This document shows, one piece after another, positions 1-64,000 of a stretch of 64,000 nt of DNA; positions within the stretch are counted from its first letter, which is position 1; each line of letters opens with the position of its first letter. Made by a program: the position numbers and the translations under genes. Source of the stretch: Haladaptatus sp. R4 (lineage in GTDB: Archaea; Halobacteriota; Halobacteria; Halobacteriales; Haladaptataceae). The stretch spans positions 1 to 64,000 of the forward strand of contig NZ_LWHG01000006.1 of NCBI RefSeq assembly GCF_001625445.1, written 5' to 3'. The notes under the pieces are model-generated. The model was not told the DNA's origin, searched no databases, and was given only the letters and a program-made list of their open reading frames with translations.

Positions 1-942
<942 letters not shown>

Positions 943-1260
943 GGTTGCCGAGCACAATGGCTCGGTGGGTCTGGCGGAAGCATGCTAATGCATGTATAGT
1001 GTCGCATATACGTTGGTCCGTCAGTTCGACGACCCCGAACCAAGTAACTGGACGGGTGTCACCGAACTGCCAGGGCTAACATCAGATTCCATCGTATACG
1101 GCTGACCGCAGGGGTGGAATCCTCATTTCCTTCGGATTTGAACGAAGGCGAGGAAGAGTATTAAACCCTTCGAACCTCGTTCGCCCCGAGATTGTGAGAC
1201 GGTTTGAACGCCTCACAGATCGCGTTTTGAGTCTTTCTTCGCGTTTGTATCCAAGCGCCC
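943..1260 (-). other. 16S rRNA leader (pre-rRNA 5' spacer)
   Basis: This non-coding stretch separates the last rRNA promoter from the 16S start on the minus strand. It should contain the left half of the 16S processing stem; the right half is outside the window, so the bulge-helix-bulge cleavage motif cannot be paired here. The block directly flanking 16S (about 945-985) is the likely stem arm. No protein gene is supported. Confidence 0.7.
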
Positions 1261-1265
1261 TCTAT

Positions 1266-1273
1266 CACTTAAG
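1266..1273 (-). promoter_or_regulatory. rRNA promoter, 16S-proximal copy (TATA box)
   Basis: Minus strand reads CGACGCCCTTAAGTGATA, a haloarchaeal rRNA-type TATA box (CTTAAGTG), followed about 25 nt downstream by GGGCGCTTGGATAC. It repeats the layout of the three upstream copies. Confidence 0.75.
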
Positions 1274-1346
1274 GGCGTCGGATCTCGCTCGCCTCCGGCG
1301 GTTTGTGGCCGGGGGCGCGTTCACATTCAATCCAATGCCCCCTTTG

Positions 1347-1354
1347 TACTTAAG
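1347..1354 (-). promoter_or_regulatory. rRNA promoter, second copy (TATA box)
   Basis: Minus strand GGTGCCCTTAAGTACAAA, then GGGGGCATTGGATTGAATG at the expected start distance. It lies 81 bp upstream of the 16S-proximal copy with the same core CCCTTAAGT. Confidence 0.75.
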
Positions 1355-1428
1355 GGCACCGGATTCGTCGTGTTTCGTTCGTCCCAAACCGAGGGACGCC
1401 GTCGACATTCCATCCGAGTGCCCCCATA

Positions 1429-1436
1429 CACTTAAG
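1429..1436 (-). promoter_or_regulatory. rRNA promoter, third copy (TATA box and start)
   Basis: Minus strand AATGCCCTTAAGTGTATG followed by GCACTCGGATGGAATG at 1405-1420. The CACTCGGATG block matches the well-known transcription start region of haloarchaeal rRNA promoters, which identifies the whole array. Spacing to the second copy is 82 bp. Confidence 0.82.
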
Positions 1437-1562
1437 GGCATTGGATTGGCTTTCTTTCGCCCGAAACCCAACCAACACATCGTGAAATGTGTCGGGTTTC
1501 CGGCTGACACCTCGCGGGGTGACCACGAGGCGTCCTTCGCATTCTATCGAAATGGCCGGTTG

Positions 1563-1570
1563 AATTTAAG
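1563..1570 (-). promoter_or_regulatory. rRNA promoter, distal copy (TATA box)
   Basis: Minus strand TTCGACGTACTTAAATTC, preceded by CGATTCGACG as in rRNA promoters. It lies 134 bp upstream of the third copy and is more diverged than the other three, so it is the least certain member. Confidence 0.6.
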
Positions 1571-1737
1571 TACGTCGAATCGAAGCGACAGTGGCACGAT
1601 TCGACATATCCCACGGGACAAGCTCACATTACCGAGCGGTATTCCTCAATACCGAATCGTATATGGTTGTTTCGTGCGCGCGTGAGGAAGATCGTGTGAC
1701 AATCTGCTGTTATCACGTTGTATACGAATCCGACAAA

Positions 1738-3504
1738 TCAGTCCAGTTCGGGTTCTGCTGCTCGTGTCTTCGGACTGGCGGTCGGTGTGATCGCGTAGTC
1801 GATAGTGAGGAACTGGCGACCGAACAGCCACATCTCGTGTTGTGCGATGAGCGTGGTCTCGGAAGTTGCCATGGCTCCAGTTGTACCGGGAGTATCGCTT
1901 GCGGACCAAACGCGGAATTCCTCGTGCATGGGAAGCCGAATCGGAACGAACGGAGTTACGAGATAGAGTCCGGAATGACCGCCGGGCGTCCGGCGTTTCG
2001 AAGTGAGTCGAATAGCGCCTTCGTGTTCGGCCGAGTCGAGAGAGTCGATACGGAGAATTCCGCTCAAGTTCGAACCGGGGAGTGGAAGGGAGACGTTCAT
2101 GTACGTTTCACCGGCGTACTCGTGGGTCGAATATGCCGCGACGAAAACGGCAGATCCGGTTTCCGAATCGGTTCGAACCCATGCACGGACGTTTTCACGC
2201 CCGTCCACGCTATCATCGATATCGATGATGCGGCTGTTCGCCGTCTTCGATGCGGTTCTCGGCAGTGGGAGGTTCAACTGTTCGAAGGAACTCGTGAACA
2301 GCGCGGCGATACGGGCACCGAGACGGAAACCACGATGCCAATGGGTGCGATATGAGAGCGTGTACTCGCTCGTTCGTTCGTAGAAGTTTCGAACAGCGGT
2401 GTGGACGGATTCGGTGTCGAAGTCGTGACGAGCGTACGTCGAGAACTCGTCTACCTGACCGACCGGCTTCGAACCGCCATCGGCCTCGATTCCGGTTCGT
2501 TCGACGTAATCCTCCCCGACTCGCCACGTCGAAGTCAGCGAGCTAAAAGGGATCGACGGGGTCGGATCCTCGAATCGCGGAGACGGTGTCGAAAGCCGCC
2601 AACCGACGATGCCGAGAAGAGCGAATCCAAGGGCGTTGAGGTGACCGTGAATTTGCACCATTCGTCCGATGGAAAGGTTTGCGATCGGAGTCCCGAGATA
2701 CTGGGAGAGACCGTATCCGAGGGCGAACAGCATCGAGATACCGACGGCAACCGCAGCACCGATCAAGGATATCTGTTGGCGGCGGTTCGAGCGAGTTGGA
2801 ACAACGCCGAGGATGAGAAGCAGCGCGAACGACATCACCGAGAGCGTGAGAACGGTAACGGACGCGACTTCGACGATGGGGGACAACGAGATTCCGAGGG
2901 CGATCAGTCCGGGACCGAAAACGACCACAGTAGCAATCGGTCGGTAGAATCGACGAACGTGATCGTCATCGATGGCGCGACCGGTGAGCCCCACCACGAC
3001 CGGAAGGACGAACCCCGCATAATGGAAGTGAACGGCGGTGAAAAAGACGATAGCGTCACCGAACCCGAGTGGGTTCACTCCGAGGCGGCTTATCAGTAAC
3101 CAACAACCACCGACGGCGATGTAGAGGAGTCCGGCATTGAGACAGAGTTCTTCCAGCGGACGGAACCCACGCGGAAGGAGACGAGCGAAACCCAAAAGAG
3201 CGACCGCTACCGTGGTCGCTAACCATGGAAGTACGAGAACGCCTGCGACGAGACCGGGGGAAACGACGAACGAGAGGGCGACCAGCACCGCACCGAACGG
3301 TTGCCCGAGGATGGCGATTCGGTGGAGGGGAGTACGTGAATCGGGTGTGACCATTCGCAGGACGAGCGGAACGAGGACGAGCGGGACGAGCAAGAATAAG
3401 TGTGCGATACGTCCGAGTGAGATCAGTACGGGGACGACGAGCCAGAGGACGGCACCGAGAAGCGCACTTCTATCGGGTGCGGTATCCACAGATAGAGAGA
3501 TCAT
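1738..3504 (-). CDS. YndJ-like multispanning membrane protein with C-terminal soluble domain
   Basis: The 588-residue product has about ten hydrophobic segments in residues 15-310, then a polar C-terminal half. The N-terminal half carries the features of the YndJ family, including a HFHYAGF motif near residue 160 in a membrane segment, and a later HGHLNALGF segment; the C-terminal part (about 370-585) resembles the DUF1990-like domain that often accompanies YndJ, with a YRTHWHRGF-type motif. The biochemical role is unknown; the conserved membrane histidines are seen directly, a transport or metal role is only inference. It reads in the same direction as the rRNA operon, ending about 130 bp before the distal rRNA promoter. 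No frameshift is visible. Confidence 0.75.
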   Translation of the reverse strand: MISLSVDTAPDRSALLGAVLWLVVPVLISLGRIAHLFLLVPLVLVPLVLRMVTPDSRTPLHRIAILGQPFGAVLVALSFVVSPGLVAGVLVLPWLATTVAVALLGFARLLPRGFRPLEELCLNAGLLYIAVGGCWLLISRLGVNPLGFGDAIVFFTAVHFHYAGFVLPVVVGLTGRAIDDDHVRRFYRPIATVVVFGPGLIALGISLSPIVEVASVTVLTLSVMSFALLLILGVVPTRSNRRQQISLIGAAVAVGISMLFALGYGLSQYLGTPIANLSIGRMVQIHGHLNALGFALLGIVGWRLSTPSPRFEDPTPSIPFSSLTSTWRVGEDYVERTGIEADGGSKPVGQVDEFSTYARHDFDTESVHTAVRNFYERTSEYTLSYRTHWHRGFRLGARIAALFTSSFEQLNLPLPRTASKTANSRIIDIDDSVDGRENVRAWVRTDSETGSAVFVAAYSTHEYAGETYMNVSLPLPGSNLSGILRIDSLDSAEHEGAIRLTSKRRTPGGHSGLYLVTPFVPIRLPMHEEFRVWSASDTPGTTGAMATSETTLIAQHEMWLFGRQFLTIDYAITPTASPKTRAAEPELD

Positions 3505-3807
3505 TGTTCAATGTGGTCTACGTGTTAATCGTATCACAAGTGGTGGTATGGGGTTTGTGGCCATCGGGAGGTAATATGAAGCGCGGCCATCAACTATTCC
3601 ACCGTCAGACAGCGGACTGACACAGTTTGAATAGCGAAGCAAACGAACGGGATGATAATGGTGCGGGGTGCTCGTCGGAGCAAGGAATCGTTAGCGCAGT
3701 GTTATCAGTCGTCAACAGTGACATCCGTAGTGGTCCCGAACGTCAGTTTCGGAAGCATAAAGGAAACGTTCGTCTCCCGCTCGCCGGCCCACTTCAAGCG
3801 TGGTGAC

Positions 3808-4116
3808 ATGCGGCAGGCGTACGGGTGGACGAGCGCGATACTCACAGCAATAGCCACCGTTGGTGTACTGGCGCTCGCCCTCAGGGTGTTGTTGACGGGC
3901 TTGTTGGTCACGTTCGTCACGTCCGATATTCTCGTCGTCGTCGGGTTCAACGTCTGTGTGACGCTACTGGTTGGACGGTGGATCATTGGCCAAGTCCGAA
4001 TTCATCCGTTAGAACGGCGTCAACTGGGAGTCCAAGCAGCGAGTTTTCGGCCGGGGGTATCGGAACAGCGGTATCGTCGGGCGAGGGAATCGTCTACGAC
4101 TACCGACCGCCTGTGA
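3808..4116 (+). CDS. Hypothetical small membrane protein, 3' end at tnpB element junction
   Basis: Starting at ATG 3808 the frame encodes about 102 residues with two hydrophobic segments (roughly residues 8-32 and 38-62) followed by a basic tail. An in-frame start at 3652 would add a polar N-terminus that looks non-coding. The stop codon TGA (4114-4116) coincides with the terminal GTGAAC of the neighbouring IS1341-type element, so the natural C-terminus may have been cut by the insertion. Family not recognised. An antisense frame (3705-3986) is a shadow. Confidence 0.4.
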   Translation: MRQAYGWTSAILTAIATVGVLALALRVLLTGLLVTFVTSDILVVVGFNVCVTLLVGRWIIGQVRIHPLERRQLGVQAASFRPGVSEQRYRRARESSTTTDRL

Positions 4117-4224
4117 ACTACCCCGCCCTACACGCTTCGCACGGTGCGGACGGGGCTTCCTGTTTCCACGACGCGCTTTGCAGACACAACGGTGTCCGTA
4201 GGGAGCGCAGTCTCCACAGGCGTT
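4093..4224 (-). ncRNA. Candidate omega RNA / right end of IS1341-type element
   Basis: The 3' end of tnpB on the minus strand runs into AAGCCCCGTCCGCACCG, then TAGGGCGGGGTAGTTCAC ending at 4113, which looks like the recurring right-end sequence of haloarchaeal tnpB elements. Established knowledge: TnpB guides (omega/re RNA) derive from the tnpB 3' end, with the guide copied from DNA just outside the right end. By that rule the guide would be the bases 4093-4112 on the minus strand. The RNA boundaries are inference; no transcript evidence is available here. Confidence 0.45.
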
Positions 4225-5402
4225 GACGAATCGCAGAGCGATTCGTTCGCCAGCCAGAAATCGAAAATTTCTGGTGACGTTGATTCGGAGCATCCCGCTC
4301 CTATATCCGCTTTCTTCAACCCTCGAATGAGGATGTTCCACGCCGCATTCGTGTCTCTATCCGCTTCAAACCCGCACGACGGACACGAGTGTTTCCGAAC
4401 CCATAGCGGTTTATCGGTCGAAATGCCACAGGATGCACACACCTTCGTAGTTCCTCGTGGGTTCACCGCAACGAAGTGCGTGCCTTCGCGTTCGCATTTG
4501 TACTCGAGCATCCGAAGGAACGTCCCCCATGATGCTCCCACTCGATTCCTACTGTTGTCGGGGAGTTCCATCAACCCTTTTGCATCCAAGTCTTCGACTG
4601 CTACAAGGTCGTACTCCCGAGCGTAGTAATTCGATAACTTGTGCAAGAAGTCCCAGCGCTTCTGTTTCAGGTCGGCGTGACGTTCGGCCACGGCACGGCG
4701 CTGTTTCTCCCAATTGTTCGAACCGTGTTGCTTCCGCGAGAGTGTACGTTGGGCACGTTCCAACCGCTCGCGTTTATTCGACAAGTCCAGCGATTCGACC
4801 GCTGTCCCATCGGTGTCGTGGGCGTACTTCAAGATACCCACGTCGATACCGACACACTTCTCGGGAGTATCCGGTTTTTTGGGAGCTTCGTCGGGTGTCT
4901 CGACACCGAGAATAGCGTACCACTTCCCGGTGGGTTCTTGCTTAATCGAGACGGTCTTAATGTCCGCGTCGTCGGGCAAGTCGCGGTGGAGGGTGATAGG
5001 AATCTCACCGAGTTTCGAGAGCCATAGACGTGTCCGACCGCTCGTGTTCTTGAGCTTGAAGCCAGATTGACTGTAGGTGAAACTTCGGTATTCATCGGGT
5101 GCTTTCCACTTGAGTGTCCCAACACGGTACCCGTTGTCTTTGCGACCACGGAGGGTCGAGAGGTTATCGTACAGCCGCTGAACGACCTTTTGAAGCACTT
5201 TCGAGTGAACGTCTTTCAAGTCGTTCCACCACTTTTTGAGACTCGGTAGGAGTTTCTGTTCGGAGTACGCCGACGTATCGTCGGTCCGGTTGAGTCGGTG
5301 GAGAAAGTGGTTATAGACCTGTCTACAGGTATCGACCGTCCATGCTAACCGCTCTTCAATGTCGACGGTTGGATTGAGTCGATATCTGTAGTTGTAGTTC
5401 AT
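4128..5402 (-). CDS. tnpB: RNA-guided endonuclease TnpB (IS200/IS605 superfamily, IS1341 type)
   Basis: The 424-residue protein has a complete TnpB architecture: an N-terminal helical/OrfB region starting MNYNYRYRLNP, RuvC catalytic residues Asp187 (GIDVG), Glu270 (VAVEDLD) and Asp350 (ADRDTNAAWN), and a zinc finger Cys322/Cys325/Cys340/Cys343. It is therefore predicted to be a programmable DNA nuclease that maintains its element. No tnpA is present, as in IS1341-type elements. The start codon ATG directly follows the stop of a 40-aa ORF (TAGATG), implying co-translation. The C-terminus contains a 19-codon in-frame insertion, residues about 374-393, made by a 51-bp palindromic element; it lies beyond the catalytic core. 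Confidence 0.95.
   Translation of the reverse strand: MNYNYRYRLNPTVDIEERLAWTVDTCRQVYNHFLHRLNRTDDTSAYSEQKLLPSLKKWWNDLKDVHSKVLQKVVQRLYDNLSTLRGRKDNGYRVGTLKWKAPDEYRSFTYSQSGFKLKNTSGRTRLWLSKLGEIPITLHRDLPDDADIKTVSIKQEPTGKWYAILGVETPDEAPKKPDTPEKCVGIDVGILKYAHDTDGTAVESLDLSNKRERLERAQRTLSRKQHGSNNWEKQRRAVAERHADLKQKRWDFLHKLSNYYAREYDLVAVEDLDAKGLMELPDNSRNRVGASWGTFLRMLEYKCEREGTHFVAVNPRGTTKVCASCGISTDKPLWVRKHSCPSCGFEADRDTNAAWNILIRGLKKADIGAGCSESTSPEIFDFWLANESLCDSSTPVETALPTDTVVSAKRVVETGSPVRTVRSV
4225..4281 (+). mobile_element. 51-bp two-hairpin palindromic element, copy 1 (inside tnpB)
   Basis: The core 4225-4275 has hairpin 1 CGAATCGC-AGA-GCGATTCG (4227-4245) and hairpin 2 CCAGAAAT-CGAAA-ATTTCTGG (4254-4274). 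Removing 4225-4281 (57 bp) joins tnpB codons ...ES-T-PVETA in frame, and CGTT flanks both sides (4221-4224, 4278-4281) like a target duplication. A second copy lies at 40766. Copies share both loops' positions and 51-bp length, but hairpin 2 stems differ by paired changes. Confidence 0.75.
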
Positions 5403-5525
5403 CTACGAGTGCTCTTCGATGTGTTCGTCAAGTTTATCTTGGACGAATCGGGAGAGATTCAGGTAGTTCTCCTGAATCCATTCTTCTTGGTCGTCGCGGA
5501 TAGAGATGTTCTTACGCGTTGCCAC
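5403..5525 (-). CDS. 40-aa ribbon-helix-helix-like protein upstream of tnpB
   Basis: From GTG 5525 the minus strand encodes 40 residues: VATRKNISIRDDQEEWIQEN followed by YLNLSRFVQDKLDEHIEEHS, stop TAG 5403-5405. The pattern, a short beta strand (KNISIRD) then two amphipathic helices with NLSRFVQDKL, matches CopG/Arc-type DNA-binding antitoxin-like proteins. Its stop abuts the tnpB ATG without a gap. A TATA box (TTATATA, 5550-5556) centred about 28 nt upstream of the GTG predicts a leaderless transcript covering both genes. A repressor role for the element is inference; the ORF is shorter than usual gene-finder limits. Confidence 0.65.
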   Translation of the reverse strand: MATRKNISIRDDQEEWIQENYLNLSRFVQDKLDEHIEEHS

Positions 5526-5549
5526 ACAATAACATACACAACTTGTGTG

Positions 5550-5556
5550 TATATAA
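5550..5556 (-). promoter_or_regulatory. TATA box for the RHH-tnpB transcript
   Basis: Minus strand AACTTATATACACAC. The TATATA core is 25-31 nt before the GTG at 5525, the archaeal promoter spacing for a leaderless mRNA. Confidence 0.55.
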
Positions 5557-5620
5557 GTTATGTTTCTGTGAACCTGTGGGTCCGCAATAGAACTGTGTAA
5601 GAGAGACTATGACGACGTTG

Positions 5621-5641
5621 ACGAGACGCGTTGCGTCTCGT
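5621..5641. repeat. Perfect palindrome near left end of tnpB element
   Basis: ACGAGACGC-GTT-GCGTCTCGT forms a 9-bp stem with a 3-nt loop. IS200/IS605 elements have subterminal hairpins at both ends, so this may mark the left end; the exact boundary cannot be fixed without an empty-site comparison. The following 120 bp to 5760 contain no gene. Confidence 0.45.
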
Positions 5642-5761
5642 TCGTCCACAAGATCGAAGCTCTTTTGCACGCTGTATCCTCTCCCTACTCGTTCCCTTCG
5701 GTCGCTCCTTGAGGAAGGGCTTAGCGCCTGTAATTCAGGTAAAATCGATCGTCTCTACCGT

Positions 5762-6058
5762 TTAGCAGTTCGCGCCGGTTATCGAATCGAACGCCGCCGG
5801 ATCCTCCCAGAGTTCCCCGAGCGTCGCGGCCGCCAGGTATCGGGTTGGAGCGGCGACCCACTCGGTCGTAACGCTGTCATCGGGAGCGGGAGCGGCCGCC
5901 TCGAACCACCACGCGACGTATCGGCCGTCGGTGAGCTTTGCGGTCGGGTACATCTGACCGTTCACGGCGACGTCCACACGGGAGTGTGCTTCGACTTCCG
6001 GGGCATCCTCGGGCGAATCCGCGACCAAGATTTCGATTTGGACGGTTCGTTCGGTCAT
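5762..6058 (-). CDS. Hypothetical acidic protein, 98 aa
   Basis: The product is acidic and well folded-looking, with beta-strand-like N-terminus (TVQIEILVAD), a central NGQMYPTAKL segment and aromatic patches (YVAWWFE), typical of small haloarchaeal cytoplasmic proteins. It has no signal peptide, membrane segment or cysteine cluster except one C-terminal Cys. Family not recognised. It lies 155 bp downstream of the oxidoreductase gene on the same strand, with an inverted repeat between them, so it is probably separately transcribed. Confidence 0.6.
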   Translation of the reverse strand: MTERTVQIEILVADSPEDAPEVEAHSRVDVAVNGQMYPTAKLTDGRYVAWWFEAAAPAPDDSVTTEWVAAPTRYLAAATLGELWEDPAAFDSITGANC

Positions 6059-6070
6059 ATCGACGTCCCT

Positions 6071-6110
6071 CTGTCGCGGGATGTGTCCCGCTCGCGGACA
6101 CGTGCGACAG
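6071..6110. repeat. Inverted repeat between oxidoreductase and hypothetical gene
   Basis: CTGTCGC (6071-6077) pairs with GCGACAG (6104-6110) and inner GTGTCC (6083-6088) with GGACAC (6096-6101). It could act as a transcription terminator or operator; there is no T-tract on either strand immediately after it. Confidence 0.35.
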
Positions 6111-6213
6111 TCGTGAGTCCCATGCGAGCACCAACGACGGTCACGTACAAGAAGGTCAGTCAGGCGTGTGTCTGACGGACAGGATATCGACGAACCGCAG
6201 CACCGACGAATTC

Positions 6214-7396
6214 TCAGTCCAACTGGATCGCCGTCGATTTCGAGCGTTCGGCGATTTCCGCCGCCGTCAACTCACGTCCTGCTTCCTGTGCGAGATAGGT
6301 CCCTTCCATGACGAGCATCGAGTTGAGCGCGATATCGCCCGTGGGAATCGGTACGTCGGCCGCACCGGTCAGCGTTCGAATCCAGTGGGAGAACTGGCCG
6401 ATATCCCGTTCGAACTCGTACCCGCCCTCGCTTTCCAACAGTGCCTGTCGTGTCTCGTAATCGTTGATGTCCAGCGAAACCGTCGCCTCGTAGTCCGCAG
6501 TCGTCGTGTAGAACTCGAACGGGTCCAACTGGATACCGCCCTTCGTTCCCGCGACCTGACTCGGTTCGTCGGGGAGGAACATGTGCCACGCGGCGCGGAC
6601 GGAGAGTACCGACCCGTCTTCGAGATGGGCGAAACCGAGACCGGCGTCCTCCACGTCGTACCCGGACGTCTCCAACCGGTCGGTGTACGTCGGACGATTG
6701 TCCCCCACGAGGTCCGCCGAATACGCATCGCCGGTGTGCTCGAAGGTTGCGCCGCTCACCCGTTCGACGGGCGCGTTGCCGAGTAGATACAGCAGTTGGC
6801 CGATTTGGTAGGTCCCGATATCGATCATCGGACCGCCACCGGCGGACTCCTTCGAGACGAATCCGGGCGTACCGTACCCGTCCACGAACGGTCGCCCCAC
6901 GTCGACGCGAGCGAACGGCCTTTCCGTAGTATACGTCGCCAAGCTTTCCGTCGTCGATGAGTCGCTTTGCCGCGCGGGTTCGGTCGAGAAACAGGTTCTC
7001 GTTCTGCACGCCGAGGTATTTTCCCGCCGCTTCGGCCGCATCAGCGATCGCCTTGGCGTCGGTGTACGTTGCCGCGAGGGGTTTCTCACAGAAGACGTGA
7101 CACCCGGCCTCGAAGGCGGCAATCGCGACCGGCGGGTGAAGGTTGTTGTGCACGCAGACGCTCACGGCGTCGAGGTCCGCGTCGTCGAGCATGTCGCGGA
7201 AATCCGAATAGACGGAGGGAATATCGTACTCGGCGGCGAGCGAATGCGCCGATTCCTCGTCGATGTCTGCAACTGCCACGAGAGATGCGTTCTCTATAGT
7301 AGTATACTCTCGCGCGTGTAGCTGTCCGCGGTTACCTGCGCCGACGATACCGATGTTAATTGAATTCACGAACGATGATGCACGATACACCATCAT
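6214..7396 (-). CDS. Gfo/Idh/MocA family NAD(P)-dependent oxidoreductase (one frameshift)
   Basis: The N-terminal Rossmann domain starts INIGIVGAGNRGQLHAREY and continues with the family motif GCHVFCEKPLAATY; the C-terminal part contains DIGTYQIGQLLYLLGN, the D-x3-H-like region of the substrate domain in a variant form. The two halves are in different frames. The shift sits at the C4 run 6895-6898 (G4 on the coding strand), where dropping one G would join ...SRRRG to RPFVDGYGTPG. The total restored length, about 390 residues, is normal. Substrate unknown; family members act on sugars, inositols and related polyols. Start ATG 7396 follows an AGGA motif; 7393 is also possible. Confidence 0.85.
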
Positions 7397-7852
7397 CAAT
7401 CCTTTCGTCACGGTAATCGGAGGAACGAGATCTCGAAAACCGGTGGAAACGGCGCTGTCTTTCCAGATGGAACTGCCTCGTCGTCGGTGAGAGGTTTCGT
7501 GCTTCTCCGAGGGGAGCGACCCGGCCAAAATCACTTCCGATTATCAAACTAAGCGGCAGTATTGCCGAAAATGGCGTGGTCGGAGAATTTGGGTTATAGA
7601 GAGCGTGAAACGAAAGTATTCGAGATGATAAACAGTATATCGCTATATAAAATCTCGAGAATGTGAAGTTGAGACTACACAGGCAAGAGCGACCCCAGAA
7701 TGCACGATATTAGCCAATGCACCTGCTGCAAGCGCTTCAAATTGAGGTCCAGAGATCTATTTTGGTTACTATTCTAACTCGTCCCGGGTTTAGCGACCGG
7801 CCGGATCAGCGCTGCCGCTAATCACCTGGCATTCATCGGCTCAAAATTTGTT
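7397..7852. other. Non-coding, AT-rich left flank of the halocin island; contains repeat copy
   Basis: No gene is supported. Positions about 7674-7770 resemble 10236-10330 (shared start TGAGACTACACAGG, then AATGCAC and CAAGC-CTTCA blocks) at moderate identity. The composition changes from GC-rich to AT-rich here, marking the left border of the accessory island. Confidence 0.5.
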
Positions 7853-8312
7853 CTAGCCGATCCCAGTTTGCTTCAACAGTGTAAGGACCGTATTTGCGGT
7901 CACAACTGGTGACTGCTTGTACTCACCGGTCACTTCGATCTGCACCAGCAGATCAACAGCACGCCAAATTGAGTACAGCAAACACGCGAATGCGAAGTAG
8001 AAGAACCGTAGCACAAAATTCTTTGATGTCGTTGCGGCCATGAACCGTTTGACGCTTTTGTACCCACTCTCGATTTCCCACCGATACGCATATTCTCGCA
8101 ACAACCTCGGATCTCCGTTCGTCATGAACACCGAATACTGGCGATAATCGGTGCGCTCGGAGTTGTCCTTGCGTCGGTACACTAGTGTCGTTTCGTGCCA
8201 CTCATCGTCATTCAACAGAAGGCTCCGATCAGTCACGTACCGGTTTTGATCCCATTGCAGTAACCGCTGTGCTTGGGCTTTCTCACTCGTCCACCAAACA
8301 TCAATATACAGA
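7853..8312 (-). pseudogene. ISH3-like (IS4-superfamily) transposase, C-terminal fragment
   Basis: The frame reads DVWWTSEKAQAQRLLQWDQN onward and carries the C-terminal Y-R-E-K signature of DDE transposases in EYAYRWEIESGYKSVKRF, then a hydrophobic FFYFAFACLLYSIW segment and ends in LLKQTGIG. Only about 150 residues remain; the N-terminal two thirds with the two catalytic aspartates are missing, and the sequence upstream of 8312 is unrelated AT-rich DNA. It is therefore a dead remnant. A GTG at 8236 gives the longest start but is not a natural N-terminus. Confidence 0.8.
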
Positions 8313-8323
8313 TAGCAATTAAA

Positions 8324-8336
8324 AATAATATAAAGT
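8324..8336 (+). promoter_or_regulatory. Probable promoter of the halocin-like gene
   Basis: AATAATATAAAG lies about 50 nt before the ATG at 8382 in an A/T-rich block. A TATA box here would give a short leader containing GACAGGAAAA. Inferred from position only. Confidence 0.4.
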
Positions 8337-8381
8337 TTTAAAAGAAAAACATAAATAGAGACAGGAAAATATCAAATTGAG

Positions 8382-9206
8382 ATGTCCAGAAATACAAACC
8401 AGAAGGAAGATAAAAAAGATTCAAAAAGGTCGATTAATCGGCGTCGCTTGATTAAGACAATGGGCGTTGTAGGAGGGGCAACAGCTTTGGGTAGTACAGC
8501 AATCGATACAGCTGCTGCCAAACATGGAGAAGTCAAAGAGGTCAAAAAGAATATCACAGTAGAATCTCTTTCCGCTCCAAGAAATGAAGGTGTAATCCAA
8601 CGTGCGATAAATGATCCAGCAGTTAAAAAGATAAAAAGCAAATTCAATCGTGAAGGATGGGTACTCTCACAAGATGATCTGAACGCACTTAAGTCCACCC
8701 AAGAGAACAAAAAGAACTCACCTGATTCGACATATTATACTGTAATATTACCATTTAAACGACCAAGGGAGAATGGTAACGAAGAGACATATATTACTTG
8801 GTCAAGCTACGGGGATCTTGAACCGAGAGGATACAATGTCCATCAGAAGTCAGATGTACAAACAGAAGAGACAGAATCAAAGGTAGAATTCACCTCTTAC
8901 TGGGTCGAAAACGGTGAACTCAAATCGCATAATGGAACCGATTCGCTCGATCCAGACATAAATCATGGTTCTGTTTCAGCAAAATTGCTCTGCACAGCCA
9001 TGTATACATGTACTGGAAATCTGAATACCGCATGTATAGCTGGTGCGGCTGCCGGAGTAGTCGGCGGATCGGAGAGTTGCAAGGCTTGTTACGTCGATGT
9101 AACACGCATTAGCTGCATTGCGTGTGCGGCCGTTCTTATCGGAGCAGGGATTACCATTTCTCAGTGTTGTCAGCACGGGCACTGGGACTGTATATTCTGC
9201 TGCTGA
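8382..9206 (+). CDS. Halocin C8-like bacteriocin precursor
   Basis: The 274-residue preprotein has a Tat signal (NRRRLIK at 19-25, then a hydrophobic VVGGATALGSTAIDTAAA stretch), a polar central region of about 150 residues, and a C-terminal domain of about 75 residues with 12 cysteines (CTAMYTC, CKAC, ISCIAC, QCC, WDCIFCC) separated by glycine/alanine-rich hydrophobic helices. This is the layout of halocin C8 (HalC8), where one Tat-exported precursor is cut into an N-terminal immunity protein and a Cys-rich antimicrobial peptide. The gene is lysine-rich and AT-rich compared with its neighbours, suggesting transfer. Sequence identity to characterised halocins cannot be measured here; class assignment rests on architecture. 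Confidence 0.78.
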   Translation: MSRNTNQKEDKKDSKRSINRRRLIKTMGVVGGATALGSTAIDTAAAKHGEVKEVKKNITVESLSAPRNEGVIQRAINDPAVKKIKSKFNREGWVLSQDDLNALKSTQENKKNSPDSTYYTVILPFKRPRENGNEETYITWSSYGDLEPRGYNVHQKSDVQTEETESKVEFTSYWVENGELKSHNGTDSLDPDINHGSVSAKLLCTAMYTCTGNLNTACIAGAAAGVVGGSESCKACYVDVTRISCIACAAVLIGAGITISQCCQHGHWDCIFCC

Positions 9207-9243
9207 CGAACTTTTTTATGCGATTCGGATTTATAGCATAGTA

Positions 9244-9411
9244 ATGCTAGGAATTAGTCGCAGCACCACATTTCTTCTCTCAGGAATAGTTCTACTTTTA
9301 GTTGCCACTTACGAGTGGATGATTGGGATTTCGTATGGAGCATTGTTTTTTGCAGTTGCAGGCTTATTGACACTATATATGAGTTATAACTATAGAAAGA
9401 ATTATGAATAA
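9244..9411 (+). CDS. Small two-TM membrane protein downstream of halocin gene
   Basis: From ATG 9244 the frame encodes 55 residues with two hydrophobic helices (FLLSGIVLLLVATYEWMI and ALFFAVAGLLTLYM) and a basic tail. It begins 37 bp after the halocin stop on the same strand, so it may be co-transcribed. Position and size suggest an accessory immunity or export factor, but no family is recognised and the evidence is context only. Codon use is AT-rich like the halocin gene. Confidence 0.5.
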   Translation: MLGISRSTTFLLSGIVLLLVATYEWMIGISYGALFFAVAGLLTLYMSYNYRKNYE

Positions 9412-9764
9412 ATAGGAAGCAACATTGTCTATGTTATAAGTGAGGATTAGTTGGACAAATTTGTCTTTAACTATTTTAAACTGCATGTGCACTTGTAGTG
9501 GCGTCATTGCCTTCCGCATAGCAGATATCCCACTCACAGACTTATGAATCAGTCAAATGTAGCGCTGCCATATGCATTGACACAACTAATCTCAACTTCC
9601 GTTCAAGGGACAGTCCGACACAACTCACGAGTCTCAAATACGTCGAGAGGGTGGCTACAGTCCACTAAAAGAATTCGTCTCCCTGATTATATAGAGAATG
9701 GAGGGAACAACAAAAGAAGCATTCAGAACAAAAAGTTATTGTTTAATTGCACTTCAGTTTTAGT
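9412..9764. other. Intergenic AT-rich segment with repeat-like block
   Basis: No gene is supported; a 74-codon frame at 9544-9768 has no protein-like features. The block near 9569 (CATATGCATTGACACAACTAA) resembles blocks near 10189 and 11124, each with TATGCAT-GA followed by TC-CAAC. Confidence 0.45.
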
Positions 9765-10112
9765 ATGATCTCTCGCAAAGCACGCCTCCGATACATTCCG
9801 TACGGATTGATAGTCGTTGGTCTCATAGCTATCTGGTACGGTTACTTTGAGCGTCTTCCATTCCTTTTCATCGGAGTCGCCGCCATCCTTGGAGCAGGGT
9901 CTGTCCTCGTTCGTGGATACACCGCAGCTAATCTTGCAATCATGTTTGGAGTAATGTCACTGAGTGGCTTGCTTGGTGTTATCTATGCAGTTGGTGTCAG
10001 CAGGGCATCAATATGGGCTATTGCCTATCTTGCAGTTGGAATTGCGGCAGGCATACGGGCCAGACAATACTGGCAGGCCCGTCCGTGGAAACCAGAAGAT
10101 AGTGGCTGGTAG
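9765..10112 (+). CDS. Four-TM hypothetical membrane protein
   Basis: The 115-residue product has four predicted membrane helices (starting YIPYGLIVVGLIAIWYGY, then PFLFIGVAAILGAGSVLV, LAIMFGVMSLSGLLGVIY and IWAIAYLAVGIAAGI) and a charged C-terminus ending PWKPEDSGW. ATG 9765 is chosen over an upstream ATG at 9747 because the helix follows a short basic N-terminus (SRKARLR). It sits in the halocin island; a role in producer self-protection is possible but unsupported. No family recognised. Confidence 0.55.
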   Translation: MISRKARLRYIPYGLIVVGLIAIWYGYFERLPFLFIGVAAILGAGSVLVRGYTAANLAIMFGVMSLSGLLGVIYAVGVSRASIWAIAYLAVGIAAGIRARQYWQARPWKPEDSGW

Positions 10113-10516
10113 GGTTGTTAGATTAGTGCTCTACTAAGTAGCTGACCTAGCTACAATCTCCCCGAGCAGGGTCTCAGGTAGCTCCACCGTATGCATTGAG
10201 AGAGCCAGTCTCAACCATTGTCGAGAATCGGAAGATGAGACTACACAGGAAATAGCAATCCCAAAATGCACAATTATTGCCGATCCGTCCTACTACAAGC
10301 ACTTCACGCTGAACCTGAAAGGCGTTTCTGATTTATTTTTTAACATTTTCGCAATTGTCGTCACTTTGCTAGATATCTCGTATGGCATCTATTCCGATAG
10401 TAAGCGGTAGCTACTTCCTCGACAGAGCCGACCTCTGATGGTTCGGACGAAGGGATTATCGAGGCAAATAACTGAACGACCATAACCATTATTCTGCTCT
10501 CCGAAGCGGTCACAAT
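10113..10516. other. Intergenic repeat-bearing segment
   Basis: Contains the best-preserved copy of the island repeats: 10189-10220 (GTATGCATTGAGAGAGCC) resembling 9569 and 11124, and 10236-10330 resembling 7674-7770. No coding frame is convincing. It may be the remains of an insertion sequence whose transposase has been lost. Confidence 0.45.
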
Positions 10517-10864
10517 ATGGCAAATGAAATTTCACTAGATGGTCGCACACTTGCCGGAGTGGCAAATGATGAAGCAGGAGAGGTGGATGCAGATACCCTA
10601 TTCAATTTCGAACAAGAAGGAGAACGGATCTACGCGAACTACTCCGGTGGTGCAATCGTGGACGGGCATTTAGTTGGAACCTTTGATGGAAAGCAGTGGG
10701 ACATCCGATATGTTCAAATAAACGAGGCAGGTGAAACTGCTACCGGACACTCCGTTGGAAACGTCGAACTACTCAGTGATGGGCGTATCAGGGTTGAAGA
10801 CGAATGGGAATGGGAATCGAAGCCCGGGAAAGGCGAGTCAGTTCACGAAGAACTTAGCGGATAA
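10517..10864 (+). CDS. Small beta-rich conserved protein (often annotated as n-acetylglutamate synthase-like)
   Basis: The 115-residue protein has the recurring pattern FEQEGERIYANYSGGAIVDG, then GTFDG, DIRYVQINEAGETATGHS and DGRIRVEDEWEWES, seen in a widespread small bacterial and archaeal family that databases frequently mislabel 'n-acetylglutamate synthase'. It has no acetyltransferase fold signature; an eight-stranded barrel is more likely, and the function is unknown. It is a lone gene in the accessory island with less extreme base composition than the halocin gene. Confidence 0.7.
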   Translation: MANEISLDGRTLAGVANDEAGEVDADTLFNFEQEGERIYANYSGGAIVDGHLVGTFDGKQWDIRYVQINEAGETATGHSVGNVELLSDGRIRVEDEWEWESKPGKGESVHEELSG

Positions 10865-11261
10865 GGGCGTTTCTTTCTGGCAGCGTACCACCAGTTTTCG
10901 AGTATACCGCCTTACACGGGACGATGGGGCTGAATATCTCAGCATCCTCGGTTTCCGAGCGACTGCGTCGTGCACAGACTCGGTTCGTCGAAGAAACGGC
11001 CGCGACAACGTGACCACCTCTTCCAAACTGACAGACAAAGGTCTCTAGAGAGGTATGAGACTGGTCGAGATGTGCATAGCTAGGTAGAAGCGAATTCGAT
11101 TGAAGCTCCAAATGAGATACTAGTGTATGCATCGAGAGTGCTAGTCCCAACAGTTGGTAGGGGTGGAAAATGGAGTAGATGAAGCAAACACGCGGCATCA
11201 ACGGTGCTACCGGCTACAATACGGTGAAATCATATCGGCGTATGCTACTTATTCGTGAGAT
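10865..11261. other. Intergenic segment at right border of island
   Basis: No gene is supported. A third copy of the TATGCAT-GAGAG block lies near 11124-11160. The next gene on the right is convergent to the island genes. Confidence 0.45.
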
Positions 11262-11834
11262 TCAGTTGCGCCGATCCGTGTACTGATCGGGGAGCTCCGC
11301 GGGTGCACAGTCGATGATATCCTCACGTTCGGTTCCGACGTCCTCGATAAACGTGATCTCAGCGAACTCATCGACCACCAGCTTTGGATACGTCGGTCCT
11401 TCGTCCCGATACTGGCGCATCTCATCGAGATGTTCGTTTTGGTAGCAGACGGTTAGCTCCGGGTTCTGCTCGATCCACTGTGGGAAGAAAATCACGCCAT
11501 GGACCTCTCGTTCGGTGAGATTGAAGGAAACACTGACGCTGGTTCCAGTCGGCTCGTCCCAAGAGACCTTGAACACGTCATCGGAAAGTCGAACGATGTG
11601 GGCATCCTGGTCACGAACCCATCGGCCGCCGACCATCCCACTATGTATCCGATAATCGATCGTGTGCGCGTCCTTGATATACATCTCGTACTGCCAGCCA
11701 GTATCATACGTGTAGATGAAATGCTTACCAAGAACGCGGGAAAGCGTCTCGGGACGGGTTGATTCAAAGGATTCTGTCACGGGAATAAGTCGTGGGCATG
11801 GCGTGAAGTAACCACCCATAGCGGTCACTTTCAC
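11262..11834 (-). CDS. padC: Phenolic acid decarboxylase
   Basis: The 190-residue protein matches phenolic acid decarboxylases along its length: [65 protein letters not shown] and [20 protein letters not shown]. The tyrosine pair of the active site (YTYD), the Arg in DYRIH and the Glu of DEPTGT are all present. These enzymes decarboxylate p-coumaric, caffeic or ferulic acid to vinyl phenols without cofactor, giving resistance to plant phenolics. It stands alone beside the accessory island, and the family is otherwise mainly bacterial and fungal, suggesting acquisition by transfer. No PadR-type regulator is adjacent. Confidence 0.9.
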
Positions 11835-11894
11835 TGTGATTGTATCGATAGGTTCGGACCGAAGTCAGTGGAGCGGGTGTGCCGCAACGAGCGA

Positions 11895-13233
11895 TTAGTA
11901 CGACCAGCGCCCGCCCAGTTTGAGTTCCTGCTCGTACCCGGCGTCGATCAGATCACGCGTGTCCTCGCGGGAGCGACTCGGAACCTCGCGGTCGGGTTCG
12001 GTGAGAGCACAGACGGCGTCCGCGATGGTGACGGCGTGTTCGCGGAGGTCGCGGAGGTCGACCTTATCGAGGGTATCGGCGTGCGTGTGACCCCATCCGC
12101 GACCGCTCTTGTCGGGACTCGTCGAGGAGACCATCACGCCCGGAACTCCCTCTTGGACGAACGCCCACTGGTCCCCGTGTGGCGAAACGGTGTTGCTGGA
12201 AACGAGCGGAATCGACCGTTCGTCGGTCACCGCTTCGAAGGCGTCGAGGAGGTCGTCGAACTCGTTCGCGTTCACCGAAAGGGTTCTGTCCCGTCCCGCG
12301 CCGTCGATGTTGACGATGCACTTCACGGTGTCGAGGTCGTACGTGTTCATCGCGTGGTAGGCACCCTTGAGTCCGATCTCCTCCGAACCGAACACGACGA
12401 CGCGAACGCGCGTTTCGAGTTCGTCCTCCGTTCGGGCGAGCAGGCGGGCGGCCTCGGTCGCCAACACGCTTCCTGCACCGTTGTCGTTCGCGCCCTCGGC
12501 GATATCGTGTGTATCGACGTGGGCCGTCAGAAGGACCATTTCGTCCGTGTCGGGACCGATGTCGCCACGACGTTGACGACGTCGACGGTTCGTTTCGACA
12601 GTCCACATCGACCGTGACCGAGAGGTCGCCGTCCTCGGCGTGGCGGGCGAGACGCGCCCCGAGTTCCTTCGAGACGCCGACCGCCGGGATCGAACCGGGG
12701 CGGTTATCGTAGCCCACCTCACCGGTCGGCGGGAGACATCCCTCTATGTGGTTCGTGAAGACGAAGCCGACCGCCCCGGCGTTGGCCGCGCTGACGTACT
12801 TCTCCATCCGGTGAATCCAGCGGCCGTAGCCGTCCGGCGTTTCGCTGGAAGCCAGTACGATTTTGCCCTCGCAGTCGGCGGTCTCGAAGTCCTCCGGTCG
12901 CCCGTACCCGACGTCCACCAGTTCGCCCTCAACCGTTCCGGCGGGCGTTCCCGGGAGCGCGACGACTTGATAATCCTTCTCGTAGCGCTGGCTGTGACTC
13001 CCGCTGGTCTCGATGGAGGAGGTACCCCGCCACCAACCGTCGATGTCGAATTCGTCGAGGTGGACGTCTCGCAGGCCAATTTCTTCGAAGTACCCTTCGA
13101 GGATTTCCGCGCCGTCCTTCTCCCCTCGCTGTCCGGCCATTCTGGTTTCGAGGTCGACGAGGTCTTCGAGGACCTGCCACTGGAAATCGTTCCGGTACGC
13201 GTCGCCGACGATGGTATCGGTGAGTCGGGTCAT
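11895..13233 (-). CDS. M28-family zinc aminopeptidase (one frameshift)
   Basis: The product, about 445 residues when joined, starts MTRLTDTIVGDAYRNDFQW at ATG 13233. Residues about 100-215 form a PA-like insert with NHIEGCLPPTGEVGYD. The catalytic domain has the complete M28 metal set: TAHVDTHD, EGANDNGAG, GSEEIGLKG, NIDGAG and HTHADT. A frameshift lies within 12555-12600 in a GAC/GTC-repetitive stretch between CRNEPSTS and GDIGPDTDE. No signal peptide is visible, so the enzyme is probably cytoplasmic and acts on peptides. It is followed on the same strand by the decarboxylase gene 60 bp away. Confidence 0.88.
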
Positions 13234-13367
13234 GAATGCAACCGTGCGGCGGTAGCGCAAAAACGTATGCCTCTCGGAAAAGAGGGACAGCTGCAAAACA
13301 GCTGACCAGAAATCGGCAGAAAATCGTCCGAATCGTCATCCGTCGGTGGTACGACAACCGAGCGGTA

Positions 13368-14201
13368 TCAGGCGTCCAACGTTCGTCCGATAACGTACCC
13401 GACCAAGCCGAGCGGAATACCGGCGACGAAACCGACGAGCAGAACGACGCCGCCAAATAGGACGATTCTGGCGAGCGCGAGCGGTGGAATAGCTCGCGTC
13501 CCCGCTTCGGCGGCGGCGAATCCGTGCGTGAACAGCCACAACCCGGAACTGACACCGATACCGCCAGCGATGACCGACGCGAGCGCATCAGGGCTTTGAT
13601 AGCCGAGGACGGCGGCCACGACGAGTCCAGCGACGGCGAAGACCGGAGCGATTGCGACTAGCGAGAGCATCAAAGCCAGTGGGAAGACAGTCAACACGGC
13701 AGCGGCCACTACTGCAAAACAGCCCCAGACGAGCAATACGGCCCGCTGTTCGTCGGCAATGTCGAAATTCCAGCGGGAACGGAGCGGACGAGGCGATTCG
13801 TCGTCCGACCGCAGGGACGAACCGATGGCGTAGCCGAGCGGCCCGGCGACGAGTACCGACACACCGATGGAAAACCACGCGGCCCGGCGGGCGGCGCGAA
13901 CGGCGAGTTCGAGCGTCGCCGGTTCGAAGAGCGCCGTCGATGCGGCGTCGAACGCGAACACCGGTAGGACGGCGACGAGTATTCCGACGAGAACGCCGCC
14001 CCGAGACCAACCGACCCCCGCCGCGAGGAGGAAACCGGCGACTGCCGCGAGCGACAGGAGGGCAGGACCGAGGAGAAGCGTCGGTGCGACGAATCGCAGG
14101 GATACCGCGAATACGGCCATCACGAGTGCAGCGACCAGTGCTCGGACACTGGTCCGAGGATGGTCACCGACGAGGAGGGTTCGAGGAACCGTAGAGGGCA
14201 T
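13368..14201 (-). CDS. Hypothetical polytopic membrane protein
   Basis: The 277-residue protein has about eight hydrophobic helices, rich in Ala, Val and Leu, with a short basic/polar N-terminus (MPSTVPRTLLVGDHPRTS) and a polar loop near residue 135-150. The helices FVGAVV... near the C-terminus end in GYVIGRTLDA. No catalytic motif or transporter signature is recognised; similar proteins are common in haloarchaea without known function. It is 130 bp upstream of the M28 peptidase on the same strand. Confidence 0.65.
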   Translation of the reverse strand: MPSTVPRTLLVGDHPRTSVRALVAALVMAVFAVSLRFVAPTLLLGPALLSLAAVAGFLLAAGVGWSRGGVLVGILVAVLPVFAFDAASTALFEPATLELAVRAARRAAWFSIGVSVLVAGPLGYAIGSSLRSDDESPRPLRSRWNFDIADEQRAVLLVWGCFAVVAAAVLTVFPLALMLSLVAIAPVFAVAGLVVAAVLGYQSPDALASVIAGGIGVSSGLWLFTHGFAAAEAGTRAIPPLALARIVLFGGVVLLVGFVAGIPLGLVGYVIGRTLDA

Positions 14202-14321
14202 CGTAGCGATTCATACACGATGACGGAGCATAATCTTTCTCCACAACTGACTCGTCGAGGAGTTTCGAGCGAGGGCAAACGTATTAACGCGATGATTCGG
14301 TGATATTTGTAGACAGGACTC

Positions 14322-15014
14322 ATGACCGCGCCGGATATCTCGGTCGTCACGGCGGCGTACAACTCGGCGGACTACATCGAGCGTGCGCTCGAAAGCGTTC
14401 GACGCCAGACGATGGACGAAGCGCGGATCGAACACGTCGTCGTCGACGACGGTTCGACCGACGAAACCGTCGAACTCGTCGAATCGTTCGAATCTCCGTC
14501 CGTACGACTCGTCGAGAACGAGGAAAACAGCGGAAACGGTACTGTCGCGTGCAATCGGGGAATCGAGCGAGCGCGCGGCGAGTACGTGACGGTACTCGAC
14601 TCCGACGACGAGTTCCTCCCGTCGCTACTCCAGCGGTCGTGTGGAATTCTCGAACATAACGAGAAAATCGACTTCGTCTACCCGGACTACTACGAGCGGT
14701 TTCCGGACGGGACGCGAAAAACCGTCGAGACGGGCGAGAACATCATGAACACCGTCAAGGTCGGCACGGTGCACCGAACCGACCGCCTCCGCGAGTTCGG
14801 CTCCTACGACCCGGAAATGATCTTCGCGGAGTACGACCTCCTCCTGCGGTATCTCGATGCCGGTCTCGACGGCTATCACGTTCCTGACCCGCTGTTCGTG
14901 TATTATCGGCGACCGGACAGTCAGACGGCCGACGAGGGGCGGGTCGAAGCCGGGAAGAGGGAACTACGAGAGAAGTACGGTGAGGACGTGCGAACACGCG
15001 AGTACCGGTTCTGA
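14322..15014 (+). CDS. Family 2 glycosyltransferase
   Basis: The 230-residue protein has the GT-A start ISVVTAAYNSADYIERALES, the nucleotide-binding VVVDDGSTDETVELV and the DxD motif in VTVLDSDDEFLP. The acceptor half is short and ends YRRPDSQTADEGRVEAGK, and no membrane segment is present, so it is a soluble transferase that uses a nucleotide sugar, probably for cell-surface glycoconjugates or protein glycosylation. It is a single gene with divergent and convergent neighbours. Length is normal for short GT2 enzymes. Confidence 0.88.
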   Translation: MTAPDISVVTAAYNSADYIERALESVRRQTMDEARIEHVVVDDGSTDETVELVESFESPSVRLVENEENSGNGTVACNRGIERARGEYVTVLDSDDEFLPSLLQRSCGILEHNEKIDFVYPDYYERFPDGTRKTVETGENIMNTVKVGTVHRTDRLREFGSYDPEMIFAEYDLLLRYLDAGLDGYHVPDPLFVYYRRPDSQTADEGRVEAGKRELREKYGEDVRTREYRF

Positions 15015-15044
15015 TGCGAAAGTTCCGGGAATGAACGGAAGCGA

Positions 15045-15662
15045 TTAGCCGAGGAGGTCGTTGAGGCTCATCCCGACGAAGAGCAAGATTACGGCTTCGC
15101 TGACGACCCACGAGTTGTCGTTCATCCACTCGCGTGCCTTCGGAAGCCACGCCTGCGCGCGCTTGCCGAACGCGAGCAGGACGAGCGACGGAAGCGCCAA
15201 GAATAACAGGGTGATGGCGATGAACCCGAACGAATCGGTCCACGCCAATCCGTTCGCCGAGAGATAGGACCCGACGGCGACCGAGGTGAGGATGTCGGTC
15301 GGGAAGAATCCGAGCAGGAGGAAACCGAGTCGGAACGAGAACCGCGGGTTGGCCGTCGTCAGTTTCCCCATCCACTTCGGCGGTTCCGATTCCTCTCGCG
15401 TCAGGTAGGTGTGTACCATGGCGGCGAGGAGGAGAACGAGAACGATGACGGAGAGCGTGGTGTTTGACCCGCGCTGGCGGTTCGCACCGATACCGAGGAA
15501 GTACGCGAGGGAGACCAGAAGCGTGATCGAAAGCGCCGATCCGAAGACGAACGCGGCGGAGTTGCGCCGCCAGTTCTCGCTCGTCGCGAGGAAGATGGCA
15601 CTCAGAATCTGCGGCCCGGCGATCATCACGAACGCCAACGGAAGAACCCGCAAGAAACTCAC
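15045..15662 (-). CDS. GAP/LysE-like membrane protein
   Basis: The 205-residue protein has six predicted helices, starting MSFLRVLPLAFVMIAGPQIL, with the polar interhelix segment LTREESEPPKWMGKLTTANP between helices 3 and 4 that is characteristic of GAP (Sap, sulfolipid-1-addressing) proteins. The family is related to small exporters of the LysE type; the substrate is unknown. It is convergent to the glycosyltransferase gene with a 30-bp gap. Confidence 0.7.
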   Translation of the reverse strand: MSFLRVLPLAFVMIAGPQILSAIFLATSENWRRNSAAFVFGSALSITLLVSLAYFLGIGANRQRGSNTTLSVIVLVLLLAAMVHTYLTREESEPPKWMGKLTTANPRFSFRLGFLLLGFFPTDILTSVAVGSYLSANGLAWTDSFGFIAITLLFLALPSLVLLAFGKRAQAWLPKAREWMNDNSWVVSEAVILLFVGMSLNDLLG

Positions 15663-15926
15663 GGCTCGGCGACCCCTTCGTAATCACGGAATTGGCCCGT
15701 CGCTCGTCGTCTGATACCCCAGTTCGGTCCCGATTTCGGGTCACTCATGTCACTTCCCCCACAGCACGACCGGCCGTGGGAGCCGAGTCGTGCCTTCACA
15801 CACAAGTAGGCCAGCTAACAGGATAGGTGTTGTGGTCGAAGAGTAAACTCCAGTACCAGCCCTTCAATCGCCTGTTTCCGGCGTTTTCAGCGGCAGAGCT
15901 AACGGTCTGGATGACGTACGATAGAT

Positions 15927-17114
15927 ATGGCTGGGAGTGGGATTGACTCGGGAGCGACGCGGATTCGTATCGAGCGGCCGAACCTGCGGTGGTGGGTCAT
16001 CGGCCTGATAGTGTTCGGCATCGTCGCCGTCGTCGCGTACACGTTCCTTCCGTGGGTCGTGTTCGGACTGTTCATCTACTACGTCGCGCGGCCGATAAAC
16101 CGCTTCATCGGCAAGCGAATCGGGAACGGAAACCTCTCGGCGGCGCTGTCGTTGCTGCTCATCGTCGTGCCGGTCGTCCTCTTTCTGGGCGTGTTCTTCT
16201 CGATCGCAATCGGGCAACTGGCCAACTTCGCGACCACGCCGATGGTGACGAAACTGTTCGGTGGGGTTCCGAACATCACGATACCGAACGACCCGAACAA
16301 ACTGTTGGACACGGCGAGCACGACGCTCAAGAACCCGTCGGTGCAGTCGGCGTTGACGAGCGCACAGTCGTTCGTCGGTGCCGTCGCGTCGAGCATGTTC
16401 ATGCTCTTTCTCTCCCTATTGCTGGGCTTTTTCCTCCTCGTGGAGGACGAACGCCTCGCTCGATGGGGGAAAGAACAACTGCTCGGGGACGACCGGTTGT
16501 CCGTCGACTACCTCGAAGCGGTCGATTCGGGGCTGAACTCGATCTACTTCGGCTACACGCTGACTATCTTCGTCATCATGATTCTGACCGCTCTCATCTA
16601 CAACCTGTTCAACCTCTTCGCGCCCAACAACCTCCTGATTCCGGCGACGATACTGCTCGCGGTCATCACGGGTATCTTCACGCTCGTGCCGCTGGTCGGG
16701 CGCTCCGTCGTCTACATCGCCATCGCGGCGTTTCTTGCGTTGGGGGCGGTTCAGCGCAACCCGACCGACCTCTGGTACCCGGTGGTGTTCTTCCTGTTCA
16801 TGACGCTTGCGTTCGACAACGTCGTCAGAACCTACATCCGACCGTACCTCTCGGGGAAGCTGTTTCACCTCTCGTTGGTGATGTTCGCCTACCTGCTCGG
16901 TCCGATACTGTTCGGATGGTACGGGGTCTTCCTCGGGCCGCTGTTGATGGTCATCGTCGTCCAGTTCTTCGGCGTGGTCGTCCCGCAACTCCGCGGGGAG
17001 AAACCGGACTCCCCGATCGATATCGAACCGACGACACGGGAAACGGACGAGGGGTTCGACGACACGACGAAAGGCGGCGAGGCGACCGACGGCGGACGGG
17101 AGAACGGAGAGTGA
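15927..17114 (+). CDS. AI-2E family (PerM/UPF0118) transporter
   Basis: The 395-residue protein has the eight-helix pattern of this family: N-terminal helices from WWVIGLIVFGIVAVVAYTFL, YYVARPINRFIGKRIGNGNL after helix 2, a periplasmic-side loop at 130-170, and the C-terminal signature VPLVGRSVVYIA and GKLFHLSLVMFAYLLGPILFGWYGVFLGPLL. The tail is long and charged (residues 355-395). Members export small molecules or Na+/H+ exchange in some cases; the substrate here cannot be deduced. It is preceded by 260 bp without a gene. Confidence 0.88.
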   Translation: MAGSGIDSGATRIRIERPNLRWWVIGLIVFGIVAVVAYTFLPWVVFGLFIYYVARPINRFIGKRIGNGNLSAALSLLLIVVPVVLFLGVFFSIAIGQLANFATTPMVTKLFGGVPNITIPNDPNKLLDTASTTLKNPSVQSALTSAQSFVGAVASSMFMLFLSLLLGFFLLVEDERLARWGKEQLLGDDRLSVDYLEAVDSGLNSIYFGYTLTIFVIMILTALIYNLFNLFAPNNLLIPATILLAVITGIFTLVPLVGRSVVYIAIAAFLALGAVQRNPTDLWYPVVFFLFMTLAFDNVVRTYIRPYLSGKLFHLSLVMFAYLLGPILFGWYGVFLGPLLMVIVVQFFGVVVPQLRGEKPDSPIDIEPTTRETDEGFDDTTKGGEATDGGRENGE

Positions 17115-17163
17115 GAATCGACGAACGAGAATCGGCGAACGAGAATGAGCGAGTGAAGGGAGA

Positions 17164-17943
17164 TCAGCGGTCGAGACTCGGCGGCGCGACCGGTTCGAGG
17201 TCCAACGACGAGAAGTGATCGTCCAGAAACTCGCGTCGGTTCGGAAGTTCGTCCGGCCTGTGTGAATCGGAGCCGACGGTGAACGGAATATCGTACTCAC
17301 GGAGGACGGCGAAGAACCCCTCCGACGGGTGGACGATTCCCGCGTCGGTCAGCGCCCGACCGGCGTTGATCTCCGGGACGGTTCGGGAATTCGAAAACGC
17401 CTCCGCGAGCGTTCGGTAGTGGGATTCGGTGGCGCGGCCGCGGAGTTCCGGCGTTCGCTCTATCAGATCGGGGTGGGCGGCGATGTCGAACAGTTCGGAG
17501 CGAACGAGCGATGCGAGGTTTTCGAAGTAGTGGTCCACGAACGCGTCGAGTCCTTCGTCCGACATCCCGTCGAAGTTCGAGGACACCTGCACGTTCATCC
17601 CCTCTATGTCGTGGACGCTGCCGATGGTGTACTCGAAGTTCGCCCGCTCGAAGAAATCACGAATCTCGTCCTCGTCGCGCGGATCGTAATCCATCTCGAC
17701 GGCGTCGTAGATGGCCACGTCGCTGGTCTCGCGCAACCCCTCGATGGCCCGTCTCCGACGTTCGTAGGTGGCGTCCAAGTTGAAGCCCCGTATCGCACGG
17801 ATGTCGCGCGGGTACTCGCGGGACGAAACGGTACAGTGGTCGGCGAAGCCGATACCGTCGAGACCGGCGGCCTCGGCGGCCCGCACCATGCGAGTGAGGA
17901 ACTTCCCGTCGGAGTAGTTCGAGTGGGTGTGAAAATCGCGCAT
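17164..17943 (-). CDS. PHP-domain phosphoesterase (histidinol-phosphatase-like)
   Basis: From ATG 17943 the 259-residue protein begins MRDFHTHSNYSDG, giving the first PHP metal motif (HTHS) and the second in GFADHC. It continues with EMDYDP, the VHDIEG region, AHPDLIER and the final GSDSHRPDE motif, so all metal ligands are present. An upstream in-frame ATG at 17973 would add ten residues. Likely a metal-dependent phosphatase or phosphodiesterase; histidinol phosphatase is one member, but the substrate is not fixed by sequence. It is divergent from the histidine phosphatase gene at 18057. Confidence 0.87.
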   Translation of the reverse strand: MRDFHTHSNYSDGKFLTRMVRAAEAAGLDGIGFADHCTVSSREYPRDIRAIRGFNLDATYERRRRAIEGLRETSDVAIYDAVEMDYDPRDEDEIRDFFERANFEYTIGSVHDIEGMNVQVSSNFDGMSDEGLDAFVDHYFENLASLVRSELFDIAAHPDLIERTPELRGRATESHYRTLAEAFSNSRTVPEINAGRALTDAGIVHPSEGFFAVLREYDIPFTVGSDSHRPDELPNRREFLDDHFSSLDLEPVAPPSLDR

Positions 17944-18056
17944 GTGATAGGAACGGTGAACGAGGACGACCATAAAATTAGCTGCGAGATCCACGAAAAA
18001 TCGCACGGCGTGTCCGAAATCGGAAAGATTACTCGATGGACAAGAGAAGATGCCGC

Positions 18057-18644
18057 ATGACGACCATCCACTTCGTCCGCCACGCACACTCGCCGTGGGT
18101 TCCGAACCGAGAGGCGGAACGGCCGCTCTCGGAACGCGGTCACGAGCAAGCGGAGCGCGTCGCCGACAACCTTTCGGACGAACCCATAGATGTAGTCGTT
18201 TCGAGTCCGTTCGCCCGCGCCCGACAGACGGTCCGTCCGACCGCCGATCGGAACGGCGTCGAACTGGAAACGGACGACGGGTTCCGCGAGCGACAGTTGA
18301 CCGACGGTCCGGTGGAATCCATCGGGGAGACGTTCGAGAGCGCGACCGAGCGGGTCTGGTCGGACTGGTCGTTCGCGTGGCCGAGCGGCGAGTCGAATCG
18401 CGATGCGAAGCGACGGGGACTCGCGGCGGTCGAACGTCTCCGCGACCGTCGTTCCGGCGAGACCGTCGTCGTCGGCACGCACGGAAACCTCCTCACGTTG
18501 ATCCTGCACGAGTACGACGAGCGCTTCGACGTCGAGTTCTGGCAGGAGGAACTGACGATGCCCGACATCTACGAGGTGACGTTTCCGGCGGAAGACGAGG
18601 AAGTCGAGATAACGCGTCGATACGGGGACTCGACCGTGGGGTAA
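18057..18644 (+). CDS. Histidine phosphatase family protein
   Basis: The 195-residue protein has the phosphoglycerate mutase-like catalytic motif FVRHAHS at the N-terminus, the SSPFARARQT motif, and the second catalytic histidine in VVVGTHGNLL. ATG 18057 is chosen because the family motif starts four residues later. Members dephosphorylate small phosphoesters; the specific substrate is unknown. It is a single gene and is convergent to the small membrane protein at 18853. Confidence 0.9.
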   Translation: MTTIHFVRHAHSPWVPNREAERPLSERGHEQAERVADNLSDEPIDVVVSSPFARARQTVRPTADRNGVELETDDGFRERQLTDGPVESIGETFESATERVWSDWSFAWPSGESNRDAKRRGLAAVERLRDRRSGETVVVGTHGNLLTLILHEYDERFDVEFWQEELTMPDIYEVTFPAEDEEVEITRRYGDSTVG

Positions 18645-18732
18645 CGAGTGGGATAAAATCGGCACATCGACTGGAACGACCGATGAACGGCGCGGTCGCA
18701 TTGTCGTTCAAAAATTGCTCGAAAGTCGGCGG

Positions 18733-18780
18733 TTTTCGGTTGATCAACAGTTCTCGGTTGATCAACGGTTCTCGGTTAGT
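18733..18780. repeat. Tandem 18-bp repeat, 2.7 copies
   Basis: Unit TTCTCGGTTGATCAACGG occurs at 18733-18750 (with two changes), 18751-18768 and partly at 18769-18780. Each full unit contains the palindrome TTGATCAA. It lies between convergent genes, so a role in 3'-end formation or simple slippage is possible. Confidence 0.7.
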
Positions 18781-18852
18781 CGTTGGCGAGTCGCGTTCGT
18801 CGTCATTTCCTCCCCATCCACACGGCAGCGACGCCGAGGAACAGGAGCTCGA

Positions 18853-19201
18853 TTACTTTGGTGACGATTCCGGCCGTTCGAGGAGTCCTTCGGACTCGGT
18901 CATCGGCAGGCCGACGGTACCGTTCGCGATGTAGGCGACGATGGCAACGGCGGCGACGATGGCACCGAGCCACCAGCCCCAGTCACGGTCCTGGTAGATG
19001 CCGTACGCGGCGACTGCTGCTGCGGCGAAGTTGGCGACGAAGAGCACGCCGAGATAGGTGGTTTCCTCCAGGTGTTCGGGTGCCAAGGCGAGGTGAATCA
19101 CCCCGGTGAGGAGGATGAGGGCTGTGCCTGCAATCGCGAGTTGTCGTCTCGAACTGTTCGACCCGGCGGCGAGTGTCGGCGTTTTGTGTGGAAGTATCCA
19201 T
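18853..19201 (-). CDS. Small hypothetical membrane protein (one frameshift)
   Basis: The 3' frame encodes GTALILLTGVIHLALAPEHL and three further helices ending ESEGLLERPESSPK. A clean start, ATG 19201 preceded by AGAGGAAACT, is in another frame and reads MDTSTQ. Adding one A to the A4 run just after codon 6 joins MDTSTQ-KTPTLAAGSNSS to SRRQLAIAGTALILL, giving about 116 residues with four helices. The family resembles small haloarchaeal DoxX-like or cupredoxin-linked membrane proteins but is not recognised with certainty. Confidence 0.6.
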
Positions 19202-19330
19202 AGTTTCCTCTGTTGACGGGAAAACGTCGGACGGGCGCGTCCGACCCGCTGGTTTTCGATAGGAGGGGGTCGAAGAAAGCGGCTATGGTACAGCCATCGA
19301 ATCGATGAAAAAAGTAACAGCGAAAAACGA

Positions 19331-21992
19331 TTACTCGCCGAGACGGTCGCTCGGCGCGATTCGAGCGAGACGCATGGCGTTGCCGGTGATAGCCGTCGTC
19401 ATCCCCGCATCACCGACGAGGACGGCGGCCCAGATGGGAACGAGACCGAACGGAACCGCGATCGCGAGCGCGGCTTTCGCAGCGAAACTCGTCCAGACGT
19501 TCTGGCGGATGACGCCGTTCGCCTGGTGTGAGAGGTCGTACAGATACGGCAGTTTCGAAAGGTCGTCGCCCATCAGCGCGATGTCGGCGGTTTCCAGCGC
19601 GGTGTCGGTTCCGGCGGCACCCATGGCCACGCCGACCGTCGCGGTGGCGAGTGCGGGGGCATCGTTGATGCCGTCGCCGACCATCGCAACACCGCCGGAC
19701 GAGGTCCGGCGAGCCCACGACCGTTGCTCGTGGACCGAACCGGATTCTTCACCGAGTTCCTCGACGGCTTCGACCTTGTCCTCGGGCAGGAGTCCGGCGC
19801 GGAACTCGTCCACGCCGACCTGTTCGGCGATGGCCTTCGCGGTGCGTTCGTTGTCGCCCGTGAGCATGACGAGGTGGTCGAGACCGAGGTCACGCAGACG
19901 CTGAATCGCCGCCGTCGCTTCGGGACGAACCTCGTCGGCGACGGCGACGATGCCTTCGAGTTCGTCTTCGCGGCCGACGAGCACGACCGTCTTCCCCTCG
20001 TGCTGGAGCGAGGGGACCGTCTCTTCGAGCAGGTCGAGACAGTCGTTGCGTTCACAGAGGTCGCGAGTTTCGGCCACGGCGACGTCCCCGTCGGTTTCGT
20101 GGACATGGTTCAGGTCGAAGCCGAGGTTCTCGAACAGCGCGGGCTTTCCGGCGTAGTGGGTCGTCCCACTGAGGTCCGCCCGGACGCCCTTACCGGTGAG
20201 ACTCTCGAACTCCTCTATCTCGTGTTCGGCCACGTTCGTGCCGTTCGCTTCGGCCACGATTGCCTCGCCGATGGGGTGTTCGCTGCGCGCTTCGAGGCCG
20301 CGGGCACAGCGGAGGACGTCGTCCTCGGTGTTGCCGTTGAGGGGAATCACGTCGGTGACGGTCAACTCACCCTTCGTCAGCGTGCCCGTCTTGTCGAAGG
20401 CGACGGCCTCGACCTCACCCATCGCTTCGAGGTGATTGCCACCCTTGACGAGGACGCCGTTTTTCGCCGCACTGGTGATACCCGAGACGACCGTGACGGG
20501 CGTGCTGATGACGAACGCGCACGGACACGAGAGGACGACGAGCGTCAACCCGTAGACGAACCACTTCACCCACGGTTCGGAGAAGAACAACGGCGGGACG
20601 ACCGTGACGAGGATGGCGAATCCGAGTACGACGGGCGTGTAGTAGTCCGCGAAGCGCTCCACGAACTGCTCGCGCTCGGTCTTGTTGGCCTGTGCGTCCT
20701 CGACCATCGCCACGATGCGCGAGAGCGTGTTGTCGTCCGCTTCCGAGGTGACTTCGATTTCGAGGTAGCCACCCTCGTTGATGGTCCCGGCGAACACCTC
20801 GTCGCCCTCGGATTTGTCCACGGGCACGCTCTCGCCCGTGATCGGGGCCTGATTGACCGCGCTCTCGCCGGTCGTCACCGTTCCGTCCATCGGTACTTTT
20901 TCCCCGGGGCGACGACGACGATGTCGCCGACACGAACTTCGTCCACGGGGACGGTTTCTTCCACCCCATCTCGTTTGACCGTCGCCTCGTCGGGCGAGAG
21001 GTCCATCAGTTCTTGGAGCGAGTTTCTCGCCTTGTCCATCGAGTAGCGTTCGAGCAGTTCCGCGACGCTGAACAGGAACGCGAGCGTGGCGGCTTCCAAG
21101 TAGAGCGATTTTCCGAACCCGAGGCTGACCACGAGCGCGCCGAGGATGGCGACGCTCATCAGCAGGTCGATATCGAGGTTTCGGTTGCGAAGCGAGTAGT
21201 AACCGTTGGTGACGATGGCCTGTCCGCCGACGAGGACGGCCAGAAGGAACGAGACATCGGCAAGCGTGATGTCGGCAGTTCCGACCGCAGTAACACCAGC
21301 GCGACCATCGCGTTCTGTCCCGAAAGTGCGAACTCGAAGAGGAGTCCGAGCGCGACGAAGACGCCGCTGATCCACGTTTTGATGGCGCGCGAACTCCGCC
21401 AGACGCTTTCGGACGAGTGCGGCGACTCGCCGCGCTCGTCCTCGCTGGTTCCCGTGACTTCGTATCCCGCGTTCTCGATGGCCGCCGTCACGTCGCCGAC
21501 GGAGGCCGACGGATCGGTCGTGACGACGGCTTTTCCGGTGGTCGGCCGCGTGTCGTAGGAGCGGACGCCGGGTACCGAATCGAGGGCGTTCTCGACCTTG
21601 CCCGCACAGGACGCACAGTCCATATCGGGGACTGAAACTGTCACCCGTGAACCATCGTCTTCGACGGCGTACCCCGCCTTCTCGACCCGACCCGAAATCT
21701 CGTCCGCGCTCGTCGCCTCACCGTCGTACTCGACGGTGAGCGTCCCGGTCGTGACACCCGCGTCGATGGCGTCGATACCGACGATTTTTCGCACGCTGTT
21801 TTCGACCTTGCCCGCGCAGGATGCACAATCCATGTCCGGGACGGACAACCGCACGACGTCGCTCCCACCGCCGTTCCCACTCACCGAATCACCATCGGAA
21901 CTACCGTCTCCGCGGCCGTCGTCGGAGGTATCTCCCTCACAACAGCCACACGAACCGGAGTCGGGCGGCGTGTCCGAATCCGCGTCTTGCAT
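19331..21992 (-). CDS. Heavy-metal P1B-type ATPase with two HMA domains (two frameshifts)
   Basis: Joined, the protein is about 885 residues: a Cys/Gly-rich N-tail (CGCCEGD), two heavy-metal-associated domains each with PDMDCASCAGKVEN, six to eight membrane helices including the CPC motif (VLSCPCAFVIST), the phosphorylation site DKTGTLT, TGES, SEHPIGEA and GDGINDAPA. It exports a soft metal from the cytoplasm; the CPC motif with absent CopA-type helix residues favours Zn/Cd/Pb, but Cu cannot be excluded. Frameshifts lie near 21270-21290 (after GQNAMVAL) and at the G4/C4 run near 20905 (APGEK/VPMDGT). About 15 extra residues (EQRSWARRTSS region) precede GVAMVGDG and are unusual. Confidence 0.92.
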
Positions 21993-22102
21993 ACTAGAGC
22001 GTAGTCACCACGAGGTTATTAATCCAGCTGCTATGAAACCGGGCATTGTTAGAGAGAGATTATTAAAAAATCTGCCGTGAGTTATTATTCAGTGGAGGAC
22101 GG

Positions 22103-22837
22103 TTACGGGTGGATTTGACCCGTCGCCATGAGATACTGGAGTCCGAACAGCGTCGCGTCGTATGCGCCGTGGATGAGTATCGGGACGGCGAGGTTGTTCG
22201 TGTACTCGTACACGCTCCCGAGGATGAGCGCCAAGAAGAACACGGTCGCGAGGTAGACGAATTTTCCCGATCCCTGCAACGAGAAGAAGTGGATGGACGC
22301 AAAGAGCACGCTGGAGAGGATGACTGCTGGCACGGGGGAGAACGATTCGCGGAGAACCCCTTGGATGAGGCCACGGTAAAGGAGTTCCTCGCCCGGGCCG
22401 ATGAGGAGGAACGAGAGCGGAATCAACAGCAAGAACACCGCCGGATTACCGCTCGCGATATCGACGACGGAGTTCTCCGCGGAGTGAAGGCCGAGCGACT
22501 GGATCACGCTGGAGATGACGTTCAACGCGCCGAAGAGGAGGACGAATCCACCGATGGCAACACCGATATCCCGAAGCGACGGGACGTGGACGTGGATGAA
22601 GTCGAGACCGAGGTCGCGATAGTTCAGGTAGACGAGCGCGATACCGCCGAACGTCACCCCTTGAAGCATGACGGAACTGACCAACAGCAGGATTCCGGGA
22701 CTGTTTTGGACGTTGATTCCGAAAGCCATGAGAGCCAAAATCGCAATCAGGGCGACGATTTGACCGACGCCGTACGCCCCGAACGAGAGGAAAATCCCCA
22801 TGCCGAACGTTCGGAGCCGTGTTTCAGCAGTGCTCAT
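22103..22837 (-). CDS. CPBP family intramembrane glutamic endopeptidase
   Basis: The 244-residue protein has seven or eight predicted helices and the CPBP/Abi catalytic motif GEELLYRGLIQG near residue 150, followed by the second motif ASIHFFS and the third LIHGAYDA. These residues form the membrane-embedded glutamic protease site of the Rce1-type family. In archaea roles include signal or immunity processing; here no substrate is indicated, although a bacteriocin-immunity role is known for some bacterial relatives. It is divergent to the arylsulfotransferase-like gene. Confidence 0.88.
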   Translation of the reverse strand: MSTAETRLRTFGMGIFLSFGAYGVGQIVALIAILALMAFGINVQNSPGILLLVSSVMLQGVTFGGIALVYLNYRDLGLDFIHVHVPSLRDIGVAIGGFVLLFGALNVISSVIQSLGLHSAENSVVDIASGNPAVFLLLIPLSFLLIGPGEELLYRGLIQGVLRESFSPVPAVILSSVLFASIHFFSLQGSGKFVYLATVFFLALILGSVYEYTNNLAVPILIHGAYDATLFGLQYLMATGQIHP

Positions 22838-23069
22838 TATCGCCCACTACGGTCGTGTCCCTTCTTCGTCTTTCGGTTGCGGAACGACGGACGGAACGGA
22901 ACGGGGACCCCCGATTGCCAACGGGGGAACGGTCGGATTTCCTGACCGTCCACAGCGATATATAATGGCAGAAAATTTATCAATTTCGGAGTAATCCCTC
23001 ATTAAAATGATTCTTAGTTGACGAGATCGGTCAAAACGAGTATATTTTCGGAACCAATAGAGGGAGGTA

Positions 23070-24513
23070 ATGGTATCAAAGCGGATGTATCGGCTCTTCT
23101 TTGCCGGACTCGTGATACTTTCCGGGATCGCCGTCGTAAACGCGTACGCCTCCACCCCGGGAAGTTCGGCGGATTTCAGCGGAAAAACACAGTCCCAAAT
23201 CAGAGCCGAAACGGGCGCAATGGTCTCCCCCCGTGACAACATCACTGTCATCGCTACGGACTCCAATTCGTGGCTCGGGAAGGAAGGAAGCGGTCCTCGT
23301 GCACGGGCAGAACTCGTCGCGTTCAACCCGAACGGGTCAGTTCTGTACTACAACGACACCCACACGAGATACTGGGACGTCGACCCGGTGAAGGGAACGA
23401 AAGCGACGGTCGAGTACTCCTACGCGGACCACCTGAACGAATCGGAGTGTCCGACCAGTTGGAACCTCTCGAAGCGCAACGTCTCCCAGAAGACGTGGAA
23501 CACGTACATGAAGGTCCACGGGAAGGTCCCCGCGTGTACGCGAAACGGGATCGATCGCGTGAACCTGACGACCGGGAAGGTAACCCCCATCTGGTCGCAG
23601 ATCACGCCCGGGAAGGAAGCGACCCGGTATCACGACGTCGATCGTCTCGACAAGAACCACTTCGTCGTCGCCGACATCTTCCTCGACCGCGTGTTCATCG
23701 TGAACACGACGAACGGACAGGTCGGTTGGACGTGGAACGTTAGCGATGTCTACCAACCGAACGCAACCGGCGGGGAGTACCCCAAGGACTGGTCGCACAT
23801 CAACAACGTGCAAGCACTTGAGGACGGACGAATCGCCGTGAGCGTCCGGAATCACGACCAAGTCGTGTTCCTCAAGCCAGGGAAGGGCATGCTGAAGAAC
23901 GAGACGCTCGGCAAGGACGACGATCACAGCATCCTCTACGAGCAGCACAATCCCGACTACATCAACGAGTCGAACGGCGGCCCGGCGGAAGTCGTCGCCG
24001 ACTCCGAGAACAACCGCGTGATAGAGTACCAGCGCGAGAACGGGAGTTGGAACCAAACGTGGACGTGGCAGGATTCGAAGATGCAATGGCCCCGCGACGC
24101 CGACCGCCTGCCGAACGGCGCACGCTCATCACCGACTCGTCGGGAACCGCGTCTTCGAGGTGAACGAGAAGGGCAAGATCGTCTGGGACGTGCAGATCGC
24201 GTTCCCATACGAAGCCGAACGGCTCGGAACGGGTGACGAAAGCGCCGGTGGCCCGAGCGCGCAAAAAGCGGGACTCAAATCCAAATCGAACGGGTTCGTC
24301 AACGAGTTCTGGATCGGCGTCAAGGACAAACTGCCCGGCAAGTACCTCAACGCGCTGATGTACATCACGCCGGTCTGGATGGGCGTCCCCGAAGTCGTCG
24401 CCATCCTCATCGGCGTCCTGACCCTCCTGGTCTGGGGCGTGGTCGAACTGAAGTGGGCGGGCGTCTTCTCGACGGTCCGCCGACGAATCGAGTCGTTCAA
24501 CGAAACGCGATAA
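23070..24513 (+). CDS. Arylsulfotransferase-like beta-propeller membrane protein (two frameshifts)
   Basis: The N-terminus has a membrane anchor (RLFFAGLVILSGIAVVNAYA). The exported domain shows repeated beta-propeller blades with HDVDRLDKNHFVVAD, WSHINNVQALEDGRIAVSV and SILYEQHNPDYI, as in the ASST family; a C-terminal transmembrane helix (VVAILIGVLTLLVWGVVE) follows. Frame changes lie near 24118 and 24148; repairing single missing bases gives ...LPNGA-TLITDSSGNRVFEVNEKGK. Members transfer sulfate between phenols or act as uncharacterised outward-facing proteins; activity is not proven. ATG 23070 has an AGGGAGG motif nearby, and a TATATAATGG box lies about 100 bp upstream. Confidence 0.8.
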
Positions 24514-24542
24514 AATCGAATCCGTATTTTTTCGACCGTCGC

Positions 24543-25583
24543 TCAGGCTTCGAGTTCCGACGCCACGTCGCGGAGCGCCGCGAGGCGGTCCTCGGTCGCC
24601 GGGTGGGTCTGCACCGAAATCGGGAGCGAGTCGAGCGCGCCCGCTTCGTCCTCCTCGCCCTTCCCGAACCCGCCGGGCAGGAAACAGAGTTGTTTCACGC
24701 CATCGACGGCGCGTGCGTCCCGGTCGGGTGCCGCGGGCGTGTCGGCCAACGTCGTGAGCGCGGACGCCATCGACGCCGGACTGCCCGAGAGCGTCGCGCC
24801 CGCGCTGTCGGCGACGAACTCCCTGTCGTGTGAAAGCCGTCCCGCGAGCGAGATGACGGGCATCGCCAGCAGTCCCAGCGCGACCCCGCCGAACAGCAGG
24901 ACGAACGCGACGAGCAGGACGTACGTGACGGTGTATCGAACGCCGAAAATCGGCGCGTCGATGACGGCCGCACTCGGAACGTAGAGGAGGGCGACGGCGA
25001 CCATCCAAGCGGTTCGTCTGGCCGACTTCCCCAGACCGAGGTCGGCGAGCAGGGAGTAGTTGCCCGCCAGCGCCGGGAGGAAGGTCGCCAAGGTCATCAC
25101 CATCGCATCGCGGTTTTTGACGTGCGCGAGTTCGTGGGCGAGCACCGCGTCCAGTTCGTCCTCGTCGAGGGCGGAGAGCAGGCCGGTCGAAACGACGACC
25201 GTGGCGCGTCGCGGCGTTCCGACGGTGAAGGCGTTTGCGACCTCGGTTTCGGAAACGGCGACGGTCGGAACGGCGACGTCAGCGCCGGTCGCAAGCCGTC
25301 GAACGCGCGCGACGAGGTCCGGATGCGTCCCGTCGGTAACGACGGTCGCATCGACCTCCGAGAGGGCTTCGCGGCGGGTGTATCGCAGTTGCGCCCACAC
25401 CAACACCGCGGTCGCGGGGACGACGAACGCCAGCCATCCCGAACCGGCGGGAAGGCTCGATGCGATGGGGGCGAGCCACGGGCGGAGGAGGAACGCGACA
25501 CAGCCGACGAGCAGGAGGTCTGCGATCAGCACGCACGCGAGGGTGGTGAGTATTCGCCGAGTCAGGGCGGGGTCTCGTGACAT
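24543..25583 (-). CDS. M48 family membrane metalloprotease (HtpX-like)
   Basis: The 346-residue protein has two N-terminal helices, then the zinc motif HELAHVKNRD near residue 150, two further helices, and the third ligand region SHDREFVADSAGA. It ends with THPATEDRLAAL, the conserved tail of HtpX-like enzymes. Function: membrane protein quality control with the active site on the cytoplasmic side. It is convergent to the arylsulfotransferase-like gene and divergent from the DUF4129 operon. Full length, no frameshift. Confidence 0.92.
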   Translation of the reverse strand: MSRDPALTRRILTTLACVLIADLLLVGCVAFLLRPWLAPIASSLPAGSGWLAFVVPATAVLVWAQLRYTRREALSEVDATVVTDGTHPDLVARVRRLATGADVAVPTVAVSETEVANAFTVGTPRRATVVVSTGLLSALDEDELDAVLAHELAHVKNRDAMVMTLATFLPALAGNYSLLADLGLGKSARRTAWMVAVALLYVPSAAVIDAPIFGVRYTVTYVLLVAFVLLFGGVALGLLAMPVISLAGRLSHDREFVADSAGATLSGSPASMASALTTLADTPAAPDRDARAVDGVKQLCFLPGGFGKGEEDEAGALDSLPISVQTHPATEDRLAALRDVASELEA

Positions 25584-25684
25584 GTCGTACGTAACGTGTC
25601 GCGGTCATCACACATGAATGTTGGTTCAAGGATGTGTTCAGTTAGGAGAAGATATTTGCCGGATGAGAATGAACCCGAACAGCA

Positions 25685-26740
25685 GTGGAACGTAATCATC
25701 TCCGTGCCGCCCTCATCGCCCTCTGCGTCCTCGCAGTTATCTTCGGTGCGTCCCTGTTTCCGGCGACCGGGTTCGGGTCGTATCCCGCCGGTCCGGGAGG
25801 CGGAAGTCGCGCAGGTGACACAGGTGGAACCGGCCACGGCGGGCATTCGACCGTCGAAGCCGGAACCACTACCGGTCAGCAATCGGATGCGATGACGACA
25901 GCGGCCCAGAAGACGAGCAGCGACTCGGACGGCCAATCGACAACGACGACTACGACGACCACGACGGACGTCGGAGCGGGAGCCAGTCACCACCCTTCGA
26001 CCGGCGGAGGAGACCTGCTCAAAACGATCCTCGAAGGAATCGGCGTCGCCCTCCTTTGCCTCGTCGGGGTCCTCCTCGCCGGATTTCGTACCGGGACGGT
26101 TCGCGTCGGTGGCAGTGGCGCGATACCGCTCGTGATTCGCGGCGTCCCCATCGGCGAACTGTTCGGGAAGATTCCCGCCAGGACGATGGGTCTCGTCGTC
26201 GGGTTTTCCGCGTCGATTCCGCGATTTACCGACGACGCGTTCGGTCTGTTAGCCGAACTCGGCCGTGGTCTCTCGGCCGGGACCGTCGGTCTCGGGTCGG
26301 CAATCGCGGAAACGTTCTCGATCCTCGGACGGGGCTTCGGCGGGGCGTTGCTCTCCGTCGGGAGCGTCGGAAGCGGCCTCTTTTCGATACCGAAAGTCCT
26401 CTCACGGCCGAGTTTCGGCGGGTCCAACCGGAAATCGAAACGACGAACGACGAGCCACGAAACCGCCCCGCCGGAACCCGAGGAACGGGGACCGCCGAGT
26501 ATCGAGGAGGCGTGGGAATCGATGATCGAACGCCTCCCGGTCAGGCGTCGACGAACCACGACCCCCGCGGAGTACGCACGGGTGGCGATGAACCGCGGGT
26601 ACCCGGCAGATGCGGTTCGTCAGTTGACCGATGCGTTCCGTGAAGTCCGGTACGGGAGGTTCCCGGCGTCCGGGAAACGGACGAAATTGGCCCGCACCGC
26701 GATCGACAGGATCGAGCGGTTCAGGGAGGACGACGAATGA
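25685..26740 (+). CDS. DUF4129 domain protein
   Basis: The 351-residue protein starts with GTG 25685. It has a signal anchor (AALIALCVLAVIFGASLF), a Gly/Thr-rich low-complexity linker with a run of nine Thr near residue 85, a central helix (IGVALLCLVGVLLAG), and the C-terminal DUF4129 domain with TPAEYARVAMNRGYPADAV and YGRFPAS. DUF4129 proteins lie next to transglutaminase or DUF58/MoxR genes. It is the first gene of a four-gene operon; its stop overlaps the next start by four bases. Confidence 0.82.
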   Translation: MERNHLRAALIALCVLAVIFGASLFPATGFGSYPAGPGGGSRAGDTGGTGHGGHSTVEAGTTTGQQSDAMTTAAQKTSSDSDGQSTTTTTTTTTDVGAGASHHPSTGGGDLLKTILEGIGVALLCLVGVLLAGFRTGTVRVGGSGAIPLVIRGVPIGELFGKIPARTMGLVVGFSASIPRFTDDAFGLLAELGRGLSAGTVGLGSAIAETFSILGRGFGGALLSVGSVGSGLFSIPKVLSRPSFGGSNRKSKRRTTSHETAPPEPEERGPPSIEEAWESMIERLPVRRRRTTTPAEYARVAMNRGYPADAVRQLTDAFREVRYGRFPASGKRTKLARTAIDRIERFREDDE

Positions 26741-27410
26741 TGCGTTTCGTGGGACGTGTCACCGGACGCGTTGTCGGATACGTCGGACGACTGTTCCGAA
26801 CCGATCAAAGCCGCGAGCGAATTCTGTTCACGGTCGGTATCGTTTCGCTGGCCTGCGCGTTCCTCGTCGTCTTCGTCCCGCAGGTCGTGCCGGATGCCAC
26901 GGTCAGGCCGTTGGTCAGCTGGATCGCGAGACCGATGACGATTTTCCTCCTCGCTGGCGCGGGCGGCGTGCTCGCCATCTGGTCGCTGAAAGACGGCGTG
27001 GTGGACGAGCGGGAGGTCATCTGGCAACCGAGAACCGAACCCGAGAAAGCGCACTTCCACGAACAGCGGACGACCGGGTCCGACGTGGACGACGGGCTTC
27101 GACTGTCCGAAGACCTCGGGATAGAAGCCAGGGAGCGGCGCAGTCGCCGGGCGACTGCGCGGCGTCACGTTCGAAGGGCCGCGATCGAAACGCTCCATGC
27201 AGAGGGAGACACCAAACAGGAAGCGGCCGAGCGACTCGAAGCGGGGTCGTGGACGGACGACCCGCGTGCGGCGGCCTTCCTCGGCGCGTCGAACGCCTCC
27301 ATTCCGCTTCGTACGAGAATCAGCGACTGGGCGCGTGGCGAGACGTTCGACGCCGCGCCGAGCGGGCGGTTTCGGAACTCCGAACTCGTAACGGAGGGGA
27401 GTCACGATGA
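26737..27410 (+). CDS. DUF7269-like membrane protein (one frameshift)
   Basis: The protein has two helices (ILFTVGIVSLACAFLVVFV and PMTIFLLAGAGGVLAIW) followed by a charged cytoplasmic part with RRHVRRAAIETLHAEGD and DDPRAAAFLG. In the current frame it runs past the next gene start; inserting one C near 27351 restores ...TFD-RRAERAVSELRTRNGG and a TGA at 27408-27410 that overlaps the DUF58 ATG, the spacing expected in this operon. About 224 residues. It is a partner of DUF58 and DUF4129 proteins in haloarchaea; function unknown. Confidence 0.7.
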
Positions 27411-28686
27411 GCGACGGGAACGGCCCGCGGTTGAACGCCGGAATGACGGTGGCGCTGCTCGCCGGTGCGGCGGGCGTCGTCACCGGAAACACCGTGATGT
27501 TCCTCTCGGCAGTCATCGGCTTCGTCTACGCGGCCTACCAGTTCGTGTCCAGAACGCCGGAAATCACGGTCGAAGTCGACCGGTCGGTGAGCGAGCGATC
27601 CCCCCGCCCGAGCGAGGACGTACGGGTGACGATGACCGTCGAGAACTACGGCGACCGTGCGATCCCGGACCTCCGTATCGTGGACGGCGTTCCGGACCAA
27701 CTCGGCGTCGTGGACGGGTCGCCGCGCCACGGGACGAGTGTGGGGCCGGGCGAAACCGTTTCGTTCTCGTACACGATTCGCGCCCAGCGTGGCGCACACG
27801 AGTTCGAACCGACGACGCTCGTGGCCAAATCCATGAGCGGGACGGCCGAAGCCCGCGAGGAGCGAAACCTGCCGATGACGATTACGTGTGATACGTACGT
27901 CGAGGACATGCCGCTGTCGCAGTTGACCACTTCCATGCCGGGGCACATCGAGACCGATGCGAGCGGCGAAGGTATCGAGTTCCACTCGACACGAGAGTAT
28001 CGTCCCGCCGACCCGATGAGCCGAATCGATTGGAAGCGGTTCGCGCGGACCCAAGAGCTAACGACGGTGAACTTCCGCGAGAGTCGGTCCGCGTCGGTCC
28101 TGCTCCTCATCGACGCCCGATCGAAGGCCTGTATCGCACGCCGGTCGGGAGAGCCGAACGCCATCGACCTCGCCGGATACGCGGCCGAGCGGATGACGGC
28201 CGCGCTCGTCCGGCAGAACGACCTCGTCGGATTGGCGCTGTACGGTGCACAACCCCTGTTTCTCGCGCCCGATGGCGGCCGCGAGCAGGTCGCCCGTGTC
28301 CGTCAAGAACTCGAAAAGATCGAGACGCCCCGGAAGACGACGAGCGGAAGCGGACTCTTCGGAGCCGGGCGCGACGAACGGATACGGGAGTCGCGGTTCA
28401 AGCGACTCCGGAAACGTCTGTCCTCCGAGACGCAGGTGATATTCCTCTCGCCGCTGGCCGACGACGTGGCCGTCTCGTCGCAAAACGGTTCGACGCACAC
28501 GGGCACGCCGTGACCGTCGTCAGTCCGGACATGACCGGAACGGACACGCCGGGCGGGACGGTGTCCGGTCTCGCGCGAGCGGAACGGTTGAACGAGGTGC
28601 GACGGAGCGGACTCCGTGCGATCGATTGGTCGCCCGACGAACCGCTTGCGGCGGCCGTCTCGAAGAGCACGAGGAGGTCCGCATGA
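27407..28686 (+). CDS. DUF58 domain protein (one frameshift)
   Basis: Two N-terminal helices are followed by a beta domain and the DUF58/vWA-like region with the signature STREYRPADPMSRIDWKRFAR, then VLLLIDAR and LVGLALYG. The frame breaks near 28483 within ...ADDVAVS, and the continuation AKRFDAHGHAVTVVSPDM ends at 28686. About 426 residues in total. DUF58 proteins accompany MoxR ATPases in chaperone-like or cell-envelope systems; a MoxR gene is not found in this window. Starts and stops overlap neighbours by four bases. Confidence 0.85.
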
Positions 28687-30175
28687 GCGTGAATCACGGT
28701 TCGACGCGCTTCGGTGGCGCGTTGGCGAGCGTCGTTGCGGTCTGCGCGGTGATTCTGCTCGGCGTCGGAACGGGTAACCTCGTCAGCGTCGCGGCGGGCG
28801 TCGTCGGTGCGGTCTGCATCGCGCTGGGCGCGAACGGGATGCAGTCGAAGCAGAACGAACGCCGAGCGGCCGGAAGCTCGCCATCGTGGGCGGTGCGATC
28901 GCACTGACGGCCTCCACCGGGCTCGGGACGCCGCCGTTGTTCTCGCTCCTGCTCGGACTCGGAATGACGGCGGTACTGCTCAACGCGAGGGTCGACCTCT
29001 CGTCGAACGTCGGCTTTCCGGTGTATCTCATGCTTCGGCGGTCCACCGCGGTGCTCGTCGTCGGGACGGCCCTCGCGGTGTGCATCCACGGCGGTCTCTT
29101 CAGGACGCTCGGGGGACTCAGCGGTCTGGTCATCGTCAACGCCGCCACGTCGAGCACGCTGGCGATGATCGTCGCCCTGCAAATCGGCTGTTTGGTGGCC
29201 GTCGAACTGCTCCATTGGGTGGTCCCGATACTGGACGATTGGCTTCCGGCGAAGGCACGACTCCGGCAGCGAATCCTCGAACCGTTCGGCTTCAGACTCG
29301 AAACGGTCCCGGTGGCCTACTGGGCGTTCCTCGCGATACAGATCATCGTCGTGTATTCCGGATGGGGACCGCGCTGGTTTGCGAGGCTACTGGCGTCGCT
29401 GTCCGTGCTCGGGGACGTAATCCGGTTGGTGTTCGGTTCGGGCGTGCTTCAAGCGGTCGTCGGTGCGATCATCCTGTTCGAACTGGTACTCCTCGCCGCG
29501 CGCGGGGCACAACACGTCATCATCGCGTGGATGGGTGACGAACCGCCCCAGACGCTCGCGTTTGCGGCCGGTGGTATCGGCGGCGTCGCGTTGGCGGGAC
29601 TCGTCGGAGCGGTATCAATGTTCGTCCCGTCGGTCGGATCGACGCTCGCGACCATCGAACCCTGGGGAATGGTCGAACAACTCGGTCCGGCGACGGTCAT
29701 CGCGGGAAGCGTTGCGGGCGTGTTGATTCTGCTCGTGTTGGTGCAGGTGTTCGCCGTGTTGGCGGTCAGACCGTGGGTCGCGCTCGATTCGGCGAGCGGA
29801 TTCGCGTTCGGCGGCGCGGCGCTGTTCATCGGCGCACTCGCCGCCGCCGGACTCGGAGCGGCCCCGGTCATCGTCTTCTGTGCCGTCGGTGCCGCCCTCG
29901 TGGTCCGAGACGTGGGCGACCACGCGGCGGAGGTCGGACTACAAATCGGGCGGGCGGCAGAGACACGCCGCGGTGAGGTAGCCCACGCGACGGGGGGACT
30001 GCTCGTCGCCGTACTCGGGGTCGGTCTCGCCGTCGGAACGTTATCGTTCGTGGGGCCGGTGTCACTGCCGACCAGTTCGTGGCGTGGGTATCTCGCGCTC
30101 GTCCTGCTGTTGGTCGCGGTCGTCTCGTTCACCCTCCTGCTTGCGACGGACGCGGAGGCGACGGACTCGCGGTGA
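28683..30175 (+). CDS. Large polytopic membrane protein of the DUF58 operon (one frameshift)
   Basis: Joined, about 497 residues with roughly 12 hydrophobic helices. The first part (MSVNHGSTRFGGALASVVAV) is separated by a frameshift near 28870-28880 from GRKLAIVGGAIALTASTGLG; one missing G explains it. No enzymatic motif is seen. The protein matches the fourth member (DUF7519 type) usually found in this haloarchaeal operon. Start ATG 28683 overlaps the DUF58 stop. It is likely a membrane component of the same complex. Confidence 0.75.
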
Positions 30176-30370
30176 CGACCGACGAGTCGCGGATTCGATC
30201 CGATACGAGACGCGACTAGATTCTCGGCCATCCATTCAATTGGCTATCAGATGTTGGCGTGACGAATTTTCCCATTTTGACATAAATTTCGCCGTGAGTT
30301 GGTGGTACTCGAACGGAAGGCGGGACGAAAATCTAGCGGTTTTAACGAGTTTCACGCAAAGAAATCGGCT

Positions 30371-31111
30371 ATGCAATCCATCGATGAGGTACATATCGCT
30401 CCGCTCGGGTTCGAATACGACCGAATCTTGGGTCCCGTTCGGGAGCACGGAGTGGACATCCTCTATCTCCTCGAACACGACGGTCCCGAATCCGACCACC
30501 CGGATTATCACGACGCATTGAAGGAGGAACTCGAAGCGGAAGGGATCGACGTCCGGTCGCGGACGGTGGACTTGATGGATATCTATGACGTGTTGGGAAT
30601 CGTCACGACGCTGGTTTCTGAACACCGGGACGACATCGTTCGGGTGAACGTCGCGAGCGGGTCGAAACTCTCCGCCGTCGGCGCGGCGATTGCTTGTATG
30701 GCGACGGACGCGACGGCCTACTACGTCCATCCGGAGGGGTACGCGCACGCGGACAGGGAAGAACGGCAAAGCTACGGATACACGGGTGAGGAAGTGCTCC
30801 CGACCTACCCCATCGAATCGCCGACGCGCGATCAAGTGTCGGTGATGAACTACCTCCAAGAGTCGGATACGGAGGTGTACACGCCGAAGAAGAAGGACAT
30901 TATCGGGTACTCCGAAGAGGCGGGACTCTCCTTCATCGCGGACAGTAATCCGGCGAACGACAAGGCGAAGTTCGCCCTGTTGAACGCGAACATCATCGAC
31001 CCACTGCAACGGGACGACTACATCGAGGTTCGGAAAGTCGGACGCCAAAAGCAAGTGACGTTGACCGACACCGGACACGACGTGCTCCGAGCGTTTCGGC
31101 ATAAACTGTAG
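30371..31111 (+). CDS. HFX_2341-type transcriptional regulator (CARF-like domain plus winged helix)
   Basis: The 246-residue protein has an N-terminal Rossmann/CARF-like domain (VHIAPLGFEYDRILGPV, then VRVNVASGSKLSAVGAAIAC) and a C-terminal winged helix from about residue 155 (DQVSVMNYLQES to VTLTDTGHDVLRAF). Such proteins sense cyclic nucleotides or other small ligands and regulate transcription; relatives with CARF domains occur with CRISPR systems, but no cas gene is visible here. ATG 30371 is selected since an upstream extension is not conserved-looking. It is monocistronic. Confidence 0.82.
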   Translation: MQSIDEVHIAPLGFEYDRILGPVREHGVDILYLLEHDGPESDHPDYHDALKEELEAEGIDVRSRTVDLMDIYDVLGIVTTLVSEHRDDIVRVNVASGSKLSAVGAAIACMATDATAYYVHPEGYAHADREERQSYGYTGEEVLPTYPIESPTRDQVSVMNYLQESDTEVYTPKKKDIIGYSEEAGLSFIADSNPANDKAKFALLNANIIDPLQRDDYIEVRKVGRQKQVTLTDTGHDVLRAFRHKL

Positions 31112-31593
31112 CGACGAGGTGGAAGTGGTCGGAGGGTGTTCGACGTGCAGGAAGGACGCCGAACGGAGTGTTAGGAACGAATCGAGTGCGGTGAGTACGG
31201 ATAGATAGAATAGTATGGTGTGTGTTGATACTATCGACAGTAACGTTGCTATTGATAGTAAGATGGAAGTACTGAATTAGGTATCGGGTATAGAAATAAT
31301 CGATGACGACGTAGCGGCCCACCACCCCCGGTCGTTCCCCCCAACGACGCGCTTCGGCCCACATCGCCCGTGGTCCCGTACCGCCCTCGGTGCCACGCCA
31401 GCTTCCACCCCCCAACCCCATCCCGCTCCCGCCCACTCACCTCTCGCCCCCAACGGTTCCCGGTGGGTCGCAAAACGGTTCGTCATCCCTTCTCCTTCGA
31501 TGATTCGAACGTCGTGATTGTCCGGAACGGAAGTGTGAAATTGGTGTCGAATTCGAGCGGTACGCGAAAAAGCGCATCGAGCGGAGTGGCCAG
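31112..31593. other. Non-coding stretch with a C-rich tract
   Basis: About 480 bp without a gene. Positions 31200-31310 are AT-rich; 31315-31460 form a strongly C-rich (plus strand) tract with CCACCCCCC, CAACCCC and CGCCCCC runs. It slightly resembles the ends of the palindromic elements at 34389 and 61190 (CCCCAACC) but lacks their hairpins, so it may be a decayed copy. Confidence 0.4.
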
Positions 31594-31974
31594 TCAGCGA
31601 TTCATCCGGATGTATTCCATCAACCCACGTATCGTCGCCTGTAAGTCCGCCTTGTCGACCGGCTTTTCGAGAATGGTCTGTGCGCCGCGGCTGACCGCTT
31701 TCTGTCGCATTGCGGGTGGTATCTGTGCGGCGAGGACGAGCATAGGGATGTCGCGGGCGTTGAGTTGTTCACACCGTTTCCAGATGTCCTCGGTGAAGCC
31801 GTCCACGTCGTGGTCGGCGAGGGCCACGTCGTCGCGTTGTTCGAGCAGTTCGTCGAACTCACCCATGCTGGTCGCTATTTCGACGTCGTAGCCGCCGTTC
31901 TTGAGCAGGTCAGCGAGCAGTTCGAGGTTTCGCTCCCGTTTTCCCAGTGCGAGGATGAGAGCCGCTTCACCCAT
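31594..31974 (-). CDS. Degenerate receiver-domain protein paired with KaiC-like ATPase (copy 1)
   Basis: The 126-residue protein has a receiver fold: phosphoacceptor-like Asp in VALADHDVDGF, the switch region VLAAQIPP and the conserved Lys in ILEKPVDKADL. The N-terminal acidic pair that binds Mg2+ is replaced by LGKRERN, so phosphorylation may be lost. It overlaps the KaiC-like gene by eight bases, so the two are co-expressed. A paralogue is at 35969-36337. It probably modulates the partner ATPase or relays a signal; this is inference. Confidence 0.8.
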   Translation of the reverse strand: MGEAALILALGKRERNLELLADLLKNGGYDVEIATSMGEFDELLEQRDDVALADHDVDGFTEDIWKRCEQLNARDIPMLVLAAQIPPAMRQKAVSRGAQTILEKPVDKADLQATIRGLMEYIRMNR

Positions 31975-33442
31975 TATTCGTCTCCGATTGTCCTCGCGCC
32001 CAATCTGGAGAACCGGAGAGAACACCGCTGAGTTCGTCCAACGGTTCGCCGACTTTGAGTCCGTGTTCGGTTATCTGGAACTCGCGGAGCATCCGTTCGA
32101 AATCGCTCGTGCGTTTCTTCAGGACGCCGATTGCCTTGCGCATCTCACCCGCCACTTCGAGGTGCCGAAGGAAAACGATATTGTCGGCGAGATAGCTGAT
32201 ACCTGCCTCCGTCGCCTGGAACTCGCCGGTGACGGAGTCGATTTCGTCCACGAGGATGACGGTGATTCCCATGTTCTTCAGATACCGACAGAGCGTGTGG
32301 AGTTTGCGAACCAACACGCGGTCGTCGTCGTCTCGAAGCGAGAGTTTGTAACCGTCGATGCCGTCGATCATGACGATACTGGTGTCGTTATCCTCGACGT
32401 CCTTCCGCACTCGATAGGCGAATTCGGTCGCCGAGCAGTCGAGCGGTTTCATCTCCTCGACCGTGAGTGCCCCCTGTTCTTCCATCTGCTTGACGGGGAT
32501 GTTGATATTTTGGCTGCGTTCGCGGAACGTCTCCAGCGTCTCTTCGAACATGTACATAACCGACCGCTCGCCGCGTCCAGCGGCCTCCTTCATGAACTGC
32601 GTCCCGACGGTCGTCTTCCCGACGCCGGTCGGCCCGCTGAGGATGGTGATGGTCCCGCGTTCGAATCCACCGTTGAGCAGTTGGTCCACCTCGGGGACAC
32701 CCGAGGAGATGGCGTCGAGTTCGAACTCCTTGGAGTACTCGCCGGGGGTGAGTTCGGGAAAGACGGCGATGCCGCCGTCCTGAATCCGCATCGCGTGGTC
32801 GCCCTCGTTGACCGACGACCCACGGAATTTGGGGACGTTGATCGTCCGTCCGTGTGCGGTGTGTTCGAGTTCGATGGTACCGTCCGTCATGTACTGAAGG
32901 TCGTCGTCGGACGACTCGTCGCTGTGCTGTGACGTGAACAGGACGGTCGCACCCTGTTCTTTCAGGTAGTGCATGAACGCGATGACCTGCTTCCGGAACT
33001 GGTAGTCGTTGGACGTGAGGTGACGAAGTCGAGTGAGCGGGTCGATGAACACCCGATCCGGGTCGATGGATTCGACGCGGTCCGTAATCGCCTGCGTGAG
33101 CGGTTCCTGCTCCACTTCGCTGGGCGTGAAGATGTCGTACGATTGCTCGTCGACGAACACGTCCGAGTCGGGACTCAAATCGAGGAAATGAACGTCGGAG
33201 AGATCGATGTCGAGCGTGGAAGCGTTGTCACGGATGTCGTCCTCGGATTCCTCCAGATTGACGAACAGTACCGTCTCGTCCGAATCGACACCTTCCGTGA
33301 GATACTTCATTCCAAGAATCGTTTTGCCCGTCCCCGGATCACCCCGGAGAAGATAACTTCGTTCCGCAATAAATCCACCCCGTAGAATCTCGTCGAGACC
33401 CGGTGTTCCAGTCAAAATTTTTGTCAGTTTGGAATCACTCAT
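31967..33442 (-). CDS. KaiC-like ATPase, double RecA domain (copy 1)
   Basis: The 491-residue protein has two RecA/KaiC domains, with Walker A GDPGTGKT near residue 38 and GPTGVGKT near 275, catalytic glutamates in VNLEESEDD and YMFEETLET, and Walker B strands RVFIDPLTRL and IVMIDGIDG. KaiC phosphorylation sites are not evident, so it is an archaeal KaiC-like signalling ATPase rather than a clock protein. It forms an operon with the receiver protein downstream; two TATA-like boxes (ATTATATA, AATATAG) lie within 60 bp upstream. Intact reading frame, in contrast with the paralogue at 36334. Confidence 0.92.
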   Translation of the reverse strand: MSDSKLTKILTGTPGLDEILRGGFIAERSYLLRGDPGTGKTILGMKYLTEGVDSDETVLFVNLEESEDDIRDNASTLDIDLSDVHFLDLSPDSDVFVDEQSYDIFTPSEVEQEPLTQAITDRVESIDPDRVFIDPLTRLRHLTSNDYQFRKQVIAFMHYLKEQGATVLFTSQHSDESSDDDLQYMTDGTIELEHTAHGRTINVPKFRGSSVNEGDHAMRIQDGGIAVFPELTPGEYSKEFELDAISSGVPEVDQLLNGGFERGTITILSGPTGVGKTTVGTQFMKEAAGRGERSVMYMFEETLETFRERSQNINIPVKQMEEQGALTVEEMKPLDCSATEFAYRVRKDVEDNDTSIVMIDGIDGYKLSLRDDDDRVLVRKLHTLCRYLKNMGITVILVDEIDSVTGEFQATEAGISYLADNIVFLRHLEVAGEMRKAIGVLKKRTSDFERMLREFQITEHGLKVGEPLDELSGVLSGSPDWARGQSETNNG

Positions 33443-33593
33443 GCGCGCGTTGATATAGATGTCCAGTGGGAGGCTATATTTCTATCGGAATATATAATCC
33501 GTAATCGAACGACGAGTGGTAGTAATACAATGTTTTAAGTAGGGAAGTCGGGCGACGAGATTTTTATCACACAGGTTCGAGAATCGAACGAAC

Positions 33594-34253
33594 ATGTTAC
33601 GCGACTGTACCCATCCGTTGACTTCGGCGACGACGGTGTACCCCGGTGACCCGCGCGTCGAGTGCACCCCCCACGCGACACACGAGGAGGATGGCTACCG
33701 CGTCACCAGCCTCGAACTCGGAACCCACAGCGGGACGCACGTCGACGCACCCAGCCACACCGAATCCGACGGTCGGACTCTCGATTCGTTTTCCATCGAG
33801 ACGTTCGCGTTCGACGCCCGTCTCGTGGACTGTCGAGGAAAGGACCCACGCGAACCCATCGAACGGGAGGAGTTGGTGGAGTCGGAGGAGGATTCGAACG
33901 ACGAGTCCGACGCCGACCTGCTCGTCCTCCACACCGGGTGGGACGCTCACTGGGGCATGGACGCCTACTTCGACCACCCGTATCTCACGGCCGACGCCGC
34001 GGCGTGGTGCGCCGACCACGACTACCACGTCGGCATCGACGCCCTCAACGTGGACCCCACACCGACCCAAAACGCCGGCGACGCCGAACCCGACGGCATC
34101 CCCACCCACCACGCGCTCCTCGGCACGGATCACCTGATTCTAGAAAATCTGATGAATCTAGACGGGCTTCCCGAGCGGTTTCGACTCTCGGCGTTTCCGC
34201 TAGCCGTGGCTGATGCAGATGGTGGGCCGGTTCGTGCCGTCGCGGAATGGTGA
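33594..34253 (+). CDS. Cyclase family protein (kynurenine formamidase-like)
   Basis: The 219-residue protein has the family metal-binding motif HSGTHVDAPSH near residue 45 and the second His/Asp region GIDALNVDP, with TGWDAHWGM in between. It begins MLRDCTHPLTSATTVYPGDP as usual for this family. These enzymes hydrolyse N-formylkynurenine, isatin or related amides; the exact substrate is unknown, and no tryptophan-degradation gene is nearby. It is divergent from the KaiC-like gene with a 150-bp promoter region between. Confidence 0.9.
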   Translation: MLRDCTHPLTSATTVYPGDPRVECTPHATHEEDGYRVTSLELGTHSGTHVDAPSHTESDGRTLDSFSIETFAFDARLVDCRGKDPREPIEREELVESEEDSNDESDADLLVLHTGWDAHWGMDAYFDHPYLTADAAAWCADHDYHVGIDALNVDPTPTQNAGDAEPDGIPTHHALLGTDHLILENLMNLDGLPERFRLSAFPLAVADADGGPVRAVAEW

Positions 34254-34388
34254 GCGGACCAGTACTGGAACCGACTGAAAAGTACTGGGGCACCGTCACA
34301 ACGAGTTTGAAAACCTCCAACCCGCTCGCGTCGAAGGGAGGTGGTTAGGTTTGCTTTGATTTCAGCAACCGAGCCACATCATACCGCT

Positions 34389-34822
34389 ACCGCAACCGCC
34401 CACACTCTCCCCAACCGATTCACTCCGCCGCTCACGTTCGTTCGCGTCGTCAGTTATCCCTCGCACGTGGCGCACTGCCGTGCGCCACCGTCAGAGCAAA
34501 GCTCTGACGAGCCACTCGTTCGCTTTGTCGCCGGCGCTTCGCGTCGCTTCCAGCGGGACCGACGGTCCGCCCGCTCACGAGGACGTCGCGCGCCGTGGCA
34601 GTTGGTCCGTAGCGCCCACCCCGTCCACCCGGGTGCGCGCGGGCCAACAAGCCCGAGGGGAGCAGTCATCCTCGGGCTTGTTGGCTATCGTGCGAGGGAC
34701 GAGCGGAACGAGTGTAGTTCCCGTGAGTCTGCGAACGGGAGCACGGAAGAGCTTCGCTCTTCCGGCGCGAGTGGAGTGAATCGGTTGGGGAGGGCGTGGT
34801 CCGGGGTGCGGCGGCGGTTGCG
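34389..34822. mobile_element. Multi-hairpin palindromic element, copy A
   Basis: Inverted ends: ACCGCAACCGCC near 34389-34400 with GGCGGTTGCGGT near 34810-34822, and a perfect 20-bp pair at 34407-34426 and 34773-34792 (CTCCCCAACCGATTCACTCC and its complement). Inside are hairpins TGGCGCAC/GTGCGCCA, GTCAGAGC-AAA-GCTCTGAC, CAAGCCCGAGG/CCTCGGGCTTG and GGAAGAGC-TTC-GCTCTTCC, plus CCCTCGCACG/CGTGCGAGGG. No protein is encoded. Blocks are shared, in inverse orientation, with 61190-61430. Confidence 0.8.
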
Positions 34823-34838
34823 GTGGGATTGAAAGGGG

Positions 34839-34936
34839 CGCCTGTTCACGCTTGTTTTAGTCGCTGTGGAGGCTACTATTCTGGCCGAACGTGGCGGAGA
34901 GGCCAGAATATCCGTCACAGCGACCGTGAACGGGCG
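34839..34936. repeat. Three-part long hairpin
   Basis: Pairs: CGCC/GGCG (34839-34842, 34933-34936), GTTCACG/CGTGAAC (34844-34850, 34925-34931), GTCGCTGTG/CACAGCGAC (34860-34868, 34916-34924) and TATTCTGGCC/GGCCAGAATA (34877-34886, 34901-34910), with a 14-nt apical loop. It is immediately right of element A and about 100 bp beyond the 3' end of the nuclease gene. It may be an RNA, a terminator or an element end. Confidence 0.6.
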
Positions 34937-35036
34937 GGGGCTTTCGGGGCCATCATCGTAGTCGCTGAAATCACGAGATTGCGTAGCAAGCTCAGTCGGA
35001 GTCGAAATCGACCTCAAAAACCCGAAAAACAATCCG

Positions 35037-35783
35037 TTACTCCACGTGTTGGGCGAAGACGTCGTGATGGAGTTCGTCGCAGGCGTGTTCCAGAATCGAT
35101 TCCAAGTTCTGCGTGTCGTACTGATTGTATTCGATCAGGGTTTCCAACGCCTCCTCGTCGCCCGCTTCGTACTGGTGCCAGAGGCGGACGGCGTCCTCGC
35201 CGCCGATGTCCATGCCGCCGCGGGAAATTCCGAGGGCGGACTCCACGGCACTCAGGCCACCCGTGAGACCGAGGCGCTTGCAGGTGTACATCAGGTCGAC
35301 GTGCGGCGTGTCGAGCGAAAGGTCGAACTCGTGTTCGAGGAACGGTTGGTCGAAGCGTTTGCCGTTGAACGAGACGACGAGGTCCGACTCGCCGAGTTCG
35401 CGCTGGAGGGCTTCGGCGGTCAGGTCGTCGCCGCGGACGAGGGTCTTCGTCTCGCCGTCGCGATGGAGGCTGACGGTGGTCGTGACGCTCGAAAAGTGGC
35501 TCAAACCGGTGGTCTCGATGTCGAAGAAGCAGGTGTCCGAGCGGAAGTTCTCGTACAATCGCCAGCTCTCGCTGGAGGGAAAGGCCGAGGCGAAGAAGGC
35601 GGAGTTGCCGTCGTCCAAGTGCTCGCTCGCGGTGGCGATGAACGACTCGATTCGGTCGCCCGTGGCGCTCCCGACGTGGGACGGGTCGAACTCGTCCCAG
35701 TGGGTGACGCCGTTTCGCCACAGTTTCTGCTCCGTCTTCTCGCCCACCCCGCGGACGGGAATGAAACTGTTCTCGATTCGCAT
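35037..35783 (-). CDS. Ribonuclease H-like exonuclease-domain protein (YprB-like)
   Basis: The 248-residue protein has an N-terminal helix-hairpin-helix-like part (FIPVRGVGEKTEQKLWRNGV) and a DEDDy-like nuclease fold: CFFDIETTGLSH, SFNGKRFDQPFL, DLMYTCKRLGL and the final YNQYDTQNLESI. These residues match the YprB RNase H-like family of predicted 3'-5' exonucleases. The role in DNA repair or RNA processing is inferred. It is followed by the three-part hairpin and palindromic element A. Confidence 0.85.
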   Translation of the reverse strand: MRIENSFIPVRGVGEKTEQKLWRNGVTHWDEFDPSHVGSATGDRIESFIATASEHLDDGNSAFFASAFPSSESWRLYENFRSDTCFFDIETTGLSHFSSVTTTVSLHRDGETKTLVRGDDLTAEALQRELGESDLVVSFNGKRFDQPFLEHEFDLSLDTPHVDLMYTCKRLGLTGGLSAVESALGISRGGMDIGGEDAVRLWHQYEAGDEEALETLIEYNQYDTQNLESILEHACDELHHDVFAQHVE

Positions 35784-35968
35784 CGACCGAAGGATATGCC
35801 GAGACGGTTAAAGGCGTTGTCTCTTGCGGACGGGAACGACCGACCCGGCGAACGAGAACGAGTACGACGAGAGACAAGTGCGACGAGAGATGAGAGAGGC
35901 GAGAGCGACGAGAGATGAGCGAGGCAAGTACGACGAGAGACGCGAACGAGCCGATGACGCCGAACTCC

Positions 35969-36337
35969 TTACGTCGTCGAGAGCATGCCGCGAATCGTCG
36001 CCCGTAGATCGGCCGTGTCGACCGGCTTTTCGAGAATAGAGCGAACGCCGCGACTGATGGCTTCGCGGCGGACGTGTGGCGGGGTTTCGGGTGTGAGAAC
36101 CACGGTCGGGATGTCGCGTTCGTTCAGGTAGCCACACCGCTTCCAGAGGTCGGCGGTGTACCCTTCGGTGTCGAGAACGGCGATGGTGATGGAATCCTCG
36201 CCCCGAAGGACGCTGTCGAACTCCTCGACCGTCGAGACGGGCCTGGTTTCACATCCCTCCTCGTTGACGAGGTCGGTGAGGAGGGACTGATTGCGCTCGT
36301 TTTTGCTCAAAACGAGCACGAGCGATGCGTCGGTCAT
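35969..36337 (-). CDS. Degenerate receiver-domain protein paired with KaiC-like ATPase (copy 2)
   Basis: The 122-residue product is a paralogue of the protein at 31594: SLVLVLSKNERNQSLLTDLV, acceptor-like Asp in IAVLDTEGY, VLTPETPP and the Lys in ILEKPVDTADLRATIRG. The acidic pair is again replaced by SKNERN. Its ATG overlaps the stop of the KaiC-like gene by the four bases ATGA. It likely interacts with that ATPase. Confidence 0.8.
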   Translation of the reverse strand: MTDASLVLVLSKNERNQSLLTDLVNEEGCETRPVSTVEEFDSVLRGEDSITIAVLDTEGYTADLWKRCGYLNERDIPTVVLTPETPPHVRREAISRGVRSILEKPVDTADLRATIRGMLSTT

Positions 36338-37802
36338 TCATTATCGAGTCTCGGCGCGTCCTCGATCCACTCCGGTGCACCCGAGAGGACGCCTCGGAGA
36401 CCGGTGAGCGGTTCGCCGACTTCGAGACCGTGTTCGGTGATGCGGAACTCACGAAGGGTCCGCTCGAAGTCGCTGGTGCGTTTTTTCAGGACGCCGATTG
36501 CCTTGCGCATCTCAGCCGGAGATTTCGAGGTGCCGGAGGAAGACGAGGTTGTCGGCGAGATAGCTGATACCCGCCTCTGTCGCGCGGAAGTCGCCGGTGA
36601 CGGTGTCGATTTCGTCCACGAGAATGACGGAGACGCCCATGTTCTTGAGATAGCGCGAGAGTGTGTGGAGCTTGCGAACCAGCATCTCGTCGTCCTCGCT
36701 ACTGACGGACAGTTTGTACCCCTGCAGGCCGTCGATCATCACGATGCTGATGTCGTTTTCCTCGACCTCGCGACGGACCTTTCTCGCGAACTCCATCGCG
36801 GAGTGATCGAGCGGTTCGACCTCCTCGACCGAGAGCGTCCCCTCCTCCATCATCTCCCCGACGGGGATGTCGATGGCCTTGTTCCGCCGCATGAACGTCT
36901 CGGTGGATTCCTCGAACATGTAGATGATGGAACGCTCGCCACGGCTCGCGGCCTCCTTCATGAATTGGGTTCCGGCAGTGGTCTTCCCGACGCCGGTCGG
37001 CCCGCTGAGGACGGAAACCGTCCCGCGTTCGAGCCCGCCGTGAAGCAGTTTGTCGATCTCGGTGACGCCGGACGGAATCGGTTCCGCGACGTATTCGCTG
37101 TCGTGCTCGTTGGTCGTCAGTTCGGGATAGACGGCGATCCCACCTTCATCGATTCGCATCGAATGTCTTCCTTCCCGAATCGAGGAACCGCGGAACTTCG
37201 GCACGCTGATGGTTCGACCTCGCTCCGAGCGCCTGAGTTCGATGGTGCCGTCGGTCATGTACTGGAGGTAGTCGTCGCGAGTTCTCCGTGTTTTCCGACG
37301 TGAGTAGGATCGTCGCACCCTGTTCTTTCAGATACCGCATGAACGCGATGACCTGCTTTTCGGAACTGATACTCGCCGGACGTGAGGTGACGAAGTTTCG
37401 TGAGCGGGTCGATGAACACCCGTCGGGTTCGATGGCTTCGACGCGGTCCGTGATCGCCTGCGTGAGCGGTTCCTGTTCGACTTCGCTGGGAGAGAAGATA
37501 TCGTACGATTGGTCGTCGACGAACACGTCCGAGTCGGGACTCAAATCGAGGAAGTTCACGGCACCGATGTCGATGCCGAGCGTCGCCGCGTTCTCCCGAA
37601 TGTCGTGTTCCGACTCCTCCAAGTTGACGAACATGACGGTATCGTCCGGGTTCGTAGTGAGATAGTTAATGCCGAGAATCGTCTTTCCTGTACCTGGATC
37701 GCCCCGAACGAGATAGCTCCGTCCCGGTATAATGCCGCCGTGCAGTATCTCGTCCAGTCCATCCACACCGGTCGATATTCGCTTCGGTGGACTGAGAGTC
37801 AT
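36334..37802 (-). CDS. KaiC-like ATPase, double RecA domain (copy 2; about four frameshifts)
   Basis: Joined, the protein is about 488 residues and closely parallels copy 1: GDPGTGKT and GPTGVGKT Walker A motifs, VNLEESEHD and YMFEESTET glutamates, IVMIDGLQG. Frame changes lie near 37425 (missing C before GVFIDP-like), 37361 (A4 run), 37296 (before RDDYLQYMTDG) and 36514 (between LEISG and EMRKAIGVLKKRTSDF). The final part ends at TGA 36334-36336. The number of hits in one gene is high; either sequencing error or real decay after duplication is possible, but conservation of every segment argues for error. Confidence 0.85.
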
Positions 37803-38003
37803 ACTCTATTACATACTCGCTGGAATAGACATATATCTCTATTGGGCGTGAGAGCAACAAATCGCAAGCAAGCACACGCTTCATCCGAATCTCGATGCAA
37901 AAACGTGGGAGAGTGAGGATATCACAGGACGAATATCGGACCTCACAGGACACGGATGCCGATGAAAACGAACCGTGATGGACAGTTAGTGGCGAAAGTA
38001 CAA

Positions 38004-39136
38004 TTAGCGGTTCTCGACCGGTCGCCACTCGCGGTTTTCCCCGCCGACGTACGACGAACGGGGGCGGATGATGCGGTTGCCGTCGAGTTGTTCCAAGCAG
38101 TGGGCGGTCCAACCGCCGACGCGAGCAACGGCGAACGTCGCCGTGAACAGTTCGGACGGAATCCCGATACCGTGGAGGAGGACGGCCGTGTAGAACTCGA
38201 CGTTCGTCGCCAGACTGAGGTCCGGCCTGCGTTCGGCGAGCAGGTCGGTCGTCGTCGTCTCGACCGTTTTCGCCGTCTCGAAGAACTCGCGTTCCCCACC
38301 TGCCTCGTAGAACGATTCGGCGGCTGACGAGAGGACGGCCGCACGCGGGTCCCGGACGTTGTAGACGCGGTGGCCGAACCCCATGATTCGCTCCCCGGCG
38401 TCGAGTTTGTCTTCGACGTACGCCTCCGTATCCCCGGACTCGTGGATGTCGAGGAGCATGTCGAGAACCGGGCCGGGTGCGCCGCCGTGAAGCGGTCCCT
38501 TGAGCGCACCGACCGCGCCGGTGATGGCCGAAACGAGGTCCGTCTCGGTCGAGACGATTGCCCGCGCGCTGAAGGTAGAGGCGTTGAGGCCGTGGTCGAC
38601 CACCGAATTGAGGTAGGTCTCCAACCCGCGAGTCTCGGCGTCGGTCGGTTCCTCTCCCGTGAGCATGTACAGGTAGTTCGCGGCGTGCGAGAGGTCGTCG
38701 TCGGGGGAAACCGGCTCTTCGCCGTTTTCGAGTCGCCAGTACGCAGCGACGATGGTCGGGAGTTGCGCGACGAGGAGTCGTGCTTCGTCCTCGGAGCCGT
38801 CGGTTTCGTGGCCGAGCGTCGCGGCGGCGACTCCCATCCGAAGCGCGTCCATCGGCGGGGCGTCGTCCGCCGCGGCCGCCCGAAGCAGGTCCAGCGTCGC
38901 GGGGGAGAGGTCGCGGTACTCGGCGAGGTCGGCGCGGAGGGACGCCAACTCGTCGGCGGTCGGTAGCCGGTCGTTCCAGAGCAGGAAGACCGTCTCCTCG
39001 AACGTCGCGTTCTCGGCGAGTTCCGAGAGCGATACCCCGCGATGACCAGTTCACCGGCGTCCCCGTCGATGTAGCTCCGCCGTGTTTCGGCGACGATGAC
39101 GTCCTCCAGTCCCTCGTTCGTGGCTTGGTCGGTCAT
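38004..39136 (-). CDS. Citrate synthase (one frameshift)
   Basis: Joined, about 377 residues, the normal archaeal length. The N-terminus MTDQATNEGLEDVIVAETR is followed, after a missing G in the run at 39035-39038, by VSLSELAENATFEETVFLLW. Catalytic regions are present: GALKGPLHGGAPG with the first His, IMGFGHRVYNVRDPRA with the second, and the NVEFYTAVLLHGIGIP region near the third catalytic residue. It condenses acetyl-CoA and oxaloacetate in the cytosol as the entry to the TCA cycle. It stands alone between the KaiC operon and an MFS gene on the same strand. Confidence 0.95.
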
Positions 39137-39235
39137 GCTTCGAACGATGTTACAAGGAGCAAGGTGATATATACCCTATATTTCCCAGGAGGGGTTTTGA
39201 TTCGTGAAGACCCGACGATTCCGCACGGAAGTCGG

Positions 39236-40421
39236 TCAGTCGACGGCGACCGACCCGCGAGACGCGAACGGATCGGAAACCGAACGGAAGACGACGACCG
39301 AACCGACGGCGACGAACCCGAACGTGGCGAGGGCGACGAGCGGGGAGGTGACGTTCGCCAGCGTCCCGCCAACCGTGCGGGCGAGGAAGAAGAGGAGCGC
39401 GTGGATCATCGAGACGCCGCTGAGCGTCGTCGCGCGGCCGTGTGAATCGATCCGGTCGTTGAGGAACGCGCTCTGAAGGGTACCGTAAACGGTGTTCGTT
39501 CCGCGGGAGAGGAGGAACGCCGGAAGCGACGACGACGGAACGACGCTCGCGCCGAGCAACCCGCAGGCGAGGAGGAGCGGTCCGAGCGTGAACCAACCGC
39601 CGATACCGAACCGTTCGCCGATTCTGGCCGCGACGGAGGACCCGGTGGCGGCGGCGAGCATCAGTCCCGCGTACAGGCCGCCGAGCGTGGCGGGGGTGAA
39701 CCCGACCGAAAGTGCGACCGGTTGGACGAACACGTCCACGGTTTCCGGAACGGCGATGGCGACGCCCGAGAGGAGGACGAACGACCGAACGCGGCGGTTC
39801 GAGACGACGCGGACGAGTGCGGTGCGCGCGTCGGCGAGCGAAAATCCCTCGTTCGTGCTGCTGGCCGATGGCTCGGGGAGCGTCAGGACGATGAGGGTTC
39901 CGAGGCCCGTCAACGTCGCCGCGGCGAGGAATGGCAACGGGGCCCACTGCTCGTACAGCACCCCGCCGACGAGCGCAGTCGTCGCGGCGGCGGCGTAGAA
40001 CGTCGCGCTACTGCGGCCGTGAATTCGGGCGAACGAGGCGGTCTCACCGTGATCCGAGAGGGTATCGTACAGCCACGCGTCCGTGGTGCCGGAGCGGAAC
40101 GTCGCCGCGACACCCCAGAACCCCCAGAGCGCGACGAAACCGGCGAGCGAGTGGGCGAACGCGAAGCCGAGGTGGGTCAACGAGACGAGCACCGACCCGA
40201 GGGCGAGTCCGTTCCGACGGCCGATTCGGTCGCCGAGGTAGCCGGTCGGAATCTCGCCGAGGAGCGTGCCGACGAAGACGACCCCGCGGCGAAGCCGACA
40301 CCGGCGAGGTCGAGTCCCTGTGCGAGCAGGCGTGAACCGTGAGGATGGGGTAGACGAATCCCTCGGAAGTGAGGCCACGGTAGGCGTAGAACCGACGGAT
40401 CAGTTCGTTCAGCGATGGCAT
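39236..40421 (-). CDS. MFS transporter (two frameshifts)
   Basis: Twelve hydrophobic segments are visible. The N-terminus MPSLNELIRRFYAYRGLTSE is joined to the body by two single-base changes near 40332 and 40280, giving ...LLAQGLDLAGVGFAAG-VVFVGTLLGEIPTGYLGDRIGRRNG, which includes the MFS loop 2-3 motif GDRIGRR. The rest is continuous to ...SDPFASRGSVAVD. Substrate unknown; the family includes drug and sugar efflux pumps. It is 100 bp downstream of the divergent regulator region and lies before citrate synthase on the same strand. Confidence 0.85.
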
Positions 40422-40620
40422 CGTGGGTGTTCGCGTCTTCGTTCAGTGGACGGTTCGAAACCGGTGTGAATCGAATGGAAGTATCTCTGTCGTGGATTCA
40501 TGCATCGTGCGCCGTCACTGGCGCGTTCGTACCGAGAGGGACACAATCGAGTGAGAAAAGGGTTCGCTGAACGGCGTTTCAATTGGATCGTTGTCACGAT
40601 TGGAAGGGGAAACCGACCGG

Positions 40621-41585
40621 ATGAAATTCCTCCCCATCGAACGGGAAATCGTGACGTCGGAACACGAAGACGAGGGACTTCGGGACGCCTTCCAGTTGCT
40701 CGCGAACGAGACCCGACTCGAAATCCTGTACGCCCTCTGGAACGCGCCCGGTTGGACCGCGACGTGACGAATCGCAGAGCGATTCGTTCGCCAACCAGAA
40801 GCCCTTGGCTTCTGGTGACGTTCACCGAGTTGAAGGACGCCGTCGGAATGCGTGACAGCGGCGGGTTTCAGTACCATCTAAACGCACTCGATGGGACGTT
40901 CCTCCGGAAAACGGACGACGGATATACGCATCTCGCCGGGGGCATCGCCCTCTATCGAGCGATGCTCGGGAGCGTCATGGGACCGGACGCAATCGACCCG
41001 ATTCCGCTCGACGAACGATGTCCGAACTGTGAATCCCCGCTCGAACTGCGATACGACCATCAGGTGTTCTACGTGTACTGTGCCGCGTGCGACGAGTCGG
41101 CTTCGAACGGACCGTTTCTCCCCGCTGGCCTCGACGGAAGGTCGAACGAGGACCGAATTCGGGCGTTCGACCGCTGGACGAAACGGCTGATTTTCCTCCT
41201 TCGTGACGGCATCTGTCCGTGGTGTTCGAGCACCGTCTCCCACGGGTTCGATACGGATGGAAAAGTCGAGATTACGCACACGTGTGACCGCTGTCGAGGA
41301 TTCCTTCGGACGACGGTTTTGGAGAACGTGGTCAGTCACCCCGCCGTGATTTCGTTCTATTACGACCACGGAATCGATGTCACGACGACTCCGTACTGGA
41401 AACTCGGCGAATTGGCGGCGGAGAACACGCGAGTTCTCTCCGAAGACCCGCCAAAACTGCGAACGACGATACGGCTATCCGGCGACGAGTTGGTGCTCGT
41501 GTTGGACGGGGAGATGCGCGTTCGGATCATCGACGAACAGCCACGAAGGACCGGCACTCGGACCGACCCGAACGGGTCGGCGTAA
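40621..41585 (+). pseudogene. ArsR-like winged-helix regulator with Zn-ribbons, broken by 51-bp element
   Basis: Removing 40766-40821 restores a single frame of about 300 residues: DAFQLLANETRLEILYALW (ArsR-type helix-turn-helix start), then GWTAT joined to FTELKDAVGMRDSGGFQYHL. The C-terminal half has two Cys4 sites, CPNC...CAAC and CPWC...CDRC. The insert is 56 bp (not a multiple of three) and brings an immediate TGA, so the product is truncated after about 48 residues. A downstream frame could only yield the C-terminal part. The family is a haloarchaeal regulator; target unknown. Confidence 0.8.
40766..40821 (+). mobile_element. 51-bp two-hairpin palindromic element, copy 2 (breaks regulator)
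   Basis: Core 40766-40816 with hairpin 1 CGAATCGC-AGA-GCGATTCG and hairpin 2 CCAGAAGCC-CTT-GGCTTCTGG (40795-40815). GACGT flanks both sides (40761-40765 and 40817-40821). Hairpin 1 is identical to copy 1; hairpin 2 differs by paired substitutions that keep the stem. Confidence 0.8.
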
Positions 41586-41672
41586 CTGACGCCGAGTGGG
41601 ATTCGCCCATCGGATGGGTCGTCTCTCGAAGGAAAATGGCGGAAAGAACCAGTTAGAGAGCGTCTGAAGACG

Positions 41673-41741
41673 GATTTCTGGATAGATATCTGGATATATT
41701 TCTGTATAGATTGCTATTCGGATAGATTTCCGGATAGCTGT
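41673..41741. repeat. AT-rich degenerate tandem repeat (TTTCnGGATAGAT)
   Basis: About six imperfect units related to TTTCTGGATAGAT in 70 bp (TTTCTGGATAGATA, TCTGGATATA, TTTCTGTATAGATT, TTCGGATAGA, TTTCCGGATAGC). It lies in the 300-bp gap between the regulator pseudogene and the reductase gene, in strong contrast to local GC content. Possible promoter-proximal protein-binding array or slippage product. Confidence 0.65.
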
Positions 41742-41884
41742 CTCACTATCTTTCTAGAGAGAATACGGGATGGAATTCCGGAAAACGGAACGGCGGAGAG
41801 GAGATAGATCGGTTTCCCGCGGTGGACCCGGAAGGAACGTGGGGGAACCCCACCGCTAAGGACCGCAACGACCTATCGCTCGAT

Positions 41885-42902
41885 ATGAACATGCTCGTGG
41901 ACGGCGAGTGGCGGACGGACGCGTACGAGACGACGAACGACGAGGGGGAGTTCGAGCGGCAGACGACTCGTTTCGTGAGTGGGTCGAAGCGGACCCCGAA
42001 AGCGAGTTTCCCGCGGAGTCGGGACGCTACCACCTGTACGTCTCGTACGCCTGTCCGTGGGCACACCGGACGCTCATCACGCGGGCGCTGAAGGGACTGG
42101 ACGACCACGTCTCGGTGTCGGTCGTGGACCCGCATCGGAAGAACGACGGGTGGGAGTTCTCCCCCGAAAAGCCCGGTTGTACGCCAGACCATATCAGCGG
42201 GGCCGACTACCTCCGCGAGGTGTACACGAACGCCGACTCGGAGTTCACGGGGCGCGTGACGGTGCCCGTCCTCTGGGACAAGGAGCGGGGGACCATCGTG
42301 AACAACGAGTCGAAAGAGATCATGCGGATGGTCGATACCGCGTTCGATGGCATCGCGGACCGGGACGTGACGCTGTATCCCGAGGAGTACCGCGACGAGG
42401 TGGACGAAACCATCGAAGCGATCTACGAACCCATCAACAACGGGGTGTATCGCGCGGGATTCGCGGAGACGCAAACGGCCTACGAAGGGGCCGTCGAGGA
42501 GTTGTTCGACGCGCTCGATCACTGGGAGGACGTGCTCGCCGAGCAGCGGTATCTCTGCGGCCCGGTGTTGACCGAAGCGGACGTGTGTATGTTCACGACG
42601 CTCGTCCGCTTCGACGCGGTGTACGCAACCCATTTCAAATGCAACGTCCGGCGAATCGTGGACTACCCGAACCTCTGGAACTACCTGAAGGAGTTGATGC
42701 AACTACCGGACGTCGCCGAGACGTCCGCATGGACCACATCAAGGAGCACTACTACCGAAGCCACACGGACATCAACCCGACCGGAATCGTGCCCGTCGGC
42801 CCGGAACTCGATTTCGAGGAGGAACACGACAGGGACCGGTTGGCGGGCGGGCCACCGGAGGAGATTCGTCGCCGAGATCACTTCCGAAACGACACCGACT
42901 GA
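41885..42902 (+). CDS. Glutathionyl-hydroquinone reductase-like GST (two frameshifts)
   Basis: The protein (about 338 residues) begins MNMLVDGEWRTDAYETTNDE and carries the Xi-class GST active site YHLYVSYACPWAHRTLI with catalytic Cys, then PDHISGADYLREVYT and a C-terminal helical domain with LCGPVLTEADVCMFTTLVRF. Frame changes lie near 41965 and 42727; the tail RMDHIKEHYYRSHTDINPTG ends at 42902. Bacterial members reduce glutathionyl-hydroquinones; haloarchaea use gamma-glutamylcysteine instead of glutathione, so the physiological thiol here is probably different. ATG 41885 fits best; 41891 is possible. Confidence 0.87.
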
Positions 42903-43003
42903 AACAACGGAACCACGAATCAGAAATTATAGATAAGTATGTTTGGGAAAGTATGAAGTAATCAATCATCGTAGATTGCGACGTGCGCGAGAAAACATTC
43001 GAT

Positions 43004-46000
43004 ATGACGAGGCGGACCGCGCTGACACTGGTGGGGGCGGGCGTCGTCGGGGCGATGGCGACGCCGATAACGGCGGAGGGAATGCCGACCGGCGGCACGA
43101 CGCCTACTGGACGACGGGCGAGAAGTACGGCGTCGGCACCGTTGCCGACCACGACGCGGACGACCCGTCGCGGGTCTGGTTCACCCTCACCGAGGGTGCC
43201 CTGACCGAGACGCGGTTTCCGCGCATCGACTACATCAACCTCCGGACGCTCGATTTCGTCGTGGCCGCACCGAAAGAGGGCTACGTCGCTCGCTCGTTCG
43301 ACGTCTCCCGACTGGACGACGACGAGGAGGGCGTCGAGCGAACGACGGAGATGGTCGACGACGATTCGCTCTCGTTCCGACAGACGATTTCTGCGACCGG
43401 CGACCGGAACTGGGAACTCGTCGTGGAGTACGCGGCGCATCCGGACCACGACGCGCTTCTTGCGGACGTGACGTTCAGTGGGAGCGCCAAGTACGACGTG
43501 TACGCCCTCGCCGACACCGCGTTCTCCAACAGCGGAATGGGCGACGTGGGGCACGCGAAGTCCAACGGAAGTTCGAAATACTTGACGGGCCACGACACGG
43601 CCGAAAACGACGGCGACGCCGTCATTCTGGACGAGGACGGGGACCCGTACAACGTCGCCGGGGCGCTCGTCGCGGACGCCGGATTCGAGTGGACGACGGT
43701 CGACGTAATCGGCGGCGACAGCGTCTCGCCGCTACTGACGGACGGGTCGGCGGACACGAGATACGACGAGGCGACCGGGAACATCACCCTCGTCGGGCGT
43801 CTCGGAACGGAAACGAAACACCTGAAGGCCACCGTCGCGCTCGGTTTCGCCGAAAACGCGGACGAAGGGAGTGCGTACGCGGAAGCGAAATCGGCGCTCT
43901 CGTCGCCGTTTTCGAAGATACGAGCGCGCTACGCGAAATCGTGGCGGAGCTATCTGCAGGGCGTCGATGTACCGAAGAGCGTGCGAGGCGACGCCGACCT
44001 ACGACGGCAGTTTAATGCCAGCGCGATGGCGTTGAAGGCGGCCGAGTCGAAGCGGTTCCGCGGCGCGGGGGTCGCCAGTCCGAGCGTCCCGTGGGGCGAC
44101 GCCGTGGTGGCGAACGAACCGTCGGATTACGGCTACAACTTCGTCTGGTCGAGCGACTGTATCAGGCGTTCACGGCGCTGTCGGCGATGGGGGACGAGGA
44201 GAGCGCGATTGCCGCCGTCGAATACCTGTACGAGTATCAGCAGAACGAGGAGGGGTTCCTGCCCCAAAACACGTTCCTCGACGGGCGAACGCGCTGGGGC
44301 GGCGAACAGATGGACAACATCTCGTTCCCGCAGATCATGGCGTACCAACTGCGAGAGCGCCACGGCATCGGGTTCGACGACGTGAGCTACGATTACGGGA
44401 ACGTTCGCCGTTCGACGGAGTACGTCGTCGGGCACGGTCCGGCGACCGGCCAGGAACGATGGGAGGAGGAGGCCGGATACTCGCCGAGCACGACGGCGGC
44501 GGAAATCGCCGGACTCGCCTGTTCCGCCGCGCTCGCCGACGCGGAAGGGGAGGACGCCGACGCGCTCGTCTACCTCGCGCTGGCCGACGACTGGCAGGCG
44601 AACACCGAGGAGTGGATGGCGACGACGGAGGGGACCGAGGAACACACGAACACGCCCTACTACTTCCGCATCAACGACGAACTCGGCGACGACGGTGCAC
44701 CACGGGCCATCAACAACGGCGGGCCGACGTTGGACGAGCGGAACGTCATCGACGCGGGATTCCTCGAACTCGTCCGTCTCGGCGTCAAGCCGTGGGACGA
44801 CCCGGTCGTTCGGAACTCGTTGGCCGTCGTGGACGACACCATCAAAGTCGAGACGCCGTACGGCCCGGCGTTCTACCGCTACAACGACGACGGCTACGGC
44901 GAGCAGGGGGAGGACGAAAGTGACCAGTATCGAGAGGGCGGTCCGTGGACGCTCGACAACGAAGGACAGGGCCGACTCTGGCCCATCTTCACCGGCGAGC
45001 GCGGCGAGTACGAACTGCTCACGGGGTGTGAGCGCCGGTACGACCCGAAGTCCCTGCTCGGTACGATGGCGAAGTTCGCCAACTCGGGCGGGATGATTCC
45101 CGAGCAAGTGTGGGACCGACCCGACCCGACCGACTACGGGTGGGAGTTCGGTGAGGGAACCGGGTCGGCGACCCCGCTCTCGTGGAGCATGGCGCAGTTC
45201 GTCCGCCTCGCATACGGCGTCGAGGCCGGACGGCCGGTCGAGACGCCGAAGTTCGTGGCGGGACGGTACGCCGACGGCGAGGTTCCGGACGGACCGAACC
45301 TATCCGTCGAGTTCCCGTCCTCACCGGTCACGGATCGAACCGTGACGATTTCCGGGGATACCGACGGCGCGACGGTCGTCGTGAAGACGTCGGCGGATAC
45401 CGTTGTCCGCGAGGGCGGCGAGTTCAGCGTCGACGTCGAAGTCGGCGACGGGGAGAGCACCATTACGGTGGCGGCAGCGACGGACGCCGACTCGTTGGAC
45501 GAGATGGGCACGGCGGTGCGACGAAAGACCGTCGCGTACGTCGACGTCGGCGACGAGGTTGCGACGTGGGACGACCCCGAAGGCGACGACGACGGACCGG
45601 GTTCGTACACCTATCCGACCTCCGGCGAGTTCGTGGACGGCGCGTTCGACATCGAGGAGTTCGGCGTCTACGAGACCGACGACAGCTATCAGTTCCTGCT
45701 CTCCCTCGCGGGCGAGTTGACGAACCCGTGGGGCGGCAACGAACTGTCGCTCCAGACGATTCAGGTGTACCTCCGTGACCCCGAGAAATCGGACGCGGAC
45801 GGGACGACGGCCGCACGCGAGGGCGTCAACGCGACGTTCGAAGCGCCGTACCACTACCGCGTCGTCGCGGAAGGATTCGTTCCGGCCCGCGTCGAAGGTG
45901 CCGACGGAAGCGAACTCACGCAGGACGTGACGATAACGGGATACGGGTCGGTCGATGCGGTGAAGCTCGAACTGCCGAAGTCGGTATTCGGCGACCTGAC

Positions 46001-46223
46001 GGGCATGCAACCCGTGCCGCTACTGCTCGGACAGGACGGCTACAGTCCGGGCCGGATTCGACCCGTCAACGCGACCGCGGGTGGTTACACCTTCGGCGGC
46101 GGGCGCGACGACTCGATGAACCCGAACGTCATCGACCTCGTGACGCCCGACAGCGTGAGTCAGGCCGACGCCCTCGCCTACTCGGCGGACGAGTTGGCGA
46201 CGATTCCGTACCTGTCGCTCTGA
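43004..46223 (+). CDS. GH15 glucoamylase with glucodextranase-like C-terminal domain (two frameshifts)
   Basis: The product is about 1070 residues. A signal region (MTRRTALTLVGAGVVGAMA) suggests export, possibly by Tat. Residues about 35-300 form the GH15 N-terminal beta domain; the (alpha/alpha)6 catalytic domain follows with VWSSD-LYQAF, ENNGGP-like INNGGPTLDERN, and the catalytic-base region PEQVWDRP. The C-terminal third (from about 720) has a DPEGDDDGPGSYTYPT-type glucodextranase domain. Frame changes lie near 43090 and 44157 (missing C at WSSD-LYQ). It releases glucose or isomaltose units from alpha-glucans outside the cell. No other starch gene is adjacent. Confidence 0.9.
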
Positions 46224-46337
46224 GAGCGGAAGGGAGATGGGACGATTCCACGAGACCACCGTTTCCGCTGTTTTCACCGGCGAAAACCACCTGATGTGGG
46301 CGAACCTGTTTTGAGGGTTCAGTGAAAACGAGTAGAT

Positions 46338-46895
46338 ATGGTACTGAAGGAATCCGAGGAGAAAATCGGGCGTGACGATCCGGTGCCGAACTTCGAACTG
46401 CGCGGCACCGACGGAGTCTTTCACACGTTGTCGGACTTCTCCGACAACAACGCCGTGTTACTCGTGTTCACCTGCAACCACTGTCCCTACGCGAAGGCGA
46501 AGTTCGACCTGCTGAACGACCTCGCGGAGGAGTACGACGACGTTGCCGTCGTCGGCGTCAATGCGAACGACGCCGAGGAGTACCCGGAGGACTCCTTCGA
46601 CAACATGCAGGAGATGGTCCAGAACGGAACCATCGCCTACGATGCCTACCTCCACGACGAGACACAGGAAGTCGCGGAGTCCTACGGCGCGGTCTGCACG
46701 CCCGACCCTTTCCTGCTCCGCAACGAGGGCGACACGTTCACGCTGGCGTACCACGGCAGACTCGACGACGCGTTGAATCCCGACGCGGAACCGACCGAGT
46801 TCTACATCCGCGACGCCATCGACAGCGTGCTTGCGGGCGAGGACGTGGACTTGGAGTTCCTGCCGTCGCGTGGGTGCTCGATCAAGTGGAAGTGA
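46338..46895 (+). CDS. Thioredoxin-like/AhpC-TSA family protein
   Basis: The 185-residue protein begins MVLKESEEKIGRDDPVPNFE and has the redox motif FTCNHCPYAKAKFD, a CxxC site in a thioredoxin fold, then VNANDAEEYPEDSFDNM and the cis-Pro-region VCTPDPFLL. It ends with RGCSIKWK, the family-typical tail with a third Cys. It probably acts as a thiol peroxidase or disulfide reductase in the cytosol. Single gene between glucoamylase and DoxX. Confidence 0.9.
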   Translation: MVLKESEEKIGRDDPVPNFELRGTDGVFHTLSDFSDNNAVLLVFTCNHCPYAKAKFDLLNDLAEEYDDVAVVGVNANDAEEYPEDSFDNMQEMVQNGTIAYDAYLHDETQEVAESYGAVCTPDPFLLRNEGDTFTLAYHGRLDDALNPDAEPTEFYIRDAIDSVLAGEDVDLEFLPSRGCSIKWK

Positions 46896-47021
46896 AAGGG
46901 AACAAATAGATTGAATAATCGGGAGCAACCGAGGCGGTAACACCGGTGTCACGCCCCGACGTGAGCGATACCGAACATTTTGGGAATCAGCTATAAGTGG
47001 CGATTGGACGTGTAGTCAGCC

Positions 47022-47447
47022 ATGGCAGAAAGCAGCGACACGGTAGCGAAATCAACCGGATTCAGGCTCGCCAGAGTGCTGTTCGGCGGCCTGCTGACGT
47101 ACATGGGAATTTCCGGACTTCGAAACATCGAAGCACAGGCGGGCTACGCGGAAGCGAAGGGCGTCCCGATGCCCGAGTTGTCCGTGGTGGCGTCCCACTG
47201 GCTTCTCGTCGTCGGCGGCGTCGGAATCAGCCTGTGGAAACTTCCCGGACTCGCCGCCAGCGCCGCCATCAGCTTCCTGGTCGGCGTCACGCCGTTTACC
47301 CACGACTTCTGGAATCAAGAAGGACAGGAACGGGGGAACGAACAGAACCACTTCTTGAAGAACGCCGCCATGCTCGGCGCGGCATTCGCCTTCCTCGGCG
47401 TCGCCGAGAGCGAGAAGTCGAAGAAGAAGCAACAGAGCGAACGATAA
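47022..47447 (+). CDS. DoxX family membrane protein
   Basis: The 141-residue protein has four helices starting LARVLFGGLLTYMGISGLRN, and the family motif KLPGLAASAAISFLVGV followed by THDFWNQEGQERGNEQNHFL. It ends in a Lys-rich tail. DoxX proteins are linked to quinone/redox processes at the membrane and to oxidative stress; a functional pairing with the upstream thioredoxin-like gene is possible since they are 125 bp apart on one strand. Confidence 0.88.
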   Translation: MAESSDTVAKSTGFRLARVLFGGLLTYMGISGLRNIEAQAGYAEAKGVPMPELSVVASHWLLVVGGVGISLWKLPGLAASAAISFLVGVTPFTHDFWNQEGQERGNEQNHFLKNAAMLGAAFAFLGVAESEKSKKKQQSER

Positions 47448-47650
47448 GGCGGTCGCGTGCGGTATTTTCGATTTCGAATTTTCGAACAGGAGTAGCTTCA
47501 GGCGTGGTGATTTCGACTTCCGGACGTTACCACGAGAGGAGCACAGCCACCCCGCAGCGACAGCCCTCCGAATCGCAAAGTCGACCATTCCCACGAGGAC
47601 GTTTTTTCGCGCAAACCTTTAGGAGCGAATCCGACGAATTCACCGTCACC

Positions 47651-48999
47651 GTGCCGCAACTCGAAGATTCACTGAAAATCGGGGGTGTCGAACTGCCGAA
47701 TCGGCTCTATCGCGCCCCGTTGCTCGAATGCGCTGGCAACGGGGAGGACGCGGTGGACGTCCTGATTCGGGAACTCGAACCCGCCGCCGAGTCGGGTGTT
47801 GGGCTGATCTGTCAAGGAGCGACTATCGTCCGCGGGACGGGGGGCTGTGCCGCGCCGGGGATGACGCGGGTACATGACCCCGAATTCGTCTCCCGACTCA
47901 CACGACTCACGGACGCGATTCACGGCCACGGGACCGGAAGTCGAATTTTCATCCAACTGGAACACGGCGGCTTGCGGAGCATGGAGACGTGGCACGCGGG
48001 CTATCGTCGGAAGCATCCCGATTTGCAACAACTCGCGGTTTCCCGACCGCCCGCCGTTCTTCGACTGCTCGATACACTGAGCTTTCTGGACTACGACCCG
48101 CACGTCCTTTCGACGGCGGAGGTGTACGACCTCGCGGCGGATTTCGGCCGGTCGGCGGCGTACGCGGTTGACGCGGGCTACGACGGGATTCACATCGCCG
48201 GGGCGAACATGGGCATCGTCCAGCAGTTCCTCTCGCCGTTCTACAACCGGCGCGACGACGAGTTCGGCGGATCGCTGGCCGCCCGAACGAGATTTCTCGA
48301 AGTCGTGTACGACGAGATTCGGGAGCGCGTCGGCCCCGACGTTCCGATCATGACGAAAGTACCGGCCGAAACGACCGCCCCCGTTTTCGTCCGGCGACAT
48401 CTCTCGCTGGAGGACGGAATTCGAATCTGCGACCGATTGGAGGCGGTCGGTTTCGACGCGGTCGTTCCGGTACAGGCCTCCGTGTTCTGGGACGCGAGCA
48501 TCATCCGCGGGGCGTTTCCGTCCCGCGCGTGGCGCGACGAGCGGTTCCGAGAAGGGTACGAGGAGGCGTTCGGGAGCAAGCCGCGCGCGCCGTCGTCGCC
48601 CTGCTCAACTGGCTCCAATCGCTGAAATACGACTTCGACCCGGCGTGGAACCGGCCGTTCACCCGCCGTGTGGCGGAGCAGGTTTCGATCCCCGTGCTGG
48701 CCGAGGGCGGGATTCGAAATCGACCGCAGATCGATCGACTGCTCGCGGACGGGTCCTGTGATGCGGTGGGAATGGGGAGGCCGTTCTACGCCGAACCGCG
48801 GCTTCCGGCGCGGATTTTGGACGGGGAGAGGACGGCCGTCGCCTGCGAGAACTGCAACAACTGCACCGTTCCGCAGGCGGCCGGCGCTCGCGGCGTCTGT
48901 CGCACCCCGAGCGTGCTCGAACGGAGCGGGAAACTCCGGAAAGAGGGTGCTTACGAGCGAAACGGGAGCGAAACCGATGCCGACCGCACCGAGTCGTAA
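47651..48999 (+). CDS. NADH:flavin oxidoreductase, old yellow enzyme family (one frameshift)
   Basis: Starting at GTG 47651 the protein (about 449 residues) begins VPQLEDSLKIGGVELPNRLY, typical of OYE-type FMN barrels. It contains IQLEHGGLRSMETW, the FMN/substrate region GYDGIHIAGANMGIVQQFLSPFYNRR and GGSLAARTRFLEVV. The frame breaks near 48575 and continues AARAVVALLNWLQS, then IPVLAEGGIRNRPQIDRLLA and VGMGRPFYAEP, the phosphate-binding end of the barrel. A Cys cluster (CENCNNC...C) suggests a 4Fe-4S site as in 2,4-dienoyl-CoA reductase-type members. Substrate unknown. Confidence 0.87.
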
Positions 49000-49032
49000 C
49001 GGGTATTCGGGGTGGCATCCAAACGAAGGACA

Positions 49033-50849
49033 GTGACGACGACGAGCACGAGTAACGAGATTTCGGACTTCTACGACGCCATCGACTCGGGCGGCCGGTG
49101 CTCACCGCCGACGAAGTCGCCCGCGTCCTCGACCGTTCGCACGAGGACGCCAACCGCGCACTCGAACGACTGCGGGACGAGCGCGACGTGGCGCGCCTCG
49201 ACGTGGAGAACGACCCGGTGGTCTGGTTCCCGACGGAGTGGGAGCGACTGGCCGACCGCGAGCGAATCGTGGTGTTCCCGAAGCGCCGCGAGATCGTCGC
49301 CGACCAGCCCGAACAGTTCACGCGAGCACAGCTTTCGCAGTTCGCCCACCTCACCGACACGACGCGGGCCGGGAGCTACAGCTATCAGGTTCGACAGGAG
49401 GACATCTGGTCCGCACCCTACGACTCGCTCGACAACCTGATGCGAACCGTTCGGCAGGTGCTCCCCGAACCGTCGCCGGATCTGGAGGCGTTCATCGAGG
49501 GACAGTGGAAACGAGCGAAGCAGTTCCGCCTCTACACCCACGAGGACGGCTACGTCGTCCTACAGGCCGCGAGCGACGACCTGATGGGGAACGTGGCCCG
49601 GCAGAAGTTGAACGATAACCACCTTCGCGCACCCATCGCCGACGACGAAAGTTGGGTCGCCGAGGACAAGGTCGCGGAAGTCAAGCGAATTCTGTACGAG
49701 GCGGGGTATCCCGTCCAAGACGAGCGTGAACTGGAGACGGGCGACGAACTGCCCGTCGAGTGCGCACTCTCCCTGCGCGACTACCAACGCGAGTGGGTCG
49801 AGGAGTTCATCGACCTGAAATCGGGCGTCCTCGTCGGCCCGCCCGGAAGCGGGAAGACGGTGGCCGCGATGGGCGTCCTCGAAGCCGTCTCCGGCGAGAC
49901 GCTGATTCTGGTTCCCGGCCGCGAACTCGCCGGGCAGTGGCGCGACGAACTGTTGACCCACACGGACCTCACGCGCGAACAGGTCGGCGAGTACCACGGC
50001 GGCGAGAAGAACGTTCGCCCCGTGACGATTGCGACCTACCAAACCGCCGGGATGGACCGCCATCGACAGTTGTTCGACCAGCGACGTTGGGGACTCATCG
50101 TGTACGACGAGTGCCAGCACATTCCGAGCCGAGTCTTCCGCCGGAGCGCGAACCTCCAATCGAAGCACCGCTTGGGACTTTCGGCTACTCCCGTCAGGGA
50201 GGACGACAAGGAGAAGGACATCTTCACGCTCATTGGCCCCCCAATCGGAACCGATTGGGACGCGCTGTTCGAGGCCGGGTTCGTCGCGGAGCCGGAAGTC
50301 GAAATCCGGTACGTCGGCTGGGACGAGGAGACCTATCAGGGCGAGTACGCCAACGCCGACGGGCGCGGCAAGCGCCAGATCGCGGCGACGAATCCCGCGA
50401 AACTGGACGAGATTCGGTTCCTCCTCGCCGAGCACCCCACCTCGAAGGCGCTGGTGTTCGTGGAGTACCTCGAACAGGGCGACCGGATCGCGGAGGCCCT
50501 CGACGTGCCGTTCCTGAGCGGACAGATGCGCCACCCGGAACGCGAACGTCACTTGCAGGCGTTCCGCGACGGGCGTGAAGACACCCTCGTTATCTCCCGC
50601 GTCGGCGACGAGGGTATCGACCTCCCGGACGCCGAAATCGCCATCGTCGCGTCCGGTCTCGGCGGGTCACGGCGGCAAGGTGCACAGCGCGCCGGACGGA
50701 CCATGCGCCCCGCCGGACGCGCCCGGATGTACGTGCTGGCGACGCGCGGCACCCGCGAGGAGGAGTTCGCCCGCCAGCAGTTGCGCCATCTGGCGTCGAA
50801 GGGAATCCGGATTCAGGAAACCGTGCTGGACGAACGGGACGAGGAGTAG
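49033..50849 (+). CDS. XPB/Rad25-like superfamily 2 helicase (one frameshift)
   Basis: Joined, about 605 residues from GTG 49033, which follows GAAGGA. The first 22 codons (TTTSTSNEISDFYDAIDSGG) link by one missing base near 49097 to VLTADEVARVLDRSHEDANR. Helicase motifs: GPPGSGKT (I), YDECQHI (II), LSATPVRED (III), VFVEYLEQGDR (IV), SRVGDEGIDLPDA (V) and QRAGRTMRP (VI). It has the damage-recognition-like N-terminal region of archaeal XPB proteins and probably works in nucleotide-excision repair with Bax1-type nucleases; no nuclease gene adjoins. Confidence 0.88.
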
Positions 50850-50898
50850 CCCGGAAGTCGGCGACGGGACTGAAGTACGGGCGGGCACAAGTCGAACC

Positions 50899-51132
50899 AT
50901 GGCCCGCGAAGTGCGACACGACGCGACCGGCCCGCTGAAAGTGGACGAGGATGATTTCGACGACGAGAAGGGGAACATCGCCATCTGCATGTGCGGTCTC
51001 TCGTCGGACTACCCGTTCTGCGACGGCACGCACCGAACGACGAGGGACGAGAAATCGGGGACGGTGTATCGATACGAGGACGGCGACCGGCGCGAAATCG
51101 AGGAAATCGTCTACAAGGACGGCGGCGAATAG
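50899..51132 (+). CDS. CDGSH-type iron-sulfur protein
   Basis: The 77-residue protein has the CDGSH signature CMCGLSSDYPFCDGTH with Cys3-His ligands for a 2Fe-2S cluster. It is acidic and has no membrane segment, as in small soluble archaeal members. ATG 50899 follows the helicase stop by 47 bp on the same strand. Likely a redox or cluster-transfer protein; partner unknown. Confidence 0.88.
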   Translation: MAREVRHDATGPLKVDEDDFDDEKGNIAICMCGLSSDYPFCDGTHRTTRDEKSGTVYRYEDGDRREIEEIVYKDGGE

Positions 51133-51254
51133 GGAAGAACACGACGAATAGCGGAGAATACGGCAAATAGCGGAGAACGCGACGACGAGTAGCGGAAAAC
51201 ACGATCAGCGGGGTCGGCAACAACGCCTAACCGAATCGGTGGCGTGCCGACGGT

Positions 51255-51680
51255 ATGCATCTCGGGGGAGTGGGACGGAAACTGGTGACGACCGCAATCG
51301 TCGTTGTCGTGGTCACCGGGATCGGTTTTGGCGGGGGAACGGTCGCGACCGGTAACCCGGCGACGGGGGACGAAACACCGGCAGTGGGTGAAACACCGAC
51401 AGCGGACGCCACGGCGCTCCAAACGGTCGCCGTGACCGCTGATATCGACTACTCCTGCCGGAACGTGACCGTCAAGGTCAAACCGAAGGACGTGCAGTAC
51501 GACCTCGTCATCTACTACGAGGACACCGTCACGGGTCAGCGAGGGAAGGCGCTCGTCGGACCGATGACGGGGAAAACGGTCGAACCGTACGGGAACGGCA
51601 TCATGTTCACGAGCGTGGACGTGATGGTGAACGGCGCGACCATCGAGAGCGAGACGATCCTGTCGAAGTGCTATCCTGAC
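51255..51680 (+). CDS. Hypothetical secreted or membrane-anchored protein (3' end uncertain)
   Basis: The product starts MHLGGVGRKLVTTAIVVVVV with one N-terminal hydrophobic segment, then a Thr/Gly-rich linker, two Cys (YSCRNVTVKVK and ILSKCYP) likely joined by a disulfide, and a beta-rich domain. In the present frame it runs on without a stop into the antisense of the threonine synthase-like gene, which is implausible; one extra base near 51676 would give TGA right after KCYP. The end given is therefore an estimate. Family not recognised. Confidence 0.5.
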
Positions 51681-52887
51681 ACCAAAGAGTCCACGCGCGA
51701 CGGCAAGTCGTCGATCCGGACCGATTCGGGGCGGTCGACGCCATCGACGAGCGTTCGCGAAACCCGGTCCCGGTCGCGATGGCGACGACCGATTCGTCGT
51801 AACCGATTTCGCCCTCCGAGGAAAGCCGACGGATTCCGGCGAGCGTCGTCGCGGAGGCGGGTTCGACGCACAGTCCCGCACCACGGGCGAGGTGTCGTTT
51901 CGCATCGAGAATCGCATCGTCCTCGACCGAGAGCACGGCACCGTCCGTCTCGCGGACCGCCGCGAGGACTCGGTTGCCACTCGGCGGCGAAGCGTTGGCG
52001 ATGGAATACGCCACGGTTTCGCCAGCCTCGACGGGTACGACCTCGTTCGCTCCCTCCCGATACGCCCTCGAAATCGGGTCGCAAGCGGCGGCCTGCACGA
52101 AGTAGAGTCGCGGAAGCGACGCGGAATCCAGCAACCCCGCGCTCCGGAGTTCACGGAGGGCGTTCCAGATGGCGCTGGCGTGTCCGCCGCTGCTGACCGG
52201 CGCGACGATTGTATCCGGTACGGTCGAACCGGTTCCTCGTGCGGCGAACGATTCACAGATTTCGAGCGCCGTCGTCTTCTGGCCCGCGACCCGAAGCGGC
52301 GCGTCGGAGTTCACGAATCGAATATCCGAAAATTCGAGACTCACGTCGTACAGTCGGCCGTAGTCGCCTTCGACCTGCACGAGCGTCGGACCGAACTGGG
52401 CGATGTGGGCGAGTCGTTCCGTCGGGATGTCGTCGGGGACCAAGACGAGGCAGTTCAGGCCAGCGCTCGCGGCGGTCGCGGCCATGCTCATCGCCATGTT
52501 GCCGTGCGAGACGGTTCCGACCCACTCGTCGTCCGTTTCGAGCGCGCGGGCGATGCCGACGGCGCTCCCCCGGTCCTTGAAACTGCCCGTCGGATTGGCG
52601 CTCTCGTCCTTGACCCACATCTCGCATCCGGCGTACTCGTCCAACCGCGGCGTTCGAAGGAGGGGCGTTCCGCCGACCGCCGAACCGATATCGGGAGTCG
52701 CCGACGGATGCCCGACCGGGAGCAACGCCGAATACCGCCAGATGGACGGGTCCGAGACCGTCGGCCACGAAAAGTCCGATGCGTCGGTCTTCGGCCAGAG
52801 CGGTTCGCCGCACGGGCAGCGTGCGCGCGTTTCCGCGTTCACTTCGTTGCCACACCGATAGCAGGCGAGCGTCATCCCCGCCGTCAT
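51671..52887 (-). CDS. Threonine synthase-like PLP-dependent enzyme (one frameshift)
   Basis: The protein begins MTAGMTLACYRCGNEVN with a zinc-ribbon (CYRC...CPCG), then the PLP fold type II core: PLLRTPRLDEY, the Schiff-base Lys in NPTGSFKDRGSAVG, SHGNMAMSMAATAA and APVSSGGHASAIWN. About 405 residues. The frame breaks near 51757 after VVAIATGTGF, and the restored tail LVDGVDRPESVRIDDLPSRV ends at 51671. Its ATG overlaps the aldolase stop (ATGA), so the two are one operon. It may make threonine or act as another beta-replacing or deaminating enzyme. Confidence 0.88.
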
Positions 52888-53643
52888 CGGATCGCGTCCT
52901 CGTAGCGTTCCTTGGCGTTCGTCGCACCCGAGAGCAAGTAGTCGGCGTCGATGCCGACGACCTGAAAGTCGAATCCGGCGTCGGCCCAGCGCTCCACGTC
53001 TTCGGATTCGAGCGCGATGGTGCCGACGGGGACGCCCGCTTCGTGACCCGCCGCCAAGACAGCGGAATCTCGTGTCGAGCGAGTCGGTGTCGCCGAACCG
53101 ACCGAGCGACGCGGAGAGGTCCGCCGGGCCGACGAACAGCGCGTCGATCCCCTCGACACCGGCGATGGCGGCCGCGTTTTCGACGCCGATCGAGGATTCG
53201 ATCTGAACGACGACGAGACGCTCGTCGTTCGCCCGTTCGAAGTATTTTCTCAAGCTGAGTCCGTACCGCGAGGCCCGTGCCCCGGCGACGCCACGGATTC
53301 CATCCGGCGGGTAGCGCGTCGCATCCGCGATGGCTCGGGCTTGGTCGGCCGTCTCCACCATCGGAACGATAACACCGGAAACGCCGGTGTCGAGGACGCG
53401 CTTGAGTCGAGCGGGGTCGTCGTCGGCCACGCGGACGAGCGGTTCGGTGTCGCCGCTCGCCGCATCCACTGCACGGGCGAGCGATTCGACCGTCTCCAGC
53501 GACATCGCCGTGTGTTCCGCGTCGATGACGACGAAATCGAAGCCGAGTTCGGCGCTCATCTCGGCGACCGCCGGGTGGCCGATGGAAATCCACGATCCGA
53601 CGGTGCGATCACCTGCACGAACTGCGTCCGCGAGTTGGCTCAT
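52884..53643 (-). CDS. HpcH/HpaI aldolase family protein (one frameshift)
   Basis: From ATG 53643 the protein (about 252 residues) begins MSQLADAVRAGDRTVGSWIS and has the class II aldolase motifs VVIDAEHTAMSLETV, VRVADDDPARLKRVLD, VIVPMVETADQARA, VQIESSIGVENA and the FVGPADLSASLG. A frameshift near 53067 separates LDTR from DSAVLAAGHEAGVPVGT. The enzyme binds a divalent metal and cleaves 2-keto-3-deoxy acids or related compounds. Overlap with the threonine synthase-like gene suggests a shared, undefined pathway. Confidence 0.9.
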
Positions 53644-53701
53644 GGGAATTCGAACGCGAAGGAGGGAAAAATAGGGTCCGGTCGGGGAAATTCGAGTCGC
53701 C

Positions 53702-53983
53702 TCAGTCCGCACCTGTCACGCTGTAAATGACGAACAGATAGCCGACCGTCGAGACGCCGTAGTTCACCGTCAAAAGCAGTCTGGTGTTGTGGAAATCCGT
53801 GAGAAACGCGCTGAACGTCGTGGCTATCGCGCCCGCGACGAGAATCGAGAACCCGATAGAGAGGGCGAGCATCGACCGTCGGGAGGTCTGAAGGTAGGCA
53901 CGCATCGCCAAACCGACCATCGTGAGGCCGGTCGCCGCGAGAACGACGCTGAGTAGTATGTAGGTGAGTTCGATAGCTTGCAT
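53702..53983 (-). CDS. DUF7521-type small membrane protein
   Basis: The 93-residue product has three helices: ELTYILLSVVLAATGLTMVG, MLALSIGFSILVAGAIATTF and LLLTVNYGVSTVGYLFVIYS, with a conserved-looking RAYLQTSRRSM between helices 1 and 2. Such proteins are common in haloarchaea, often next to winged-helix regulators or halocyanin genes; function unknown. It is followed 58 bp later by the aldolase operon on the same strand. Confidence 0.72.
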   Translation of the reverse strand: MQAIELTYILLSVVLAATGLTMVGLAMRAYLQTSRRSMLALSIGFSILVAGAIATTFSAFLTDFHNTRLLLTVNYGVSTVGYLFVIYSVTGAD

Positions 53984-54172
53984 GGAAAGGTGCCTATGAC
54001 TGTCGTCATCTACAAATCAGGCAACTGATTTAAAATTATTCAATACGGTAGTTCAGTAACTTGACCGGTCGTGACGATGCCAGGCGTAGACGGGAGAGCC
54101 TGATCCGAGAGTCGCCCATATTCAGAATATTAATCAAGTTGATGGATGGAACAGCCAGTGGAAGACAGTCGT

Positions 54173-54651
54173 TCAAAATATCACGACGGCGAGGAAGCCG
54201 ACGAGCAACGAACCGGTCACGAGCAGTTGAACGACGCCGACGCGAGCATGCCGACGACGGCGAAGCCAGCGGTTCGGGCACCGTGCCGGAGGTCGTTCGT
54301 CCGCGTGAGTTCGACGACGAAGGTGGCGAGCGCGACGGCGACCAGCATTCCCACGGGTCCCGTGACGAACAGGGCGACGATTCCGACGACGGCCGCGACG
54401 GCGGCGGACACCATCGAACCACCGCCAGCGCGTGCGGAAATCGCGCTTCCTGCGTAGTCGGCGACGAACGCCGCGATACCGACGACCGTTGCGATGGCGA
54501 CGAAGGCGAGGCCGGGACTGTGAAAGTCCGTCCCCCACCAGTAGACGTAGATTCCCGCGAGCGAGAGGGGAACTCCCGGCACGAGGGGAGCGACGCTTCC
54601 GAGAACGCCACCGAGTAGGAGGGCGAGGGCGAGGAGGAACGGCCAATCCAT
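54173..54651 (-). CDS. DUF456 domain membrane protein (one frameshift)
   Basis: From ATG 54651 the 159-residue protein begins MDWPFLLALALLLGGVLGSV and shows the DUF456 pattern of paired helices with PLVPGVPLSLAGIYVYWWG and ADYAGSAISARAGGGS. A frame change near 54230 connects FAVVGMLASVG to VVQLLVTGSLLVGFLAVVIF, ending at 54173. Five helices; function unknown. It is divergent from the SDR gene. Confidence 0.8.
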
Positions 54652-54732
54652 ATGGAAATCGTGGTGCTTGCGGCGCATAACCCTTCAGGTTGCCCCGACA
54701 GCTTTTGAACCGTAGCGCCCGAGTTTCGAGTA

Positions 54733-55610
54733 ATGAGGTACTCGTCGTCGGAGCAACCGGGTTCGTCGGCCGCAACCTCGTCCCCGAACTGATCGAACGG
54801 GGTCACGAAGTCGTGGCGATGACTCGAAACGCTTCGACGTACGACCCGCCGGAAGGCGTGTCAGTGGTGGAGGCGGACTTGAACGACCGCGAGAGCCTTC
54901 GCGGCGTCTTCGACGGAGTGGACGCCGCGTACTACCTCGTCCACTCGATGGGCGAGAGCGAGGACTTCATGGCACACGACCGGGTCGCGGCGCGAAACTT
55001 CGTTTCGGCCGCTCGGGGATCGAAACTCTCCCGCGTGGTGTATCTCTCCGGTCTCGGCGGGGAACGGGTCACGCTCTCGGATCACCTCAAATCGCGTCGG
55101 GAAGTGGAGTACATCCTCGGTACCGGGGCGTACGACCTCACCGTCCTTCGGGCGGCCATCGTCATCGGCGGCGACAGCGCCAGTTTCCGGATGGTCCGGC
55201 AGTTGGCCGAGCGTCTGCCGCTCATGATAACGCCACGATGGGTCCGGACGAACTGCCAACCCATCGCCATCGAGGACGTCGTCGGTTATCTCGTCGGCGT
55301 CCTCGACACGCCGGAGACGGCCGGTGAAACGTACGAAATCGGCGGGCCGGACGTACTGACGTACGGCGAGATGGTAATTCGGACGGGCGACCTGCTCGAC
55401 AAACGCGCGACGATGGTCCCCGTTCCCGTCCTCAGCCCGCAACTCTCGGCCTACTGGGTCGATCTGGTCACCGACGTCCCCAAAGTCGTCGCGCATCCGC
55501 TCATCCTCGGACTGAAGACGCGCACCGTCGTGGAAGACGACCGGATTCGCTCGCTCGTCCCCATCGAACTGACACCCTTCGACGACGCCGTGCGGCGCGC
55601 AATCGCATGA
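54733..55610 (+). CDS. NAD(P)H-binding SDR-like protein (NDUFA9-like; start affected by frameshift)
   Basis: The body has the Rossmann motif VLVVGATGFVGRNLVPELIE, then VVAMTRNAST, YLVHSMGES and VVYLSGLGG with an atypical catalytic site, as in the complex I NDUFA9-like/nmrA group. The best start, ATG 54733 (TAATGAGGTACTC), needs one added A to read MKVLVVGATGF; without it the only in-frame start is TTG 54690. About 293 residues. It ends overlapping the next gene by four bases, indicating an operon. Confidence 0.85.
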
Positions 55611-56321
55611 GCAGGGCAAACCGGATGAACACGCCGGAGTATCGATGGGCCTACGAGAGCAGCGCGGACGGGATTCCGGGCGTCACGTTCCCCGATTGGC
55701 TCGCGCTGACGATTCAGTTCGTCCTCTTCGAGGGACTCATGTTGTTGCTCGCGTGGCGATACGACCTCTGGCACGCCGTTCCGGCGGGTACCGCGGCAAT
55801 CGTCGTCGCCACCGCCGGAAGCGCGCTGATGCTCCTCATCGGACGACGAGTGCGGGACCTGACGATTCCGATGGTGTACCGAAAGCTGTTGTTCGGGTCG
55901 AGCATCGAGGTGGTTCTCGGCGTCCTCGCCTACGTGGCGTTGGTCACCTACTTGCTGGTGTACACGCCTCGGACCGGAGCGCCGCTGCTCGAATCCCTGC
56001 TCGCGGACGTCGCCCCCGATTCCGGCCGTGTTTCTCACCCTGCTCGTCCTCTGGGACGTGTGCTACCGAATCGGCACCGCGTGGTGGGCGAGCGTCATCG
56101 GCTTCTGGGTCTCCGTGAAGTATCCGAGCGAGTCGGAGACGCGCCACGACCTCCGGCGTGTCGATGCGGTCGTCATCGCCTTCGCCGTATTGCAACTCGT
56201 TCTGGTCCCGTTCGTCTGGGGCTACGACCTGCTGGTGCTCGCCCTGGTCGGACACGTCGTCGCCGTCTTCTGCGTCTCCGGGAGCGCGATTTTCATCCGC
56301 ACTCGCCGCTCAACTATTTAA
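55607..56321 (+). CDS. Hypothetical membrane protein (one frameshift)
   Basis: The product, about 238 residues, begins MSRANRMNTPEYRWAYESS and has five or six helices. A frameshift near 56020 separates LESLLADVAP from FLTLLVLWDVCYRIGTAWW. The C-terminal part has LVPFVWGYDLLVLALVGHVV. No motif is recognised. It overlaps the SDR-like gene by ATGA and thus belongs to the same operon. Confidence 0.6.
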
Positions 56322-56350
56322 CCGATGACGGTGTAATTCGCTGGTAGTCC

Positions 56351-56740
56351 ATGTCCGACGGCGACCCATCGTTCTCGATTCCCCACCGTCCGCGCCGAAC
56401 GTATCCGCGACGGGGTGGCGTTCGCTACGAAGGGGAGACGCTGTTTCGACTCTCGCCCGACTCCGACCCGTCCGAGAACGACCTCACCGCGCTCGTCGAG
56501 CGGGTACTGGACGGGGATGCCTACACCTACGGCGACTGGTTCGACCTTCCCGTCCCGATGTATCTCGTCCGCGACCGCGAACACGACACGACCTTTCGCG
56601 TCGTCGTGCGCTACGGTTCCGTCGAACTACACATCCTTCCGGACACTCGTTCTGAGGGGTTGAAGTCGATCTATCGACGATTGTCCGCAGAATCCCCCGT
56701 CTCGTGGAACGTTTCGTGTGAGTCGAATCCGGAAAACTAG
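56351..56740 (+). CDS. Hypothetical protein, 129 aa
   Basis: A soluble, mixed-charge protein starting MSDGDPSFSIPHRPRRTYPR, with a central DGDAYTYGDWFDLPVPMYLV and FRVVVRYGSVELHILPDTRS. No catalytic residues, Cys pairs or membrane segments are visible. Related proteins seem limited to haloarchaea; function unknown. It is 30 bp downstream of the previous operon gene. Confidence 0.6.
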   Translation: MSDGDPSFSIPHRPRRTYPRRGGVRYEGETLFRLSPDSDPSENDLTALVERVLDGDAYTYGDWFDLPVPMYLVRDREHDTTFRVVVRYGSVELHILPDTRSEGLKSIYRRLSAESPVSWNVSCESNPEN

Positions 56741-56791
56741 TCACTTTCGGAGTACAACCATTATATACCATCGGCGGGACAATGCAATCTA

Positions 56792-57439
56792 ATGGCGCTT
56801 CATGTAGACTCCCGAGATTGGACCCTCCGCACGACCCACAATCGAGACGACATGTGGGGGCTTGCGGACGAAGAAGGAATTCAGGCGGCACGGGCGGCGT
56901 ACCCGTCTGGCTGGCTCTTTCTGACCCGCGACTCCGCGACCAGAGAGCTGGTTCGTCTCGCCGCCGCGACCGGCGGCGAGTGGGAGCTAGAGGAACTCGC
57001 GCACGAACTCGACCAAGGAGCCGACAGCGTCGACCGAAGCCTGGACGACCTCGTCGAACTCCACGTATTCCGCAAAGACGACGGGACGTACCGCCCGAAC
57101 TCGGAGAGCGTTATCGCCAACACGGTCGCACAGTTGCGCGGTGCGGCGGACGAACGCGGCGCGTCGGACGGTTTTCGTGACCTGACACGACCGAAGGAGG
57201 TACGACTGCTGTTGGACGCACTACTCGCTATGGATCAGAACGAGGTGTTCACGCAGGACGACCTTCACCAACTCGTCGGCCTGTCCCGAAAGTCGGTGTG
57301 GATGCACGTCGAACCGCTGGCGGACCTCGGCGTTCTCACTGAGTCGGGTGACGGCTACAAAGTAAATGAGTCGAGCTCTGTGTTCGCTCAAATCAGAGCG
57401 TTGAACGCGGCGGTCCTCGGTACCGCACTCTCTCCTTAA
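56792..57439 (+). CDS. Winged-helix transcriptional regulator
   Basis: The 215-residue protein has two helix-turn-helix regions: residues about 65-95 (LEELAHELDQGADSVDRSLD) and about 145-180 (FTQDDLHQLVGLSRKSVWMH). The second contains the recognition-helix pattern SRKSVWMHVEPL and is followed by wing LTESGDGYKVNE. A TATATACC box lies about 30 bp upstream. It converges with the PadR-type gene on the other strand. Target unknown. Confidence 0.7.
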   Translation: MALHVDSRDWTLRTTHNRDDMWGLADEEGIQAARAAYPSGWLFLTRDSATRELVRLAAATGGEWELEELAHELDQGADSVDRSLDDLVELHVFRKDDGTYRPNSESVIANTVAQLRGAADERGASDGFRDLTRPKEVRLLLDALLAMDQNEVFTQDDLHQLVGLSRKSVWMHVEPLADLGVLTESGDGYKVNESSSVFAQIRALNAAVLGTALSP

Positions 57440-57736
57440 GCGTCTGCGTTTGACCGAGGTCAGCGCCGACGTAGCGCTCTTCCCATTCGCGTCGCGCTTC
57501 GATTTCCCGCGCTCCTCGGCGGGTGAGCGTGTAGTAGTTCGTCCGACGGTCTCGCTGTCCCTTCTCCACCAACCCTTTATCGACGAGTGAATCGAGATTC
57601 GGATACAGTCGGCCGTGATGAATCTCTTTCTCGTAGTACGCTTCGAGTTCTTCTTTGATGGCGAGGCCGTGTGGGGTTCGTCCAGACCAGCGATGACGTA
57701 CAGAAGGTCTCGCTGGAAACCAGTCAGGTCGTGCAT
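57395..57736 (-). CDS. PadR-family transcriptional regulator (one frameshift; 3' end uncertain)
   Basis: The N-terminus MHDLTGFQRDLLYVIAGLDE is typical of haloarchaeal PadR proteins. After a frameshift near 57668 (missing G in CACACGGCC) the chain continues GLAIKEELEAYYEKEIHHGR, LYPNLDSLVDKGLVEKGQRD and TRRGAREIEARREW, a complete winged helix. The first in-frame stop is at 57395, which would overlap the convergent regulator by 45 bp, so a further error near the end is possible. Members repress phenolic acid or multidrug genes; the padC-like gene is 46 kb away. Confidence 0.75.
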
Positions 57737-58104
57737 GGTTCTCCCTAGACCTACAGAATCATGCAATAGACAAAAGAGTAATGGCCAATCCCAACCTACC
57801 CCGACGCTGTCTTCCGATTTCATGTTTCACGTCTCGACTATTCTCCTACCGAGTACCAGTTGTTCGAATGACATAAGATGGCTCTCTCCAAACTCTATAG
57901 ATAGTTCCTCACCCGTCACGTCTCGGGGGCGGACACGTCGAAATACGGACGCCTTCCGAACGAAAGGACAGCTTAAAACGTCCGTTTTGAGACCTGTCGG
58001 GCACGATTCCGAATTAGTCGGATGAGAGATGCGTTCGTTTATATCTATCAAAATCGAGTTTATTCAACCCCGTATTTATGCCCATGTGTCTGGTTATCTC
58101 TCGC
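57737..58104. other. Intergenic region upstream of the FAD/Fe-S oxidoreductase gene
   Basis: No gene is supported. A TTTATATCTATC box at about 58036-58047 is placed as a promoter for the gene starting at 58105. An imperfect inverted repeat AAAACGTCCGTTTTGA lies near 57975-57990 and could be an operator. Nothing else was seen. Confidence 0.45.
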
Positions 58105-61078
58105 ATGGCAACACGGGACGACACTCCCGACCTCGAAACGTACCGCGCTTCGCTCGGTCACGAAGTCTCGGACACGCATCCCTCCCTCGCGAACGAACTG
58201 CGTGCCGTAGTCGATGGTGACGTCCGCTTCGACCAGTACACGCGCATCCTGTACGCGACGGACGGCAGCATCTACCAATCCCAACCCGCGGGGGTCGTCT
58301 ACCCGACCGATGTCGAGGACGTACGAGCGGCGGCGCGCGTCGCTGCAGACCACGACATGCCCGTCCTCCCGCGCGGTGCCGGTCGTCGCTCGCGGGACAG
58401 ACCGTCGGAAAAGGGTGTGTCGTCCTCGACTTCTCGCGCCACATGGATTCCATTCTGGACGTCGCACCCGACGAGCGCCGAGCGGTGGTCGAACCCGGTG
58501 TCGTGCAGGACGACTTGGACGAGTACCTCGCGGAGTGGGATCTCAAATTCGCGCCCGACCCGGCGTCCTCCAACCGGGCCACGGTCGGCGGCGGCATCGG
58601 CAACAACTCCACCGGCGCGCACTCGGTTCGCTACGGCATCACCGACGCGTACACCGCCGAGTTGGACGTCGTCCTCGCCGACGGGTCGCTGATTCACACC
58701 CACGACGTCAACTGACGGCGAGGAGTGGGACGAAATCGTGAAACGTGACGACAGGGAGGCCGAACTGTACCGAACCGTCCGGGGACTCGTCGAGGACAAC
58801 GAGGACGCTATCGAGGAGCGCTATCCGACGCTCAAGCGCTCGGTCAGCGGCTACAACCTCCACAAGGTGATTTCCGAGCGGGACGGAAACCGGTACATCA
58901 ACCTCTCGAAACTGTTCGTCGGCGGCGGAGGGAACGCTCGGTATCGTGGTGCGCGCGACGCTGGGATTGGTGTCGCGCCCCGACGAAACCGCGCTCGCGC
59001 TCTACTGTTTCGACGACCTCGTATCGGCGATGGAGGCAGTTCCGGAAGCCCTCGAATTCGACGTGAGTGCCGTCGAGTTGATGGACGACGAGGTGTTCCG
59101 CCTCGCCCGAAATTCGACGGAGTTCGCGGAGTACGCCGCCCCGATTCCGGAACGGGCGGAAGCCGCCCTGATGTTGGAGTTCGATAACGAGCTTCAGAAC
59201 GACTTCGAGGACGCCATCGCGGAGACGAACGCCAACTTCGTCCACGCGGGCGAGGCGTTCGACGTGCTCGAAGCCTACACGCCCGGAGAGCAGGCGGACC
59301 TCTGGAAGCTCCGCAAGGCCGCGATTCCGCTGCTGATGAGCATGGAGGGCGACCCGAAGCCGTATCCGTTCATCGAGGACGCGTCGGTGCCGCCGGAAGA
59401 ACTCGCCGAGTACGTCCGCGAGTTCATGGACGTGCTCGAAGATCACGATACCACGGCGGCCTACTTCGCCCACGCGGGGAGCGGCACGCTCCACATTCGA
59501 CCGATTCTGAACCTCAAAGACGCCGAGGGCATCGAGACGATGCACTCTATCGCGGACGACGTGACGTCGCTCGTCCTCGCCCACCACGGTTCGTTCTCCG
59601 GCGAACACGGCGACGGACTCGCCAGAACGGAGTTCAACCCGAAGATGTACGGCGAGCAACTGTGGACGGCGTTTCAGGACCTCAAGACGGCGTTCGACCC
59701 CGACTGGCGGATGAACCCCGGAACGGTCGTGTTTCGGGACGAGGACGAAGCCGACATGCGAGAAAACCTCCGTTACGGGCCGGACTACTCCTCGCTGGAG
59801 CCGACGACGGTGCAGGATTTCTCGGCGGAGGGCGGCTTTTCGCACCTCGTCGAACTCTGCAACGGTTGTGGTACCTGCCGCCAGACCGGAAGCGAGACGA
59901 TGTGTCCGTCCTACCGCGGAATGAGGACGGAGATGACGACGACGCGGGGACGGGCGAACCTCCTTCGAGCCGCCATCAGCGGCGAGATTCCGACCGAGGA
60001 ACTGTTCACCGACCGGTTTCAGGAGGAGGTGCTGGACCTCTGTCTGGGGTGTAAGGGCTGTGCTCACGACTGTCCCACCGGCGTCGATTTGGCGAAACTG
60101 AAGGCCGAGGTGAAACACGCCGACCACGAGAAACGCGGTGCGGACCTGCGGGAGACGTTCTTCGCGAACGTCCACAGGATTTCGGCGCTCGGGAGCGCGC
60201 TCGCCCCGCTGTCGAACTGGGCGACTCGGCTTCCGGGAACGGACGCGATTGCCGAGAGGACCCTCGGTATCGCCCCAGAGCGCGACCTGCCGACGTTCAG
60301 TCGGGAGACGTTCGTGGACTGGTTCGAATCGCGCGGAAGTCGCGTGCCGCCAGACATCGCCACCCAGCGGGTGCTGTTCGTCCCGGACACGTTCACGAAC
60401 TACAGCTATCCGGCACCCGGCAAGGCCGCCGTCCGCGTCCTCGAAGCCGCTGGCGTTCACGTCCAAGTGCCGACCGACCTCGCGCCGAGCGGACGGGCGG
60501 CCTACTCGGAAGGCTTCCTCGACACCGCGCGCGAGAACGCGGAAGCGAACGTCGCGGCGCTCGAATCGCGGGTCGACGACGGCTGGTCGGTCGTCTTCGT
60601 GGAACCCTCCGACGCGGTGATGTTCCAGGACGAGTATCGGGACCTCGTCTCGAACCCCGCCGTCGAGGACGTCGCGGCGAACACCTACGGCGTCTGTGAG
60701 TTCATCGACCGCAAGCGACTGGACGACGACATCGAGTTCCGCGGCGTGGACGAATCGCTCTCCTATCACGGCCACTGCAACCAGAAGGCACTGAATCGGG
60801 ACCACCACGCGGTCGGCGTCCTGCGACGTGCTGGTTACGAGGTGGACCCCCTCGACAGCGGGTGCTGTGGCATGGCGGGCAGTTTCGGCTACCGAGCCGA
60901 ACAGTACGACCTCTCGCAGGCCATCGGACGGATCCTGTTCGACCAAGTCGAGGAGAGCGACGCGGAAACCGTCGTCGCACCCGGCGCGTCCTGCCGGACG
61001 CAACTCGAAGGGCACGATACGCGGCCGCCCCATCCCATCGAGAAAGTCGCGGACGCGCTGGCTCGTGGCGGGAAGTAG
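58105..61078 (+). CDS. FAD-linked oxidase with GlpC-like Fe-S domain (three frameshifts)
   Basis: Joined, about 992 residues. The N-terminal FAD-binding (PCMH) domain starts MATRDDTPDLETYRASLG and has VVYPTDVEDVRAA, LPRGAGT-like and NRATVGGGIGNNSTGAHSVR; the FAD-oxidase C-terminal part has HAGSGTLHIRPIL and GEHGDGLARTEFNP. Two 4Fe-4S motifs follow (CNGCGTCRQTGSETMCPSY and CLGCKGCAHDCPTG), then two CCG-type heterodisulfide-reductase domains (YHGHCNQK, DSGCCGMAG). Frame changes lie near 58388, 58712 and 58935. The fused architecture fits D-lactate or glycolate dehydrogenase that feeds electrons into the membrane quinone pool. Confidence 0.92.
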
Positions 61079-61189
61079 TCTGCGAGCGTGCCGTTGTCGG
61101 AACTCGTTTTAGACTGAACTCGCTACATTTGGTTACGTCGTGATTACAACGACCGAGCCGCAATCAAGACCGCACCGCCCGCACGCCTC

Positions 61190-61430
61190 CCCCCCCAACC
61201 GATTCGCTCGGTCGCTGGCCCTCTCCCTCACTCATCCCTCGCGCACGTTTCTCGCGCGCGCCATCCGACCGGACAGGCAGCTCGATACGATCAGCACGGC
61301 GCGCGACGTCCTCGTGAACGAATGTGAGCGAGCTCGTCAGAGCGTTGCTCTGACGGTGGCGCACGCAGTGCGCCCGCGCGAGGGATGAGCGGAACGAGTA
61401 TCACGAGTGGAGTGAATCGGCTGGGGAGGG
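61190..61430. mobile_element. Multi-hairpin palindromic element, copy B
   Basis: Ends CCCCAACCGATTC (61193-61205) and GAATCGGCTGGGG (61414-61426) are complementary with one mismatch. Internal hairpins GTCAGAGC-GTT-GCTCTGAC and GGCGCAC-GCA-GTGCGCC match those of copy A in reverse order, and CGGCGCGCGACGTCCTCGTG (61297-61316) is complementary to 34576-34595. No gene is encoded. Copy B is shorter than A and in opposite orientation. Confidence 0.78.
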
Positions 61431-61688
61431 TCGTGGTACTGTGCGGTTGCGGTACGGGAGCGGTGACGGTATTCACGCGGCTCGGTCGCTGCATTCATAA
61501 TCGAGCCAGCGTGGTTCTCTCGAAGCGAACGGTCAGAGGGCTTTCTATGACTGTATCGCAGTTGCTACGATCTCTGAACCCAAAAAGCAGTACGATAAGA
61601 GCACATCACGGACCAAGTGAAGAAACCGGATTCGTCTTCACCAACCATCCTTATAAACGATTAAGGTATCGGCGTTCGATTTTCGAGT

Positions 61689-62692
61689 ATGAAACTCGGG
61701 ACTGGGCTGTTCACCTGTCAGCGACGCCCGGACGACGACCGTTCGATGACCGAGATTTACGACGAGATGCTGGAGTTGGGCGAGGTAATCGACGCCTCCG
61801 GACTCGACAGCATGTGGGTGTCCGAACACCACTTCGCCGAGGACGGCTATCTCCCCTCCACCATGCCCTCGCTCGCGGCGCTGGCCGCCCGAACCGAGAA
61901 CGTCGAACTCGGTTCCTGCATCGCGCTCGCCCCGCTCTACGACGGCGTTCGACTCGCGGAGGACGCGCGACGGTCGACCTGCTGTCCGATGGCCGACTGA
62001 CTGTGGGTCTCGCCATCGGGTCGAACCCCCGCGAGTTCGAATCGTTCGGCGTCCCAACGAGGAGCGCGTCGAACGCATGACGGACCTGACGGAACTCCTC
62101 CGTGCCTCGTGGTCGGACGGGGAACTCGACTACGACGCCGAGTTCCACGACGTCTCGCCGGACGTGAGCGTGACGCCGAAACCCGAGTCGGAAATTCCCA
62201 TCATGTACGGCGGCGGCGTCAAACCCGCCGTTCGACGCGCGGCACGCGTCGCGGACGCGTGGTGTGCGCCTTCCTCGCTCTCCATCGAGGGAGTCCGAAA
62301 GCGCAAGGAGGACATCGAGCACGTTCGGAAGGAGGAAGGAATCGAGGGCGATTTCGAGGTGTACGTCCTCCAACACGGGTTCGTCGGCGATTCGAAGGAA
62401 GAAGCGTGGGAGGCGATGAAGCCCGGTTACTTCTACATCCAGCGACGGTACGCCGAGATATTCTCCGGCGAGTCGGTGGACGAACTTCCGGCAGAACGAC
62501 AAGAAGAGCTAAAAGAACAGGCCATCTTCGGCACGCCCGAGCAAGTCACGGCGGAGTTGAACGAGTACCGCGACGCGCTGGGCGACGACGTTGCACTTCA
62601 TCTTCCGAACGTACCACCCCGGAATCGGTACCGAGGCGATGGCCGACTGCGTGGAACGACTGGGTGACGACGTCGCACCGAATATCCGGTAG
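61689..62692 (+). CDS. Luciferase-like (LLM class) flavin-dependent monooxygenase (three frameshifts)
   Basis: Joined, about 333 residues. It begins MKLGTGLFTCQRRPDDDRSM and has the F420/FMN barrel features SMWVSEHHFAEDGYLPS, IALAPLYDGVRLAED, VDLLSDGRLTVGLAIGSNPREF, IPIMYGGGVKPAVRRAARVA and IFGTPEQVTAELNEY. Frame changes lie near 61970, 62055 and 62605; the tail TYHPGIGTEAMADCVERLGD ends at TAG 62690-62692. In haloarchaea these use FMNH2 or coenzyme F420; substrate unknown. It lies 260 bp after palindromic element B. Confidence 0.87.
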
Positions 62693-62811
62693 TTTTATAC
62701 CACAGGGACGCACAACACACCCCACCATTTCCGCTGTTTTACGGCCGCGCCGGATGTGGAAAACGGGGTTCGGTACGGACGAGACGCCGAACGTTCGTGG
62801 AACGTTCGACG

Positions 62812-64000
62812 TCAGGGCCAGAGACCACGGATACGATGGGCCTCGCCGATTCGGGAGAGGGCGACGGAATACGCACCGTCGCGCCACGACACGTTGCGTT
62901 CTTCGACCTCCCGACGCACGTCACACCACGCGTCGAGCATTTCGGATTCGAGTTCGTCGTGCACGCGTTCGAGCGACCACTGACGCCGATTGATGTCCTG
63001 TAACCACTCGAAGTAGGAAACCGTCACTCCGCCCGCGTTGGCGAGGATGTCCGGAATCACCGGGATACCTCGTTCCGAGAATACGGAATCGGCGGACGAT
63101 GTCGTCGGACCGTTCGCACCCTCGACGACGAGTTCCGCCTGTACGTCGTCCGCGTTGGCCTCGGTGAGGACGTTTCCGACCGCCGCCGGAATGAGCACGT
63201 CCACGTCGAGCGTGAGGAGTTCCTCGTTGCTGATTCGGTCGTCGGCGTACTGGGTGACGGCCTCGGGTTTCTCGTCGTGAGACGGACGTCCACGGTGTCG
63301 ATACCGTCGGGGTCGTACACTGCGCCGTTCACGTCCGAAATCGAGACGATGGACGCCCCCCATTCGTCCAAGAGACGGGCGGCGTTCGCGCCGACGCTTC
63401 CGAACCCCTGTATCGCAATCGTCGTTCCGTCGAGTCCCAAATCGTAGTGTGCACACGCCTCGCGCGTGATGAGCGCGACTGATCGACCGGGCGCTTCCTC
63501 CCGCCCGTAGGACCCACCGATGACCGGCGGTTTACCGGTGACGACGCCGGGTTCGGTTTCACCTTCCTGCATCGAATACGCGTCCATGAACCACGCCATC
63601 GTCCGGGAATCGGTTCCCATATCGGGGGCCGGAATATCGCGCTTCGGCCCGACCGTGTCCCGAAGTTCCTGTGCGAATCGACGTGTCAACCGTTCGTGTT
63701 CGGTCTCCGAGAGTCGCTTCGGATCGACGACGAGACCGCCTTTCGCACCGCCGAAGGGGATATCCATGACGGCACACTTCCACGTCATCCACATCGACAG
63801 ACCGATACACTCCTCCTCGGTGACGCCCGGATGATACCGGATTCCACCCTTGTAGGGACCACGAACGCTGTCGTGTTGCGCACGATAGCCGGTAAATACC
63901 TCGATGGACCCATCGTCCCGTTTCAGGGGAACGGCGACGCGATGGACGTGCGATGGATGGCGCAACCGCTCGACGATGTTCGGATCGATGTCCAACCCGT
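62812..64000 (-). CDS. Glutamate dehydrogenase (Glu/Leu/Phe/Val family), 5' end outside window; one frameshift
   Basis: The visible part begins within [20 protein letters not shown] and contains the glycine-rich [20 protein letters not shown], the catalytic Lys in [34 protein letters not shown] and the dinucleotide fold [21 protein letters not shown] frameshift near 63285 breaks VDVR from [14 protein letters not shown]; the rest, with [19 protein letters not shown] and [18 protein letters not shown], ends at 62812. It interconverts glutamate and 2-oxoglutarate with NAD(P). About 400 codons are present; roughly 20-30 N-terminal residues are missing. Confidence 0.95.

Follow-up and report, generated by a model that had tools for sequence, protein, structure and literature searches.

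The window analysed here is a stretch of 64,000 nucleotides from Haladaptatus sp. R4, and the gene under study is an open reading frame that runs intact across 274 codons, from an ATG at 8382 to a TGA at 9204-9206 (Table 1). The encoded protein starts with a predicted Tat-type signal (SINRRRLIKTMGVVGGATALG, with SINRRRLIK). Its RR motif is invariant in 18/18 aligned relatives, and the Pfam TAT_signal model scores slightly below its cut-off (18.4 against 22.7 bits). Judged by its sequence, the precursor carries a Tat signal, as precursors of the halocin C8 (HalC8) type do. Apart from weak Tat matches, no Pfam or NCBIfam family covers the protein. All 12 cysteines fall within residues 204-274, the last ~72 residues, and are arranged as CxxC (CKAC, CIAC), vicinal CC (QCCQ) and a terminal CC. 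At the cysteine frequency of the window's ORFs (1.04%), 12 cysteines would fall within 75 residues with a binomial probability of 2e-11; the runner-up among these ORFs has 6 in a stretch of that length. The gene has 43.5% GC against 60.8% in the window. Lysine makes up 8.0% of the precursor and 10.3% of its pro-region, compared with 1.8% of the other window ORFs; the tail, with one lysine, lacks this richness. The earlier note had described a Tat signal and a layout on the HalC8 plan, a C-terminus whose 12 cysteines include CxxC, vicinal CC and terminal CC motifs, and an AT- and Lys-rich gene, all of which was borne out.

Table 1. Features of the locus (positions in the window)
Feature	Position	Strand	Description
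ISH3-family transposase remnant	7853-8236	-	adjoins the cassette
Precursor gene	8382..9206	+	274 aa and stop; Tat signal, HalI-like pro-region, linker and 12-Cys C-terminal peptide
Tat-type signal region (predicted)	8430..8519	+	residues 17-46, SINRRRLIKTMGVVGG...TAAA; RR motif and Pfam TAT_signal match of 18.4 bits
Strand and helix-loop-helix opening the pro-region (predicted)	8553..8651	+	residues 58-90; core of the HalC8-homologous stretch (hhalign, AlphaFold)
Beta part of the pro-region (predicted)	8682..8945	+	residues 101-188; six predicted strands; 85-172 in AlphaFold model numbering
C-terminal Cys-rich peptide core	8991..9203	+	12 Cys; two predicted hydrophobic helices; tail-only profile A4
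55-aa ORF	9244..9411	+	two predicted TM helices; 36% GC; 37 nt past the precursor stop codon; candidate membrane protein with an immunity or accessory role

The precursor gene lies in a low-GC insert, with 20% GC in the 80 bases upstream and 34% downstream, and inspection showed a TATA-like AT stretch upstream of it. A degenerate direct repeat (7655-7718 and 10221-10284; 80% over 64 nt) brackets the low-GC stretch, and a further weak copy is found elsewhere in the same genome (G000:C7:47905). A four-TM ORF at 9765-10112 (+; 112-115 aa) was weighed as a possible second gene of the cassette. It is 93% identical in a genome of the same genus (G008:C29), and it was dropped from the cassette because that genome carries the ORF and its flank without the precursor. 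Further along, a phenolic acid decarboxylase is encoded at 11262-11834 on the minus strand (PF05870, E 5e-80).

As a single query, the window precursor found no relative in collections of genome contigs, viral contigs or phages, and none in the eight same-genus genomes searched. A tblastn search of plasmids gave two distant relatives that share the plan, namely WP_330633771.1 of Actinarchaeum halophilum and, on pHTS138 of Haloterrigena salifodinae, a broken copy. A profile built from five relatives and run over 392 haloarchaeal genomes found full-length relatives in many genera, along with many weaker matches confined to the Tat signal. An RR signal is common to the relatives, as are a tail built on a cysteine core, a linker that is polar or rich in Gly, and pro-region motifs such as Y-x-x-V-x-x-PF and I-x-W. 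They diverge very fast, several are plasmid-borne and broken copies occur among them; the diversity of the A1 alignment ruled out degenerate-pattern scans. Five loci (L009-L013) were rejected as relatives, having apparently matched mainly through the Tat signal. A motif preceding the Tat signal, resembling N-x2-VDDGGGC-x-ETWE, is common to some precursors with either tail type (L018, L029, L032, L053, L062) and was also seen by eye in L021, L139 and L140. In one locus (L042, G210:C54), a related pro-region precedes 18 cysteines in the last 100 residues, apparently another type of tail.

The tail defines a family of its own. Its cysteine core reads C-x(10-16)-C-x2-C-x(6-14)-C-x2-C-x(about 9-16)-C, and the cysteine number is even in 22/26 tails. 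The tail-only profile A4, whose 15 rows include the window sequence, matches the window at G000:C6:8991-9200 with an E-value of 9.7e-11. Across the 392 haloarchaeal genomes, matches occurred in 21; the good ones that were read out formed the C-terminus of precursors of the same plan, save for one frame-broken copy. In a sample of 295 genomes from the phylum, tail matches were again confined to the same order. AlphaFold places helices at 200-222 and 226-246, in a tail that is modelled with low confidence, and the tail profile gave just weak zinc-finger and RING matches in the PDB (E > 0.5). The processed peptide may start some residues before the core, which would give it a length of about 75-85 residues.

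We compared this family with HalC8-type precursors collected by their tail alone through TIGR04449, which matched in 44 of the same 392 genomes; one match (L047) appears to be HalC8 itself, going by the published peptide. The genome of the window holds such a precursor as well, at G000:C21:1025507-1026310 (L002, L114), in which TIGR04449 scores 33 bits over 1026101-1026310 against a cut-off of 24. A Tat-type precursor with a third kind of cysteine-rich tail (10 cysteines, TIGR04449-negative) lies in the region of G000:C28:325849 (L003). Taken as single-sequence relatives of the window precursor, L002 and L003 were rejected, the match being confined to the Tat signal. In a genome-wide search, TIGR04449 (curated cut-off 24 bits) gave no match to the window protein at E <= 10, and it matched 0/18 aligned members of the tail family at E <= 1. 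The tail profiles of the two families could not be aligned (hhalign, 0.4% and 0.2%). The HalC8-type tails have ten invariant cysteines, in a spacing pattern that is absent from the window tail. By its sequence, then, the window tail belongs to a cysteine-rich family separate from the HalC8 peptide, one that may have been predicted earlier elsewhere.

The front half gave a different result. With the Tat signal removed, the pro-region profile matched HalC8 pro-regions at 95.9-96.4% hhalign probability (P 1e-9 to 6e-9, 75-85 columns). Its score was 58.9, against at most 8.7 for 100 column-shuffled controls and 12.5 for the reversed profile. The match persisted when three possible bridging sequences were left out, and also when either of the two sets was narrowed. 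A profile restricted to the three closest HalC8 sequences of the Natrinema type gave a weak signal (14.7%, P 0.002), so it is the broader family that supports the homology. The window protein alone scored 30.1 against all HalC8 pro-regions, and 150 unrelated control ORFs reached at most 18.3. Since the HalC8-type set had been collected by the tail alone, the comparison of pro-regions is not circular. AlphaFold models of the window and HalC8 precursors, built from separate alignments, open with the same order of strand, helix, helix and five strands, with pLDDT of ~90 or more for the helix-loop-helix in each. A sixth strand is present in the window model, whose first elements are E42-46, H49-60 and H63-74 in model numbering (add 16 for protein numbering). 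A Foldseek search of the PDB with the precursor model returned nothing significant. On profile and model evidence, the front half of the window precursor is homologous to that of the HalC8 precursor, and calling it a HalC8-like precursor therefore states more than a resemblance. The earlier note had seen a divergent HalC8 member and proposed a profile search against HalC8 homologues. This search upheld the claim for the pro-region and found no similarity in the tail.

Halocin C8 and its immunity protein, HalI, are encoded in one gene (PMC3831642; PMC11509114). A helix-loop-helix at the N terminus of HalI is essential for immunity, according to the title of Mei et al. 2008 as cited in PMC11509114, and we infer that it is the same element as the one predicted in the window pro-region.

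The precursor gene is followed by a 55-aa ORF that the earlier note had missed. A small multi-TM ORF directly downstream was found for 13/27 tail-family precursors and 7/22 HalC8-type precursors, compared with 6/293 control genes, which were taken by simple greedy gene calling in 20 control regions within those genomes. The criterion was an ATG within -20 to +160 nt, a length of 45-135 aa and at least two hydrophobic 19-mers, with the distance and length limits chosen after an initial inspection of the loci. Such an ORF is commoner downstream of precursors than by chance (Fisher p 9e-12 for 13/27 and 4e-6 for 7/22, relatives being non-independent), an association that is new here. By the criteria used, it is absent from about half of the relatives and from HalC8 itself (L047), and none lies directly downstream of the HalC8-type precursor at C21. 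The encoded membrane proteins have 2-4 predicted helices and are mostly dissimilar to one another, and mutual dissimilarity is common among immunity proteins. For the 55-aa ORF, a search of plasmids gave no relative, and its product could not be matched to any of the other downstream proteins. One natural reading of the downstream ORF is that it encodes a dedicated immunity protein, and in the window its product is as good an immunity candidate as the N-terminal (pro-region) product. Between the two genes there is a T-run at about 9212-9217, which leaves their co-transcription uncertain.

Taken together, these results make it probable that the locus is an orphan two-gene cassette of the HalC8 kind, halocin-like in its putative antimicrobial activity, processing and immunity. 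The folded precursor would be exported via Tat, as its signal suggests, and the pro-region would prevent the C-terminal peptide from doing harm while the precursor folds and is exported. In view of its homology, the pro-region may also bind or neutralise the peptide as HalI does. An extracellular protease, e.g. a halolysin, would then cut the disordered linker; we infer such a release because halolysins activate another secreted haloarchaeal antimicrobial precursor (PMC12893001). Cleavage would free a peptide of 75-85 residues with 12 cysteines and two hydrophobic helices, probably fully disulfide-bonded given the even number of cysteines in most tails. The freed peptide may act on the membrane of competing haloarchaea, and the 55-aa membrane protein probably protects that of the producer, as the family-wide association suggests.

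Across the two families, pro-region and peptide behave, as far as their sequences tell, as separate modules, with one type of pro-region bearing the HalC8 peptide or another. A broader reading, which we hold tentatively and at somewhat less than even confidence, is that a conserved pro-domain for export, folding and perhaps immunity carries disulfide-rich antimicrobial peptides that can be exchanged for one another, that each of these is often accompanied by a small, rapidly evolving membrane immunity protein of its own, and that the window tail is a class distinct from halocin C8. On this reading, many halocins of such a kind may still be unannotated.

Other explanations have to be weighed against a halocin-like cassette. 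The cassette might instead be a remnant, imported and no longer expressed in this genome. The AT-rich insert, flanked by the remains of an ISH3-type transposase and by a degenerate direct repeat, the absence from the eight same-genus genomes searched and the broken copies in relatives would fit such decay. It is nevertheless very improbable, as the frame is intact, the conserved cysteines and the RR motif are retained, and the TATA-like stretch precedes the gene. A larger but still low probability attaches to the window protein being a true, very divergent member of the halocin C8 peptide family, with the same peptide fold and HalI-type immunity conferred by the pro-region alone. The homologous pro-region and the real HalC8-type precursor in the same genome (C21:1026101, 33 bits) speak for it, as does the cysteine-rich, hydrophobic and predicted helical character of both tails. 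Against it stand the failure of TIGR04449 to recognise the window protein (E = 10) or the 18 family members (E <= 1), the tail profiles that do not align, and a CxxC...CxxC core in place of the ten-cysteine HalC8 pattern.

Somewhat less improbable, yet unlikely, is a role outside antimicrobial activity, in which a Tat-exported, disulfide-rich surface protein or signalling peptide, e.g. an adhesin or envelope protein, shares the export and folding pro-region of a halocin. The antimicrobial role of the tail family is itself read from sequence, and the pro-region could be a general chaperone that exports cysteine-rich tails. There are also matches to TafA and TafE fimbrial models, in 3 and 1 of 18 members, respectively, but these are weak and few (best E 6e-4). 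A toxin-immunity cassette agrees better with the patchy distribution (21/392 genomes), with the plasmid and broken copies, with divergence that is very fast and with a small membrane ORF downstream of the precursor gene.

For the halocin-like cassette, the finding that a HalC8-type pro-region also bears an unrelated type of cysteine-rich peptide provides a sequence handle for new archaeal antimicrobials. The frequent small membrane ORF after precursors, including those of the HalC8 type, makes it a directly testable question whether immunity lies in the pro-region, in its neighbour or in both. The relatives in many haloarchaea and the membrane proteins encoded downstream point to a little-explored candidate family of archaeal antimicrobial peptides.

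The closest known system is the halocin C8 precursor (ProC8, comprising HalI and HalC8; NCBIfam TIGR04449). It resembles the window precursor in its Tat signal, length, a disordered linker, a homologous pro-region with helix-loop-helix and beta strands, and a cysteine-rich hydrophobic C-terminal peptide of about 70-85 aa. It differs in the tail, which in the window is TIGR04449-negative and has 12 cysteines with CxxC...CxxC where HalC8 has its ten-cysteine pattern. HmHapP (HFX_0892) of Haloferax mediterranei is comparable in the way it works, with no homology claimed: it is secreted as a precursor that stays latent until extracellular serine proteases activate it (PMC12893001). A difference is that the N-terminal 45 aa, with two helices, form its active part. 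The nearest named full-length relative is the plasmid-encoded WP_330633771.1 (L004/L015), annotated as a hypothetical protein, with 24.8% identity over 95% and a 12-cysteine tail with the same core; in contrast to the window, the criteria applied here identified no small multi-TM ORF immediately after it. In bacteriocin systems with a small membrane immunity protein, a short multi-TM gene that evolves fast comes after the precursor gene. The window shares this order of a precursor gene and then a short multi-TM gene, and differs from bacteriocin systems in being archaeal, in its presumed export by a Tat signal rather than by an ABC transporter or Sec, and in having a long folded pro-region.
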